Assembly (NCBI GenBank): GCA_020726285.1
Contig: DYSW01000010.1
Location: forward strand, 1 to 49,775
Source: Melioribacter roseus
GTDB taxonomy: Bacteria; Bacteroidota; Ignavibacteria; Ignavibacteriales; Melioribacteraceae
Direction of reading: 5' to 3'
Length of the DNA: 49,775 nucleotides
In this document: positions 1-49,775 of the stretch, in pieces
Layout of the letters: every line of letters begins with the position of its first letter
Position numbering within the stretch: position 1 is the stretch's first letter
Program-made: the position numbers and the translations under genes
Notes under the pieces: model-generated
What the model was told of the DNA's origin: nothing
Database searches by the model: none
What the model saw: only the letters and a program-made list of their open reading frames with translations

Positions 1-1161
1 CGAGCTGATTATTTTGTAAAATCTTTGCGAAATGCTGGTCACGAAGTTTTTATAATTTCACCAAAACCAAGTTATCCTCTCGGGAAAATTTTTGATGGAT
101 TTAAAGGAAAATTAATCGTTAAAAATGAAACTGAAAACATAATTTATCTTCCAATTTGGTTTGTTGGCTCTCATTCATTAATTGGCAGACTTTTATCATA
201 CATTTCGTATTTCAAATCTTCGCTAATTTATCTACTTTTTAATAGATTCAAACCAGATGTTGTTATTTCATCTTCGCCACCAATATTTACTTCGCTTGCC
301 GCATTAATTTATTCAAAAATTAAAAGAGCGAAGTTTATTTTTGATATTCGCGATGTTTGGCCCGATATTGGAATTGAACTTGGAATTTTGACAAATGAAT
401 TTTATATAAAAGGATTATCCAAAATTGAAAAATATTTACTTAAAAATTCACATAAGATTATTGTAACTGCAAATGGCGACAAACAAAATGTTTTAAGTAA
501 AATTGATAATTCCGAAAAATGTGAGATAATATTTAATGGTGCTGATACAGAAATTTTCCATCCGATTGATGGAATTGAAAGAGCCGAAATTCGCAAAAAA
601 TACAATATTCCAACCAATAAAAAAGTAATTATCTATTTTGGGTCATATAACTACGGAATGAACGATATTGAGTTGATTCCTGAAATTCTTCTGAATATCA
701 ATCCTCAAAACGATATATTTTTCCTCTCGATTGGGAGTGGTGATAACTTGGAAAATGTTTTAACAAAAATACAAGGAAAAATTCCCTTTCTTTCTTTTCC
801 TAATTTAAGTTCAAAAGAAATTGCTAAATTAGTTGCTTGTTCCGATTTATCAATAATTCCACGAAAGGAAATAAAAAAAGATACAGGTGGAAATATTCCA
901 GTTAAGTGTTTTGAAAGTTGGGCTTGCGGAATTCCAGTTATTCTTTCTACAATTGAGAACACTGATTTAGCAAAAATATTTGATTCTATCAATTTTGGAA
1001 AACGAGTTTTACCAAATAATGCCAAAATTTTTTCTAAAACTTGCGAAGAAGTTCTAAATTCCCAAATAGGATTTCAAAATGAAGAAGCAAGAAAATTTGT
1101 TGTGAATAATTTTGATAGAAGAAAAAATAGCGAAAAGTTACTTTCTTTATTAAATGACTAA
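1..1161 (+). CDS. glycosyltransferase family 4 (WbuB-like), 5' end outside window
   Basis: GT-B fold glycosyltransferase, probably adding an amino-sugar or similar residue to a lipid-linked surface glycan at the cytoplasmic face of the inner membrane. The frame is open from base 1 (RADYFVKSLRNAGHEVF), so the TTG at 25 is not the real start and the true N-terminus lies upstream of the window. Visible family marks are the SSPPIF stretch followed by FDIRDVWPD, typical of WbuB-like GT4 enzymes, a GT4 acceptor/donor cleft segment around VTANGDK, and a C-terminal region with CFESWACGIPVI, where the usual E-x7-E donor-binding motif is only partly kept. The gene stops 66 bases before the first ATG of the DUF4143 ATPase frame and fits the polyprenyl-glycan genes that follow. 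The exact sugar cannot be assigned from sequence. Confidence 0.88.
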   Translation, partial: RADYFVKSLRNAGHEVFIISPKPSYPLGKIFDGFKGKLIVKNETENIIYLPIWFVGSHSLIGRLLSYISYFKSSLIYLLFNRFKPDVVISSSPPIFTSLAALIYSKIKRAKFIFDIRDVWPDIGIELGILTNEFYIKGLSKIEKYLLKNSHKIIVTANGDKQNVLSKIDNSEKCEIIFNGADTEIFHPIDGIERAEIRKKYNIPTNKKVIIYFGSYNYGMNDIELIPEILLNINPQNDIFFLSIGSGDNLENVLTKIQGKIPFLSFPNLSSKEIAKLVACSDLSIIPRKEIKKDTGGNIPVKCFESWACGIPVILSTIENTDLAKIFDSINFGKRVLPNNAKIFSKTCEEVLNSQIGFQNEEARKFVVNNFDRRKNSEKLLSLLND

Positions 1162-1171
1162 TTTCCAGATT

Positions 1172-1237
1172 ATTCGACAAAACTATGCTAAATCTGTCGA
1201 ATACAACTCGACAAAATTATATAAAATATGTCGAATA
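1172..1237. repeat. two tandem 31-bp units, each an internal TCGACA...TGTCGA dyad
   Basis: Two units of about 31 bases with a 34-base period lie directly upstream of the DUF4143 ATPase. The first has ATTCGACA (1172-1179) and TGTCGAAT (1195-1202). The second has TCGACA (1208-1213) and TGTCGA (1229-1234). In both units the arms flank an AT-rich core of 15 bases. The first ATG of the downstream frame (1228) falls inside the second unit, which argues that translation really starts further on. The arrangement looks like an operator, or a binding site for the ATPase itself. The function is inferred. Confidence 0.7.
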
Positions 1238-1275
1238 GGATTTTGTTTAATGATTTTAAGTTTTTATTTTTGCCT

Positions 1276-2457
1276 ATGATTTTTGAACGAGAAATAGAAA
1301 AACAGCTTTTTGAACAAGTTGATACAAAGCAAGTTATTGTTCTAACAGGAATGCGAAGAACAGGTAAAACAACTGTACTTAAATCCATCTTTAATAAAAT
1401 TTCTTCGCCAAATAAATATTATTTTGACATCGAAAATATTATGGAGAGAAAAACTTTTGAGGAAAATGATTACAATAATATTGTGAAAAATCTAAAAGCG
1501 TATGGAATATCAGCAAACGAAAAGGCGTACATTTTTATTGATGAAATTCAATTTATGCCGAATTTAACTTCTGTACTAAAATATCTTCACGATAACTATA
1601 ATTTTAAGTTTTTCGTTTCATGTTCAAGTGGCTTTTATTTGAAAAATTTTTTCCCAGAATCGCTTGCCGGAAGGAAAATATTATTTGAACTATTTCCGTT
1701 AACTTTTCGAGAATTCCTAAAATTTAAGAATATTTTAATTGAAAATTATGATGATTTTCAATCCAAAGTATTAAACAAAAACCGAATTTTGCACGAAAAA
1801 CTAACCAAATATTATGATGAATATTTGAAATATGGTGGATTTCCACAAGTTGTTCTTGAAGAAAATGTTCAACAAAAGGGATATATCTTGTCTGATATTT
1901 TTTCATCATATTTCCAAAAAGATTTGATAAGTTTGGCTGATTTTCGGAAAGTTGATTCGTTCAAAAAGATGATATTTTTGCTTTTGGAACGAGTTGGCTC
2001 AAAAATCGACATCACAAAACTTGCCTCACTTGTAGGAATTAGCCGAGATTCGGTTTATTCTTTTCTGAATTTGCTTGAAGGTTCGTATTTTATTCATTTT
2101 ATTTCTCCATTCACAAAGAATAAAGATTTAGAAATTAGTGGTACTCGAAAATTCTATTTTTGCGACACAGGATTAATTAATCAATTTTCGTCAGTTTCTG
2201 AAGGAGCAATTTTAGAAAATTCAGTCTTTCTTAATCTGAAACAAAATGGGACAATAAATTATTTTCAAAAACGAAACGGAATGGAAATAGATTTTATACT
2301 AAACGGAAAATCTGCTTTTGAAGTAAAAAAAACAGGCGATTTTTCGGACATAAATAAATTACATAAACTTTCAAATCAAATTGGAATTGACCAATATTTT
2401 CTAATTTCTGCGAATTATCTCGATTTTGAAAATGTAATTCCAACAACTTTAATATAG
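1276..2457 (+). CDS. AAA_14/DUF4143 family ATPase
   Basis: P-loop ATPase of the AAA_14 plus DUF4143 architecture (393 aa from the start chosen here). Walker A is GMRRTGKTT at residues 25-33 and Walker B is FIDEIQF near residue 90. The middle region has a winged-helix-like segment (KLASLVGISRDSVYSFL). The C-terminus holds a nuclease-like EIDFILNGKSAFEVKK patch resembling a PD-(D/E)xK core. The frame is open from an ATG at 1228, but that codon sits inside an upstream dyad repeat and would add 16 residues not typical of the family. The ATG at 1276 (MIFEREIEKQLFEQ) gives the usual N-terminus, although no clear Shine-Dalgarno sequence precedes it. The family is widespread and variable between strains, and its cellular role is not established. 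It sits inside a glycan locus with no obvious functional link. Confidence 0.88.
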   Translation: MIFEREIEKQLFEQVDTKQVIVLTGMRRTGKTTVLKSIFNKISSPNKYYFDIENIMERKTFEENDYNNIVKNLKAYGISANEKAYIFIDEIQFMPNLTSVLKYLHDNYNFKFFVSCSSGFYLKNFFPESLAGRKILFELFPLTFREFLKFKNILIENYDDFQSKVLNKNRILHEKLTKYYDEYLKYGGFPQVVLEENVQQKGYILSDIFSSYFQKDLISLADFRKVDSFKKMIFLLLERVGSKIDITKLASLVGISRDSVYSFLNLLEGSYFIHFISPFTKNKDLEISGTRKFYFCDTGLINQFSSVSEGAILENSVFLNLKQNGTINYFQKRNGMEIDFILNGKSAFEVKKTGDFSDINKLHKLSNQIGIDQYFLISANYLDFENVIPTTLI

Positions 2458-2459
2458 CT

Positions 2460-3647
2460 ATGAAATCAGATATAATAATTATTGGTGCGGGAATTGTTGG
2501 TTTAGCAACTGCATTGAGCATTTTAGAAAAAAATCCCAAACTAAAAATTGTTATTCTCGAAAAAGAAAATCGGGTTGCGTTTCATCAAACTGGTCATAAT
2601 AGCGGAGTAATTCATTCTGGAATTTACTACAAAACCGGAAGTCTGAAAGCAACAAACACGCGTTTGGGTTACGAAAAATTGCTCAATTTTTGTGATGAAC
2701 ATAAAATCAAATATGAAATTTGTGGTAAAGTTATTGTTGCCACAAAAGAAGAGGAAATACCATATTTGAACATTTTGTTCGAAAGAGGAAAAGCAAACGG
2801 TTTGCAAAATTTGGAATATCTCGACGAGAAATCAATCAAAAATTATGAACCAAATGTTGCGGGTATCAAAGGAATTTATGTGCCACAAACTGGAATTATT
2901 AATTACACCTCAGTTTCGGAAAAATATGCTGAAATAATCGAGCAAAAAGGAAGCGAAATTTATTTCAATCAGAAAGTGATTGGTATTTCAGAAAATCCAA
3001 ATTCAATTGAAGTATTTACACAAAATGGGAAATTTTACGCCGACAAATTAATCTCGTGTTCGGGACTTTTTTCAGATAGAATCTCACAAATGACGCAAGA
3101 AAAGATTGACCTTCGGATTATTCCATTTCGAGGGGAATATTATAAATTATCAGAACAAAAGAAAAATTTAGTTAGGAATTTGGTTTACCCTGTTCCCGAC
3201 CCAAATTTCCCATTTCTCGGAGTTCATTTCACGCGAATGATTTCGGGCGAAGTTGAAGCTGGACCGAATGCTGTCCTTTCGTTCAAACGCGAAGGATACA
3301 ACAAAACAGATTTCAACCTAAACGATACACTCGAAACATTTTCTTGGCCTGGTTTTAGAAAAGTTGCTAAAAAATATTGGAAAGTAGGAATTGGCGAGTT
3401 TTATCGTTCATTTAATAAAAAAGCATTTGTTTCAGCTTTGCAAAAGTTAATTCCATCAATTCAAGAAGAAGATTTAACACTAGGAGGTTCCGGAATTAGA
3501 GCGCAAGCTTGCAAAATTAATGGCGAACTTTTAGATGATTTTGCTATTTTGCAAGATAAAAATGTTGTTCATGTTTTAAATGCACCTTCGCCAGCGGCTA
3601 CAGCAAGTTTGGCAATTGGTGAAAAAATAGCCAACTTTTTAGGTTAA
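2460..3647 (+). CDS. lhgO: L-2-hydroxyglutarate oxidase (FAD-dependent)
   Basis: FAD-dependent oxidase/dehydrogenase of the DAO fold that oxidises L-2-hydroxyglutarate to 2-oxoglutarate, a metabolite-repair or lysine-degradation step, normally passing electrons to the membrane quinone pool. The N-terminal dinucleotide fold shows IIGAGIVGLA at residues 6-15. The segment HQTGHNSGVIHSGIYY that follows is the hallmark of LhgO proteins. The C-terminal GGSGIRAQ and NAPSPAATASLAIG segments close the FAD domain. At 395 aa the length matches the family. It begins two bases after the ATPase stop, so the two may be co-transcribed, but the neighbours give no pathway context. Confidence in the family is high. 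The substrate assignment rests on similarity of these motifs. Confidence 0.88.
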   Translation: MKSDIIIIGAGIVGLATALSILEKNPKLKIVILEKENRVAFHQTGHNSGVIHSGIYYKTGSLKATNTRLGYEKLLNFCDEHKIKYEICGKVIVATKEEEIPYLNILFERGKANGLQNLEYLDEKSIKNYEPNVAGIKGIYVPQTGIINYTSVSEKYAEIIEQKGSEIYFNQKVIGISENPNSIEVFTQNGKFYADKLISCSGLFSDRISQMTQEKIDLRIIPFRGEYYKLSEQKKNLVRNLVYPVPDPNFPFLGVHFTRMISGEVEAGPNAVLSFKREGYNKTDFNLNDTLETFSWPGFRKVAKKYWKVGIGEFYRSFNKKAFVSALQKLIPSIQEEDLTLGGSGIRAQACKINGELLDDFAILQDKNVVHVLNAPSPAATASLAIGEKIANFLG

Positions 3648-3677
3648 TTATCATTCACAAAATCAAAAAACTACTTA

Positions 3678-5084
3678 ATGAAAAAAAAATACGATAGATT
3701 TTACATTTTTCTGATAGATTTTATTACAATCAACTTAGCTTGGATAATTTATTACTTTTTTAGAGTTGAAAGTGGAATGTTTTCAATGGTGATAAAACCA
3801 ACATTTTTGCTCCCGATGTTAGTAATTTATCTTTATTGGCTACTTATATTTTTTGCTGTCGGAATGTATAAACCTTGGTTTGCTGATTCTCGTTTTGAAG
3901 AAATTTCAACACTTTTTAAGACAACATTTATAGGTGTTTTTGTTTTATTTTCTTTAATATTTTTTGATGATGTTGGTCGACCAGGAGTTACAAATTCCCG
4001 CTACTTAATTATAATTTATTGGGGAATTTTACTCTCGATTGTAGGTTTTGGACGCTTGCTTTATCGTGCAATTCAAAGATATTTACTTGTCTCTGGAATT
4101 GGAAGGCATAATACTCTAATTATTGGTTACAATAAAAAATCTAAAGAAATTCTAAATTCTATCAAAAAGAATCGCCCACTTGGATTAGATGTTGTTGGTT
4201 TTATTGCGGTGGATTATAAGAATGTTGGAAAAGAATATAACGGCGTTAGGGTTCTATCACAATTAGAAGAAATTGAAAGGCATATTTTGGAAGGGAATGT
4301 AAAAGAAATTATCATTTCACTTGATGAAAAAAATCAAGATAATTTACTGACTGTAATTTCAAAATGTGATTCACTTGGAGTTGTTATAAAAGTTGTTCCA
4401 GATTTGTTTCAAATGTTAACGGGACAAGTTAAATCGGCTTCAGTTTATGGTGTCCCACTAATTGAAATAAACCCAAAATTATTGACAGATTTTGAAAAAA
4501 AAATAAAACGGTTGATGGATATTTTTATTTCACTTTTCCTACTTACAATTACTTCTCCAATTATCATTTTAACTGCTTTGGCTATAAAATTAGAAAGTCA
4601 TGGACCTATAATTTATAAGCAAGAACGAGTTGGTTTGAAAGGAAGAAAATTCACAGTACTTAAGTTTCGTTCAATGATTCAAGATGCCGAAAAAAACAGT
4701 GGAGCAGTTTGGGCAAGCAAAATTGACTCGAGAATTACAAAAGTTGGGAATTTCATTCGAAAAGTGAGAATTGACGAAATCCCACAAATGTATAATGTAT
4801 TAAAAGGTGAAATGAGTTTAGTTGGTCCGAGACCAGAAAGACCAATTTTTGTTGAACAATTTGCCAAAGAAATTCCATTTTATAAAAGAAGATTATTAGT
4901 AAAACCTGGTTTAACAGGCTGGGCGCAAGTAAAACATAAATATGATGAAGATATTGAAGATGTAAAAAATAAGTTGAATTACGATCTTTTTTATATTGAG
5001 AATATCTCAATTAGAATGGATTTGAAAATATTATTTAGAACAGTTTTTGTGGTACTTTTAGGAAAAGGACATTTTGAAAAATGA
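3678..5084 (+). CDS. undecaprenyl-phosphate sugar phosphotransferase (WcaJ/WbaP-type polyisoprenyl-P hexose-1-P transferase)
   Basis: Initiating enzyme for a surface polysaccharide. It transfers a hexose-1-phosphate from a nucleotide sugar onto undecaprenyl phosphate at the inner membrane. The N-terminus has four to five hydrophobic segments (residues about 8-135). A CoA-binding-like Rossmann domain follows (HNTLIIGYNKKS, about 145-260). The catalytic bacterial sugar-transferase domain begins at KRLMDIFISLF and carries YKQERVGLKGRKFTVLKFRSM, the catalytic Asp-Glu dyad in RIDEIPQ (Asp366-Glu367), SLVGPRPERP and KPGLTGWAQV. At 468 aa it is full length. Its last four bases overlap the next gene (ATGA), so the two are translationally coupled. 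It is an intact relative of the degenerate C-terminal half of the 5797-7791 protein. The sugar donor (glucose or galactose most often) cannot be read from sequence. Confidence 0.93.
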   Translation: MKKKYDRFYIFLIDFITINLAWIIYYFFRVESGMFSMVIKPTFLLPMLVIYLYWLLIFFAVGMYKPWFADSRFEEISTLFKTTFIGVFVLFSLIFFDDVGRPGVTNSRYLIIIYWGILLSIVGFGRLLYRAIQRYLLVSGIGRHNTLIIGYNKKSKEILNSIKKNRPLGLDVVGFIAVDYKNVGKEYNGVRVLSQLEEIERHILEGNVKEIIISLDEKNQDNLLTVISKCDSLGVVIKVVPDLFQMLTGQVKSASVYGVPLIEINPKLLTDFEKKIKRLMDIFISLFLLTITSPIIILTALAIKLESHGPIIYKQERVGLKGRKFTVLKFRSMIQDAEKNSGAVWASKIDSRITKVGNFIRKVRIDEIPQMYNVLKGEMSLVGPRPERPIFVEQFAKEIPFYKRRLLVKPGLTGWAQVKHKYDEDIEDVKNKLNYDLFYIENISIRMDLKILFRTVFVVLLGKGHFEK

Positions 5085-5797
5085 GAACAATTATTATAAT
5101 TCCAACATACAACGAAATGGAGAACATCGAAGATCTTTTGAATATACTCGGAGAATTATATCCCGATTTTTATATTCTTATTGTTGATGATAATTCTCCA
5201 GATAAAACTTGGGAATATGTTGAAAACAGAAGCAAAACTAACGAAAAAATTCATCTACTGAAACGAATTGGGAAATTAGGACTTGGTACTGCTTATGTTG
5301 AAGGATTTAAGTTTGCTATAAAAAATAAGTTTGATTACGTAGTTCAAATGGATGCTGATTTTTCTCACGACCCGAAAATGATTTCGAAAATGATTGAAAA
5401 ATTGAGCGAATTCGATTTAGTAATCGGAAGTAGATATGTTGAAGGCGTGAATGTTGTAAATTGGCCAATTTCGAGATTGTTGTTAAGTTATTTTGCAAAT
5501 ATTTATACTCGAATAATCACTTGTCTGCCAATTCACGACGCAACGGCAGGTTTCAAAACATTCAAAATAAAAGTTTTAGAATCAATAAATCTTGATTACA
5601 TTCGTTCAAATGGATATGCTTTTCAGATTGAAATGAATTTCAAAGCGTGGAAAAAAGGATTTAAGTTAAAAGAAATTCCAATTGTTTTTACAGACAGAAT
5701 CGAAGGAACTTCAAAAATGTCGAAATCAATTGTTTATGAAGCCGTTTTTATGGTATGGAAATTACGTTTTAGAAGCATTTTTGGACTTCTTAAGTAA
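5081..5797 (+). CDS. polyprenol-phosphate mannosyltransferase-like GT2
   Basis: GT2 enzyme that transfers a sugar (mannose in characterised relatives) from a nucleotide donor to polyprenyl phosphate on the cytoplasmic membrane face. It is 238 aa and has no C-terminal membrane helices, so it is the short DPM1-type form. Motifs visible are IIIPTYNEMENI at the N-terminus, VDDNSPDKTW near residue 34, the metal-binding MDADFSHDP near residue 90, GSRYVEG, and the HDATAGFKTF segment common in this subfamily. It overlaps the preceding sugar-phosphotransferase by four bases. It ends on the first base of the next ATG (TAATG), so it sits in the middle of a tightly coupled glycan operon. A glucosyl- or other glycosyl-phosphoryl-lipid synthase is the main alternative. 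Confidence 0.88.
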   Translation: MRTIIIIPTYNEMENIEDLLNILGELYPDFYILIVDDNSPDKTWEYVENRSKTNEKIHLLKRIGKLGLGTAYVEGFKFAIKNKFDYVVQMDADFSHDPKMISKMIEKLSEFDLVIGSRYVEGVNVVNWPISRLLLSYFANIYTRIITCLPIHDATAGFKTFKIKVLESINLDYIRSNGYAFQIEMNFKAWKKGFKLKEIPIVFTDRIEGTSKMSKSIVYEAVFMVWKLRFRSIFGLLK

Positions 5798-7791
5798 TGA
5801 AAGACATTTCAATTATAATTGTTAATTATAATGTAAAAGAGTTTGTATTAAACTTAATTTCATCTATTGAAAAATCTTCAAAAAACCTTGCGGTTGAAGT
5901 AATTATTGTTGATAATGCTTCGAGCGATGGAAGTGTCGAACTAATTCGGAATAGATTCCCTAATGTAAAATTAATAGCAAATTCAGAAAATATTGGTTTT
6001 GGAAAAGCGAATAATCAGGGAATTGAAATTGCAAAAGGAAAATTCATACTTTTCCTGAATCCAGATACAGTTCTGAAAGAAGATACACTTCATAAAATGG
6101 TAGATTTTCTTAATTCCAATCACAAAATTGGAATGGCAACTTGCAAAGTGCTAAATCCAGATGGAACATTACAACTTGCATGCCGAAGAAGTTATCCAAC
6201 TCCTTGGGTTTCGTTTTCAAAAATTGTTGGTTTAAGTAAAATCTTTCCAAAATCAAAAATATTTGCTCAATATAATCTCACTTATCTTCCAGAAAATGAT
6301 ACTTACGAAGTTGACGCAATTTCGGGTTCATTTATGTTCTTAAAGAGAGAAATTTTGGATAAAGTAAATGGTTTTGATTCAGATTTTTTTATGTATGGCG
6401 AAGATTTGGATTTGTGTTACCGAGTTCGTGAAAATGGCTACAAGATTTTTTACTTTCACGAAACAGAAATAATTCATTATAAAGGCGAAAGTACAAAAAG
6501 AAGCAATATTGATGAAACACGAGTTTTTTATAACGCAATGTCACTTTTTGTTGAAAAGCATTTTTCATCATCATTTTTAGTGAAAATTATTCTTAAAGTC
6601 GCAATTCAGATTAAAGAATTCATGGCATTTTTCTCAAAAAACAGAACAGCAATTTTACCTGCTTTACTCGATTTCCTTCTATTTGCTTTGATGCTTTTTA
6701 TTGCCGAAAATTATTACAAAAAGAACACAACTTGGGTTGGTTTTCCAAATGAAATAAAACCTTGGATTTTTCTAATTCCAGCGTTTTTGCAAGTAATTCT
6801 ATCTTTTTTTGTTGGCGTTTATAAATCAACAAGTTTAAGTGTTAGTAGAACAATTCTCGCACTTTTTATCGGATTAATCTTAATTTCGTCCTCAACTTTC
6901 TTTCTAAAACAATATGCATTTAGCAGAGCAGTAGTATTAATTACATATTCGCTAACGTTTTTAGTTTACGCAGTTTACCGAATTATACTTAAAATCTTCT
7001 TTCATGTCGGGAATAAAAGTCATTTTTCTAGAAAAAGGACATTGTTGGTTGGCTCAAAAAATGAATTGTCAATCTTCATTGATAAATTGAAGAAAAATTA
7101 TCTTTTTAAAGATGAAGTGATTGGTTTGATTTCAAAAAATATGGACGAAGTAGGAAAAGTGATTTTTGACAAAACCATTTTAGGAACTTTTGAAAACATA
7201 AATAAAGTAATGCAAATTCACAAAACTGAAAAAGTAATTTTTCTCTCGAAAGAAATTGATTTCACTCAGATTTTCAATGTGGTTGGTTCGGCGAAAAGTA
7301 GAGAAATTGAATTTATGATTGCTGGCGACGAACTTGATTATCTTGTTGGTAAATCGGCAGTTACAATTCTTGATGAAATATCTTTCCATAAATTGAATTA
7401 CAATATTTCGCAAGATTATCACCAAATTACAAAACGCATATTAGATATAACAATTTCCTTACCAATTATGGTTTTAATTTTCCCTTTTGTATTTTTGAAG
7501 AAAAATTTTGGTTCACAAGGAATTTTTTCGGAAATAATCATGGAAATACCATCCGTTTTTTTTGGAAAGAAAACATTTATTGGTCCAAGAAAACAAGATT
7601 TAACAGAAGAATTGTATCTTGGTAAAATAGGACTTTTTGGACTTTGGTTCACAGAAAATGTACATCAAGAAGATTCTGAGGAAATTAATAAACTGAATTT
7701 ATTTTATGCAAAAAATCAAAATATTTGGTTGGATTTAGATATTCTTGGTAAGTCAGTTTTGAAAATATTTTATGGAGAAAATAATGGCTAA
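5797..7791 (+). CDS. fusion: GT2 rhamnosyltransferase-like domain plus membrane segments plus degenerate sugar-transferase domain
   Basis: A 664-aa composite protein. Residues 1 to about 280 form a GT2 domain of the WbbL type: [34 protein letters not shown], the DxD-equivalent FLNPDTV and the late [10 protein letters not shown] motif. Four hydrophobic segments follow (about 287-410). Next is a Rossmann-like block ([13 protein letters not shown], about 415-455). The C-terminal stretch starts at [11 protein letters not shown] and aligns by eye with the sugar-transferase domain of the protein at 3678-5084. However, the QERVG-KFRSM segment and the catalytic Asp-Glu (DEIPQ) are absent, leaving only FIGPRKQDL and a GLFGLWF remnant of GLTGW. 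The C-terminal half therefore looks like a non-catalytic copy of the initiating transferase, perhaps a scaffold. Its start shares one base with the upstream stop, and its end overlaps accA by eight bases. Confidence 0.85.
7774..7780 (+). promoter_or_regulatory. ribosome binding site deciding the accA start
   Basis: GGAGAAA lies four bases before the ATG at 7784. The earlier in-frame ATG at 7772 overlaps this element and has no such site, so 7784 is preferred. Confidence 0.65.
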
Positions 7792-8734
7792 AACAATTTT
7801 GGATTTTGAAAAACCCATCATAGAAATAGAAAATAAGATAGAAGAAATGCGACAATATCAAGAAAATTTAGATATTGACGACGAAGTTGCAAGTCTTGAA
7901 ATGAAAGTAGAAGATTTAAAACGCTCAATTTATCAGAATTTAACAAGATGGCAACGCGTACAACTTGCGCGTCATCCCGAACGACCATACACGCTCGATT
8001 ATCTCGCAATGATGACAGAAGATTTTGTGGAATTGCACGGAGATAGACTTTATAGAGATGACAAAGCGATTATTGGTGGTTTTGCAAAACTTAACGACCA
8101 AAAAGTTATGATTATCGGACATCAGAAAGGAAGAGATACAAAATCAAATCTCTATCGAAATTTTGGAATGCCAAATCCAGAAGGTTACAGAAAAGCCTTG
8201 CGACTAATGAAGTTAGCCGAAAAATTCAATGTTCCAATTGTAACTTTGGTTGATACTCCTGGTGCTTTCCCTGGTTTAGAAGCAGAAGAAAATGGACAAG
8301 CTGAAGCAATCGCTCGTAATTTGTTTGAAATGTCGCAATTAACTGTCCCTGTAATTGTAGTAATTATTGGAGAAGGTGCAAGTGGCGGAGCTTTGGGAAT
8401 TGGAGTTGGCGATAGAATTCTTATGCTCGAAAATACTTGGTATTCTGTAATTAGTCCAGAATCTTGTTCAAGTATTCTTTGGCGAAGTTGGGAATTTAAA
8501 GAACAAGCCGCCGAAGCACTAAAACTTACTCCAAATGATCTTCTTTCGCAAGGAATAATTGATAGAATTGTTGAAGAACCGCTTGGTGGAGCTCATAAAA
8601 ATCCAAAATCAATGGCAAACACACTAAAAAATGTGCTACTTGAAGAAATTACTGAATTAAAAAAACTTCCAAAAAATAAACTTGTAAATAAACGTCTTGA
8701 AAAATTTAGCGAAATGGGTGTTTTTGTTGAATAA
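7784..8734 (+). CDS. accA: acetyl-CoA carboxylase carboxyltransferase subunit alpha
   Basis: Alpha subunit of the carboxyltransferase that moves carboxyl from biotin-BCCP to acetyl-CoA, giving malonyl-CoA for fatty-acid synthesis in the cytoplasm. It works with AccD, which is not in this window. The product is 316 aa from the ATG at 7784. A frame four codons longer starts at 7772, but that codon sits on the ribosome-binding site. AccA marks are LDFEKPI at the N-terminus, [13 protein letters not shown], the [30 protein letters not shown] region (abridged), [15 protein letters not shown], and [15 protein letters not shown] lining the CoA/oxyanion site. The start overlaps the preceding glycosyltransferase by eight bases (ATGGCTAA). 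That couples a lipid-synthesis gene to a glycan operon. Confidence 0.97.
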
Positions 8735-8736
8735 CC

Positions 8737-8759
8737 TTAGAGTTTAGAGTTTAGAATTT
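8737..8759 (+). repeat. left heptamer array (TTAGAGT x2, TTAGAAT)
   Basis: Three 7-base units in tandem, TTAGAGT, TTAGAGT and TTAGAAT, end two bases before the ATG of the four-helix-bundle gene. The last twelve bases (8748-8759, AGTTTAGAATTT) recur exactly inverted at 9123-9134 on the other side of that gene. Confidence 0.7.
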
Positions 8760-8761
8760 GT

Positions 8762-9118
8762 ATGAGAAGTATTGTTAGAGATAAAAGTTCTCGTTTTGCT
8801 CTTAGAATAATTAAATTATATAAATATCTTTATGATATTAAATCTGAAAAAGTGCTTTCTAAACAATTGTTGCGTTCTGGAACCTCAATTGGAGCGAATG
8901 TTGAAGAAGCACTCTCGTCTCAAATTGATAAGGATTTTATCTATAAGTTATCAATTTCGTATAAAGGATCAAAAGAAACACATTATAGGCTTCGTTTGTT
9001 GAAAGATTTAAGTTTTATTAATGCAAATGAATTTGAATCAATAATTTCTGAATGCGAAGAAAATCAAAAAATTTTATCATCTATTCTTATTACAATGAAA
9101 AAGAAAAACAAAATTTAA
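8762..9118 (+). CDS. four helix bundle protein (23S rRNA-intervening-sequence / S23 family)
   Basis: A small 118-aa protein of the four-helix-bundle family (TIGR02436/PF05635). The family includes proteins encoded inside intervening sequences of some bacterial 23S rRNA genes and the Avd accessory protein of diversity-generating retroelements. Diagnostic stretches are the N-terminal SSRFALRIIKLYKYL, then LLRSGTSIGANVEEA near residue 42, and SYKGSKETHYRLRLL near residue 65. The C-terminus is lysine-rich. Many standalone members are known, with no settled function, and nothing next to this one resembles a reverse transcriptase or rRNA. It lies between accA and a thioesterase and is bracketed by inverted heptamer arrays, which suggests insertion as a unit. 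Codon use looks similar to its surroundings. Confidence 0.9.
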   Translation: MRSIVRDKSSRFALRIIKLYKYLYDIKSEKVLSKQLLRSGTSIGANVEEALSSQIDKDFIYKLSISYKGSKETHYRLRLLKDLSFINANEFESIISECEENQKILSSILITMKKKNKI

Positions 9119-9134
9119 TTCTAAATTCTAAACT
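9118..9134 (-). repeat. right heptamer array (ATTCTAA x2), inverted copy of the left array
   Basis: Two ATTCTAA heptamers (9118-9124, 9125-9131) followed by a degenerate third unit. They are the reverse complement of TTAGAAT. The 12-base AAATTCTAAACT at 9123-9134 is the exact inverted match of 8748-8759. The array begins on the last base of the four-helix-bundle stop codon. Confidence 0.7.
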
Positions 9135-9142
9135 ATAAAAAA

Positions 9143-9568
9143 ATGATAAAAACAAGATTTAAAATTCGAGTTCGCTACGCCGACACAGATAAAATGCAAT
9201 TTGTTTATAACGGCAAATATTTAGAATATTTTGAAGTCGGAAGAACGGAACTATTGCGCTCATTAGGATTACCTTATTCCGAAGTAGAAAAGCGAGGTTA
9301 CCAACTTCCACTTGTCGAAGCAAATGTTAAATATAAATCGGCTGCATTTTACGATGATATACTTATAATTGAATCAAGTTATCAGATTGAATCAACACCA
9401 ATTATCCAAATAAATTATACTATCTACAGAAAAGAAACTTTGGAAGTAATCGCTGAAGGTTTTACGAAACATCTTTTTATAAAAGAAGAAACAAAGAAGG
9501 CTGTTAGACCGCCAGAATTTTACATACAAGCAATCAAAAACGCAGAAGAAAATGCTCGAGAAAATTAA
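9143..9568 (+). CDS. YbgC/FcbB-type acyl-CoA thioesterase (hot-dog fold)
   Basis: A single hot-dog domain (141 aa), predicted to hydrolyse acyl-CoA thioesters in the cytoplasm. The catalytic N-terminal motif is readable as RVRYADTDKMQFVYNGKYLEYFEVGR. The Asp in YADTD is the expected catalytic residue, and the motif's usual VVYHANY is FVYNGKY here, so the His is replaced. The remainder (PLVEANVKYKSAAFYDD, INYTIYRKE) matches the strand pattern of the family. It starts nine bases after the heptamer array and overlaps the next gene by 17 bases. Its closeness to accA fits a fatty-acyl role, but substrate length is unknown. Confidence 0.88.
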   Translation: MIKTRFKIRVRYADTDKMQFVYNGKYLEYFEVGRTELLRSLGLPYSEVEKRGYQLPLVEANVKYKSAAFYDDILIIESSYQIESTPIIQINYTIYRKETLEVIAEGFTKHLFIKEETKKAVRPPEFYIQAIKNAEENAREN

Positions 9569-10982
9569 ACAACTTACTAAAGACACAGCTGTTTACGGAG
9601 TTAGTACAATTGTAGGCAGATTTCTTGGATTTTTGTTGGTTCCTTTTTATACAAATATTTTCCCACCCGATCAACTTGGAATTTATTCAAACATTTATGC
9701 TTATTTAGCTTTTTTTAATATTATGTACATTTACGGAATGGATGTTGCATTTATGAAATATGCTTCGTTGGAAGAAGAAAACAAAAAGATTAAAACCATT
9801 TTTTCAACAACTTATTTTACAATTATCTTCTCTTCAATTTTACTTTCATTTATACTTTTCCTCTTCAAAAATCCGGTTGTTGAGTTTTCAAAAATATCTG
9901 GTAATCTTGAATTAATTTTTTACTATTTGCTCACAATTCTGTTTTTTGATACACTCGTTCTTGTTCCTTTTGCACATTTAAGATTGCAGCGAAAAGCCAA
10001 AAAATTTGCTTTTTTGAAGATTGTAAATATTGTTGTTAATATTGTCTTAAATTATGTTTTAATAGTGCATTATAAAATGGGAATTGATGGAATATTCTTA
10101 GCAAATATGATTTCCTCAATGCTTACATTTTTTATGCTTCTGCCGGAAATTCTTAAATATCTACAATTTTCATTCGATTTATCATTTCTAAAAATGTTGT
10201 TCAAATTCGGATTTCCTTATCTACCAGCAAGTTTAGCCGCAATGATTGTTCAAGTAATAGATAGACCTTTGATGCTGATTTTGTCAAACGAAACACAATT
10301 GGGAATTTATTCTGCAAACTACAAATTGGGAATAATTATGATGTTGGTTGTTTCGATGTTTCAATATGCTTGGCAACCATTTTTTTTGAATAATGCCAAA
10401 GATGAAAACGCAAAAGAAATTTTTGCAAAAGTGATGTTACTTTATATTGTAGTTGCAAGTTTAATTTGGTTCTCGGTTTCATTATTTATACCCGAAATTA
10501 TTCATTTAGAACTTTTGCCAGGCAAATTTTTAATTGGTGAAAAATATTGGTCGGGAGTAGGAATTGTTCCGATAATATTGCTTGGATATTTGTTCCACGG
10601 AATTTATGTAAACTTTCAAGCAGGAATTTACATCAAGGAAAAAACCAAATTTTTCCCGTATATCACATTTTCTGGGGCAATAGTTAATTTGGTGATAAAC
10701 ATACTTTTTATCCCAAAATATGGAATTTGGGGAGCTGCATTTGCAACGCTTTTTAGTTATTTAACAATGGCTTTAATTGCTTTCATTTTCTCTAATAAAA
10801 CGTATCCAATTATCTATGAATACAAAAAAATTACATCAATTTTCGTCTTGATTATTTTAAGTTTCACATTTCTATATTTATTTGAGAATTTGAGTATAAT
10901 TTACAAAATGGGCAGTTTTGCAGTCTTTTTTGCATTTCTTATACTTATTTGGAAATCAAGAATACTTAGCCAAAGTAAGTAA
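9552..10982 (+). CDS. polysaccharide flippase, MOP superfamily (Wzx-like)
   Basis: Integral membrane protein of 476 aa that should flip lipid-linked oligosaccharide units across the inner membrane. The N-terminus KDTAVYGVSTIVGRFLGFLL is typical of the polysaccharide-biosynthesis (Wzx/RfbX) branch. Hydrophobic segments recur along the whole length, about 12-14, including FFMLLPEILKYL and YGIWGAAFATLFSYL, the latter a repeated MOP-family feature. It starts inside the thioesterase gene (17-base overlap). It completes a set with the sugar-transferases and GTs upstream, consistent with Wzx-dependent export, although no Wzy polymerase is seen in the window. About 170 non-coding bases follow, without a clear terminator. 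Confidence 0.9.
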   Translation: MLEKIKQLTKDTAVYGVSTIVGRFLGFLLVPFYTNIFPPDQLGIYSNIYAYLAFFNIMYIYGMDVAFMKYASLEEENKKIKTIFSTTYFTIIFSSILLSFILFLFKNPVVEFSKISGNLELIFYYLLTILFFDTLVLVPFAHLRLQRKAKKFAFLKIVNIVVNIVLNYVLIVHYKMGIDGIFLANMISSMLTFFMLLPEILKYLQFSFDLSFLKMLFKFGFPYLPASLAAMIVQVIDRPLMLILSNETQLGIYSANYKLGIIMMLVVSMFQYAWQPFFLNNAKDENAKEIFAKVMLLYIVVASLIWFSVSLFIPEIIHLELLPGKFLIGEKYWSGVGIVPIILLGYLFHGIYVNFQAGIYIKEKTKFFPYITFSGAIVNLVINILFIPKYGIWGAAFATLFSYLTMALIAFIFSNKTYPIIYEYKKITSIFVLIILSFTFLYLFENLSIIYKMGSFAVFFAFLILIWKSRILSQSK

Positions 10983-11156
10983 ATAAAAAGTATGTAAACA
11001 TTTTTCTATGTGAAATTTTTAATTTGAGTAATTTATCCCGCAAAATTTCAAACTCATCCTCAGAAATAATCTAATCAAATAATTCATAAAAAATACTTTG
11101 GAAATGAATAAAGAATATCAGAAATTGCAAACCAATTTTCACTAATAACAGATCAT

Positions 11157-11609
11157 ATGGAAAAGCAAGAACTCAAATTTTACAAGATAAATCCACAATT
11201 TAATAATGTTCCATTACCAACTTACCAAACCGAAGGAAGTGCAGGAATGGACATTTGTGCTGCATTGCAAGCAAAGTTAGAAATTCCACCAGGGAAAGTA
11301 GTTTTAGTACCAACTAATCTGAAAGTAGAAATTCCAAAAGGTTACGAATTGCAAGTTAGACCAAGAAGTGGTTTGGCTCTGAAAAGTGGAATTGGTTTAT
11401 TAAATTCTCCAGGCACAATTGATTGCGATTATCGTGGGGAAATAGGAATTATTATGTTCAATTTCTCTGAAAATTCATTTGAGATTAATTCTGGCGATAG
11501 AATTGCACAATTAGTTCTTGCAAAAGTTGCTCGCGCAAATATAGTTGAAGTTGAAAATCTTACAGAAACTAAAAGAGATACTGGCGGTTTTGGAAGTACT
11601 GGAATTTAG
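11157..11609 (+). CDS. dut: dUTP diphosphatase
   Basis: Trimeric dUTPase that hydrolyses dUTP to dUMP and pyrophosphate, keeping uracil out of DNA and feeding thymidylate synthesis. All five family motifs are present in order in 150 aa: AGMDICA (about 29-35), RPRSGLA, the NSPGTIDCDYRGEI loop with the catalytic Asp, GDRIAQLV, and the glycine-rich C-terminal arm RDTGGFGSTG. The length is normal. It lies 51 bases upstream of dnaE on the same strand, so the pair may be co-expressed as a DNA-replication unit. Its start follows a 174-base gap in which I see no confident promoter. Confidence 0.97.
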   Translation: MEKQELKFYKINPQFNNVPLPTYQTEGSAGMDICAALQAKLEIPPGKVVLVPTNLKVEIPKGYELQVRPRSGLALKSGIGLLNSPGTIDCDYRGEIGIIMFNFSENSFEINSGDRIAQLVLAKVARANIVEVENLTETKRDTGGFGSTGI

Positions 11610-11660
11610 GAAGAGAAAATTAAATGATTTTAATAAATACATTGAAAAAAGGTTTATAAA

Positions 11661-14600
11661 ATGGGTGATTTTGTTCACTTACATAATCATTCGGATTATA
11701 GTTTTCAGGATGCTGCGGCTACAGTTGATAATCTTGTAAAAGCGGCAGTTGCAAATGGAATGCATTCTTTGGCTTTAACCGACCATGGCGGAATGTTTGG
11801 TGCTGCTAAATTTTATAAAACAGCTAAAAAAGCTGGAATAAAACCAATTATTGGAATAGAAACTTACATTGTAATGGATGGAAGTCGGTTTGAAAAAAAT
11901 ATTGAAAAAAATAGTGGAAGAAGAGTAAAACCATATAATCATTTAATTTTAATTGCTAAGAATAAAGTTGGCTATCAAAATTTAATAAAACTTTCAAGCA
12001 TTGGATTTTTGGAAGGATTTTATTATCGCCCTCGAATTGATATGGATGTTTTAGCAAAGTACAATGAAGGTTTAATTTGTTCGTCTGCTTGCGCATCTGG
12101 TCCTGTAGCTGTTCACCTTGTAAATGATGATTACGAAAAAGCAAAACTGAATGCAAAGCGATTGAAGGAATTATTTGGTGAGGATTTTTATCTTGAAATA
12201 CAAGATCATAATTTAGATGATGAACGAAAAATTTTAGCTTCAATGCCAAGAATTTCGAAGGAATTGGGAATAAAAATAGTAGCAACAAATGATATTCATT
12301 ACATCAAAAAAGATGACGCAATTGCTCATAATATTCTTATAAATCTTGGAAATAAAACTGGCGAAGTTGATTACAAACAGCTACGTTATAGAACAGATGA
12401 AATTTATTTCAAATCGATTCAGCAAATGAAAGATTTGTTCAAACATTATCCCGGAGCAATAGAAAACACTCTCGAAATTGATGAAAAAGTTGATTTGAAA
12501 TTAGAATTCGAACATTACCATTATCCGCAATTTCCAATTCCAAAGGATTCGCCAGCAACAAATCTTGACGAATATTTCCGTTTACTTGCTGAAGAAGGTT
12601 TAAGAAAACGCTTTTCTGAAATTACTCCCGAAATTCAACAACGCTTCGATTACGAAGTTGAAATAATTAAAAAAATGGGATTTTCTGGTTATTTGCTTAT
12701 TGTTCAAGATTTTATAAACGCAGCCAAAAAACGCGGAATTCCAGTTGGTCCCGGAAGAGGAAGTGCTGCGGGAAGTTTAGCGGCATACGCTTGTGGAATT
12801 ACTAATGTAAATCCCTTGTCATTCGATTTACTTTTTGAAAGATTCTTAAATCCCGAAAGAAAATCTATGCCCGATATAGATGTAGATTTTGCAGATGATC
12901 AACGAATTGAAGTAGTAGATTATGTTCGCGAAAAATATGGACATAATTCTGTTTGTCAGATTGTAACTTTCAATACGCTTTCATCAAGAGCAGTTTTAAA
13001 AGATGTTGGTAGAGTTTTGGGAATGCCAATTCAGCAAGTTGAAAATATCACGAAACATATTCCAACCAAATTTGGAAAAGTGTATACAATTTCGGAAGCA
13101 TTAGAGCAAATACCTGAATTGAAATGGATTGAAACTTCCACAGAAGAAAAAATTCAGGAATTAATTAAGTATTCCAAAGTACTTGAAGGAATGAACCGAA
13201 ACATTTCAAAGCATGCGGCTGGAGTTGTAATTGCACCTGAAGAAGTAAGTAATTTTGTGCCACTTGCAAAAGCTGGTGCCGATGGAAGTATTGTAACACA
13301 ATATAATATGAAAGAAATTGAAGATTTTGGTTTACTGAAAATGGATTTTCTTGGACTTCGAACTCTTTCAATTATTCGTGATGCAATTCAACTGATAAAG
13401 AAGAATTATGGAATTGAAATTGATATCGATAATATTCCATTGGACGATGAAAAAACTTACGAACTTTTTGGTAAAGGACAAACAACAGCAGTTTTTCAAT
13501 TTGAATCTGGTCCGATGAGGGAATATCTTAAAAAATTGAAACCAACAAATCTTGAAGATTTGGCTGCAATGAACGCTTTATATCGTCCAGGACCGATGGA
13601 TAATATCAATTCGTTTATAGCTCGAAAACATGAAAAACAGAAAATAACCTATCTTCATCCAATGTTGGAACCAATTCTGAAAACTACTTATGGAATTATT
13701 GTTTATCAGGAACAAGTGATTCAGATAGCCAATAAAATTGGTGGAATGTCTTTGGGACAAGCTGATATTTTACGCCGAGCAATGGGTAAAAAAGATCTTG
13801 TTTCGATGAAGCAACAGAAGGAAAGATTTATTGAAGGAGCTCAGAAAAATGGAATTTCAAAGAAAATAGCTGAAGAAATATTTATAGATATTGATAAATT
13901 CGCAAATTATGGGTTTAATAAAAGTCACGCAGTTGCCTATAGTTTGGTAGCATTTCAAACAGCATATCTCAAAGCAAATTATTTAGCTGAATTTTTAGCA
14001 GCAAATATGACTAACGAATTTATCAATACTTCAAAAATCACTACATTTTTGGAAGATTGTAGAAAATTAAATGTTGAAGTAATGCCAATCGATATTAACA
14101 TTCCATCAGTAAAATTTGATGTTATTGATAGAAAAATACTATTTGGAATGTCTGCAATTAAAAATGTTGGAATAAATGCAATTGAAGAAATAATTAAAGC
14201 TAAAAAACGCAAACCAAATGGATTTACATCAATATACGACTTATGTGTTGAAGTTGACACTCGTGTTGTAAATAAGAAAATTTTAGAAGGATTGGTGCTT
14301 GCTGGTGCTTTCGATAAATTGAAAGGAAGTAGAGCACAGATTTTTTATAGCATTGAAAAAGCAATTGAATTTGGTCAAAGTGCAAAATCAGCAAAAGATA
14401 GTTTTGGAGACGGATTATTTGGCGAAAGCAGTGAAATACACGCACTAAAAGAACCTGAATTAGAGAAAGTTCCCAATTGGGCAAAAGAGATAGAATTAGA
14501 AAAGGAAAGAGAGGTTTTAGGCTTCTATCTTTCCGACCATCCATTGCGAAAATATGAACGAGAATATTATGCATTTTCCACAATACATCTTGGTGAAACA

Positions 14601-15134
14601 GATGAAATTATGGAAAAGTTGGAATTGGAAAAAAATGAAATGGAAGTAAAAACTTGTGTTGTTGTTACTGAACTTTCAACCAAGATAGATAAATCTGGTA
14701 AAAAAATGGCATTTATGCAATTGGATGATTTCAGCGGTTCGTGCGAAGCAATAATGTTTGGACGTGATTTCGAGAAATACGTAAACACTTTGAGACGCGG
14801 GTTGCCATATCTAATAAAAGGAAAAGTAAAAAGTAATGGTGATGGTGTTAAAGTATTTGCTAACGAAGTAATTCCAATGGAAATAGTTAGAACTGATGTA
14901 ATTAAAACAGTAGTATTTAAAATAAACGAATTTAATCATCAAACAGATACAATAGAAAAATTAAGCGAAATATTATCTCGCTTTCAAGGAAAAATTAAAA
15001 CACGATTATTATTAGAGCTAAACAATAACAATCATGAATACATTCTTGATTATTTTGTGGAAATATCAAATCCATTTTTAGAAGAAATAGAAAAATTACT
15101 AGGTGAAAATTCCTATTATTTTGCACTAAACTAA
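11661..15134 (+). CDS. dnaE: DNA polymerase III subunit alpha
   Basis: Catalytic subunit of the replicative DNA polymerase (C-family, DnaE1-like), 1157 aa, close to the E. coli length. The PHP domain starts at once with HLHNHSDYSFQDAA. The palm has GPGRGSAAGSLAAYACGI and the metal-binding PDIDVDF motif near residue 410. The third catalytic Asp is in LKMDFLGLRTL. The finger/duplex-binding part carries YQEQVIQIA and YGFNKSHAVAYS. The C-terminal OB-fold region covers roughly residues 990-1075 (LSTKIDKSGKKMAFMQLDDFSG, abridged). There is no fused exonuclease domain, so proofreading would need the PHP domain or a separate epsilon subunit. No frame disruption is seen. Confidence 0.97.
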   Translation: MGDFVHLHNHSDYSFQDAAATVDNLVKAAVANGMHSLALTDHGGMFGAAKFYKTAKKAGIKPIIGIETYIVMDGSRFEKNIEKNSGRRVKPYNHLILIAKNKVGYQNLIKLSSIGFLEGFYYRPRIDMDVLAKYNEGLICSSACASGPVAVHLVNDDYEKAKLNAKRLKELFGEDFYLEIQDHNLDDERKILASMPRISKELGIKIVATNDIHYIKKDDAIAHNILINLGNKTGEVDYKQLRYRTDEIYFKSIQQMKDLFKHYPGAIENTLEIDEKVDLKLEFEHYHYPQFPIPKDSPATNLDEYFRLLAEEGLRKRFSEITPEIQQRFDYEVEIIKKMGFSGYLLIVQDFINAAKKRGIPVGPGRGSAAGSLAAYACGITNVNPLSFDLLFERFLNPERKSMPDIDVDFADDQRIEVVDYVREKYGHNSVCQIVTFNTLSSRAVLKDVGRVLGMPIQQVENITKHIPTKFGKVYTISEALEQIPELKWIETSTEEKIQELIKYSKVLEGMNRNISKHAAGVVIAPEEVSNFVPLAKAGADGSIVTQYNMKEIEDFGLLKMDFLGLRTLSIIRDAIQLIKKNYGIEIDIDNIPLDDEKTYELFGKGQTTAVFQFESGPMREYLKKLKPTNLEDLAAMNALYRPGPMDNINSFIARKHEKQKITYLHPMLEPILKTTYGIIVYQEQVIQIANKIGGMSLGQADILRRAMGKKDLVSMKQQKERFIEGAQKNGISKKIAEEIFIDIDKFANYGFNKSHAVAYSLVAFQTAYLKANYLAEFLAANMTNEFINTSKITTFLEDCRKLNVEVMPIDINIPSVKFDVIDRKILFGMSAIKNVGINAIEEIIKAKKRKPNGFTSIYDLCVEVDTRVVNKKILEGLVLAGAFDKLKGSRAQIFYSIEKAIEFGQSAKSAKDSFGDGLFGESSEIHALKEPELEKVPNWAKEIELEKEREVLGFYLSDHPLRKYEREYYAFSTIHLGETDEIMEKLELEKNEMEVKTCVVVTELSTKIDKSGKKMAFMQLDDFSGSCEAIMFGRDFEKYVNTLRRGLPYLIKGKVKSNGDGVKVFANEVIPMEIVRTDVIKTVVFKINEFNHQTDTIEKLSEILSRFQGKIKTRLLLELNNNNHEYILDYFVEISNPFLEEIEKLLGENSYYFALN

Positions 15135-15201
15135 AATTTGATTTCTATTAAAATATTATTATGTTGAAGCACTCAAAAATGAAAGATTTAAGGAGAAATA
15201 A

Positions 15202-15999
15202 ATGTTAAATAAATGGGCTCTTATTTTAGGAGCTTCTAGCGGATTTGGCGGAGCAACTGCCATCGAATTAGCAAAAAATGGTTATAATATTATTGGCGTT
15301 CATTTAGATAGAGCATCAACAATGCCCAATGTAGAAGAAGTAAAAAAGGAAATTCACAACTCAGGTGCAAAAGCATGGTTTTTTAATACAAATGCAGCCG
15401 ACGAAGAAAAGAGAAATTCAATTTTAAGTGAAGTGAAAGAAGAATTAGACAAAAAGAATGAAAAAATAACTATCCTTATGCATTCACTTGCTTTCGGAAC
15501 TTTAAAACCATTTATAGCCAAAGATTCATCTGAAAGAATGTCGCAAGCACAAATGAATATGACGCTTGATGTAATGGCACATTCTTTAGTTTATTGGACA
15601 CAAGCAATTTTTGAAAGAGATTTATTCTCAGAAAATGGTAGAATTTTTGGAATGACAAGTTCTGGTTCAGTTGAAGTTATTCCATTTTACGGTGCTGTTT
15701 CTGCCGCAAAATCCTCGTTAGAATCACATCTTCGTCAATTAGCTGTTGAATTAGCTCCTTTTGGAATTACCGCAAATGCAATTATGGCGGGAGTTACAGA
15801 TACACCAGCACTTCGCAAAATTCCAGGAAATGATGAATTAATTGCTGGTGCAAAGTTAAAAAATCCAACAGGAAGATTAACAACTCCCGAAGATGTTGCA
15901 AAAGCTATTCTTTTACTCAGTGACGAAAAGGCAGCATTTATTACTGGAAATGTAATTCAGGTAGATGGTGGCGAATTAATTTCTGCAATTAAAGCTTAA
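15202..15999 (+). CDS. SDR-type enoyl-ACP reductase, FabL/FabI-like
   Basis: A 265-aa short-chain dehydrogenase. Two features point to enoyl-[acyl-carrier-protein] reduction, the last step of each fatty-acid elongation cycle. The active site is Y-x6-K (YGAVSAAK) rather than the Y-x3-K of ordinary SDRs, and HSLAFG sits where FabI has HSIAFA. The nucleotide-binding loop GASSGFGGA and the late TDTPALRKIPGNDELI and NPTGRLTTPEDVA segments resemble Bacillus FabL more than FabI. The ending GNVIQVDGGELIS is normal. A strong AAGGAG site precedes the ATG. It lies 12 bases before thioredoxin. Alternative: another Y-x6-K SDR with a different enoyl substrate. Confidence 0.83.
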   Translation: MLNKWALILGASSGFGGATAIELAKNGYNIIGVHLDRASTMPNVEEVKKEIHNSGAKAWFFNTNAADEEKRNSILSEVKEELDKKNEKITILMHSLAFGTLKPFIAKDSSERMSQAQMNMTLDVMAHSLVYWTQAIFERDLFSENGRIFGMTSSGSVEVIPFYGAVSAAKSSLESHLRQLAVELAPFGITANAIMAGVTDTPALRKIPGNDELIAGAKLKNPTGRLTTPEDVAKAILLLSDEKAAFITGNVIQVDGGELISAIKA

Positions 16000-16011
16000 G
16001 GAAATATTAAG

Positions 16012-16338
16012 ATGAGCAAAAATATTTTTACAGATGATAATTTTAATGAAGAAGTCTTAAATTCAAAAATTCCTGTAGTAATCGACTTATGGGCAATTTG
16101 GTGCGGTCCTTGCAAATTAATTGCTCCAATTATGGATAAACTAGCGGTAGAATATGAAGGCAAATTGAAAATTGGCAAACTTGATGTTGATGAAAATCCA
16201 CAGATCGCAATTAAATACGGAGTAAGAAGTATTCCAACAGTTTTGTATATTAATAATGGTGAAGTAAAAGATATGGTAATTGGAGCAGTTCACGAATCCG
16301 TATTTCGTAAAAAAATCGAAGAAATGTTGAATAATTAG
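16012..16338 (+). CDS. trxA: thioredoxin
   Basis: A 108-aa classical cytoplasmic thioredoxin that reduces protein disulfides using electrons from thioredoxin reductase. The redox centre WCGPC is at residues 30-34. The cis-proline segment is YGVRSIPTVLYI, and the buried Asp is in IDLWA. Length and order match E. coli TrxA with no signal peptide, so a periplasmic role is unlikely. It is 12 bases downstream of the enoyl-ACP reductase gene, probably in the same transcript, and is followed by a 247-base AT-rich gap leading to the secreted-protein block. Confidence 0.95.
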   Translation: MSKNIFTDDNFNEEVLNSKIPVVIDLWAIWCGPCKLIAPIMDKLAVEYEGKLKIGKLDVDENPQIAIKYGVRSIPTVLYINNGEVKDMVIGAVHESVFRKKIEEMLNN

Positions 16339-16385
16339 CATTTATTTTTAATATAATAATATAAATTACTAATAATATTTGTTGC

Positions 16386-16401
16386 ATTTGTTATAACAAA
16401 T
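16386..16401. promoter_or_regulatory. perfect 16-bp palindrome ATTTGTTATAACAAAT, candidate operator
   Basis: In the 247-base gap before the T9SS cargo gene there is a perfect palindrome, ATTTGTTATAACAAAT, itself within a wider AATATTTGTT/AACAAATATT pair (16374-16404). Its right half TTATAACAAATA (16391-16402) recurs at 16561-16572, immediately ahead of the ribosome-binding site. The region is very AT-rich, so chance palindromes are more likely than usual. A regulatory role is inferred. Confidence 0.4.
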
Positions 16402-16571
16402 ATTTATTTTCTATTCGAATTTCAAGGTTTAGCTGCAATTTTATTGTTCTTTACATTGATTTTATTAGTTACGAATTTTCAGCATTAGAAATTCATCAAA
16501 AAAAACAGATGAAATAACGTAGTAAATTAAAAAACTTAAACTCTAACTAATTAATTAATCTTATAACAAAT

Positions 16572-16578
16572 AAAGGAG
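16572..16578 (+). promoter_or_regulatory. strong Shine-Dalgarno site
   Basis: AAAGGAG lies seven bases before the ATG at 16586. It is one of the strongest ribosome-binding sites in a window where most genes have none, consistent with high expression of the exported product. Confidence 0.6.
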
Positions 16579-16585
16579 TAACAAT

Positions 16586-18829
16586 ATGTTACGCAAAATA
16601 TCTACATTATTTGTAGTACTTGTAATGCTCGCGTTCTCATTGAATGCACAAAATAAGGCTATTTTAAGACCTACTGGTGAAATGATACCTGTAAAAGGAC
16701 AAAACACCAATGAAATTATTAAAGATCTTAAAATTAAAAACCTTAGCAATGTTGAAACAAGAAGCATTATTGCAAAACCTGTTAATAGTAAAGGTACTAT
16801 TGACACAATGAGCTACCGTGAGACTGGTGCAAATATGAACACCAACTTCGGTTTTTTCTCACAAGATTTAATGGTTCAATGGTTCGTTGCACCTGCTGAT
16901 CTTATTATCAAAGCAGTTGGTGTAATGCCATCTGACGTATCTGGCGCTGCTGCTGGTGTAGGTGTTTCAATTGTTGGTACAGGTCTTACTTTAGATGATT
17001 TTTCATCTTCTGGCCAAAAACTTTGGGGACGTTACCCATCAGCCGATGGCTTTATGGGAAGCACACCTTTTGAATGGACAGCAAATGGCGAATGGGAATC
17101 ATTTAATGAAATGCCTGCTCCTTTTACTGAAGATTTATGGTCAGATTTTGGCGATGGTTTTCCAATAACAATTACCCACGATGCTACTTATACAGAATAC
17201 AATTGGGTAGTTCTTCAAGATGCTTTAGGATTTGAACCTAGAACAATTCTTAGAAATGAAGTATTTGCAATTGTTACAAAACACAATGGAACAGATATTG
17301 CACAACCTGGAGAAGAAAGAATGGGATTCATTTCTACTGGTGGACTTTCACCTGCAATTAATGGTTTCAAATACTATGCAGTTAAAAGATTAGAAGATGG
17401 AGACCAAGGTTGGTGGACAAGAAACTATGTTTGGGATTTTGTTGCTCAAGTTGATTTAATTGGCGACAGACCTCCAGTAATTTCTGATGTAACTGCACTT
17501 AACACAACACTTTCTACAGAAGCACAATTAGTTGAAGCTACTATCGTTGACGATAACCCAAGTGGTGGAACTGCTGGCGTTGCTTCAGCTATATTATATT
17601 ATACAACAAATGGTGGAACAGATTGGTCTGAAGTTCCAATGAGTAATGTTGGTGATCTTTTTTCAGCTTCAATTCCTGGTCAAGTTGCTGGTACAGAAAT
17701 ATATTATTATGTTTTTGCATTTGACGTAAACGCAAATTCCTCAGAAAGTTCACTATATTGGTACAAAATCTTCTTAGCTGAAGAAAATACACTTGTTGTA
17801 TACAACGGCTTAGGAGCAGTAAGTGGATATCCATCAAGCTATTATTTTGGTGATGGAACACTTGGTTTAAAATATGATCGTTGGGCTTATGGCCAATTAA
17901 CAGCGGAACTATTAGGAAATTATACAAATGTTCTTGAAATTGCAACAAAAGGACCAGCAGATGATAACCAACCAGCTATTGCTGAATGGATAGCAGGAAG
18001 TGGTTCAAGAAACTATATGTTGGCAGGCGATGAATATTTTGGTTTCTACTCAGGTTGGGTAAATCAAGCTCACGTAGCTGGTGATTTTATATTTGATGTA
18101 CTTGGTGTCAACTATGAATATAATGATGTTAACTATGCAGCATCAGGAGATCAAACTAAAGCATCAAATATGGCAGCAGTAGAAGGTACATTATTAGGTG
18201 GTCCACTTTATACAGAATTTACAACAATTAATAATGGCGATATGTTAGTATATGATCCATATTATGAAATTGGTGCAAGTAACTGGTTAGACGGTGCTGA
18301 TTTTGAAGCCGATGTACAAGTTGATATGAAAGGTTTTGGAATAGATGGAACAGAATACAATGCAGGTGGTCACAGAACATTGCCAGCTGGAAATAAAGTT
18401 GCTTTCTTTACATTTGATCCACTTTCATTAGATGCAAAAAGTGATACTACATACGAATGGTATGGTTTTTATGATGTAGCACCACAAATTCAAACTGCTT
18501 TATGGTTTGGAGTTGAATCTGGTGTTGAACCTATCAATAATCAAATTCCAAGCGAATTTGCAATCAGCCAAAACTATCCAAATCCATTCAACCCATCAAC
18601 AAAAATTAACTTTGCACTAACTGTTGATTCAAGAGTAGAAATTACTATTTACAACTTATTAGGTCAAGTAGTTGCAAACGAAGTTTATGGCAACATAACA
18701 TCAGGACTCCATGAATATACATTCAACGGATCTAATTTATCGAGTGGTGTTTACTTCTACAATGTAAAAGTTGAAGGTGTTGACGGTTCAAACTATTCAA
18801 ATACAAAGAAAATGATGTTGTTGAAGTAA
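16586..18829 (+). CDS. secreted protein with T9SS type A sorting domain
   Basis: A 747-aa exported protein of unknown activity. It has an N-terminal signal peptide (MLRKISTLFVVLVMLAFSLNA, cleavage probably before QNK). The C-terminal domain (about residues 656-747) begins ISQNYPNPFNPSTKINF and ends SGVYFYNVKVEG...KMMLLK. That is the standard Por/type IX secretion signal of Ignavibacteria and relatives. In between are a beta-rich region with many aromatic residues and, around residues 295-395, an Ig/fibronectin-like segment starting at RPPVISDVTAL. No enzymatic motif is seen. It would cross the inner membrane by Sec and the outer membrane by T9SS, ending on the surface or in the medium. A hairpin terminator follows, separating it from the TonB receptor gene. 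Confidence 0.85.
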   Translation: MLRKISTLFVVLVMLAFSLNAQNKAILRPTGEMIPVKGQNTNEIIKDLKIKNLSNVETRSIIAKPVNSKGTIDTMSYRETGANMNTNFGFFSQDLMVQWFVAPADLIIKAVGVMPSDVSGAAAGVGVSIVGTGLTLDDFSSSGQKLWGRYPSADGFMGSTPFEWTANGEWESFNEMPAPFTEDLWSDFGDGFPITITHDATYTEYNWVVLQDALGFEPRTILRNEVFAIVTKHNGTDIAQPGEERMGFISTGGLSPAINGFKYYAVKRLEDGDQGWWTRNYVWDFVAQVDLIGDRPPVISDVTALNTTLSTEAQLVEATIVDDNPSGGTAGVASAILYYTTNGGTDWSEVPMSNVGDLFSASIPGQVAGTEIYYYVFAFDVNANSSESSLYWYKIFLAEENTLVVYNGLGAVSGYPSSYYFGDGTLGLKYDRWAYGQLTAELLGNYTNVLEIATKGPADDNQPAIAEWIAGSGSRNYMLAGDEYFGFYSGWVNQAHVAGDFIFDVLGVNYEYNDVNYAASGDQTKASNMAAVEGTLLGGPLYTEFTTINNGDMLVYDPYYEIGASNWLDGADFEADVQVDMKGFGIDGTEYNAGGHRTLPAGNKVAFFTFDPLSLDAKSDTTYEWYGFYDVAPQIQTALWFGVESGVEPINNQIPSEFAISQNYPNPFNPSTKINFALTVDSRVEITIYNLLGQVVANEVYGNITSGLHEYTFNGSNLSSGVYFYNVKVEGVDGSNYSNTKKMMLLK

Positions 18830-18866
18830 TTATTCTTATTAATTACTTTCAAATATAATTATTCCC

Positions 18867-18897
18867 TAAGGTAGCACTTAAAATAAGTGCTACCTTA
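18867..18897 (+). terminator. 14-bp hairpin terminator after the T9SS cargo gene
   Basis: TAAGGTAGCACTTA pairs perfectly with TAAGTGCTACCTTA across a three-base AAA loop and is followed by AATTTTAGG. It lies 37 bases after the stop at 18829. The T-run is short, so it may be partial or act as a processing/stability hairpin that leaves the upstream message more abundant than the downstream one. Confidence 0.7.
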
Positions 18898-18959
18898 AAT
18901 TTTAGGCAAAATCTGTCTTATTATCAATTTAAATTATCTCTAAAAAATTTGGAGTTGAT

Positions 18960-21791
18960 ATGCTAAAGTTTAAGACTTTTTCAAAATTAATTATAGTATT
19001 TTTAATTTTGAGCACAAGTCTGTTTGCCCAATCCGGTGTTGGTAAACTTGTTGGTAGCGTTTTAGATGCTGAAACTGGTGAAGCCCTTATTGGAGCAAAC
19101 GTAATACTAGTAAATACTACTTTAGGTGCTGCTGCAAATATTGATGGACATTTCACAATATTGAACATCAATCCAGGCACTTACGAAGTTAAATTCAGTT
19201 TTGTTGGCTATCAATCTATGATTGTAAGCGACGTTAGAATCGTTCCCGGCGTTACTAACGAAATCAAGATGAAACTGCAAGCCGGCGTTGATTTGGGAGA
19301 AATTGTTGTTACTGACTCCAAATTATTCGAAGAAAAAGCTACAAACACAGTAAAAGTTTTAGATTCAGAAAGTATTGATAGATTACCTGTAAAAGGTGTT
19401 TCCAACTTAGCTTCTTTGCAAGCTGGTGTTGTAAAAGCCGAAGGTGATGGCGGTGCTGATGGAAATGCTACTTTAAATATTCGTGGTGGTCGTGGTGGTG
19501 AAGTTGTTTATATAGTTGACGGTGTTGTTCAAAATGATCCTCTTTACGGAACTAACAGAGCCAACATCTCTAATGCAGCTGTAGAGCAAATATCTTTCCA
19601 AGTTGGTGGTTACGAAGCAAAATACGGACAAGCTCAGTCTGGTATCATTAACGTTACAACCAAATCTGGTTCACCAACCTATAAATTATTTGTTGATGGG
19701 CTTACTTCAACTTATACCGATGATTACGGATATAATATGTATACTGCTACACTTGGTGGTCCAATTGTCCATGGAAATGGAAATCACACTTTCTTTGTTT
19801 CTGCGGAAAGAGGCTGGTTCCTTGATAACGATCCGAGTGCACAAGAAATCAATTTTGAATCAATTGGGTTTAACCAAGCATATAAACCAAATAATACTGG
19901 AAGTTCATGGAAATATTCTGCTAAAACATTCCATAACTTACCTGCTGGTTTCACGTTAAGACTTGGTGCTAACTATAATGAAAATAATAATCGTGGTTTT
20001 ATTTTTGCTTATGCCAAAAATAACTGGGCACATAACAGAATCAATAAGTCAGAAAACTTATCTATTCGTGCTCAATTATCACAAAATTTATCAGAATCTA
20101 CTTTCTGGAATATGACAGTTGGATGGAAAGCATATAATTCAGAATCTGGTGACGGTGTGTTTTTTGATGATTTAACTGCATATGGCGATACTCTAAAAAA
20201 CCCCTATATTTCTGTACAAGGCGACCAAAGTGCACTTGCACTAGATTCTAATGGAATTTTTTCAGATTATGGTAGATTAAGCAGTAATTATTCAAAAGAT
20301 GAAACAATTTCATACACTGGTGATTTTAACATCACTTCCCAATTAGACAATCATTTAGTTGAAGCCGGAATTGGTGGAAGCTATAATACAATGCGATATT
20401 ATTCAATTTCTCCTGTAAATTTAGCTCTAGGAATTCGTGGTACAGATACAACTGATGCTACTTCTGCTTATGATCGTTACTCTTATGCAAAACCTTATTA
20501 CTATGGTTATGACTTATATGGAAACACTGATGATTTTGGCGATTTATATTTAGAAAGTCCAGAACCAGTTTTTGTATATGGCTATTTACAAGACAGATTT
20601 GAATTAGAAGATCTTGTATTAAACGTTGGTGTTCGTTTCGATTATTTCGATTCGCAAGCGAAAATATTATCTGATCCTTACTATCCATATAGTGGTGGAA
20701 GCGATGCAACTAATTTTGACGCTGGTGATTTTGTAACTAAAGAAGCTGAATTCTACGTTTCACCTCGTATCGGTCTTGGCTTCCCTGTAACAGAAACCAC
20801 TGTTTTCCATGCACAATATGGTAAATTTGTTCAAGCTCCACGTTTGTTTGATCTTTATCCTATTTTAGAAGATCTTCGTTATATGACTTACTCGTCTAAT
20901 TACTCAGTAAATAATGGTTATATTGAAAGTGAAGTTACAACACAATATGAAATAGGTTTTAGACAAGTTCTTGGTGAAAATACCGCTGCATTAAATATTA
21001 CAGCTTTCTATAAAAATACAGAAGGTTTAGCTAACCAAGTTATTCAGAAATATGTAAGATCTGCAGGTGGTGAAGTTTTAAATTACTACACAACAAGTAA
21101 TTCAGATTTCGGAACTGTAAAAGGTCTAGCATTTACACTTGATATTCCAAGTATTAGTTATTTTTCTTCATCTTTGAATTATACATATTCAATATCTGAA
21201 GGAACAGGTTCTTCACAAAATTCATCTTTTACAGCTGCTTTCAGAAATACAGACGGCTACACTCCAAAAGTTATTGCTCCACTTGATTTCGATCAACGAC
21301 ATACAGGAGTTATTAGCTTAAACTTCTTTATCCCTAAAGGAGAAAATGGCCTTTTGGAAATGTTAGCCGCAGATCTTCTAATTTCATTTAATAGTGGACG
21401 TCCTTATACACCACTTGAAACACAAAATTTATTAGAAGGTTCAACCAATTGGGGAGATACAAAGGGTTATGTTAACTCTCGTTATGCCCCTGGTAGTATG
21501 AAAGTTGATCTTAAAGTAGAAAAAACTTTTGCTTTAGGAAATTCACTTGGAATTACACCTTATGTTTGGGTTGATAACTTATTTGATGCAGTAAATGCCG
21601 TAAACGTTTGGAGATCAACTGGTTCACCTGAAACTACTGGTTATTTGTCCACAGATGAAGGTAAAAAACTGATTGCTCAATACGGTGAAGATTGGAAAGC
21701 TGATTATGAAGCCCTCGAAAGAAATCCGGCAAATTTCGGTGTACCAAGATTAATTAAGTTAGGTTTAAAATTAAACTTTTCAACTTTATAG
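18960..21791 (+). CDS. TonB-dependent receptor with carboxypeptidase-regulatory-like domain
   Basis: A 943-aa outer-membrane beta-barrel. In order: signal peptide ending LSTSLFA (about residue 23); a CarboxypepD_reg-like/beta-sandwich domain (about 28-115, GKLVGSVLDAETGEALIGANV, abridged); a linker with GEIVVTDS that could act as a TonB box; a plug domain with NLASLQAGV, NIRGGRGGEVVYIVDGV and GGYEAKYGQAQSGIINVTTKSG (about 140-240, abridged); then a long barrel to the C-terminus (GLKLNFSTL). A full-length family member. The plug asparagine/glycine motifs are intact, so it is likely functional. The ligand is unknown; neighbours suggest a role tied to secreted or surface proteins rather than a named siderophore. 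TTGGAG precedes the ATG. Confidence 0.9.
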   Translation: MLKFKTFSKLIIVFLILSTSLFAQSGVGKLVGSVLDAETGEALIGANVILVNTTLGAAANIDGHFTILNINPGTYEVKFSFVGYQSMIVSDVRIVPGVTNEIKMKLQAGVDLGEIVVTDSKLFEEKATNTVKVLDSESIDRLPVKGVSNLASLQAGVVKAEGDGGADGNATLNIRGGRGGEVVYIVDGVVQNDPLYGTNRANISNAAVEQISFQVGGYEAKYGQAQSGIINVTTKSGSPTYKLFVDGLTSTYTDDYGYNMYTATLGGPIVHGNGNHTFFVSAERGWFLDNDPSAQEINFESIGFNQAYKPNNTGSSWKYSAKTFHNLPAGFTLRLGANYNENNNRGFIFAYAKNNWAHNRINKSENLSIRAQLSQNLSESTFWNMTVGWKAYNSESGDGVFFDDLTAYGDTLKNPYISVQGDQSALALDSNGIFSDYGRLSSNYSKDETISYTGDFNITSQLDNHLVEAGIGGSYNTMRYYSISPVNLALGIRGTDTTDATSAYDRYSYAKPYYYGYDLYGNTDDFGDLYLESPEPVFVYGYLQDRFELEDLVLNVGVRFDYFDSQAKILSDPYYPYSGGSDATNFDAGDFVTKEAEFYVSPRIGLGFPVTETTVFHAQYGKFVQAPRLFDLYPILEDLRYMTYSSNYSVNNGYIESEVTTQYEIGFRQVLGENTAALNITAFYKNTEGLANQVIQKYVRSAGGEVLNYYTTSNSDFGTVKGLAFTLDIPSISYFSSSLNYTYSISEGTGSSQNSSFTAAFRNTDGYTPKVIAPLDFDQRHTGVISLNFFIPKGENGLLEMLAADLLISFNSGRPYTPLETQNLLEGSTNWGDTKGYVNSRYAPGSMKVDLKVEKTFALGNSLGITPYVWVDNLFDAVNAVNVWRSTGSPETTGYLSTDEGKKLIAQYGEDWKADYEALERNPANFGVPRLIKLGLKLNFSTL

Positions 21792-21829
21792 TCTGAAATC
21801 ATTTTGATAAAAATTTAGAGGTTTATATA

Positions 21830-24800
21830 ATGAATAAACTAAAAATATTAACAGTTAAATTACTTACTTTCTTTATCGTAATCAGTTTTATTGGGTTAAC
21901 CGCTGCTGATAAAAACGGAGAAAAGAACTTAAGCAAAGGAACTGGAGTTTATAACGCTGGAGAGGTTTATCGTTTGTATGTAAACAAAATTGATCTACCT
22001 TTAAACCATAATGGTAAAATAGCTGATGTTGTTGTCCCTATTTCAACCGGTACTACAACTAGCGGGCGTTACGATGGTAAATCAGTAATTTATAGCTCTG
22101 GTTTTATGATGAGCGGTTATAGTAACGGAACTATGTGGTCAAATGGTATGGCTTCAGCATCTCGTGTTGAAGATTGGACCGCTGGAACAGTTTCTGGAGA
22201 ACATGCCGGTCTTTTTGTTGTAAAATCTTCTGATCCTGCCTTTGGCGATGCTTGGACTGAATGGGAAAATGCAGTTGCTGGTGGCGCTTACTTCTATGAT
22301 GGTAACAACGATGGTATCTACGTTCCACAAGATTTAAATGGAAATGGAAGTTGGGATTCTAACGAAGATAAACCAGATTTACTTGGTGATGAAACTGTTT
22401 GGTGTGTTTATAACGATGGACTTGCTCCAGCGTTTCGTACATGGCCAAATACAGCTATTCAACAAACTGAAATTCGCCAAACAGTTTGGGCGTATGCAGT
22501 TTCCGGAGATCTTGGAAACATTATTTTTGTTAGATATTCAATTGTAAACAAAAATCCAAACGTTGCTGAAATGGATTCAGTCTATTTTGGTGTTTGGGCT
22601 GACCCCGACTTAGGTGATTACCTTGATGATTTAGTAGGTTGTGATGTTACACTTGATGCTGGTTTTGTTTATAACGATGGTTCTGACGACCAATTTGGCA
22701 TCGACCCACCTGCGTTTCTAATTGACTTTTTTCAAGGTCCTTGGTTAGCCACTGGTGATCCTACTGATGAAGCATATAATGTTAAAGGTCCACTTCTCGG
22801 AATTGATACAATTTCAGGTTATCATAACTTACCGATAACTTCATTTGTACATTACATGCAAGGACACCCTACTCAAGGTGACCCTGACAATCAACAACAA
22901 GCAAGAAATTATCTTTTAGGTAAAAACCAAGCTGGTAACGTTGTAAATGCTTGTAACTGGGAATTTGGTACAGTCCTTGGCGGTGTAAATTGCGCTTCTA
23001 TTGACGGACGTTTTATGTATTCAGGAGATCCCGTTACACTTTCCGGTTGGATTAATGTCTTCGAAACAGATCAACGTCAAATGTCAAACACTGGTCCTTT
23101 TAATTTAACATATAATGAACCAGTAGATATTGTTGTTGCTTATGTAATTGGAAGATCTACTACAGCTTTAAATTCTGTTAAAGAAACTAAAAGAATTGAT
23201 AGAGCTGCCCAATTTGTATATCAAAACAATTTTAATTATCCAGCTCCACCCACTCTTCCAAGTCCAATAGTGAAAACGGAAGATAATGCTATTGAATTAA
23301 TTTGGAACACTGCAGAAGCCGTCAATTATAATGACGTTGGAAATGGTTATGATATGCATTTTGAAGGTTTCGAAGTTAATATGTACCAATCAGGTAGCAC
23401 TGCTGAGCAAGAAGGTGGTGTTAATAACAAAATGACAATCGCCAAATATGATTTGGATAATGGCATTAACACAATTATCAAAGAAGATGGCGTTTCTAAC
23501 GAACGAGATATCATTTGGACTGGTGGAACACAATTAGATACAAATATTTACCAAGATGCAAATTCAGGTTGGTTAAAACTTAGAATAGAAATGGATCCTT
23601 TTACTAACGGACCAATTATTAAAGGTAAACCATATTTTATTACTTTAACAGGATTTGCTGTTAACTATGAAGAAATTGTTCAGTTAGATGCTCTTGGAAC
23701 CTATCTTATTCCTGGAACTTCTGTTGTAGGTACAATTGCGAATATACCTATATTGATATCAGATTCTTCAAGTATCAATGGAATTGTTCCCGGTAAAGAT
23801 TCTTACACACCATACAGAGCTAATGTAAATACAACTCATTTAGCTGGTGGTTCAGAAGGAGAAATTAATTATAGTGTTTTTGATAAATCTGCACTTACAG
23901 GACATTCTTATGAAGTTGGTTTTTTTATTGATAGTTTGAGTGCTTTATACAATTTATTCTATTATGTAAAAGATGCTACAGCCAATGTTGTTCTTGCTGA
24001 TTCACTTCAAAATTATAATGATGCTGATGGAATCACAAAACTATGGGATGGTGTTACTTTGAATGTTGGTTGGGTTGTTCCTAATCTTTTAGAACCTGGT
24101 TTTACTACAGGCGGAAGTTGGGCAAAACCTTTCATTAACAATGTTACTGGTGCTTTCTACGGAGGAAATGATATTGACTCCGCAAAAGGAATCCCTACAA
24201 TTGGTGTTAACAAAGGAAAAATAACTAAATTTGCTGATATGCGTAGATTGGAATTGCGTTTCGGAACTAATGGTAAAGCATATAGATATACCTCAGGCAA
24301 AGCTGCTGGTAGACCTACTGGTAAGTTATTTTACGGAGGAGAAATGGATGGAATGGGTTTTGTTGATGTTCCATTTACTGCTTGGATTAGAGATGAAGAA
24401 TTTGGCGAAGAAAGACAACTTGCTTGTGCAATTTTAGAAAATGGTTTTACTGGTACAGGTCGTCAAGATGGTATTTGGAATCCAGGTTCTGATTTAACCG
24501 CTACTTTAGAATACATCGTTATTTTCAATACAGATTACGAAGAAACTGGCGTTAATGTTGTTTATACACAAGTCCCAGGACAAACAGCTTCTAAATGGGC
24601 TAACATTAAAGATGGTTACACAATGGTTACTAGTGATCCTGGTTACGTTGTTACAGATTCAATGTATAATGTAGCAAAATCACCTTATTTCAATGCATTA
24701 GCAATGGTTGGTGTTGAAACAGTATCAAATGATTCTCTTTTTGAACCTACAGATGGAACAATGTTTATTCCTATCACTTATGTTTTTACTCCTAAAGATG

Positions 24801-25183
24801 TTTATACATACACAGTTCAAACAGATTTAGATGCTAATGAAGCTAAAAACATGTTTGCAAAAGTAAATGTTTATCCAAATCCACTTTTTGCTTATAATCC
24901 AGTCGGTAGTTATACAACAAACTATAACCCTGATGAACCATTTGTTACTTTCACTAATTTGCCAGAAGAAGCAAAAATTCAAATATTTACTTTAAGTGGT
25001 ACAAAAGTTAGAGAACTTAACAAAGACAATACGAATCCGATGTTAAACTGGAATTTAAAGAACGAAAGTGATTTGCGTGTAGCAAGTGGTATGTACATTG
25101 CAGTAGTTTCAAATCCTGAATATGGTGAAAAGATACTTAAATTCGCTATTATTTTACCACAAAAACAAATTCAGAGATACTAA
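21830..25183 (+). CDS. large exported protein with C-terminal T9SS-like domain
   Basis: A 1117-aa protein without a recognised enzymatic domain. A signal peptide is evident (hydrophobic residues about 8-25, ending FIGLTAADKNG). Around residues 155-183 is a DGNNDGIYVPQDLNGNGSWD stretch with spaced Asp/Asn, like calcium-binding thrombospondin-type-3 or dockerin loops. The C-terminal 90 or so residues (KVNVYPNPLFAYNPVGS, FVTFTNLPEEAKIQIFTLSG, ASGMYIAVVSN) have the layout of a T9SS type A domain, but with an unusual NPVGSYTTNYNPD insertion and a polar tail QKQIQRY instead of a plain lysine-ended strand. It lies 38 bases after the TonB receptor and 40 before the PorV-like gene. It is likely a surface or receptor-associated protein; function unknown. 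Confidence 0.78.
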   Translation: MNKLKILTVKLLTFFIVISFIGLTAADKNGEKNLSKGTGVYNAGEVYRLYVNKIDLPLNHNGKIADVVVPISTGTTTSGRYDGKSVIYSSGFMMSGYSNGTMWSNGMASASRVEDWTAGTVSGEHAGLFVVKSSDPAFGDAWTEWENAVAGGAYFYDGNNDGIYVPQDLNGNGSWDSNEDKPDLLGDETVWCVYNDGLAPAFRTWPNTAIQQTEIRQTVWAYAVSGDLGNIIFVRYSIVNKNPNVAEMDSVYFGVWADPDLGDYLDDLVGCDVTLDAGFVYNDGSDDQFGIDPPAFLIDFFQGPWLATGDPTDEAYNVKGPLLGIDTISGYHNLPITSFVHYMQGHPTQGDPDNQQQARNYLLGKNQAGNVVNACNWEFGTVLGGVNCASIDGRFMYSGDPVTLSGWINVFETDQRQMSNTGPFNLTYNEPVDIVVAYVIGRSTTALNSVKETKRIDRAAQFVYQNNFNYPAPPTLPSPIVKTEDNAIELIWNTAEAVNYNDVGNGYDMHFEGFEVNMYQSGSTAEQEGGVNNKMTIAKYDLDNGINTIIKEDGVSNERDIIWTGGTQLDTNIYQDANSGWLKLRIEMDPFTNGPIIKGKPYFITLTGFAVNYEEIVQLDALGTYLIPGTSVVGTIANIPILISDSSSINGIVPGKDSYTPYRANVNTTHLAGGSEGEINYSVFDKSALTGHSYEVGFFIDSLSALYNLFYYVKDATANVVLADSLQNYNDADGITKLWDGVTLNVGWVVPNLLEPGFTTGGSWAKPFINNVTGAFYGGNDIDSAKGIPTIGVNKGKITKFADMRRLELRFGTNGKAYRYTSGKAAGRPTGKLFYGGEMDGMGFVDVPFTAWIRDEEFGEERQLACAILENGFTGTGRQDGIWNPGSDLTATLEYIVIFNTDYEETGVNVVYTQVPGQTASKWANIKDGYTMVTSDPGYVVTDSMYNVAKSPYFNALAMVGVETVSNDSLFEPTDGTMFIPITYVFTPKDVYTYTVQTDLDANEAKNMFAKVNVYPNPLFAYNPVGSYTTNYNPDEPFVTFTNLPEEAKIQIFTLSGTKVRELNKDNTNPMLNWNLKNESDLRVASGMYIAVVSNPEYGEKILKFAIILPQKQIQRY

Positions 25184-25223
25184 TTAGAATTTGATCTGTA
25201 AAATATTTGGAGAAATTAAAAAG

Positions 25224-26240
25224 ATGAAAAAATTATTAATCTTCGTTACAATAATAGCTTTTACAGTAACTTTGTTCGCCGGCGATGCAGCAAGAAAAGG
25301 TACTTCTGGTGCTGACCAACTACTTATTCCTGTTGGCGCCCGATCAATTGCTACTGCTGGTGCTTTCCTTGGTGAAATGTCAGGCGTAGAAGCTATTTAT
25401 TATAATCCGGCTGGACTTGGTTCATTAACCGGAACACAAGCGATGTTTGATTACAATCAATTCATTGCTGACATTAATGTTTCTTATTTAGCAATAGGTT
25501 CAAATCTAGGAGAATTAGGTAATATAGCTATAACTTATAAATCAATAAGTTTTGGTGATATTCCAATTACTACGGCTGATAATCCTGATGGAACTGGACA
25601 AACCTATTCGCCTACTTATTTAACAGCAGGCTTAACTTATTCAAAACAATTAACTGACCGTGTTGTTGCAGGTGCTACTTTCAAAGTAATTTATGAAGGT
25701 ATCATGAATACTTCAGCTTCAGGTTGGGCACTTGATTTTGGTGTGCAATATCACTTCAACAAAAATCTTTCTTTAGGAATTGCAGTTGCGAATATTGGTG
25801 ACAACATGAACTACACTGGTTCTGATCTTCAAACAAAATTGCAACCAAAATTCACTGCTTTAGGAAGTGGAAGTGCAGTTTATGAAAGTGTTACAGAATA
25901 TTTCCAAATTCCAAGTTATTTTGAAATGAGTGGTTCTTACAAGTTCCTTCTTGATGAAAATAATCATCTTGGATTAGCTGCTACTTTCAGAAACAACAAC
26001 AATATGGAAGATTTACTTCGCTTAGGTATGGAATATTCATTTATGGATATGCTTTATTTACGCGGTGGTTATAATTATCAATTAGAAAATACAAGTGATT
26101 ACCTTTATACATGGGCCGCAGGCGCTGGTGTTAAATGGGAAATGCTTGATGGTGTTTCTATTATGTTTGATTATGCTTACAGAGAAGTTGATGTTTTTGA
26201 TGCAAACAATATTTTTACTTTAACTTTAGGTCTAAAGTAA
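25224..26240 (+). CDS. PorV/PorQ family outer-membrane protein (UPF0164-like)
   Basis: A 338-aa beta-barrel of the FadL/PorV-like group. PorV is the shuttle that collects cargo at the T9SS exit and passes it to the attachment complex, while other members of the group have unclear roles. Family marks right after the signal peptide (MKKLLIFVTIIAFTVTLFA) are AARKGTSGADQLLIPVGARS (abridged) and GVEAIYYNPAGLGSL, followed by repeated amphipathic strands and a C-terminal FTLTLGLK strand. The frame is open from an ATG at 25191, but the signal peptide starts at the ATG at 25224 and TTGGAGAAA precedes it. It sits last in a run of exported-protein genes and is followed by a strong terminator. Whether it is the main PorV or a dedicated paralogue cannot be decided here. 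Confidence 0.88.
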   Translation: MKKLLIFVTIIAFTVTLFAGDAARKGTSGADQLLIPVGARSIATAGAFLGEMSGVEAIYYNPAGLGSLTGTQAMFDYNQFIADINVSYLAIGSNLGELGNIAITYKSISFGDIPITTADNPDGTGQTYSPTYLTAGLTYSKQLTDRVVAGATFKVIYEGIMNTSASGWALDFGVQYHFNKNLSLGIAVANIGDNMNYTGSDLQTKLQPKFTALGSGSAVYESVTEYFQIPSYFEMSGSYKFLLDENNHLGLAATFRNNNNMEDLLRLGMEYSFMDMLYLRGGYNYQLENTSDYLYTWAAGAGVKWEMLDGVSIMFDYAYREVDVFDANNIFTLTLGLK

Positions 26241-26265
26241 TTATTTGATAAAGTTGCAAAATAAT

Positions 26266-26290
26266 GGGCGTCTGAAAAGACGCCCTTTTT
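26266..26290 (+). terminator. intrinsic terminator after the PorV-like gene
   Basis: GGGCGTCT and AGACGCCC form a perfect 8-bp GC-rich stem around a GAAA tetraloop, followed directly by five T. It is 25 bases after the stop at 26240 and is the clearest rho-independent terminator in the window. It closes the exported-protein block. Confidence 0.92.
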
Positions 26291-26306
26291 ATTTATAGAG
26301 GTTATC

Positions 26307-27665
26307 ATGAAAACCAAAATATTCGCATTTTTCATTTACTCCATAAATGTATTTTTTGCTCAAACTAACACTTTTGACTTTGATTTCGATCTTGCAGATT
26401 TCCGGTTTGACAATTCCTCCAAAAGAGTTGAAATCTATTACTCTATTTCAAGTAAAAATTTCACTAAATCGTTCACACAAGATAAAAGCTTCTTTCTACC
26501 ACGGATTGATTTAAATATTTACAAAGCAGAAAGTGATTCGTTAATCTTTTCTCAACCATATGTAATTAGATATGAAATTGATAAGGAAGTAGATAGTTAT
26601 TTTCTTGGATTACTGAATTTTAGAGCTGGCAATGGCAAGTATGTTCTTAAATTAATTTTATCAGATTATTTAGATAGTACAAAAACCAAGGAGATTAATA
26701 AACAATTTGAAATAAAATGTATCTCGGAAAATCCTTCCCTCAGTGGAATAATTCTAGCGAGCCAAATTGGTGAGCCTTCGGAAAACGATATGTTTACTAG
26801 AAACGGAATGTCAATTATTCCAAACGCTCGAAATATAATTTATGAAAAAATGCCAGTTGGTTTTTATTATACTGAACTCTATAATCTACAAAAATATGCA
26901 GATACATTAAGATTTACTTCGCGAATTAAAAATCCTTATGATGTCGAAATCTTTCATAAAGATAACTTTATTTCAACAAAAGAAGAAGCAATTGTTCAAG
27001 TTGGAAGTTTTAAGCTTAAAGATTTAGTTTCGGGAAAATATAGACTTTATCTTGAACTTTATGATAACAATAATTCCTTATTAACAAGAAAAACTAAAGA
27101 TTTCTTTTATGCTAGTTCTGTTACTTCTGATTCCACACTAAATCTTAACAATCTTTACTTAAAACAAGATTATGTTACTTCAGAATTTGCAATAATGTCC
27201 GAAGGTGAATGCGATGAAATATTTAGAATATCTCGCTATTTAGCTTCGCCGAATGAAGAGAAAATTTATCCCAAACTAACTAATCTTATTCAAAAAAGGG
27301 AATGGCTTTTTCTATTTTGGCGACAAAGAGATAAGAATTATGATACTCCCGAAAACGAATTTCTGGCTGAATATAAGGAAAGAGCAGAATTTGTGGATTC
27401 AAAATATCGCGAATATCTAACACAAGGAACTGAAACAGACCGAGGAAGAGTATATTTAGTTTATGGAAAACCTACTAAAATAGAAATGGTTCAAAACGAT
27501 TATTATAACAAACCTTATCACACTTGGGAATATGATAGCCTTGAAGGTGGAGTTTATTTCATTTTTGGGGATATTAATAGTTTAGGTCAATATCAACTTT
27601 TACATAGTACAAAACAAGGTGAAAAACACGATTCAAATTGGACTGATAGGCTGAAAATTAGATGA
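26307..27665 (+). CDS. GWxTD domain-containing protein (first of a pair)
   Basis: A 452-aa exported protein with an N-terminal signal peptide (FAFFIYSINVFFA) and a beta-rich middle. The C-terminal GWxTD domain occupies about residues 300-440. The signature region reads GTETDRGRVYLVYGKP, so Trp is replaced by Thr while the T-D and the RGRVYL.YG core are kept. The FWRQRDKNYDTPENEF segment before it and WEYDSLEGGVYFIF after it are also family features. GWxTD proteins are common in Ignavibacteria, Acidobacteria and allied groups, with no assigned biochemical role. AGAGG lies eight bases before the ATG. It overlaps its paralogue by four bases (ATGA), so the two are translated as a coupled pair. 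Confidence 0.85.
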   Translation: MKTKIFAFFIYSINVFFAQTNTFDFDFDLADFRFDNSSKRVEIYYSISSKNFTKSFTQDKSFFLPRIDLNIYKAESDSLIFSQPYVIRYEIDKEVDSYFLGLLNFRAGNGKYVLKLILSDYLDSTKTKEINKQFEIKCISENPSLSGIILASQIGEPSENDMFTRNGMSIIPNARNIIYEKMPVGFYYTELYNLQKYADTLRFTSRIKNPYDVEIFHKDNFISTKEEAIVQVGSFKLKDLVSGKYRLYLELYDNNNSLLTRKTKDFFYASSVTSDSTLNLNNLYLKQDYVTSEFAIMSEGECDEIFRISRYLASPNEEKIYPKLTNLIQKREWLFLFWRQRDKNYDTPENEFLAEYKERAEFVDSKYREYLTQGTETDRGRVYLVYGKPTKIEMVQNDYYNKPYHTWEYDSLEGGVYFIFGDINSLGQYQLLHSTKQGEKHDSNWTDRLKIR

Positions 27666-28996
27666 AAATGTTAAAAATATTCTTTTTCTTTTTAATTTTT
27701 GTTTCATTCAATTATTCTCAAAATAAAATTGAATTTTCAATTGATTATTCACGTTTTCAGTTTAATAGCGATACAAATTATGTTGAAATCTATTATAGAA
27801 TTAATAAAAATACTCTAGAAAGGAATTTAGCCGATAGCACCAAAAAAGCTACTCTTCATTTTACACTTGTAGATTCTACTGGAACAAAAAACTATATTAA
27901 AACATTTTATATTCAAACAAAAAGTGATTCTGATTTCACCAAAAATGATTTGGTTGGCCAATTTCCGATTCTTCTCGGAAAAGAAATTCGTTCATTAAAT
28001 ATTGTTATAAAAGACGAAAATTCAAATAATACTGCGGAAATATCTGAAAAAATTGAATTTATGCCTTTTCATGAACATATTTTCTCTTTGAGTGATATTC
28101 AACTTGCACGGAATATTGAAAAATCTGAAGAAATCAAAAATATATTTTATAAAAACACCTATAAAATACTTCCAAATACTGACAATATCTTTACTTCTGT
28201 TCAACCTGTGTTATTCTACTACTTCGAGATTTACAATTCAAATCAGATTAGTGCCAATTCTGGTTGCTTTGGTAGAATACTTGATAACGATAGAAAAGAA
28301 ATCATGAAAAAGGAAATCACCTTTGCTCATAAATCGTCACCAATTGTAAAAGTAAATAGCTTTATTCTTAAAAATCTTTCAACAGGAAGTTACTTTTTAG
28401 AAGTAATTATAATTGACACGCTTAACAACTATCAATACAAATCTTATAAAAAGTTTTACTTTGTTTCAGATAAAGAAGAAAACACAATTGTTGTTTTGAA
28501 CAATTACAATGTAAAATTTGCTTCATACAGCGAAGAAGAATGCGATTTGTTTTTCGATAAATTACGTCATTTGTCGTTAAAAAGTGATAAGGAAATGTAT
28601 AGCAAACTGAATTCTGTTGATGGAAAAAGAGAGTTTCTGAGCAAATTATGGCAAAAGCAAGACAATTCTCCTTCTTCAGATGAAAATGAATTTATGAACG
28701 AATATCTACGTAAACTTGATTACGTTGAACAAAAATTCAAAACACAAATGTATGCGGGTTATAAATCTGATATGGGAAGAATCTATTTAACTTATGGAGT
28801 TGCCGACACAATTGACCGCTATCCGAATAATATTTCTGGTAAATCTTACGAAATATGGACTTATAGTTCTATTGAAGGCGGTGTTTATTTTGTTTTCGTT
28901 GATGCACTTGGAATAGACGAATTTCAGTTAACTCATTCTACAAAACGTGGCGAAGTTTACAACCCGAATTGGCAAGAACAAATAAGCAACGATTAA
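27662..28996 (+). CDS. GWxTD domain-containing protein (second of a pair)
   Basis: A 444-aa paralogue of the preceding product, with the same layout: a short signal peptide (IFFFFLIFVSFNYS), a beta-rich N-terminal part starting NKIEFSIDYSRFQF (compare FDFDLADFRF in its neighbour), and a C-terminal GWxTD domain. Here the signature is GYKSDMGRIYLTYG, departing further from the consensus (no Trp, Ser for Thr). WTYSSIEGGVYFVF and HSTKRGEVYNPNW match HSTKQGEKHDSNW in the first copy. The pair probably arose by tandem duplication followed by divergence. It overlaps the upstream gene by four bases and the acyltransferase downstream by one (TAATG). Function unknown. Confidence 0.83.
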   Translation: MKMLKIFFFFLIFVSFNYSQNKIEFSIDYSRFQFNSDTNYVEIYYRINKNTLERNLADSTKKATLHFTLVDSTGTKNYIKTFYIQTKSDSDFTKNDLVGQFPILLGKEIRSLNIVIKDENSNNTAEISEKIEFMPFHEHIFSLSDIQLARNIEKSEEIKNIFYKNTYKILPNTDNIFTSVQPVLFYYFEIYNSNQISANSGCFGRILDNDRKEIMKKEITFAHKSSPIVKVNSFILKNLSTGSYFLEVIIIDTLNNYQYKSYKKFYFVSDKEENTIVVLNNYNVKFASYSEEECDLFFDKLRHLSLKSDKEMYSKLNSVDGKREFLSKLWQKQDNSPSSDENEFMNEYLRKLDYVEQKFKTQMYAGYKSDMGRIYLTYGVADTIDRYPNNISGKSYEIWTYSSIEGGVYFVFVDALGIDEFQLTHSTKRGEVYNPNWQEQISND

Positions 28997-29865
28997 TGAA
29001 AAATTATTTAGAATTTTTAGTTTTTATCGCCTTTTCCTTTGTCGCCAGATTATTTGGTCTGAAAAATATTCACATCTTTGCAAAATTTTTAGCTTTCCTC
29101 TTTTATAGAATAATTCCCATTCGCAAAAAAGTAGTTATTGAAAATCTAAAAATGGCATTCCCGGAAAAATCTGAATCTGAAATATTAAAATTAACAAAAG
29201 CCAACTATTTAAGTTATGCTATCACTTTTTCAGAACTATTAATTCTAAAAACTACTAAAATTGAAGAACTGAAAGCTAAATGTACATCTTCAAATGGAAA
29301 TGAAATTATTGAGGAATTCAAAAAAGGAAACGGGATTTTGCTTGTTTCTGCTCACTTTGGCAATTGGGAATTTGGAGCTTTATGGTTGAATCTATTTTGG
29401 GGAATTGGAATTAGCGTTTTGGCAAAAAAACAAAGAAATCTTCTTCTTTCAAATTGGCTTACTTCTATGCGAAATCGCTTCGGAAATAAAGAAATTTATA
29501 CTGGGGAAAGTTTTTTGAAGATTATTAGAGCTTTAAAAAACAAAGAAATTGTTGGAATTGTTGGCGACCAACGTGGAAGAAAAGATTCAATTAGAATTAA
29601 ATTTTTTGGCAGAGAAACAGCTGTTTTTACTGGTGCGGGTGGAATTGCAGCTAAAATGAATATTCCAATGTTTTTTGGATTTGCAAAGCGAGACGAATTT
29701 GGGAATTACCAAACAACCTTTTACAAAATTACTTGCGACAAACAAGACTTATCTGATGAGGAAAAAACTAAAATTCTTACCCAAAAATATTTTACAAAAT
29801 TGGAAGAAGTGATTAGGGAAAATCCAGAACAATGGTTTTGGATGCATAATATTTGGAAGTATTAA
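28996..29865 (+). CDS. LpxL/HtrB-family lysophospholipid/lipid A acyltransferase
   Basis: A 289-aa membrane-associated acyltransferase that transfers an acyl chain to a lipid A precursor or related acceptor at the inner membrane. It has an N-terminal hydrophobic anchor (LEFLVFIAFSFVARLFG), RKKVVIENLKMAFPEKSE near residue 45 as in LpxL, the catalytic HFGNWEFG (H-x4-E) near residue 118, and GDQRGRKDSIRIKFFG in the substrate-binding region. The C-terminal ENPEQWFWMHNIWKY is also typical. A frame nine codons longer begins at 28969 inside the upstream gene. The ATG at 28996, sharing one base with the upstream stop, is preferred. Coupling to the GWxTD pair suggests an envelope context; the acceptor is not known. 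Confidence 0.88.
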   Translation: MKNYLEFLVFIAFSFVARLFGLKNIHIFAKFLAFLFYRIIPIRKKVVIENLKMAFPEKSESEILKLTKANYLSYAITFSELLILKTTKIEELKAKCTSSNGNEIIEEFKKGNGILLVSAHFGNWEFGALWLNLFWGIGISVLAKKQRNLLLSNWLTSMRNRFGNKEIYTGESFLKIIRALKNKEIVGIVGDQRGRKDSIRIKFFGRETAVFTGAGGIAAKMNIPMFFGFAKRDEFGNYQTTFYKITCDKQDLSDEEKTKILTQKYFTKLEEVIRENPEQWFWMHNIWKY

Positions 29866-29910
29866 TAATCAACTTTTTATTCATAATGAAACTTGTCAAA
29901 TCCCAATTAT

Positions 29911-30333
29911 CTATTTAATTCCTGTAGATAATTCTTCTAAAGTTATCCCTTTTAATGCAGTATCAATTGCATCTTGAAGAATTTGCCACAAACCACGAAC
30001 TTTGCAATTTTTGATGTGAACGCACAAATCGCTAATTGCTCCCAATTTTTCGCACATATTATCTTCATAAAGTTTTCCGCCTAAAATGTGAAGTAAATCT
30101 GCTACAAGAATTTCTCGCGGAGATTTTGTTAAAATGTAGCCACCCAAATGTCCGCGTTCGCTTTTCAAAAATCCACCCATTCTTAAAATACGTAAAATTT
30201 TTGCGACTGTTGGCTCAGATATTTCTTCCTTTTGGCTGATTTCAGGAATCGTAAATGCTTTTTTGTTTTCGTAACCCGAAGCAATTACAATCATACATCT
30301 TAAGCCATATTCTTCTTGCATATTTAATTTCAT
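29911..30333 (-). CDS. Rrf2-family transcriptional regulator
   Basis: A 140-aa Rrf2 protein with an N-terminal winged helix (EEYGLRCMIVIA, TIPEISQKEEISEPTVAKIL (abridged), and wing GHLGGYILTKSP). Three cysteines follow (Cys94, Cys104, Cys110; C-x9-C-x5-C), a plausible [2Fe-2S] ligand set related to the three-Cys arrangement of IscR/SufR. Members of this group sense Fe-S cluster status and repress suf or isc operons. It is the last gene of the suf operon on the minus strand and shares one base with the MIP18-like gene (TAATG). Autoregulation by binding the dyads at the sufB promoter is inferred, not shown. Start could also be the Met at residue 5. Confidence 0.88.
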   Translation of the reverse strand: MKLNMQEEYGLRCMIVIASGYENKKAFTIPEISQKEEISEPTVAKILRILRMGGFLKSERGHLGGYILTKSPREILVADLLHILGGKLYEDNMCEKLGAISDLCVHIKNCKVRGLWQILQDAIDTALKGITLEELSTGIK

Positions 30334-30647
30334 TATAAATAACCTAAAATTAACTTTGCTTCGTCAGTCATCATATCCATATTCCAAGTTGGTTCCCAAA
30401 CCAATTTTAATGAAACTCCTTTCACTTCTGGAATCTGCATAAGTTGTTCTTTTACTTGAATTGGTAAAGATTCTGCAACTGGACAACCAGGAGCCGTTAA
30501 AGTCATTTTTACGAATAGAATTCCTTCTTCGTCCACATTTATTTCATAAATTAATCCTAAATCATAAAGACTTACTGGTATTTCAGGATCGTAAATTGAT
30601 TTTAGTACTTCTATTGCTTTTTGTTCAATTTGCATATTTTCGAACAC
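30333..30647 (-). CDS. MIP18/DUF59 family Fe-S assembly protein (SufT-like)
   Basis: A 104-aa single-domain MIP18 (DUF59) protein. Family relatives (SufT, and the eukaryotic CIA protein MIP18) help mature or transfer Fe-S clusters in the cytoplasm. Visible motifs are SIYDPEIPVSLYDLGLIY near the N-terminus and KMTLTAPGCPVAESLP with the conserved Cys, then LVWEPTWNMDMM near the C-terminus. It lies one base downstream of sufS and overlaps the Rrf2 gene by one, so it is part of the suf operon. No SufE or SufU is found in the cluster, so it occupies the slot where a sulfur acceptor is often encoded, but the fold is different and it should not be read as a SufE replacement. Confidence 0.88.
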   Translation of the reverse strand: MFENMQIEQKAIEVLKSIYDPEIPVSLYDLGLIYEINVDEEGILFVKMTLTAPGCPVAESLPIQVKEQLMQIPEVKGVSLKLVWEPTWNMDMMTDEAKLILGYL

Positions 30648-30648
30648 G

Positions 30649-31866
30649 TTATCCTCGTAATAATCCGATGTTTGTTTTTAGTTTTTCGATAAAATAATCA
30701 ATTTCTTGCGTTGTATTATAAAATGAAAGAGATACACGCAAAGTTCCAGGAATATCAAAATGTTGCATAATTGTTTGTGTACAATGATTTCCCGTTCTGA
30801 CTGCAATACCTTGCGAATCGAGCAAAGTTCCCAAATCGTAATGATGAATTCCCTTTATATTGAATGAAAAAACGGGCAATTTTTCTAATGAATTTCCATA
30901 AATCACAATATCTTCAATTTCTAATAATCTGTTTTGTACATATTTTGTCAGATTATCTTCATATTCAATAAGTTGTGAAAATTGATTTCCTTCAAGATAT
31001 TTTATTGCTTCTGCAAGTGCAATTGCTCCAGAAATATTAGGAGTTCCTGCTTCAAATTTGTATGGTAGCGAATTAAAAGTAGTTTTTTCAAACGTAACTT
31101 TGTCAATCATTTCGCCGCCTCCGTGATAAGGTTGCATTTGATTTAGAATTTCTTCTTTTCCGTATAAAATTCCAATTCCAGTTGGAGCGTAGATTTTATG
31201 CCCGGAAAAAACAAAAAAATCGGAATCAAGCTTTTGCATATCAACATTTTGATGTGGAACAATTTGAGCTCCATCAACCAAAGTTAGAATGTTGTGTTTT
31301 TTTGCAATTTGAATAATTTTTTCGATTGGATTGATAATTCCAAATGTGTTTGAAGCATTTGTTACAGCAATTAATTTTGTCTTCTCTGAAATTAGTGTTT
31401 CAAGTTTTTCAATTTGTAAAATTCCATTTTCATCAAAAGGAAGAACTTTTATCCTCAGATTTTTGCAACAAATCTGCCAAGGAACAATGTTTGCGTGATG
31501 TTCCATTTCTGAAATTATTATTTCATCATTTTCTTGTAAAATTCCCGAAAAAGAAAGCGAAGTTGCTACCAAATTTATCGATTCAGTTGTTCCCCGTGTG
31601 AAAATTATTTGAGATGAATTTTTTGAATTTATGAATTTCCGAATAACTTCACGCGAATTTTCATAACAATCAGTTGCAATTGTACTCAGCTTATAAACTC
31701 CACGATGAACATTTGCATTTTCTTCGCTGTAATATTTTACAATTCTTTCAATTACGGTATTTGGTTTTTGAGTTGTTGCGGCATTATCAAAATAAACCAA
31801 AGGTTTGTTGTTGAATTTTTGGGAGAGAATCGGAAAATCTCTTCGTAATTCGGAAATGTTTTTCAT
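30649..31866 (-). CDS. sufS: cysteine desulfurase, SufS type
   Basis: PLP-dependent cysteine desulfurase (405 aa) that takes sulfur from cysteine for Fe-S cluster assembly on SufBCD. The N-terminus YFDNAATTQKP is typical of group II enzymes. The PLP lysine is in FSGHKIYAPTGIG, and the persulfide-forming cysteine in RTGNHCTQTIM. No long deletions are seen. Its first four bases overlap the end of sufD, giving tight coupling. Its usual partner SufE/SufU is absent nearby and may be encoded elsewhere. Confidence 0.95.
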   Translation of the reverse strand: MKNISELRRDFPILSQKFNNKPLVYFDNAATTQKPNTVIERIVKYYSEENANVHRGVYKLSTIATDCYENSREVIRKFINSKNSSQIIFTRGTTESINLVATSLSFSGILQENDEIIISEMEHHANIVPWQICCKNLRIKVLPFDENGILQIEKLETLISEKTKLIAVTNASNTFGIINPIEKIIQIAKKHNILTLVDGAQIVPHQNVDMQKLDSDFFVFSGHKIYAPTGIGILYGKEEILNQMQPYHGGGEMIDKVTFEKTTFNSLPYKFEAGTPNISGAIALAEAIKYLEGNQFSQLIEYEDNLTKYVQNRLLEIEDIVIYGNSLEKLPVFSFNIKGIHHYDLGTLLDSQGIAVRTGNHCTQTIMQHFDIPGTLRVSLSFYNTTQEIDYFIEKLKTNIGLLRG

Positions 31867-33194
31867 AAAATTTCTCTTTGGTTTAGTGAAACAAACACTT
31901 TGTGGTTTATTTGTTCACGCAATTCTGGAATTTTTATTGCATCAATAACTTCAGCCAAAAATGCTCGAATCAACATCGATTGTGCAATTTCTTTAGGAAT
32001 TCCGCGAGAAATAATATAGAAAAGTGATTCTTTGTTCAGTTGACCAACAGTTGCACCGTGCGTGCAGCGAACGTCATCAGCGTAAATTTCCAATTGCGGT
32101 TTTGTGTCAATTCTCGCATTATCTGAAAGTAAAATTGTTTTGTTTGATTGATAAGCATTTGTTTTTTGCGAGTCTTTTTCAACTAAAATTTTTCCGCTAA
32201 AAACCGCTTTGGAATTGTCCGTTAAAATTCCTTTATAAACTTCGTTGCTAAAACAATTTGGCTTTGCGTGATTGATAAATGTGTGATTATCAACGTGTTC
32301 ATTTTGTTTTTCGGTGTAAAGTCCATAAAAATGTGCTTCGATATGTTCGCCGTTTAGTTTTGCATTCAAGTTGTTTCTAACAAAGTTTGCGGAAAGTGAA
32401 AAAGAAAAATGATTGAAAAGAGAATTATCTTCAAGCACAATTTCAGTTGTTCCAATTTTGTTTATATGAGATTCTTCGGTGTCGTAAATTTCAATTTTTG
32501 ATGATTTTCCACCGAATATTTCTGTAAAGTAATTATGGAAATTAGTTTGAGAATTATCCAAAACCGACTGAAATACTACTTTCGCTTCAGCGTTTTCTTC
32601 GACAATAATTAAATTATGTGTTGAAACAAGAAGATTTTGAGTTTCATTTCCAATTAAATTTATTACTTCAATTGGTTTTTCCAAAACTACATTTTTTGGA
32701 ACGAAAAGGAAAAATCCATCAACTGCAAAAAGATTATTCAATAATTCGAAAGTTGATTTTTCGTCCTTCGATTTATTGAAATATTTTGCAAACAATTCGG
32801 GTTTTTCTTTTGAAATTATGTTCAGACTTCCAAAAACAACTTTTTCATTCAAATTTGAAATTGATGAAAGATTTTCGTTGAAAAATCCATTTTGGAACAC
32901 AAGTTTTATGCTTTCAGTATTTTTTAGAGAATTTTGAAATAGATTTTCTGAAATAGATTTGCTTGCAAAATCTTCAAATGTTGCTGGTTTTAAGTCAGAT
33001 TTAAGGAAATTTGAGATATTTGTAAAACGCCATTCTTCATCTTTTGTTGTTGGAAATTTTGATTCAGCGAAACGATTTATAGAATTTTCTGCAATATCAG
33101 AAAGAAAATCAACCGAATTCCCGTTCTTAGAATTCTTCCAATCTGCAAATTTTACTATATAATCTTGATTAATATGATATTCTTTTGTCATCAT
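31863..33194 (-). CDS. sufD: Fe-S cluster assembly protein SufD
   Basis: SufD (443 aa), the non-cluster-bearing partner of SufB in the SufBC2D scaffold. The N-terminal helical part is poorly conserved, with the TTKDEEWRFTNIS segment usual in SufD. The C-terminal beta-helix has VDNHTFINHAKPNCFSNEVYKGIL (abridged), AVFSGKILVEKDSQKTNAYQ and LEIYADDVRCTHGATVGQLN (abridged), the last two being clear SufB/SufD family marks. The gene overlaps sufS by four bases and starts eight bases after the sufC stop. Either of the two initial Met codons could be used. Confidence 0.94.
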   Translation of the reverse strand: MMTKEYHINQDYIVKFADWKNSKNGNSVDFLSDIAENSINRFAESKFPTTKDEEWRFTNISNFLKSDLKPATFEDFASKSISENLFQNSLKNTESIKLVFQNGFFNENLSSISNLNEKVVFGSLNIISKEKPELFAKYFNKSKDEKSTFELLNNLFAVDGFFLFVPKNVVLEKPIEVINLIGNETQNLLVSTHNLIIVEENAEAKVVFQSVLDNSQTNFHNYFTEIFGGKSSKIEIYDTEESHINKIGTTEIVLEDNSLFNHFSFSLSANFVRNNLNAKLNGEHIEAHFYGLYTEKQNEHVDNHTFINHAKPNCFSNEVYKGILTDNSKAVFSGKILVEKDSQKTNAYQSNKTILLSDNARIDTKPQLEIYADDVRCTHGATVGQLNKESLFYIISRGIPKEIAQSMLIRAFLAEVIDAIKIPELREQINHKVFVSLNQREIL

Positions 33195-33202
33195 AACCTC
33201 AA

Positions 33203-33961
33203 CTATTCCTCATCTTCTGCAAATTCTTTAACCCAATCGTAACCTTTTGCCTCAAGTTCCAAAGCAAGTTCTTTACCACCAGATTTAATAATTCTTCCTT
33301 TGTGAAGAACGTGAACAAAATCGGGAACAATATAATCCAACAATCGCTGATAATGTGTAATCAAAATTGTTGCATTTTCTTGCGATTTGAAAGCATTTAC
33401 GCCTTTCGAAACAATTTTCATAGCGTCAATATCCAAACCAGAATCGGTTTCATCAAGAATTGCCAATTTTGGATTTAGCATCAAAAGTTGCAAGATTTCA
33501 TTTCGTTTCTTTTCTCCACCAGAAAAACCTTCGTTTACTGAACGCCTAATTAAAGAATTATCCATTTCAAGAATTTCAGCTTTTTCTTTCATTCGCGAAA
33601 TAAATTCTTTTGGCGACATTTCTTCTTGCTGTCTGTACTTGCGAATTTCGTCAATCGCAGTTTTTAGAAAAGTTGAATTTGTGATCCCAGGTATTTCAAT
33701 TGGATATTGAAACGCAAGGAAAACTCCTTCTCTCGCTCTATCTTCGGGCGACATTTCGATTAGATTTTTTCCGCAAAAATCAACTTTGCCAGCAATAATT
33801 TCATAATTTGGATTTCCAGCAAGAACGTTTGCAAGTGTACTCTTTCCCGAACCATTTGGTCCCATAATTGCGTGAACTTCTCCTGGGTTTACAACTAAAT
33901 TTAAACCTTTTAGAATATCTTTATCTTCAACTTTTGCTTTAAGATTTTTTATACTTAACAT
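33203..33961 (-). CDS. sufC: Fe-S cluster assembly ATPase SufC
   Basis: ABC-type ATPase (252 aa) that drives conformational change of the SufBCD scaffold. Walker A is GPNGSGKST (residues 34-42), Q-loop in FLAFQYP, ABC signature in FSGGEKKRNEIL, and Walker B LAILDETDSGLD, where SufC shows its usual DET. No membrane component is fused. It lies 8 bases before sufD, with an 89-base gap after sufB, long enough for a processing site but without an obvious hairpin. Confidence 0.97.
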   Translation of the reverse strand: MLSIKNLKAKVEDKDILKGLNLVVNPGEVHAIMGPNGSGKSTLANVLAGNPNYEIIAGKVDFCGKNLIEMSPEDRAREGVFLAFQYPIEIPGITNSTFLKTAIDEIRKYRQQEEMSPKEFISRMKEKAEILEMDNSLIRRSVNEGFSGGEKKRNEILQLLMLNPKLAILDETDSGLDIDAMKIVSKGVNAFKSQENATILITHYQRLLDYIVPDFVHVLHKGRIIKSGGKELALELEAKGYDWVKEFAEDEE

Positions 33962-34050
33962 TTTATATCCTTATTCATTTGTATTTTTTAATTGGGAAAT
34001 ATTAATTACTGCTTAACCCAGTAAATCGGGGAAAGTTCATAATCAAAAAT

Positions 34051-35493
34051 TTACCCGACGCTTCCTTCAAGCGAAATTTCTAATAATTTTTGTGCCTCTA
34101 CAGCAAATTCCATAGGAAGAACTCGAAAAACTTCTTTGCAAAATCCGTTTACAATCATATTAACGGCATCTTCAGTTGAAAGTCCGCGTTGATTTAAGTA
34201 GAAAATTTGGTCTTCGCTAACTTTTGAAGTTGTGGCTTCGTGTTCAACTGTTGCGGAATTATTGTCAACTTCGATATATGGAAAAGTGTGAGCTCCACAT
34301 TTATCTCCCATTAACATTGAATCACATTGAGAAAAATTGCGAGCGCCTTCTGCAGATTTTGCAACTTTCACTAATCCACGATAAGAATTGTCGCTGAATC
34401 CAGCGGAAATTCCTTTCGAAACAATTGTACTTCGTGTGTTTTTTCCGATGTGAACCATTTTACTCCCAGTATCAGCTTGTTGATAATTATTTGTAACGGC
34501 AATTGAGTAAAATTCACCAATTGAATTATCTCCTTTCAGAATGCAGCTTGGATATTTCCAAGTTACAGCCGAACCAGTTTCAACTTGTGTCCACGAAATT
34601 TTGGAATTTGTATGGGCAATTCCGCGTTTTGTAACGAAATTAAAAATTCCACCTTCTCCTTCTTTGTCACCAGGATACCAATTTTGCACAGTAGAATATT
34701 TTATTTCTGCAAAATCTTCAGCAATTAGTTCAACAACCGCAGCGTGAAGTTGATTTTCATCTCGTTGCGGAGCAGTACAACCTTCAAGATAACTAACATA
34801 CGAACTTTCATCAGCAACAATCAAAGTTCGCTCAAATTGTCCTGTTTCCATTGCATTTATTCTGAAATAAGTTGATAATTCCATCGGACAGCGAACTCCT
34901 TTTGGAATGTAAACAAAAGAACCATCGCTAAATACTGCGGAATTAAGAGCCGCATAATAATTATCGGTATATGGAACAACCGAACCGAGATATTTTTTTA
35001 CTAATTCTGGGTGATTTCTAATTGCTTCGGAAATTGAACCGAAAATTATTCCTTTTTCGTTCAATGTTTCTTTAAACGTAGTTGCAACCGAAACGGAATC
35101 AAAAACTACGTCAACAGCAACATTTGAAAGAAGTTTCTGTTCTTCAAGAGGAATTCCTAATTTTTCGAATGTTTTAAGTAATTCTGGATCAACTTCATCT
35201 AAACTATCTAATTTTGGTTTGTTTTTCGGTGCGGCGTAATAACGAATATCTTGAAAATCAACCTGAGAATATTTCACTTTTGGCCACTTTGGTTCTTCTA
35301 ATGTTAGCCAATGTCTGAATGCTTTAAGCCGAAATTCTAACACCCATTCTGGTTCACTTTTAATTTCTGAAAGTTTACGAATAATATCTTCATTCAATCC
35401 TTTTTCAAATTCTACTTGCTCAATTTCAGTTACAAATCCCCATTTATAATCAGAATTTGTAACGTCATTCAGCAATTTTTCATTTTCTGTCAT
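34051..35493 (-). CDS. sufB: Fe-S cluster assembly protein SufB
   Basis: SufB (480 aa), the scaffold subunit on which Fe-S clusters are built with SufC and SufD. Family marks include [21 protein letters not shown] (abridged), [46 protein letters not shown], and the C-terminal [19 protein letters not shown] (abridged) with [11 protein letters not shown]. First gene of the operon; a promoter with good spacing ends about 29 bases upstream of the ATG, and AAGGAAA precedes the start. Confidence 0.97.
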
Positions 35494-35527
35494 TTAAAAA
35501 TTTTCCTTTCTTTTCAAATTGTATAAA

Positions 35528-35558
35528 CAAAATTATCTATTCTTGAAAAAAATGTCAA
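35528..35558 (-). promoter_or_regulatory. suf operon promoter, Bacteroidota type
   Basis: Read on the minus strand: TTGACA, then TAATTTTG (fits TAnnTTTG), with 20 bases between TTG and TAATTTTG. The expected start of transcription is about 30 bases before sufB. The spacing and both boxes match the Bacteroidota primary sigma-factor consensus. Position and fit are read from sequence; activity is inferred. Confidence 0.65.
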
Positions 35559-35570
35559 GATTAAACTTGA
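35541..35570. promoter_or_regulatory. alternating TCTTGA / TCAAGA / CTTGA half-sites at the suf promoter
   Basis: TCTTGA (35541-35546), TCAAGA (35555-35560) and CTTGA (35566-35570) make two overlapping dyads sharing the central element, spanning the -33 box. They could be an Rrf2 operator for the regulator at the end of the operon. This is an inference; AT-rich sequence raises the chance of coincidence. Confidence 0.4.
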
Positions 35571-35665
35571 TTATTTTTGAAAGATTATAAAACTACTTCA
35601 AAATTGCTGAAATATGCTTTTTTGTTATATTTAAATTGTTATGTCAATAATTTTGGTGAATAAAA

Positions 35666-36364
35666 ATGCTCAATTCAGAAAGAGAACAGTTGTTAGAAAA
35701 TAAAAAAATGAAAACGCCTGAAAAAGAAGTATGGCGTATTTTTAAGATTATGTCTGAATTTGTTGAAGGTTTTGAAGTACTTTCGGGAATTAAACCAAGT
35801 GTTGTGTTTTTTGGTTCAGCCAGAACAAGTGAAGGCTCAAAATACTACGAATTAGCAAGAAAAACTGCACGTGAAATTGTTAAAAATGGATTTGGAATTA
35901 CAACAGGCGGCGGACCAGGAATAATGGAAGCGGCAAATCGTGGTGCAAATGAAGCTGGTGGAAGTTCCACTGGAATAAATATTCAACTTCCTCTCGAAAC
36001 TCGTTCAAATAAATTTGTTGATAAAGATAAAATTGTAACTCTTCGCTACTTTTTTGTTAGAAAAGTTTTACTTACAAAATATGCTCAAGGTTTTGTAATT
36101 TTCCCTGGGGGTTTTGGTACAATTGATGAGCTTTTTGAAGTTCTAACTCTAATTCAAACAGGGAAAACTAAAAAGTTCCCAGTTGTTTTGATGGGTGAAG
36201 AATATTGGAAAGATTTGATTGAATGGATAAAAAATACTGCTCTTGAAAACGGTTTTGTTTCGGAAAAAGATTTGAATTTATTTACAATCACAGATAATCC
36301 TTCGGTTGCGGCAGAAAAAATATGTTCATTCCATAAAGGAAAAGAGTTTGAACCAAATTTTTAG
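35666..36364 (+). CDS. LOG-family protein (TIGR00730), nucleotide-processing
   Basis: A 232-aa Rossmann-fold protein of the LOG (lysine decarboxylase-like) family. Well-studied members cleave ribose-5-phosphate from nucleotide monophosphates (cytokinin-type or AMP/GMP substrates). The catalytic signatures are GITTGGGPGIMEAANRGA and FPGGFGTIDELFEVL. It is longer at the N-terminus than the short LOGs. The first ATG is at 35666; a second Met (35708) is possible because the first fifteen residues are not conserved in type. The final 17 bases overlap the next gene. No other nucleotide gene is near. Confidence 0.88.
   Translation: MLNSEREQLLENKKMKTPEKEVWRIFKIMSEFVEGFEVLSGIKPSVVFFGSARTSEGSKYYELARKTAREIVKNGFGITTGGGPGIMEAANRGANEAGGSSTGINIQLPLETRSNKFVDKDKIVTLRYFFVRKVLLTKYAQGFVIFPGGFGTIDELFEVLTLIQTGKTKKFPVVLMGEEYWKDLIEWIKNTALENGFVSEKDLNLFTITDNPSVAAEKICSFHKGKEFEPNF
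36335..36340 (+). promoter_or_regulatory. ribosome binding site supporting a TTG start
   Basis: AAAGGA, seven bases before TTG at 36348, inside the end of the LOG gene. It makes TTG a better start for the lipoprotein than the ATG at 36306, which lies deeper inside the upstream gene and gives a charged extension before the lipobox helix. Confidence 0.5.
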
Positions 36365-36854
36365 AAATTTACTTATTCTAACTATATTTTCTGTTTTCTT
36401 GTTGAACTGTGCTTCTTCTCCACGATTTACAAGTGAAAATAAAACTATTCCATCCCGAATTGAAAATTCTAAAAAGAATGAAAAAACTGAAAATAGATTT
36501 GAAGCTGAGACGATAAATAAAATTGCCACAACAAAAGGATTTTTGGAAACAACTATTGGAATGGCTTCTTATTATGGGGGAAAATTTCACAATCGAGCAA
36601 CATACAATGGTGAAATTTACGATATGAATGGAATTTCAGCTGCACACACTTTTTATCCAATGGGAACAAAATTGCTTGTAACAAACCTAAAAAACGGAAG
36701 AAAAGTAGAATTAATAGTGAACGACAAATTTCCTAAACATCCAATTAGAATAATTGATCTTTCCAAAGGAGCAGCTGAATTTCTTGGATTTTTGAATGAA
36801 GGAATTGTTGAAGTTCAAATTGATGTTATTGAATGGGGAAAAGGGAGAAATTAG
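36348..36854 (+). CDS. RlpA-like septal/peptidoglycan lipoprotein (DPBB domain)
   Basis: A 168-aa predicted lipoprotein with a C-terminal double-psi beta-barrel of the RlpA type. The hydrophobic N-terminus ends in the lipobox FLLNC, giving lipidation at Cys. The DPBB begins at GMASYYGGKFHNRATYNGE (abridged), and includes AAHTFYPMGTKLLVTNLKNGR (abridged) and VNDKFPKHPIRIIDLS. These retain the His and Asp seen in active RlpA lytic transglycosylases, while the usual DRGPFV is DKFPKH. No SPOR domain follows, so it is the short form. It starts on TTG within the LOG gene and is followed without a gap by the DUF4159 gene. Catalysis cannot be proved from sequence. Confidence 0.83.
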   Translation: MNQIFRNLLILTIFSVFLLNCASSPRFTSENKTIPSRIENSKKNEKTENRFEAETINKIATTKGFLETTIGMASYYGGKFHNRATYNGEIYDMNGISAAHTFYPMGTKLLVTNLKNGRKVELIVNDKFPKHPIRIIDLSKGAAEFLGFLNEGIVEVQIDVIEWGKGRN

Positions 36855-37517
36855 TTGAAAAACACAATGTCAATTTTATATATTTTTTTAATTTTCTATA
36901 CAAGTATTGCTCAAAATACTTCAAATTCAGTCCAAATTGCAAGATTAAAATATAGCGGCGGTGGAGACTGGTACAATGATCCTTCTTCTGAAGTAAATTT
37001 GCTAAATTATTTAACTCAAGTTGCAAAAGTCAATACAATTCCTAAATATCAATTTGTTGATGCTGCTTCAGATGAGATTTTCAATTTTCCATTTATTTTT
37101 TGCACTGGACACGGGAATATGAATTTAACTAAAACGGAAGTTGAAAATTTGCGTGAATATTTACTAAAAGGTGGATTTTTATTTGTTGATGATGATTACG
37201 GACTCGATTCCTTTTTTAGGCGGGAAATTAAACGAATATTTCCAGAAATTGAATTAGTTGAACTTCCATTTTCTCACGAAATTTATCATTCCTTTTATGA
37301 CTTTAATTTTGGTCCACCGAAAACTCACGAACACGACAATAAATCACCACAAGGTTTTGGTGTTTTTCTTGAAAATAGACTTGCGGTATTTTATACTTTC
37401 GAGAGTAATCCTTCGGATGGTTGGGCAGATAAAGAAGTTCACGGAAACGACGACAAAACAAGAGAACTTTCATTGCAATTTGGAGTTAACATATTAATTT
37501 ATGTTCTAAACAATTGA
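36855..37517 (+). CDS. DUF4159 domain-containing exported protein
   Basis: A 220-aa protein of the DUF4159 family, which resembles a class-I glutamine-amidotransferase-like fold and lacks a known reaction. A signal peptide is present (SILYIFLIFYTSIAQ). The domain has VQIARLKYSGGGDWYNDP near the N-terminus, FIFCTGHGNMNLT, then LLKGGFLFVDDDYGLDSFF and ELPFSHEIYHSFYDF. The TTG at 36855 follows immediately after the RlpA stop, with GGGAG seven bases upstream. The ATG four codons on is the alternative. DUF4159 genes often lie next to membrane/coiled-coil partners such as DUF4175, as here; function inferred as envelope-related only. Confidence 0.83.
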   Translation: MKNTMSILYIFLIFYTSIAQNTSNSVQIARLKYSGGGDWYNDPSSEVNLLNYLTQVAKVNTIPKYQFVDAASDEIFNFPFIFCTGHGNMNLTKTEVENLREYLLKGGFLFVDDDYGLDSFFRREIKRIFPEIELVELPFSHEIYHSFYDFNFGPPKTHEHDNKSPQGFGVFLENRLAVFYTFESNPSDGWADKEVHGNDDKTRELSLQFGVNILIYVLNN

Positions 37518-40500
37518 TGAAAACTACTATTCATTCAAATACTATTCAGAATTTTGAACGGCTTATTAAAAAGCAGCGTTTAACTTATCAAATTTCTGAA
37601 TTACTTCGAGTTGGCTCAATATTTTTACTAATTGTACTTGTTTCTGTTCTTTTCGAGATGATTTTCAGATTTTCCGCCAATATAAGAACTGGAATAGTTG
37701 TTTTTCTTGCAACCGCTTTCTTTGCCATTTTCGTAAAATATGTGGTTTTGGCTTTAATTTACTATTTCAAATCAGTTGAATTAAAGGAAATAATTGAGTT
37801 TTCTATTAAAATCGGGAATGAAAATCCAGCAATAAAGGACGAACTTACAAATGCGATTGAAATTTCAAATTCTGCAGCTGAAGGATTCTCTAAAGATTTA
37901 ATTTTTGCGGCGTTCAATTCTGTCTTGCAGAAAATTGAATTTTCAAAATTAGAAAAATCAATTTCAATAAATGCTAATTCAATCAAATTTAGCGTTTTAT
38001 CACTTCTAATATTTCTTACATTTTTACTAATTTTACCCGATTTCAATTCAGGATTGAATAGAATTATTTTCTTTTCCCAAGAATTTAAATCAGAAGTTGC
38101 TTTGGAATTTGTTGTGAATATTTCCAAAAAGGAGATTGTAAAAGGCAATTCTTTACAAATTGAAATTTTTGTAAAAGGAAAAGCAATTCAAGAGATTTCC
38201 TTTTTGAAGAAAAATAAATCAGACATATTATTTTCACAAAAAGCTATTCAAGTTTCAAATAATTATGCTTTGGTCATGTTTCATCAAGTTGAAGAAACTT
38301 TCGATTTTTATCTAAAATCTGAAGAAACAATCAGTGATACTTTTACAGTGAAAGTTGTTGATAAACCGTTTGTAAAGAATTTGGAAATTACCGTTTTTCC
38401 GCCAAATTACACGAATTTATCACCACAAAATTATTCAAATGAAGCGGAAATATTTGCGTTGCATGGAAGTAAAATACAAGCTCAAGTTCTTGCAAATAAA
38501 CAACTTAGCAATGCTGAACTTGTAATTAATGATTCCGTTAAATCAAAAATGCAAGTTGATGGAAACCGAGCAAATATCAATTTTGGATTTCGTAATTCAG
38601 TAGAATATCATTTCGATTTGTATGATAAAAATGACGAAAAAAGTGTAAATCCAATTAAGTATTCAATTGTTGATAAATCTGATTTATTCCCAGAAATTGA
38701 GTTGGTTTTCCCACAAAAAAATGTAGAACTTGCAACCGAAAAATCAATTATGATTCATTTCAAAATTAATGACGATTTTGGCTTTTCGCGTCTTGAATTG
38801 AAATATTTTCTCTCAAATAGCGATTTCAAACCAATTTGGGATGAAGTTAAATCTATCAAAATTCCATTTGCAAAGAGAAATTTATCTCAAGAAATTACTT
38901 TTAATTGGGATTTCTCGCAAATGAAGTTTGAAACTGATGATGTTTATACTTTTTATGTTGAAATATTTGATAATGACGAAGTTTTGGGACCAAAATCTTC
39001 AAAATCAAAAGCAATAAAAATTCATTTACCATCGCTTGAAGAACTTCTGAATAAATCTGAAAAAGAACAGAAAGAGAATTTTAAGAATTTAGAAGAAACT
39101 TTAAAAGAAGCAATTGATTTGAAAAAGGAAATGGAAAAACTCTCTCTTGATTTGAAAAAAAATGAAGAAAAGTTGAATTGGGAAGAACAATCTGAATTGA
39201 AAAAAACGGCTGAAAAGTTAGAAAATCTGGTGAAACAAAGTGAGGAAATCAAACATAAAATTGCTAAGGAGCAGAAAAATCTTGAAAAAAATAATGTGCT
39301 TTCAGAAAACACAATGGAAAAATATAACCAACTTCATGAACTGATGAAGCAGTTAAATAATGAAGAATTGATGAAAGCACTTGAAAAAATGAATCAGAAT
39401 CTTGAAAATATGATGCGGGAAGATGCTCAGAAATCTCTTGAGGAATTGAAAAAAGATGAAGAAGCGTTTCGCAAAAGTTTGGAAAGGACAATTGGGTTGT
39501 TTAAGCGAATTCTCGCAGAACAAAAAATGGATGAAATATCAAAAAGAATAGATGAAATTCAGAAATTGCAGGAAGAAGTGAAGAATGATTTGAAATCTGG
39601 CAAAAGCGATGTTATGGAGGAAATGAAGAAGCAAAATGAGATAACAAAAAAGATTCAAGATTTGCAAAAAGAGATGGAAAAATTAAATGATTTAGGAAAA
39701 GAAATTGATGATTTTCCAAAAAAGGAATCTGAAAATTTGCAAAAGGAAATGAAATCGCAGAAAAACGATGAAAAATCATTGAAAGCGATGGAGCAAATTA
39801 TGACTGAAAATTTTGAATTTGCAGAAAATGAACAAACTCAAATTATGGAAAATATGCAAAATTCGTCGCAACAACTTTCTAATATGCAAATGATGATGTC
39901 GCAACAAAACCAAGCTGATGTGCTTGCAAAATTGCTTAATTTAACATCTGAATTAGTTGAAACTTCTTTTAATCAAGAAGAATTGGCTAATGATAATTCT
40001 GGTTTGAACGAAGTACAGAATAATTCCAATATTAATAAATCTACTAAAGAACAGAATCAGCTTGCTGAAAATGTAAATCAAATCACGCAAAAATTGAATT
40101 CACTTTCCCAGAAAACATTTGCAATTACTCCCGAAATGGCAAATTCAATTGGTTCAGCAAAAAGGGAAATGAATCAAGCTATTAATTCGCTTCAAGATGG
40201 AAATAATGGAAAAGCGAAAAAGCACCAAAATTCTGCTGTGCAAATGTTAAATGATGCTGCAAATCAAATGCAAGCAATGATGAATAATTTAGCAAACCAG
40301 CAATCGCAAGGCGGTGGAATGATGTCGCTTTCACAACAATTAAAACAGATGGCTGGTCAACAAATGCAGATTAATAAATCTACTTCGCAAATGCAGCAAA
40401 TGGGCGAAAATGGTATGAAAATGGGACAAATGCAAAAGTTGGCAAATCAACAGAGTGCTTTACAAAAATCGCTTGAAGAGTTAAAAAAAGAAGCAACGGA

Positions 40501-40858
40501 ATCTGGTGTGAGTAAGAAAATTCCAGCAAATCTTGAAAAAATTGCTGAAGAAATGAATGAAGTTGTGCGTGGATTGAAATCGCAAAAAGTAGACGATGAA
40601 TTGATAAAATCGCAAGAAAAAATCCTTTCGAGAATGTTAGAAGCTCAGCGATCAATAAATGAGCGAGATTTTGAACAACATCGGGAATCTTTTTCGGGCA
40701 AAGAAAATGCAAGAAAATCACCATCAGAAGTTGATGAAAAGATGAAAATGAGTGAAAATAAACTTGATAAAGAATTACAAAGAGCATTAAAATCTGGTTT
40801 TAAGAAAGATTACGAAGAAATTATTCGTGAATACTACAAAAAACTAAAATCGAAATAG
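37517..40858 (+). CDS. DUF4175-type membrane protein with long coiled coil
   Basis: A large protein of 1113 aa. Two hydrophobic segments near the N-terminus (about 28-52 and 58-80) and another near 155-172 (FSVLSLLIFLTFLLIL) anchor it. A beta-rich periplasmic part follows (about 180-500, FVKNLEITVFPPNYTNLSP (abridged), DDFGFSRLELKYFLS). From about 505 to the end it is almost continuously helical and coiled-coil, with many Lys/Glu heptads and then Gln/Met/Asn-rich runs (QQMQINKSTSQMQQMG). It starts at ATG 37517, sharing one base with the DUF4159 stop (TGATG). The family has no known reaction; anchoring or scaffold is the likely type of role. No ATPase or MoxR partner is seen nearby. Confidence 0.8.
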   Translation: MKTTIHSNTIQNFERLIKKQRLTYQISELLRVGSIFLLIVLVSVLFEMIFRFSANIRTGIVVFLATAFFAIFVKYVVLALIYYFKSVELKEIIEFSIKIGNENPAIKDELTNAIEISNSAAEGFSKDLIFAAFNSVLQKIEFSKLEKSISINANSIKFSVLSLLIFLTFLLILPDFNSGLNRIIFFSQEFKSEVALEFVVNISKKEIVKGNSLQIEIFVKGKAIQEISFLKKNKSDILFSQKAIQVSNNYALVMFHQVEETFDFYLKSEETISDTFTVKVVDKPFVKNLEITVFPPNYTNLSPQNYSNEAEIFALHGSKIQAQVLANKQLSNAELVINDSVKSKMQVDGNRANINFGFRNSVEYHFDLYDKNDEKSVNPIKYSIVDKSDLFPEIELVFPQKNVELATEKSIMIHFKINDDFGFSRLELKYFLSNSDFKPIWDEVKSIKIPFAKRNLSQEITFNWDFSQMKFETDDVYTFYVEIFDNDEVLGPKSSKSKAIKIHLPSLEELLNKSEKEQKENFKNLEETLKEAIDLKKEMEKLSLDLKKNEEKLNWEEQSELKKTAEKLENLVKQSEEIKHKIAKEQKNLEKNNVLSENTMEKYNQLHELMKQLNNEELMKALEKMNQNLENMMREDAQKSLEELKKDEEAFRKSLERTIGLFKRILAEQKMDEISKRIDEIQKLQEEVKNDLKSGKSDVMEEMKKQNEITKKIQDLQKEMEKLNDLGKEIDDFPKKESENLQKEMKSQKNDEKSLKAMEQIMTENFEFAENEQTQIMENMQNSSQQLSNMQMMMSQQNQADVLAKLLNLTSELVETSFNQEELANDNSGLNEVQNNSNINKSTKEQNQLAENVNQITQKLNSLSQKTFAITPEMANSIGSAKREMNQAINSLQDGNNGKAKKHQNSAVQMLNDAANQMQAMMNNLANQQSQGGGMMSLSQQLKQMAGQQMQINKSTSQMQQMGENGMKMGQMQKLANQQSALQKSLEELKKEATESGVSKKIPANLEKIAEEMNEVVRGLKSQKVDDELIKSQEKILSRMLEAQRSINERDFEQHRESFSGKENARKSPSEVDEKMKMSENKLDKELQRALKSGFKKDYEEIIREYYKKLKSK

Positions 40859-40919
40859 TATATCCCAAAACTAAATTGGTTTAATACTTGTCTATGCATT
40901 AAAAGGGAATTATAAGAAA

Positions 40920-41642
40920 ATGTTAATTAAAATTGCATTAAATGGTGCGCGACCAAAAGAACAGAGTGCATTTCTTCCGCTAACAACAAGTGAAATTGAA
41001 GAAGAAGTAAGAATTTTATATGAAAATGGGAATAAAGTTTTTCACATACATTGTTATGATGAAAATGGTACTGAAAGTTTGAAACCAAATGATGTAAATA
41101 AATTAGTTTCTGCTGTAAAAAATATTTCTTCAGAAATTCAGATAGGAATTAGTTCAGGAGATTGGATAGAACCAGATTTGGAAATAAGAAAAACTAATAT
41201 TTCGGAATGGGAGATTCTTCCAGATTTTGTCTCAGTAAATTTTATTGAAGAAGATGCACTTGAAATTTCTGGATTGTTATTATCAAAAGGTGTAAAAATT
41301 GAAGCTGGTTTAAATGAAAAGAAAGCTGCGGAAATATTTGTGAAAAGTGAATTTATCAATAAATGTTACAGAATTTTAATTGAACCCGAATCGGAGGAAA
41401 TAAATTCAGCATTAAAAACAATAGATGAAATAGAGGAAATACTTAATAATTACTTTGTGAAAACACCCAGATTATTACATGGTTTCAATGAAGTAGTTTG
41501 GAATATCTTAAAGGAAGCCAAAAAACGTGGTTATGATAGCAGAATTGGAATGGAAGACACAATTTTTCTTGAGAATGGTGAATTGGCAAAAAGTAATTAT
41601 GAGCTACTAAAAAATGCAAACACGATAATAAATTCTATTTAG
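40920..41642 (+). CDS. BKACE-family protein (3-keto-5-aminohexanoate cleavage enzyme-like), short form
   Basis: A 240-aa TIM-barrel of the beta-keto acid cleavage enzyme (DUF849) family, which cleaves a beta-keto acid with acetyl-CoA using a divalent metal. The metal-binding H-x-H segment reads FHIHCYDENGTES, the N-terminus IALNGARPKEQSA is typical, and LLHGFNEVVWNILKEA and SRIGMEDTIFLENG give the C-terminal barrel and catalytic loop. It is shorter than the usual 270-310 aa. No lysine-fermentation gene is near, so the substrate is unassigned. It follows the DUF4175 gene by 61 bases. Confidence 0.82.
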   Translation: MLIKIALNGARPKEQSAFLPLTTSEIEEEVRILYENGNKVFHIHCYDENGTESLKPNDVNKLVSAVKNISSEIQIGISSGDWIEPDLEIRKTNISEWEILPDFVSVNFIEEDALEISGLLLSKGVKIEAGLNEKKAAEIFVKSEFINKCYRILIEPESEEINSALKTIDEIEEILNNYFVKTPRLLHGFNEVVWNILKEAKKRGYDSRIGMEDTIFLENGELAKSNYELLKNANTIINSI

Positions 41643-41687
41643 GATTAATTAGTTCATTCCTATTTATCTGTTAACTAATCTTTTGTC

Positions 41688-41712
41688 ATTCCGTCAATCT
41701 TCAGGACGGAAT
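41688..41712. repeat. ATTCCGTC...GACGGAAT inverted pair, possible dispersed repeat
   Basis: An 8-base inverted pair, ATTCCGTC (41688-41695) and GACGGAAT (41705-41712), within a GTCATTCCGTC...GACGGAATCTC stretch. It lies in the convergent gap between the BKACE and fumC genes. Only one copy is visible in this window. Confidence 0.4.
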
Positions 41713-41787
41713 CTCATCAATTTGGAAAGAGATTTTCAAAAAACATTTGGGTATAATGACTGATAACGATTATTTTTAAGTTAATAG

Positions 41788-41815
41788 CACCTTCAAGGAA
41801 AGTTCCTTGAAGGTG
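41788..41815. terminator. 13-bp hairpin between convergent genes
   Basis: CACCTTCAAGGAA and TTCCTTGAAGGTG are perfectly complementary with two bases between, 18 bases from the fumC stop. It probably ends fumC transcription and may serve the plus-strand gene as well. No good T-run follows on either strand. Confidence 0.6.
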
Positions 41816-41832
41816 AAAAATGTAACTAAAAT

Positions 41833-43224
41833 TTACGCTTTCGGACCAATCATATCTTCAGGGCGAACTGCTTTATCAAATTCATCAGCAGTTAATAATC
41901 CAGAAGCAATTGCTGCTTGTTTTAGTGTTGAGTTTTCAGCGTGAGCTTTTTTTGCAATTTTTGCTGCGTTATCATAACCAATTACAGGATTTAAAGCAGT
42001 AACAAGCATTAATGAATTATGAAGGAAATAATCAATTTTTTCTTTGTTTGCTTTAATGCCAACAACAGCGTTACGTGCAAAACTTTCTGATGCATCAGCC
42101 AATAGTTTGATTGATTGAAGCAAGTTGTAAATCATAACAGGTTTGAAAACGTTGAGTTCAAAATTACCACTTGCACCACCAAAATTTATGGCTACATCAT
42201 TTCCAAAAACTTGAGCACAAACCATAGTCATTGCTTCGGATTGTGTTGGGTTTACTTTGCCAGGCATAATCGAACTTCCTGGTTCATTTTCAGGAAGAGA
42301 AATTTCTCCAATTCCACATCGTGGTCCCGAACCTAACCAGCGAACATCATTAGCAATTTTCATAAGAGAAGCAGCTAAAGTTTTCATAACACCACTTGCT
42401 TCTACAATTGCATCGTGACCTGCAAGTGCTTCGAATTTATTTGGAGCTGATTTGAATGTAATACCACTAATTTCTGATATTATTTTTGTTGCCACTTCAG
42501 CAAAATTTGGGTGAGTGTTTAATCCAGTTCCAACTGCTGTTCCACCAAGTGCCAATTCTGAAAGTCTTGGTAAACACGAGTTAATTCTGTCTAATCCGTA
42601 TGATAATTGTTGAACGTACGCAGAAAATTCTTGTCCTAATGTCAAAGGAACTGCATCCATTAAATGAGTTCTACCAATTTTTACGATCTCCATAAATTCA
42701 TCAGCTTTAGCTTGAAGTGCATCTCTCAATTCAGTTATTGCAGGAATTAAACGATTTGTAATTTGTTCAACTGCGGCAATGTGCATTGCAGTCGGAAAAG
42801 TATCATTTGAAGATTGTGCTTTATTAACATCATCATTAGGATGAATAAGTTTTTTACTCCCGAGTTCACCACCAGCAATTTCTATTGCTCTATTGGCGAT
42901 AACTTCGTTTGCATTCATATTTGTTTGAGTTCCACTTCCGGTTTGCCAAACAACTAATGGAAAATGTTCATCAAGTTTTCCGTCAATAACTTCGTTTGAT
43001 GCTTGTACAATTAGTTCTGCTTTTTCGGCTGGTAAAATTCCTAATTCCTTATTTGCTAAAGCCGCCGCTTGTTTTAGAACACCAAATGCTCTGATTAATT
43101 CTCGGGGAAATCGTTCCCCACCAATTTTGAAATTCATTAAAGAACGTGCGGTTTGTGCTCCGTAGTACTTATCAACGGGAACGTTAATTTCTCCCATTGT
43201 ATCTTTTTCGATTCTGTATTGCAT
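41833..43224 (-). CDS. fumC: class II fumarate hydratase
   Basis: Iron-independent fumarase (463 aa) interconverting fumarate and malate in the TCA cycle; functional as a tetramer. Visible marks are [16 protein letters not shown] at the N-terminus, [22 protein letters not shown] (abridged), the substrate-binding [21 protein letters not shown] (abridged), [20 protein letters not shown] (abridged), and the catalytic-serine loop [15 protein letters not shown]. The length is normal. It is a single gene on the minus strand between the BKACE gene (convergent) and the M23 peptidase gene (same strand). Confidence 0.97.
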
Positions 43225-43272
43225 TGTTTACCTCTAATATTAAACAAATTTTTTTTAGTGTGGTGTAAAACT

Positions 43273-43288
43273 AAGACAAAGTTGTCTT
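43273..43288. promoter_or_regulatory. dyad AAGACAA-AG-TTGTCTT upstream of fumC
   Basis: A 7-bp inverted repeat with a 2-base centre, 49 bases upstream of the fumC ATG. It is a candidate operator; no clear TAnnTTTG box is seen beside it. Function is inferred. Confidence 0.35.
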
Positions 43289-43405
43289 TATATCAAACTT
43301 GTTGAAAAACTATTTGGTTTTTGCATATCAGTTTAAGATTTATGATATAATTTAGATGTTGAGTGAGATTGTACTAACTTAATAATTCTTTAGTCAGAAA
43401 TCATT

Positions 43406-44251
43406 TCATTTGAAAAATATAAACTCTTCGGGATTTAGCGGTTTTTCGTTTTTCCAAATTTCAAAATGAAGGTGTGGACCAGTTGTATTATACCCGGAAT
43501 TTCCACTTAAAGCAATTAATTCGCCTTGGAAAACAAATTCACCTTCTTTTTTGAGTAATGTATTGCAATGCTTAAAAACAGTTCGATAAGAATTGTCATT
43601 TTGAATAATAATTACATTCCCATCTGATGCTGTAAAGGCAGCAAAAATTACATAACCATTCGCTGTGGAATAAACTGAAGTATTTTGTCTGACCGCAAAA
43701 TCTACTCCAAAATGATTCTTTTTTGGGTTGTATTTGTTAGCGATACTTCCATTTTCTATTGGGCTAATAAAGAAAATAATATCGGATTTTGCTTTACTTT
43801 CTTGTGGGGAAATATTTTCGAGAGCGTTTTCAAATATTCCTAAAAAATAACCTCCCTTTTCAATTTTATTTTTAACTGGTTCTTCGCGTAAACTATCAAT
43901 AATTGCGTTGTTCGTGTCGGAGGAATCAATTCTAGCTAACTGCACAGAATAAAGCAATTTTCTGTTTAATCTAACCATTTTATTCATTTCTAAAGTCAAG
44001 ATGGAAACTCTTTCTTCAAGGTTCATAATTCTTGCTTTTTCAGAATGCATTCTTTGGCTTTCCACCCAAAAAAGAAAATCGCGCATTGGAGTGAAAGTGA
44101 ATAAAAATACCGCAAGAATCAACATCGAAAAAGAATAAGCAAGAATTAGTAAACTAAGTTTTACAAATGAAATTTTATGCCTTTTTACTACAGAAGAAGG
44201 GAAATGTGGTGTAAAATAAACTGATGATTTTAATATATCTCGAATTTTCAT
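43406..44251 (-). CDS. M23-family metallopeptidase, membrane-anchored
   Basis: A 281-aa predicted zinc peptidase acting on peptidoglycan cross-links in the periplasm, or a regulator of amidases if degenerate. It has a single N-terminal membrane helix (about residues 28-52, SLLILAYSFSMLILAVFLF (abridged)), a short coiled coil (HSEKARIMNLEERVSILTLE, about 70-95), and a C-terminal LytM/M23 domain. Zinc ligands are readable: H-x3-D in NHFGVDF and HLHFE in GPHLHFEIW; the intermediate FKHCNT gives the third His-containing segment. These suggest an active enzyme. It ends 181 bases from fumC on the same strand. Confidence 0.9.
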   Translation of the reverse strand: MKIRDILKSSVYFTPHFPSSVVKRHKISFVKLSLLILAYSFSMLILAVFLFTFTPMRDFLFWVESQRMHSEKARIMNLEERVSILTLEMNKMVRLNRKLLYSVQLARIDSSDTNNAIIDSLREEPVKNKIEKGGYFLGIFENALENISPQESKAKSDIIFFISPIENGSIANKYNPKKNHFGVDFAVRQNTSVYSTANGYVIFAAFTASDGNVIIIQNDNSYRTVFKHCNTLLKKEGEFVFQGELIALSGNSGYNTTGPHLHFEIWKNEKPLNPEEFIFFK

Positions 44252-44441
44252 ATTTCTTAAAATTATTTCTGCAAAAATACGGAAATCTAATTGCTAATTC
44301 TTGTTGTATTGATTTATTTCTGAGATGAATGCTCATTTTCAATTTTGCTAATCGAAAAATGTTAACTTTCAGTAAATTGGTTTACAATTTTTTCATTTTA
44401 GTATATATAGATTTATTATTATCCATTCAAATGTGTTTTTA

Positions 44442-44471
44442 TTGCTGATTTTATTTTTCACCATAATTTTG
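44442..44471 (+). promoter_or_regulatory. promoter of the right-hand glycosyltransferase operon
   Basis: TTG (44442-44444) and TAATTTTG (44464-44471) with 19 bases between fit the Bacteroidota promoter form TTG-N19-TAnnTTTG. The expected transcript start is about 25 bases before the ATG at 44502. Confidence 0.6.
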
Positions 44472-44501
44472 CTTTTTTATTAACTAATTAATTGATTGAG
44501 A

Positions 44502-45569
44502 ATGAATATTTTATTTTTGAATTCCGCCCGAGCTTGGGGTGGTAATGAAAAGTGGACGAAAATGGCAAGCGAATCTTTAAGCAAAGAGCATAAAGTGTAT
44601 TTTGCTTACAGAAAAGAAGTAATTGGAAAAATGTTTAAAGTGAAGAAAATCAAACTTCCTTTCTTTAGTGAATTGGATGTTTTTTCAATCTTCAAATTAA
44701 TTTCGTTCATTTTAATAAATAAAATTGAGATTCTAATTCCAACAAAAAAGAAAGATTATTTCCTTGCGGGAATTGCTTGTCGATTAACCGGACGCAAAAA
44801 TGTTTTACGTCTTGGAATTGTACGCGAGATGGGAAATTCAATATTTAATAAGTTAATATACAAAACTCTTGCTGATGGAATAATTGTAAATGCAAAGCAA
44901 ATTGAAGAAACTTTGCTGAAAACAGATTACATGCGAAGTCAGAAAATTGCTGTAATTTATAATGGAGTTGAACCAATTTTGATCGATAAAACAAAATATG
45001 AAGAAAAAACACAGAATAAATTTCAGATAATTTCAGTTGGGAGCCTAATAAAAAGGAAAAAAATGGATTTGGTGATTCTCGCTTTTGCTCAATTTGTGAA
45101 TCAAACAAAAATTGCAAATACCGAATTATTAATTGTCGGCGAAGGTGTAGAGTTAGAAAATCTGAAAGAAATTGCAAAACAAAATAGAATTGGCGAAATG
45201 GTGAAATTCCCGGGATTTGTGAATAATCCTTTCAATCAATTTAAAAATTCTGATGTTTTTATACTTTGTTCTGAAAATGAAGGTATCTCCAACGCAATTT
45301 TGGAGGCAATGTTTTTAGGAAAAGTTGTAATTTCAACAGTTGCTGGTGGAATTGATTACGCTTTAGAAAATGGTAAAAATGGATTTGTTGTTGATGAAAA
45401 TCCAAAACAAATTGCTGATATTTTAGAAAAAGTTTATTTTAATGAAGAGTTGCGACATCAACTCGGTTCTGAATCAAAAGTAACAATTGCCGAAAAGTTT
45501 TCGATAGAAAGAATGCAGACCAATATTGCTAATTTTTTATCTAAAGTAATTGAGAACAAAGCCGTTTGA
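44502..45569 (+). CDS. glycosyltransferase family 4
   Basis: GT-B fold enzyme (355 aa) that adds a sugar to an LPS/O-antigen type glycan. The N-terminal domain begins MNILFLNSARAWGGNEKW, with the glycine-rich acceptor loop of GT4. IISVGSLIKRKK begins the donor-binding domain, and the E-x7-E motif is in ENEGISNAILEAM. An upstream TTG at 44496 adds two residues; the ATG at 44502 is preferred. First gene of an operon of five GTs; its stop overlaps the following TTG start (TTGA). Donor and acceptor unknown. Confidence 0.88.
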   Translation: MNILFLNSARAWGGNEKWTKMASESLSKEHKVYFAYRKEVIGKMFKVKKIKLPFFSELDVFSIFKLISFILINKIEILIPTKKKDYFLAGIACRLTGRKNVLRLGIVREMGNSIFNKLIYKTLADGIIVNAKQIEETLLKTDYMRSQKIAVIYNGVEPILIDKTKYEEKTQNKFQIISVGSLIKRKKMDLVILAFAQFVNQTKIANTELLIVGEGVELENLKEIAKQNRIGEMVKFPGFVNNPFNQFKNSDVFILCSENEGISNAILEAMFLGKVVISTVAGGIDYALENGKNGFVVDENPKQIADILEKVYFNEELRHQLGSESKVTIAEKFSIERMQTNIANFLSKVIENKAV

Positions 45570-46675
45570 ATTATGAAAAGTTAAATATCATGTTTATCAA
45601 TTCTATTGCACCAAATAAATATGGTGGCGGCGAAAAATGGATGCTAACTGCGGCTAACGGTTTGCAGATAAAAGGACATTCTGTGGTAATTTCTGGAAAA
45701 ACGAATTCCATTTTTCTTGAAAAAGCCAAAAATATGAAATTGAAAACGGAAGAAATAAACATAAAAGGTGATTTTGATCCGATAAAATCCTTCAAAATTT
45801 CAAAATATTTGAAGAAAAACAGAATACATGTTTTAATCTGCAATTTTAATAAAGATGTTCGCGTTGCGGGACTTGGAGCAAGAATTGCAAAAATTCCACT
45901 AGTTCTAGCTCGTCATGGTTTACAAATTATCGACAAACGAACCATTCACAAATTAACATTAAAATATCTAGCAGATGGAATAATCACAAATTCGAACACA
46001 ATCAAGCAGATTTATGATTCCTATAATTGGTTTGATCAAGATTTTGTTAAAGTGATTTTTAATGGGGTTCAGATTAATAATGATATTCCAACACACAATT
46101 TTCAAGCTGAATTCCCAGGAAAGAAAATTATTTTCTCTGCGGGAAGATTTGTTGAACAAAAAGGATTTGAATATTTAATTCGAAGTGCTGAAATTCTAAA
46201 TTTGGAAAGACAAGATTTGGTTTTTGCAATTGCTGGCGAAGGTGAACTAGAAAATCAGTTGAAACAATTAGTTAAGTCTCAAAAATTAGAAAACACAGTC
46301 AAATTTCTTGGTTTTAAAAATGATATTCTTCCTTTTATTAAAGGAGCAGATATTTTCGTTTTGCCGTCACTTTATGAAGGAATGCCAAATGTTGTAATGG
46401 AAGCAATGTCGGTTGCCAAAGCTGTAATTGCAACAAATGTAAACGGAACGGCGGAATTGATAGAAGAAAATCAAACTGGATTTACAATTCCAAGTAAAAA
46501 TCCACAAATATTGGCTGAGAAAATAAATTTAATAATTGATGATAAAGAAAAATTGATAGAATTTGGGTTAAATGGAAAAAACAGAGTTGAAAAACTCTTT
46601 TCAATTGAAAGAATGATTACTAATTTAGAAAATCATTTTTATGAATCAATTAATAAGCGGAAAAGCAAATTTTGA
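45566..46675 (+). CDS. glycosyltransferase family 4
   Basis: GT4 paralogue of the previous product (369 aa from TTG 45566). It has the same N-terminal pattern (MFINSIAPNKYGGGEKWML) and IFSAGRFVEQKGFEYLI, with the donor motif E-x7-E in YEGMPNVVMEAM. Probable acceptor-side differences are in the N-terminal half. TTG overlaps the stop of the preceding gene in TTGA. The ATG at 45590 (MFINSIAPN) is the alternative and fits a typical GT4 N-terminus well. Two similar GT4s in tandem suggest duplication. Confidence 0.88.
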   Translation: MNYEKLNIMFINSIAPNKYGGGEKWMLTAANGLQIKGHSVVISGKTNSIFLEKAKNMKLKTEEINIKGDFDPIKSFKISKYLKKNRIHVLICNFNKDVRVAGLGARIAKIPLVLARHGLQIIDKRTIHKLTLKYLADGIITNSNTIKQIYDSYNWFDQDFVKVIFNGVQINNDIPTHNFQAEFPGKKIIFSAGRFVEQKGFEYLIRSAEILNLERQDLVFAIAGEGELENQLKQLVKSQKLENTVKFLGFKNDILPFIKGADIFVLPSLYEGMPNVVMEAMSVAKAVIATNVNGTAELIEENQTGFTIPSKNPQILAEKINLIIDDKEKLIEFGLNGKNRVEKLFSIERMITNLENHFYESINKRKSKF

Positions 46676-47718
46676 AAAAGTTCTTTGATGAAATATCATT
46701 TATAACCAAGAAAATTCTAATTTCATTCTTAACAATTTTCACGAAAAAGAGGAAAATTCCGACTTTCCCAATAAAAAAGCCGAATTCAATTGCTATAATT
46801 GCACAGGAAAGAATTGGCGATTCAATTTTGTTAACTCCGTTAATATTTAATTTACGCAAAAATATTTCTGATTTGAAAATTGTACTTATTACACTCAGCC
46901 CAGATTCGTACAATTTCTTCAAAAATGATAAAAACATTGATAAAATCTTTTTTGTGAAAGCTAATTACATTAAATATTTCCAAGAAATAAGAAAATTCCA
47001 TTTTGATATTCTTTTTAACACAAAAGATCATCCTTCATTTACATTTATTTATCAAACATTGTTGATTAAAGCAGATATTAAAATTGGAATAAAACACCAA
47101 TTTCATGAAAAATTTTACGATTACTTGTTGTTTTTCCCCTATTTTGAACACATTGTAAGGAAGAATTGCGGAATTTTAAGTTTATTTGATATTGCAACAA
47201 ATGATGAAATATGTAGACCATATATTCCACAAAATGAAATTTCTGATGAAATTCGTTCAATTTTACCCGAAATATCAAAAGAAAAAATTGTTGGAATAAA
47301 TTTAAGTGCGGGAGAAAAATCGCGTGAACTTTCTCTTGAACAATTGAATGAATTAATTCCCAAATTGAAATGCCAAATTATTCTTTTCAGCATGCCATCT
47401 CGAAGTGTAGAAAAGGAAATTCTCGAAAATAAACATCAGAATATATTAAAAACGCCGAAAACTAAAAGTTTTAGCGATGTTGTTGAATTGATTAAAAATA
47501 TTGACATTTTAATTTCGCCAGATACTTCGCTAATTCACGTTGCATCAAGTTTTAATAAAAAAATAGTTGGAATCTATCGAAATAATCCAATTCATCATAA
47601 AAGATTTTATCCATTTGTAACAAATTTTAAGCAAATAATTTCCAAAACTGATTTTCTGAAAGACGTAATTATAGATGAAGTTTACGAAGCTGTTTCAGAA
47701 TTAATTTCAATTGAGTAG
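46672..47718 (+). CDS. glycosyltransferase family 9 (heptosyltransferase-like)
   Basis: GT9 enzyme (348 aa) related to the heptosyltransferases of LPS core synthesis; transfers a heptose or similar sugar at the cytoplasmic membrane face. Visible parts: AIIAQERIGDSILLTPLIFN near residue 36, GINLSAGEKSRELSLEQLN near residue 204, and SPDTSLIHVASSFNKKIVGIY (abridged), the typical GT9 end. It uses TTG in a TTGA overlap with the GT4 stop. It suggests that this operon builds LPS core or a similar glycan. Confidence 0.88.
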   Translation: MKKFFDEISFITKKILISFLTIFTKKRKIPTFPIKKPNSIAIIAQERIGDSILLTPLIFNLRKNISDLKIVLITLSPDSYNFFKNDKNIDKIFFVKANYIKYFQEIRKFHFDILFNTKDHPSFTFIYQTLLIKADIKIGIKHQFHEKFYDYLLFFPYFEHIVRKNCGILSLFDIATNDEICRPYIPQNEISDEIRSILPEISKEKIVGINLSAGEKSRELSLEQLNELIPKLKCQIILFSMPSRSVEKEILENKHQNILKTPKTKSFSDVVELIKNIDILISPDTSLIHVASSFNKKIVGIYRNNPIHHKRFYPFVTNFKQIISKTDFLKDVIIDEVYEAVSELISIE

Positions 47719-47721
47719 AAA

Positions 47722-48672
47722 ATGAAAATTAGTGGTTTTACAATTGCCAAAAACACATCGAAACTTTACTATCCAATTAAACAATCAATTTTGTCAATTC
47801 TTCCGATTGTCGACGAATTTGTAGTTGCGTTGGGCGATTGCGATTTGGACGACAAAACGGAAAGTGAAATACTTTCAATAAATAGTGAAAAAATAAAAAT
47901 TGTTCGCACAATTTGGGATTCTGAAAAATATTCCAGCGGAACAGAAGCTGCTCGCCAAACTGATATTGCAAAATCGCATTGCACTGGCGATTGGCTATTT
48001 TATATTCAAGCCGATGAAGTAATTCATGAAAAAGATTTACCCGCAATTCAAAAAGCTTGTTCTGATTATTTAAATAACTCAGAAATCGAAGGATTTATTT
48101 TTCATTATCTACATTTCTGGGGCAATTATAACCACCACCAAATTGCTCACGGTTGGTACAAAAATGAAATTAGAATAATCAGAAATCTTCCCGAAATTCA
48201 TTCTTGGAGAGATGCACAATCATTTAGAAAAATTCCAAATTTTGATGGAATAAATTATAGGCAAACGGAAAACACATTCAAATTACGTGTAAAAAAAATT
48301 CCCGCTAATGTATTTCATTACGGTTGGGTACGTCCGCCAAGATTAATGCAGAGTAAAAATAAAATATTCAACGCATTATATATTGGCAAGAAAAAAGTAA
48401 CTCAAATTTATGAAAAAAAACCTCTTACTTATGATTATGGTCCACTTGGGCGAGCAAGAATATTTGAAGGAACTCACCCAAAAGTTATGGAAGAATGGAT
48501 ACTGAAATTTGATTGGTCGGAAGACTTAAATTATACTAAAAAAGATATGAACCAAAATCGAGAAAAGCATAAACACGATAGAATTAGGAATAAAATTTTA
48601 ACATTTTTTGAGCAAAATTTCTTAAATGGGGAAGAAATTGGTGGTTTCAAGAATTACATTGAGCTAAAATAA
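47722..48672 (+). CDS. glycosyltransferase family 2
   Basis: GT-A fold enzyme of 316 aa. MKISGFTIAKNTSKLYYPIK is the nucleotide-binding beginning, EFVVALGDCDLDDKTESE is the strand/loop before the donor, and IQADEVIHEKDLP carries the metal-binding acidic pair. HYGWVRPPRLMQSK in the C-terminal half is frequent in this GT2 subgroup. It starts four bases after the GT9 stop and ends on the first base of the next ATG (TAATG). Sugar unknown. Confidence 0.85.
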   Translation: MKISGFTIAKNTSKLYYPIKQSILSILPIVDEFVVALGDCDLDDKTESEILSINSEKIKIVRTIWDSEKYSSGTEAARQTDIAKSHCTGDWLFYIQADEVIHEKDLPAIQKACSDYLNNSEIEGFIFHYLHFWGNYNHHQIAHGWYKNEIRIIRNLPEIHSWRDAQSFRKIPNFDGINYRQTENTFKLRVKKIPANVFHYGWVRPPRLMQSKNKIFNALYIGKKKVTQIYEKKPLTYDYGPLGRARIFEGTHPKVMEEWILKFDWSEDLNYTKKDMNQNREKHKHDRIRNKILTFFEQNFLNGEEIGGFKNYIELK

Positions 48673-49775
48673 TGAAAATCGGTTTTGATGCAAAAAGATT
48701 GTTTAATAATTCAACTGGTTTGGGAAATTATAGCCGAACTCTTGTTTCGAATATGATAAAATATTTTCCTGAGAATGAATATATTTTGTTTAGCAATAAA
48801 ATCAGCAACAAATACACTCAAAACCTCAATTTAGATAAAACCAAAATAGTTTTGCCGAAAAATTATTTTAATCCATTTTGGCGTAGTTTTGGCATTTCTA
48901 AAGAAATTGAAAAGGAAAAAGTTGATATTTATCACGGTTTGAGTAACGAAATTCCCTTCAATCTAAAGAAGGCAAAAAGTGTTGTTACAATTCACGATTT
49001 AATCTTTAAGATTTACCCAAAAACTTATCCATTTTTTGATAGAATTACTTACGAAACAAAATTCAAGTTCAGTTGCCAACAATCAGATAAAATTATTGCA
49101 ATAAGCGAAAGCACCAAAAGAGATATAATTAAATTTTACGGAATTCCCGAAGAAAAAATTGAAGTAATTTATCAAACGTGTAATCGTATTTTTTTTGATG
49201 AACAGCAAAACGCAGATTTTGGGAATATGAAAGAAAAATTTAGGATTCCAAATGAATATTTGCTCTATGTTGGTTCAGTTATTGAACGGAAAAATCTTTT
49301 AGGAATAATCAATTCGTATTCCATTTTGCCAAAAGATTTACAAATTCCATTGGTTGTAGTTGGTAATTCAAAAGGGAAATATGCCGAAAATGTAAGAAAG
49401 GAAGTTAGAAGGCTAAAATTGGAGAACAAAATTCTATGGCTAAATAATGTTGAAAATCCTTTGGAATTAAAAATGCTTTACCAGAATGCACAAATATTTC
49501 TTTATCCTTCAAAATATGAAGGATTTGGAATTCCAATAATAGAAGCATTGTTAAGCAAAGTTCCCGTAATTACTTCAAACATTTCATCATTGCCAGAAGC
49601 AGCTGGTTCAGATTCAATTCTCGTAAATCCAGAAAAAATCGAAGAAATTGCAAATGCTATCAAAATAGTTTTGATGCAAACAGATTTGCGAACAAAAATG
49701 ATTGAAAATGGCAATAATTTTGCGAGAGAAAAATTTGATGAACGAAAACTTACTGAAGAATTAGAAAAATTATAT
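48672..49775 (+). CDS. glycosyltransferase family 4 (mannosyltransferase-like), 3' end outside window
   Basis: Open frame from ATG 48672 to the last base of the window with no stop (368 codons). Translated by eye: MKIGFDAKRLFNNSTGLGNY at the N-terminus, VVTIHDLIFKIYPKTYPFFD in the acceptor domain, LLYVGSVIERKNLLGIINSY starting the donor domain, and E-x7-E in YEGFGIPIIEALL, followed by VITSNISSLPEAAG. These fit GT4 mannosyl/rhamnosyl transferases of O-antigen loci. Close to complete, probably missing only the last few residues. Its start shares one base with the GT2 stop. Confidence 0.9.
   Translation, partial: MKIGFDAKRLFNNSTGLGNYSRTLVSNMIKYFPENEYILFSNKISNKYTQNLNLDKTKIVLPKNYFNPFWRSFGISKEIEKEKVDIYHGLSNEIPFNLKKAKSVVTIHDLIFKIYPKTYPFFDRITYETKFKFSCQQSDKIIAISESTKRDIIKFYGIPEEKIEVIYQTCNRIFFDEQQNADFGNMKEKFRIPNEYLLYVGSVIERKNLLGIINSYSILPKDLQIPLVVVGNSKGKYAENVRKEVRRLKLENKILWLNNVENPLELKMLYQNAQIFLYPSKYEGFGIPIIEALLSKVPVITSNISSLPEAAGSDSILVNPEKIEEIANAIKIVLMQTDLRTKMIENGNNFAREKFDERKLTEELEKLY

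Follow-up and report, generated by a model that had tools for sequence, protein, structure and literature searches.

The closest described counterpart of the locus reported here is the intervening sequence (IVS) of the Coxiella burnetii 23S rRNA, which holds an open reading frame (ORF) for a protein of the same family within a 28-bp terminal inverted stem, has tandem GACAGAT heptamers directly upstream of the S23p start and was termed a selfish element (PMC4990558). The original prediction for our locus likewise stated that the protein family occurs in 23S rRNA intervening sequences. The accessible part of that paper makes no mention of two-sided heptamer arrays or of a wider cassette family. 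Intergenic tandem heptamers have been described as GGGGATT in cyanobacteria (Nostoc) and GGGAATC in Xanthomonas (PMC4692102), and as TAACTGA in Beggiatoaceae, where horizontal transfer was suspected and 'no mechanism is evident' (PMC4679880). The main text of the latter, as far as accessible, contains neither 's23' nor 'four helix', and 'four helix' is likewise absent from the accessible part of the former.

Our locus shares with the IVS an ORF inside terminal inverted repeats and heptamers upstream of it. However, the IVS lies in a helix of the 23S rRNA and is excised by RNase III, whereas the cassette described below lies between two protein genes of an operon, accA and a thioesterase gene. 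Its arrays resemble the GGGGATT, GGGAATC and TAACTGA repeats, which in the accessible parts of the reports are also intergenic, near ORF starts and phylogenetically scattered; there the repeats are treated as arrays alone, whereas here they form the mirrored ends of a gene cassette. Judged by title and abstract, none of the open-access papers listed in our searches joins S23/IVS and intergenic heptamers, and the subscription literature may hold one. Ribosomal IVS and intergenic heptamers are known separately, and the Coxiella IVS, as far as the accessible part of PMC4990558 describes it, represents the array-S23-array design within rRNA. Such heptamer repeats are also called STRR.

Three further systems offer points of comparison. 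In REP/RAYT systems and REPINs, a gene likewise lies between short inverted repeats, and there are noncoding derivatives with the same ends. However, the end sequence of the S23 cassette is lineage-private and tandem with a period of 7, and while RAYT is a Tyr/HUH transposase, we know of no catalytic domain in S23. Homing introns, inteins and homing endonuclease genes, like the S23 cassette, are polymorphically present at fixed sites. At two sites the S23 cassette also appears younger than the sequence on either side, which is suggestive of homing-like transfer, but it contains no endonuclease. Finally, Avd of diversity-generating retroelements is a pentameric four-helix-bundle protein that partners a reverse transcriptase, and its likeness to S23 may provide a lead for the mechanism.

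The cassette between accA and a thioesterase gene

The window, a 49,775-nt stretch of Melioribacter roseus DNA, carries an S23/IVP four-helix-bundle gene on the plus strand (8762-9118) that encodes 118 aa. The predicted protein matched both family profiles over essentially their whole length (PF05635, E 9e-23, 80.9 bits, profile positions 4-105 of 106; TIGR02436 four helix bundle, E 2e-25, 89.1 bits, positions 2-108 of 109), and it matched the solved structure PDB 2rld (E 1.6e-25). Upstream of the gene lies a plus-strand array (8737-8757) of TTAGAGT (8737-8743), TTAGAGT (8744-8750) and TTAGAAT (8751-8757), and at its end an inverted array on the minus strand (9118-9138) of ATTCTAA (9118-9124), ATTCTAA (9125-9131) and a degenerate third unit, ACTATAA (9132-9138). 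None of 2000 dinucleotide-preserving shuffles equalled the period-7 (lag-7) score of either flank, and 1 of 2000 reached the score of 34 for the inverted match between the flanks. In a repeat search the cassette (8737-9138, unstranded) was delimited by arms of 22 nt that are 91% complementary (8737-8758 and 9117-9138). There is also an exact 12-nt inverted match, AGTTTAGAATTT at 8748-8759, which is the reverse complement of 9123-9134. The inverted arrays around a four-helix-bundle gene and the 12-bp match had both been predicted, and sequence, shuffles and profiles show them to be real; the units had been listed correctly, but the right array incompletely, its third unit having been missed.

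The cassette is fitted tightly between its neighbours. The stop codon of accA (7772-8734, plus strand; PF03255, E 2e-151; TIGR00513) lies 2 nt before the left array, and the right array ends 4 nt before the start codon of a YbgC/FadM-type acyl-CoA thioesterase gene (9143-9568, plus strand; TIGR00051, E 6e-24), so that the S23 gene occupies a stop/start junction in the direction of the host operon. On either strand of the interval between accA and the thioesterase gene, no ORF of at least 60 aa is listed besides S23, which has no other family match. In the profile search of this only ORF, the cassette revealed no transposase, recombinase or nuclease domain, and a Y1/HUH transposase gene of the REP/RAYT type is absent between the repeats.

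The junction was then compared among relatives. A search for accA in 58 genomes, the window's included, gave some match in each, and the best 30 loci were compared. The thioesterase gene followed accA in 29 of these 30, again including the window's, and S23 lay between them in the window genome only. The relatives compared do not have S23 at this junction, and the proposed check for empty sites came out positive. In two congeners (G003 and G004) the junction is a plain spacer of about 40 nt. In the closest congener (G001, accA 95% identical), the junction instead holds a GxxExxY gene (L037 2464-2883) that matches TIGR04256 and the PD-(D/E)XK family and has inverted repeats of its own, built on CGCAAAG; a fourth congener (G002, 77% complete assembly) has no full accA match and therefore stood outside the comparison. 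Occupied and empty versions of the window junction are established at the gene level, and none of the relatives compared provided an empty partner of the window copy at base level. The comparison indicates that the junction is old, that the cassettes are recent and that the same spot was used by two unrelated cassettes. The junction also takes inserts other than S23 and GxxExxY cassettes: judged from sequence, a methyltransferase-like ORF lies there in G005 (L045 2460-3317) and a HicB-like ORF in G078 (L064 2451-2964), neither with such arrays by eye. One of the congeners with a plain spacer has three S23 matches inside 4 kb of a single contig (G004:C15 568-4240).

Within the window genome, TTTAGARTTTAGAR has three matches, namely both window arrays and one place on contig C66. 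The last is a solitary TTTAGAATTTAGAA on the minus strand (L005 1501-1514), far from S23 matches and possibly there by chance. PF05635 has one further match, on C54, so that the genome has a single intact copy. This second match (L002, C54:12229-15411) is partial (1501-1683) with one in-frame stop; its neighbours are nucleotide-sugar dehydrogenase-like by eye, and words resembling TTTGTAATCTTCTGAAGG flank it on both sides. The only match to PF13366 (GxxExxY) lies at C121:24500-24850. Since no second S23 gene of the genome carries TTAGARW, the suggestion that this word might be a genome-wide signature was rejected.

GxxExxY cassettes resemble S23 cassettes in part. At 28 recorded GxxExxY loci, the inverted match between a locus's own flanks averaged 29.2, as against 18.6 with foreign flanks, and reached at least 28 in 16. 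Their arrays consist of CACAGAG-like units without a fixed period. The mirrored design is less clear here than in S23, because the direct-orientation self-match was on average as high as the inverted one (mean 31.0; 8 of 28 at 28 or more). Furthermore, the GxxExxY protein, by its match to PD-(D/E)XK, is a putative nuclease, whereas the S23 cassette has no nuclease domain.

Arrays and protein across S23 loci

PF05635 was found in 90 of 97 genomes, with a maximum of 31 matches per genome, and PF13366 in 78, the window's genome being among both. When one genome was scanned for each species, at least 583 S23 places were confirmed, and the best 80 of these span many phyla (Chloroflexota, Poribacteria, Bacteroidota, Acidobacteriota, Planctomycetota, Patescibacteria, Cyanobacteria, Pseudomonadota and others). 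A first set of loci was drawn from the high-scoring end of PF05635 matches (30 and 80 places) plus genome G019, which gave 132 full-length records, 123 of them distinct and 120 with usable flanks. A second set, with named contigs, comprised 80 records from 77 of the best 80 loci; counts over 200 loci combine the two. The array threshold was 8.8 in the 200-locus count and 7.5 in the control comparison of the 80 records.

A period-7 array was present on at least one side in 146 of the 200 S23 loci and on both sides in 72, leaving 54 with none at this threshold; most arrays (120 of 218) were 4 to 5 units long. In the 120 loci, lag-7 identity was 0.64 upstream and 0.62 downstream, compared to 0.46 and 0.44 in shuffled flanks, with an excess at lag 14 too. 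Control ORFs from the same contigs were rarely built this way: one-sided or two-sided arrays occurred in 63 of 80 S23 records and two-sided ones in 38, as opposed to 17 and 2 of 97 controls. An inverted score of at least 28 was likewise reached by 43 of the 80 S23 records and by one control, whereas in direct orientation the counts were 7 and 1. In one Pseudanabaena plasmid (L207), very long AAAAGCT-type arrays (about 1270-1500 and 1860-2000) lie around an S23 gene located between cas6 and cas4, with more arrays upstream.

We also asked how far the two arms of a cassette belong to each other. Inverted matches of the upstream flank with its own downstream flank averaged 30.3, compared to 16.9 (sd 3.9) with those of other loci; the own flank ranked first in 35 of 120 loci and within the top 5% in 81 (8 and 19 in direct orientation), and 44 exceeded the 99th percentile of foreign pairs (11 in direct orientation). 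Among 14 S23 records adjacent to nuoD, own arms matched at 30.1 and foreign ones at 20.8, the own arm being the best in 4. Arm pairing is private to the locus only in part.

The heptamers themselves are diverse, 111 of 146 being distinct after rotation. Read upstream of the gene and along its coding strand, they nevertheless have a loose core in common, AG followed by a non-G, with T preferred at position 6; AG was found in 115. Aligned by EM, the 146 heptamers scored 421.6, compared to at most 363 for letter-shuffled and 369 for strand-randomised sets (20 each). The excess over the strand-randomised sets shows the orientation of the arrays to be tied to that of the gene. With 45 heptamers the score (151.6) stayed below the null maximum (153.4) and was not significant.

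The word goes with the protein. For 45 loci with arrays on both sides, flanking genes were compared over at most 600 nt on each side. Where the proteins were at least 60% identical and no flank gene was detected in common, the mean heptamer distance was 1.81 (43 pairs, 22 loci), whereas distances between less similar proteins without a shared flank gene were 2.98-3.18, and none of 2000 permutations gave a value as low as 1.81. With a shared flank gene, the distances were 1.86, 2.32 and 3.00. For these relatives the comparison shows array and gene to have been inherited together between sites that appear unrelated. Judged by dN/dS ratios of 0.04-0.23 in seven of nine compared pairs (the other two gave no value), the S23 protein is shown to be under purifying selection in relatives. 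Genome G019, which has 31 S23 matches, contains 12 intact copies with usable flanks, at a median identity of 28% and a maximum of 59%; such mutually distant copies represent different lineages in that genome, and amplification of one lineage within it is not indicated.

Insertion sites and noncoding derivatives in plasmids

Among 72,556 plasmid records, searched with one query each, 37 matched S23 and 8 matched GxxExxY, and on these low counts plasmids were rejected as the main vehicle. Five sites in cyanobacterial plasmids were found both occupied and empty at the level of single bases, the unit being array-gene-array each time. At site (a), on conjugative plasmids with a backbone about 97% identical, the cassette is present in three (two of Trichormus variabilis, one of Scytonema) and missing from six, four of which were checked at the sequence level, as was a remnant in Nostoc C052. 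The empty site reads AAAAAGTAATTAACAAAT and the occupied one AAAAAGTAAT-cassette-GTAATTAACAAAT, with a possible 5-bp duplication, GTAAT. Site (b) is occupied in two plasmids of Calothrix brevissima and empty, after an integrase gene, in three compared relatives. Site (c) is occupied in Aulosira laxa plasmid 2 and empty in three compared homologues; there the S23 insertion made no target duplication and replaced about 6 nt. The cassettes of sites (a) and (c) are 84% identical across array-gene-array and lie beside different genes. At site (d), in two plasmids of Nostoc ATCC 53789, a TCAGGAG cassette precedes a small gene in one and a GGGGAAA cassette follows it in the other, and neither plasmid has the other's cassette; the TCAGGAG cassette is present in three plasmids and missing from six, five of the six by annotation only. 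At site (e), after a TraM-like gene, two occupied versions were compared with two empty ones, both from a single strain; the difference includes the replacement of about 40 nt of spacer. Another plasmid case may show a TTCTA duplication that has lost one base, and a search for empty partners of plasmid loci L206 and L212 found none.

Furthermore, noncoding elements of about 180-210 nt carry TCAGAAT/TCAGGAG arrays around a noncoding core (L222 2921-3126; L344; L230). Matches to the element occur in 43 plasmid records and cover at least 80% of the query in 27; they lie mostly where no feature is annotated, and the L222 copy had no match in Rfam. In Nostoc N6, a 182-nt noncoding copy sits inside the S23 gene of the site (d) TCAGGAG cassette without target duplication, the flanks being identical over 45 nt on each side, and a noncoding copy in Aulosira plasmid 2 occupies a place that is vacant in plasmid 1, any repeat at its edges being no longer than AT. 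In these relatives, comparison of occupied with empty sites shows the unit to be present or absent as a block and noncoding elements with the same arrays to insert as well. The arrays would thus appear to suffice in cis for insertion, S23 being supplied in trans.

Copies at the same site were also compared with their surroundings. Between Nostoc C052 and N. edaphicum, the S23 gene differs at 1 of 363 positions and the cassette at 3 of 480, while the flanks differ at 31 of 600 (right) and 99 of 600 (left; Fisher p 1e-5 and 2.5e-23). Between Nostoc ATCC 53789 and N6, the cassette differs at 8 of 456 positions and the flanks at 43 of 500 and 46 of 596 (p 1.8e-6 and 7e-6). In a pair of Calothrix plasmids, cassette and left flank are identical and the right flank differs at 46 of 600, the differences starting at the cassette edge, and a Trichormus-Scytonema pair showed no contrast between cassette and flanks. 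Of the four pairs, two thus have a cassette younger than either flank, on plasmid backbones that are mosaic. Nearly identical cassettes within flanks that diverge by 5-17% are suggestive of homing-like transfer, and are rated no higher because general recombination among mosaic plasmids could also produce this pattern.

A probable mobile cassette and rival readings

In our preferred reading (probability about 0.8), the locus in the window represents a small mobile cassette made up of the left array, the S23 gene and the inverted right array. Mobility of the array-gene-array unit as such is highly probable. The original prediction of a cassette that moves as a unit holds at base level in cyanobacterial plasmids only, and movement of the window copy would follow by analogy. 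The expectation that other family copies have heptamer arrays at their ends was borne out by the counts over the 200 loci, except that the heptamers differ. Lineage-private heptamers, an analogous GxxExxY cassette at the same junction and noncoding derivatives go beyond what had been predicted.

The cassette would presumably be expressed by read-through from the host operon. We lean towards the view that S23 recognises the heptamer arrays. An X. campestris relative forms a homopentameric ring of four-helix bundles, according to the accessible part of PMC4990558, and each of the solved relatives, 2gsc and 2rld, contains five chains. A ring-forming S23 protein may bind its own arrays, with their period of 7 and loose AG core, at one 7-nt unit per pentamer subunit, which would agree with arrays of 4-5 units; it may recognise them as DNA, or as an RNA or single-stranded DNA stem formed by both arrays. 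S23 may further bridge the arrays and offer the cassette to a putative host enzyme, which would copy it into cassette-free homologous sites in a homing-like manner and rarely into new ones. That spread is mainly homing-like is, however, a tentative proposal that falls somewhat short of an even chance.

The rival that survives best places the element at the RNA level: the arrays would pair in the transcript, RNase III would excise the cassette from the operon mRNA, insertion would be nearly harmless, S23 would bind the stem and the cassette would spread by ordinary recombination. We regard this as possible, at around one chance in three. Neighbour direction was clear in 173 of 185 S23 loci (at least 450 nt on both sides, longest ORF), and both neighbours were co-directional with S23 in 154, mixed in 19 and both opposite in none, as expected of an element removed from mRNA, although selection for S23 expression could also give this bias and two plasmid cassettes beyond this set are antisense to both neighbours. 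Of the co-directional loci, 94 have an upstream array, and in 81 of these it runs into the end of the preceding ORF or begins within 10 nt of it. RNA duplexes between a locus's own arrays were on average more stable than those with other loci's arrays (-48.6 and -35.9 kcal/mol), but fell below the first percentile of foreign duplexes in only 13 of 120 loci. RNase III does cut the Coxiella 23S IVS within such a stem, as far as the accessible part of PMC4990558 describes it; excision from mRNA, however, leaves the insertion of noncoding derivatives at new places unaccounted for.

A host-type regulatory module, with S23 as regulator, the arrays as operators and presence or absence due to recombinational gain and loss, is unlikely. 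It would suit the strong purifying selection on S23 and the arrays that abut start codons, and post-transcriptional regulation was proposed for the TAACTGA heptamers (accessible part of PMC4679880). However, cassettes adjoin genes as unrelated as accA, nuoC-nuoD, plasmid transfer genes, nrdA-nrdB and cas6-cas4, relatives go without the cassette at the same junction, and an S23 gene is interrupted by a noncoding element that carries the same arrays. Of 30 nuoC-nuoD loci, 15 have spacers of at most 39 nt and one has no adjacent nuoC. Cassette-sized gaps occur in 8, each with an S23 match that in two cases has in-frame stops; in the other 6 the spacer is of intermediate length and, in at least two, holds remnants of S23 or arrays by eye.

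Classical transposition, in which the arrays would be terminal repeats served in trans by the transposase of a host insertion sequence, is equally improbable. The MITE-like derivatives, the single case of a possible GTAAT duplication in flanks 97% identical and the possible TTCTA duplication minus one base would fit it. A constant target-site duplication, suspected from GTAAT, did not hold up in view both of insertions without any, namely that of the 182-nt derivative and one S23 insertion that replaced a few bases, and of flanking direct words, which at 59 loci were in no excess over pairing with other loci; classical transposition is thereby left unsupported, and the ends, mostly different in sequence, also speak against it. 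Finally, an artefact in which polymerase slippage made the 7-nt repeats and template switching mirrored the flanks around an incidental gene is very unlikely: simple repeats of bacteria do show an excess of heptamers (accessible part of PMC4692102) and both processes would help array homogeneity, but two-sided arrays mark S23 records and hardly any control ORFs, their orientation to the gene is non-random, and the heptamer tracks the protein even without a shared flank gene.

The mobile-cassette reading may extend further. We consider it a tentative possibility, a little under even, that S23 and GxxExxY genes with mirrored arrays represent a class of transposase-free minimal mobile elements found in many phyla. 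In such a class, a small self-assembling protein would read its own tandem word, which in S23 arrays has 7 nt and comes in about 4-5 units, nearly as many as a pentamer has subunits, and host repair or reverse transcription would copy the cassette into operon junctions. The heptamer repeats of cyanobacteria, Beggiatoaceae and Xanthomonas, like the rRNA IVS, would then represent ends, remnants or special landings of these elements. Co-evolution of ends and protein would explain why each lineage has a word of its own and why copies of one lineage do not accumulate in a genome.

We know of no established function for the S23/IVP family. The pairs of occupied and empty plasmids make mobility experimentally testable, and they raise the question of how a helical bundle of 120 residues without a known catalytic domain would move DNA. 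If the array-gene-array unit is mobile, this would bear at once on the role of S23/IVP, on the origin of intergenic heptamers and on the rRNA IVS.
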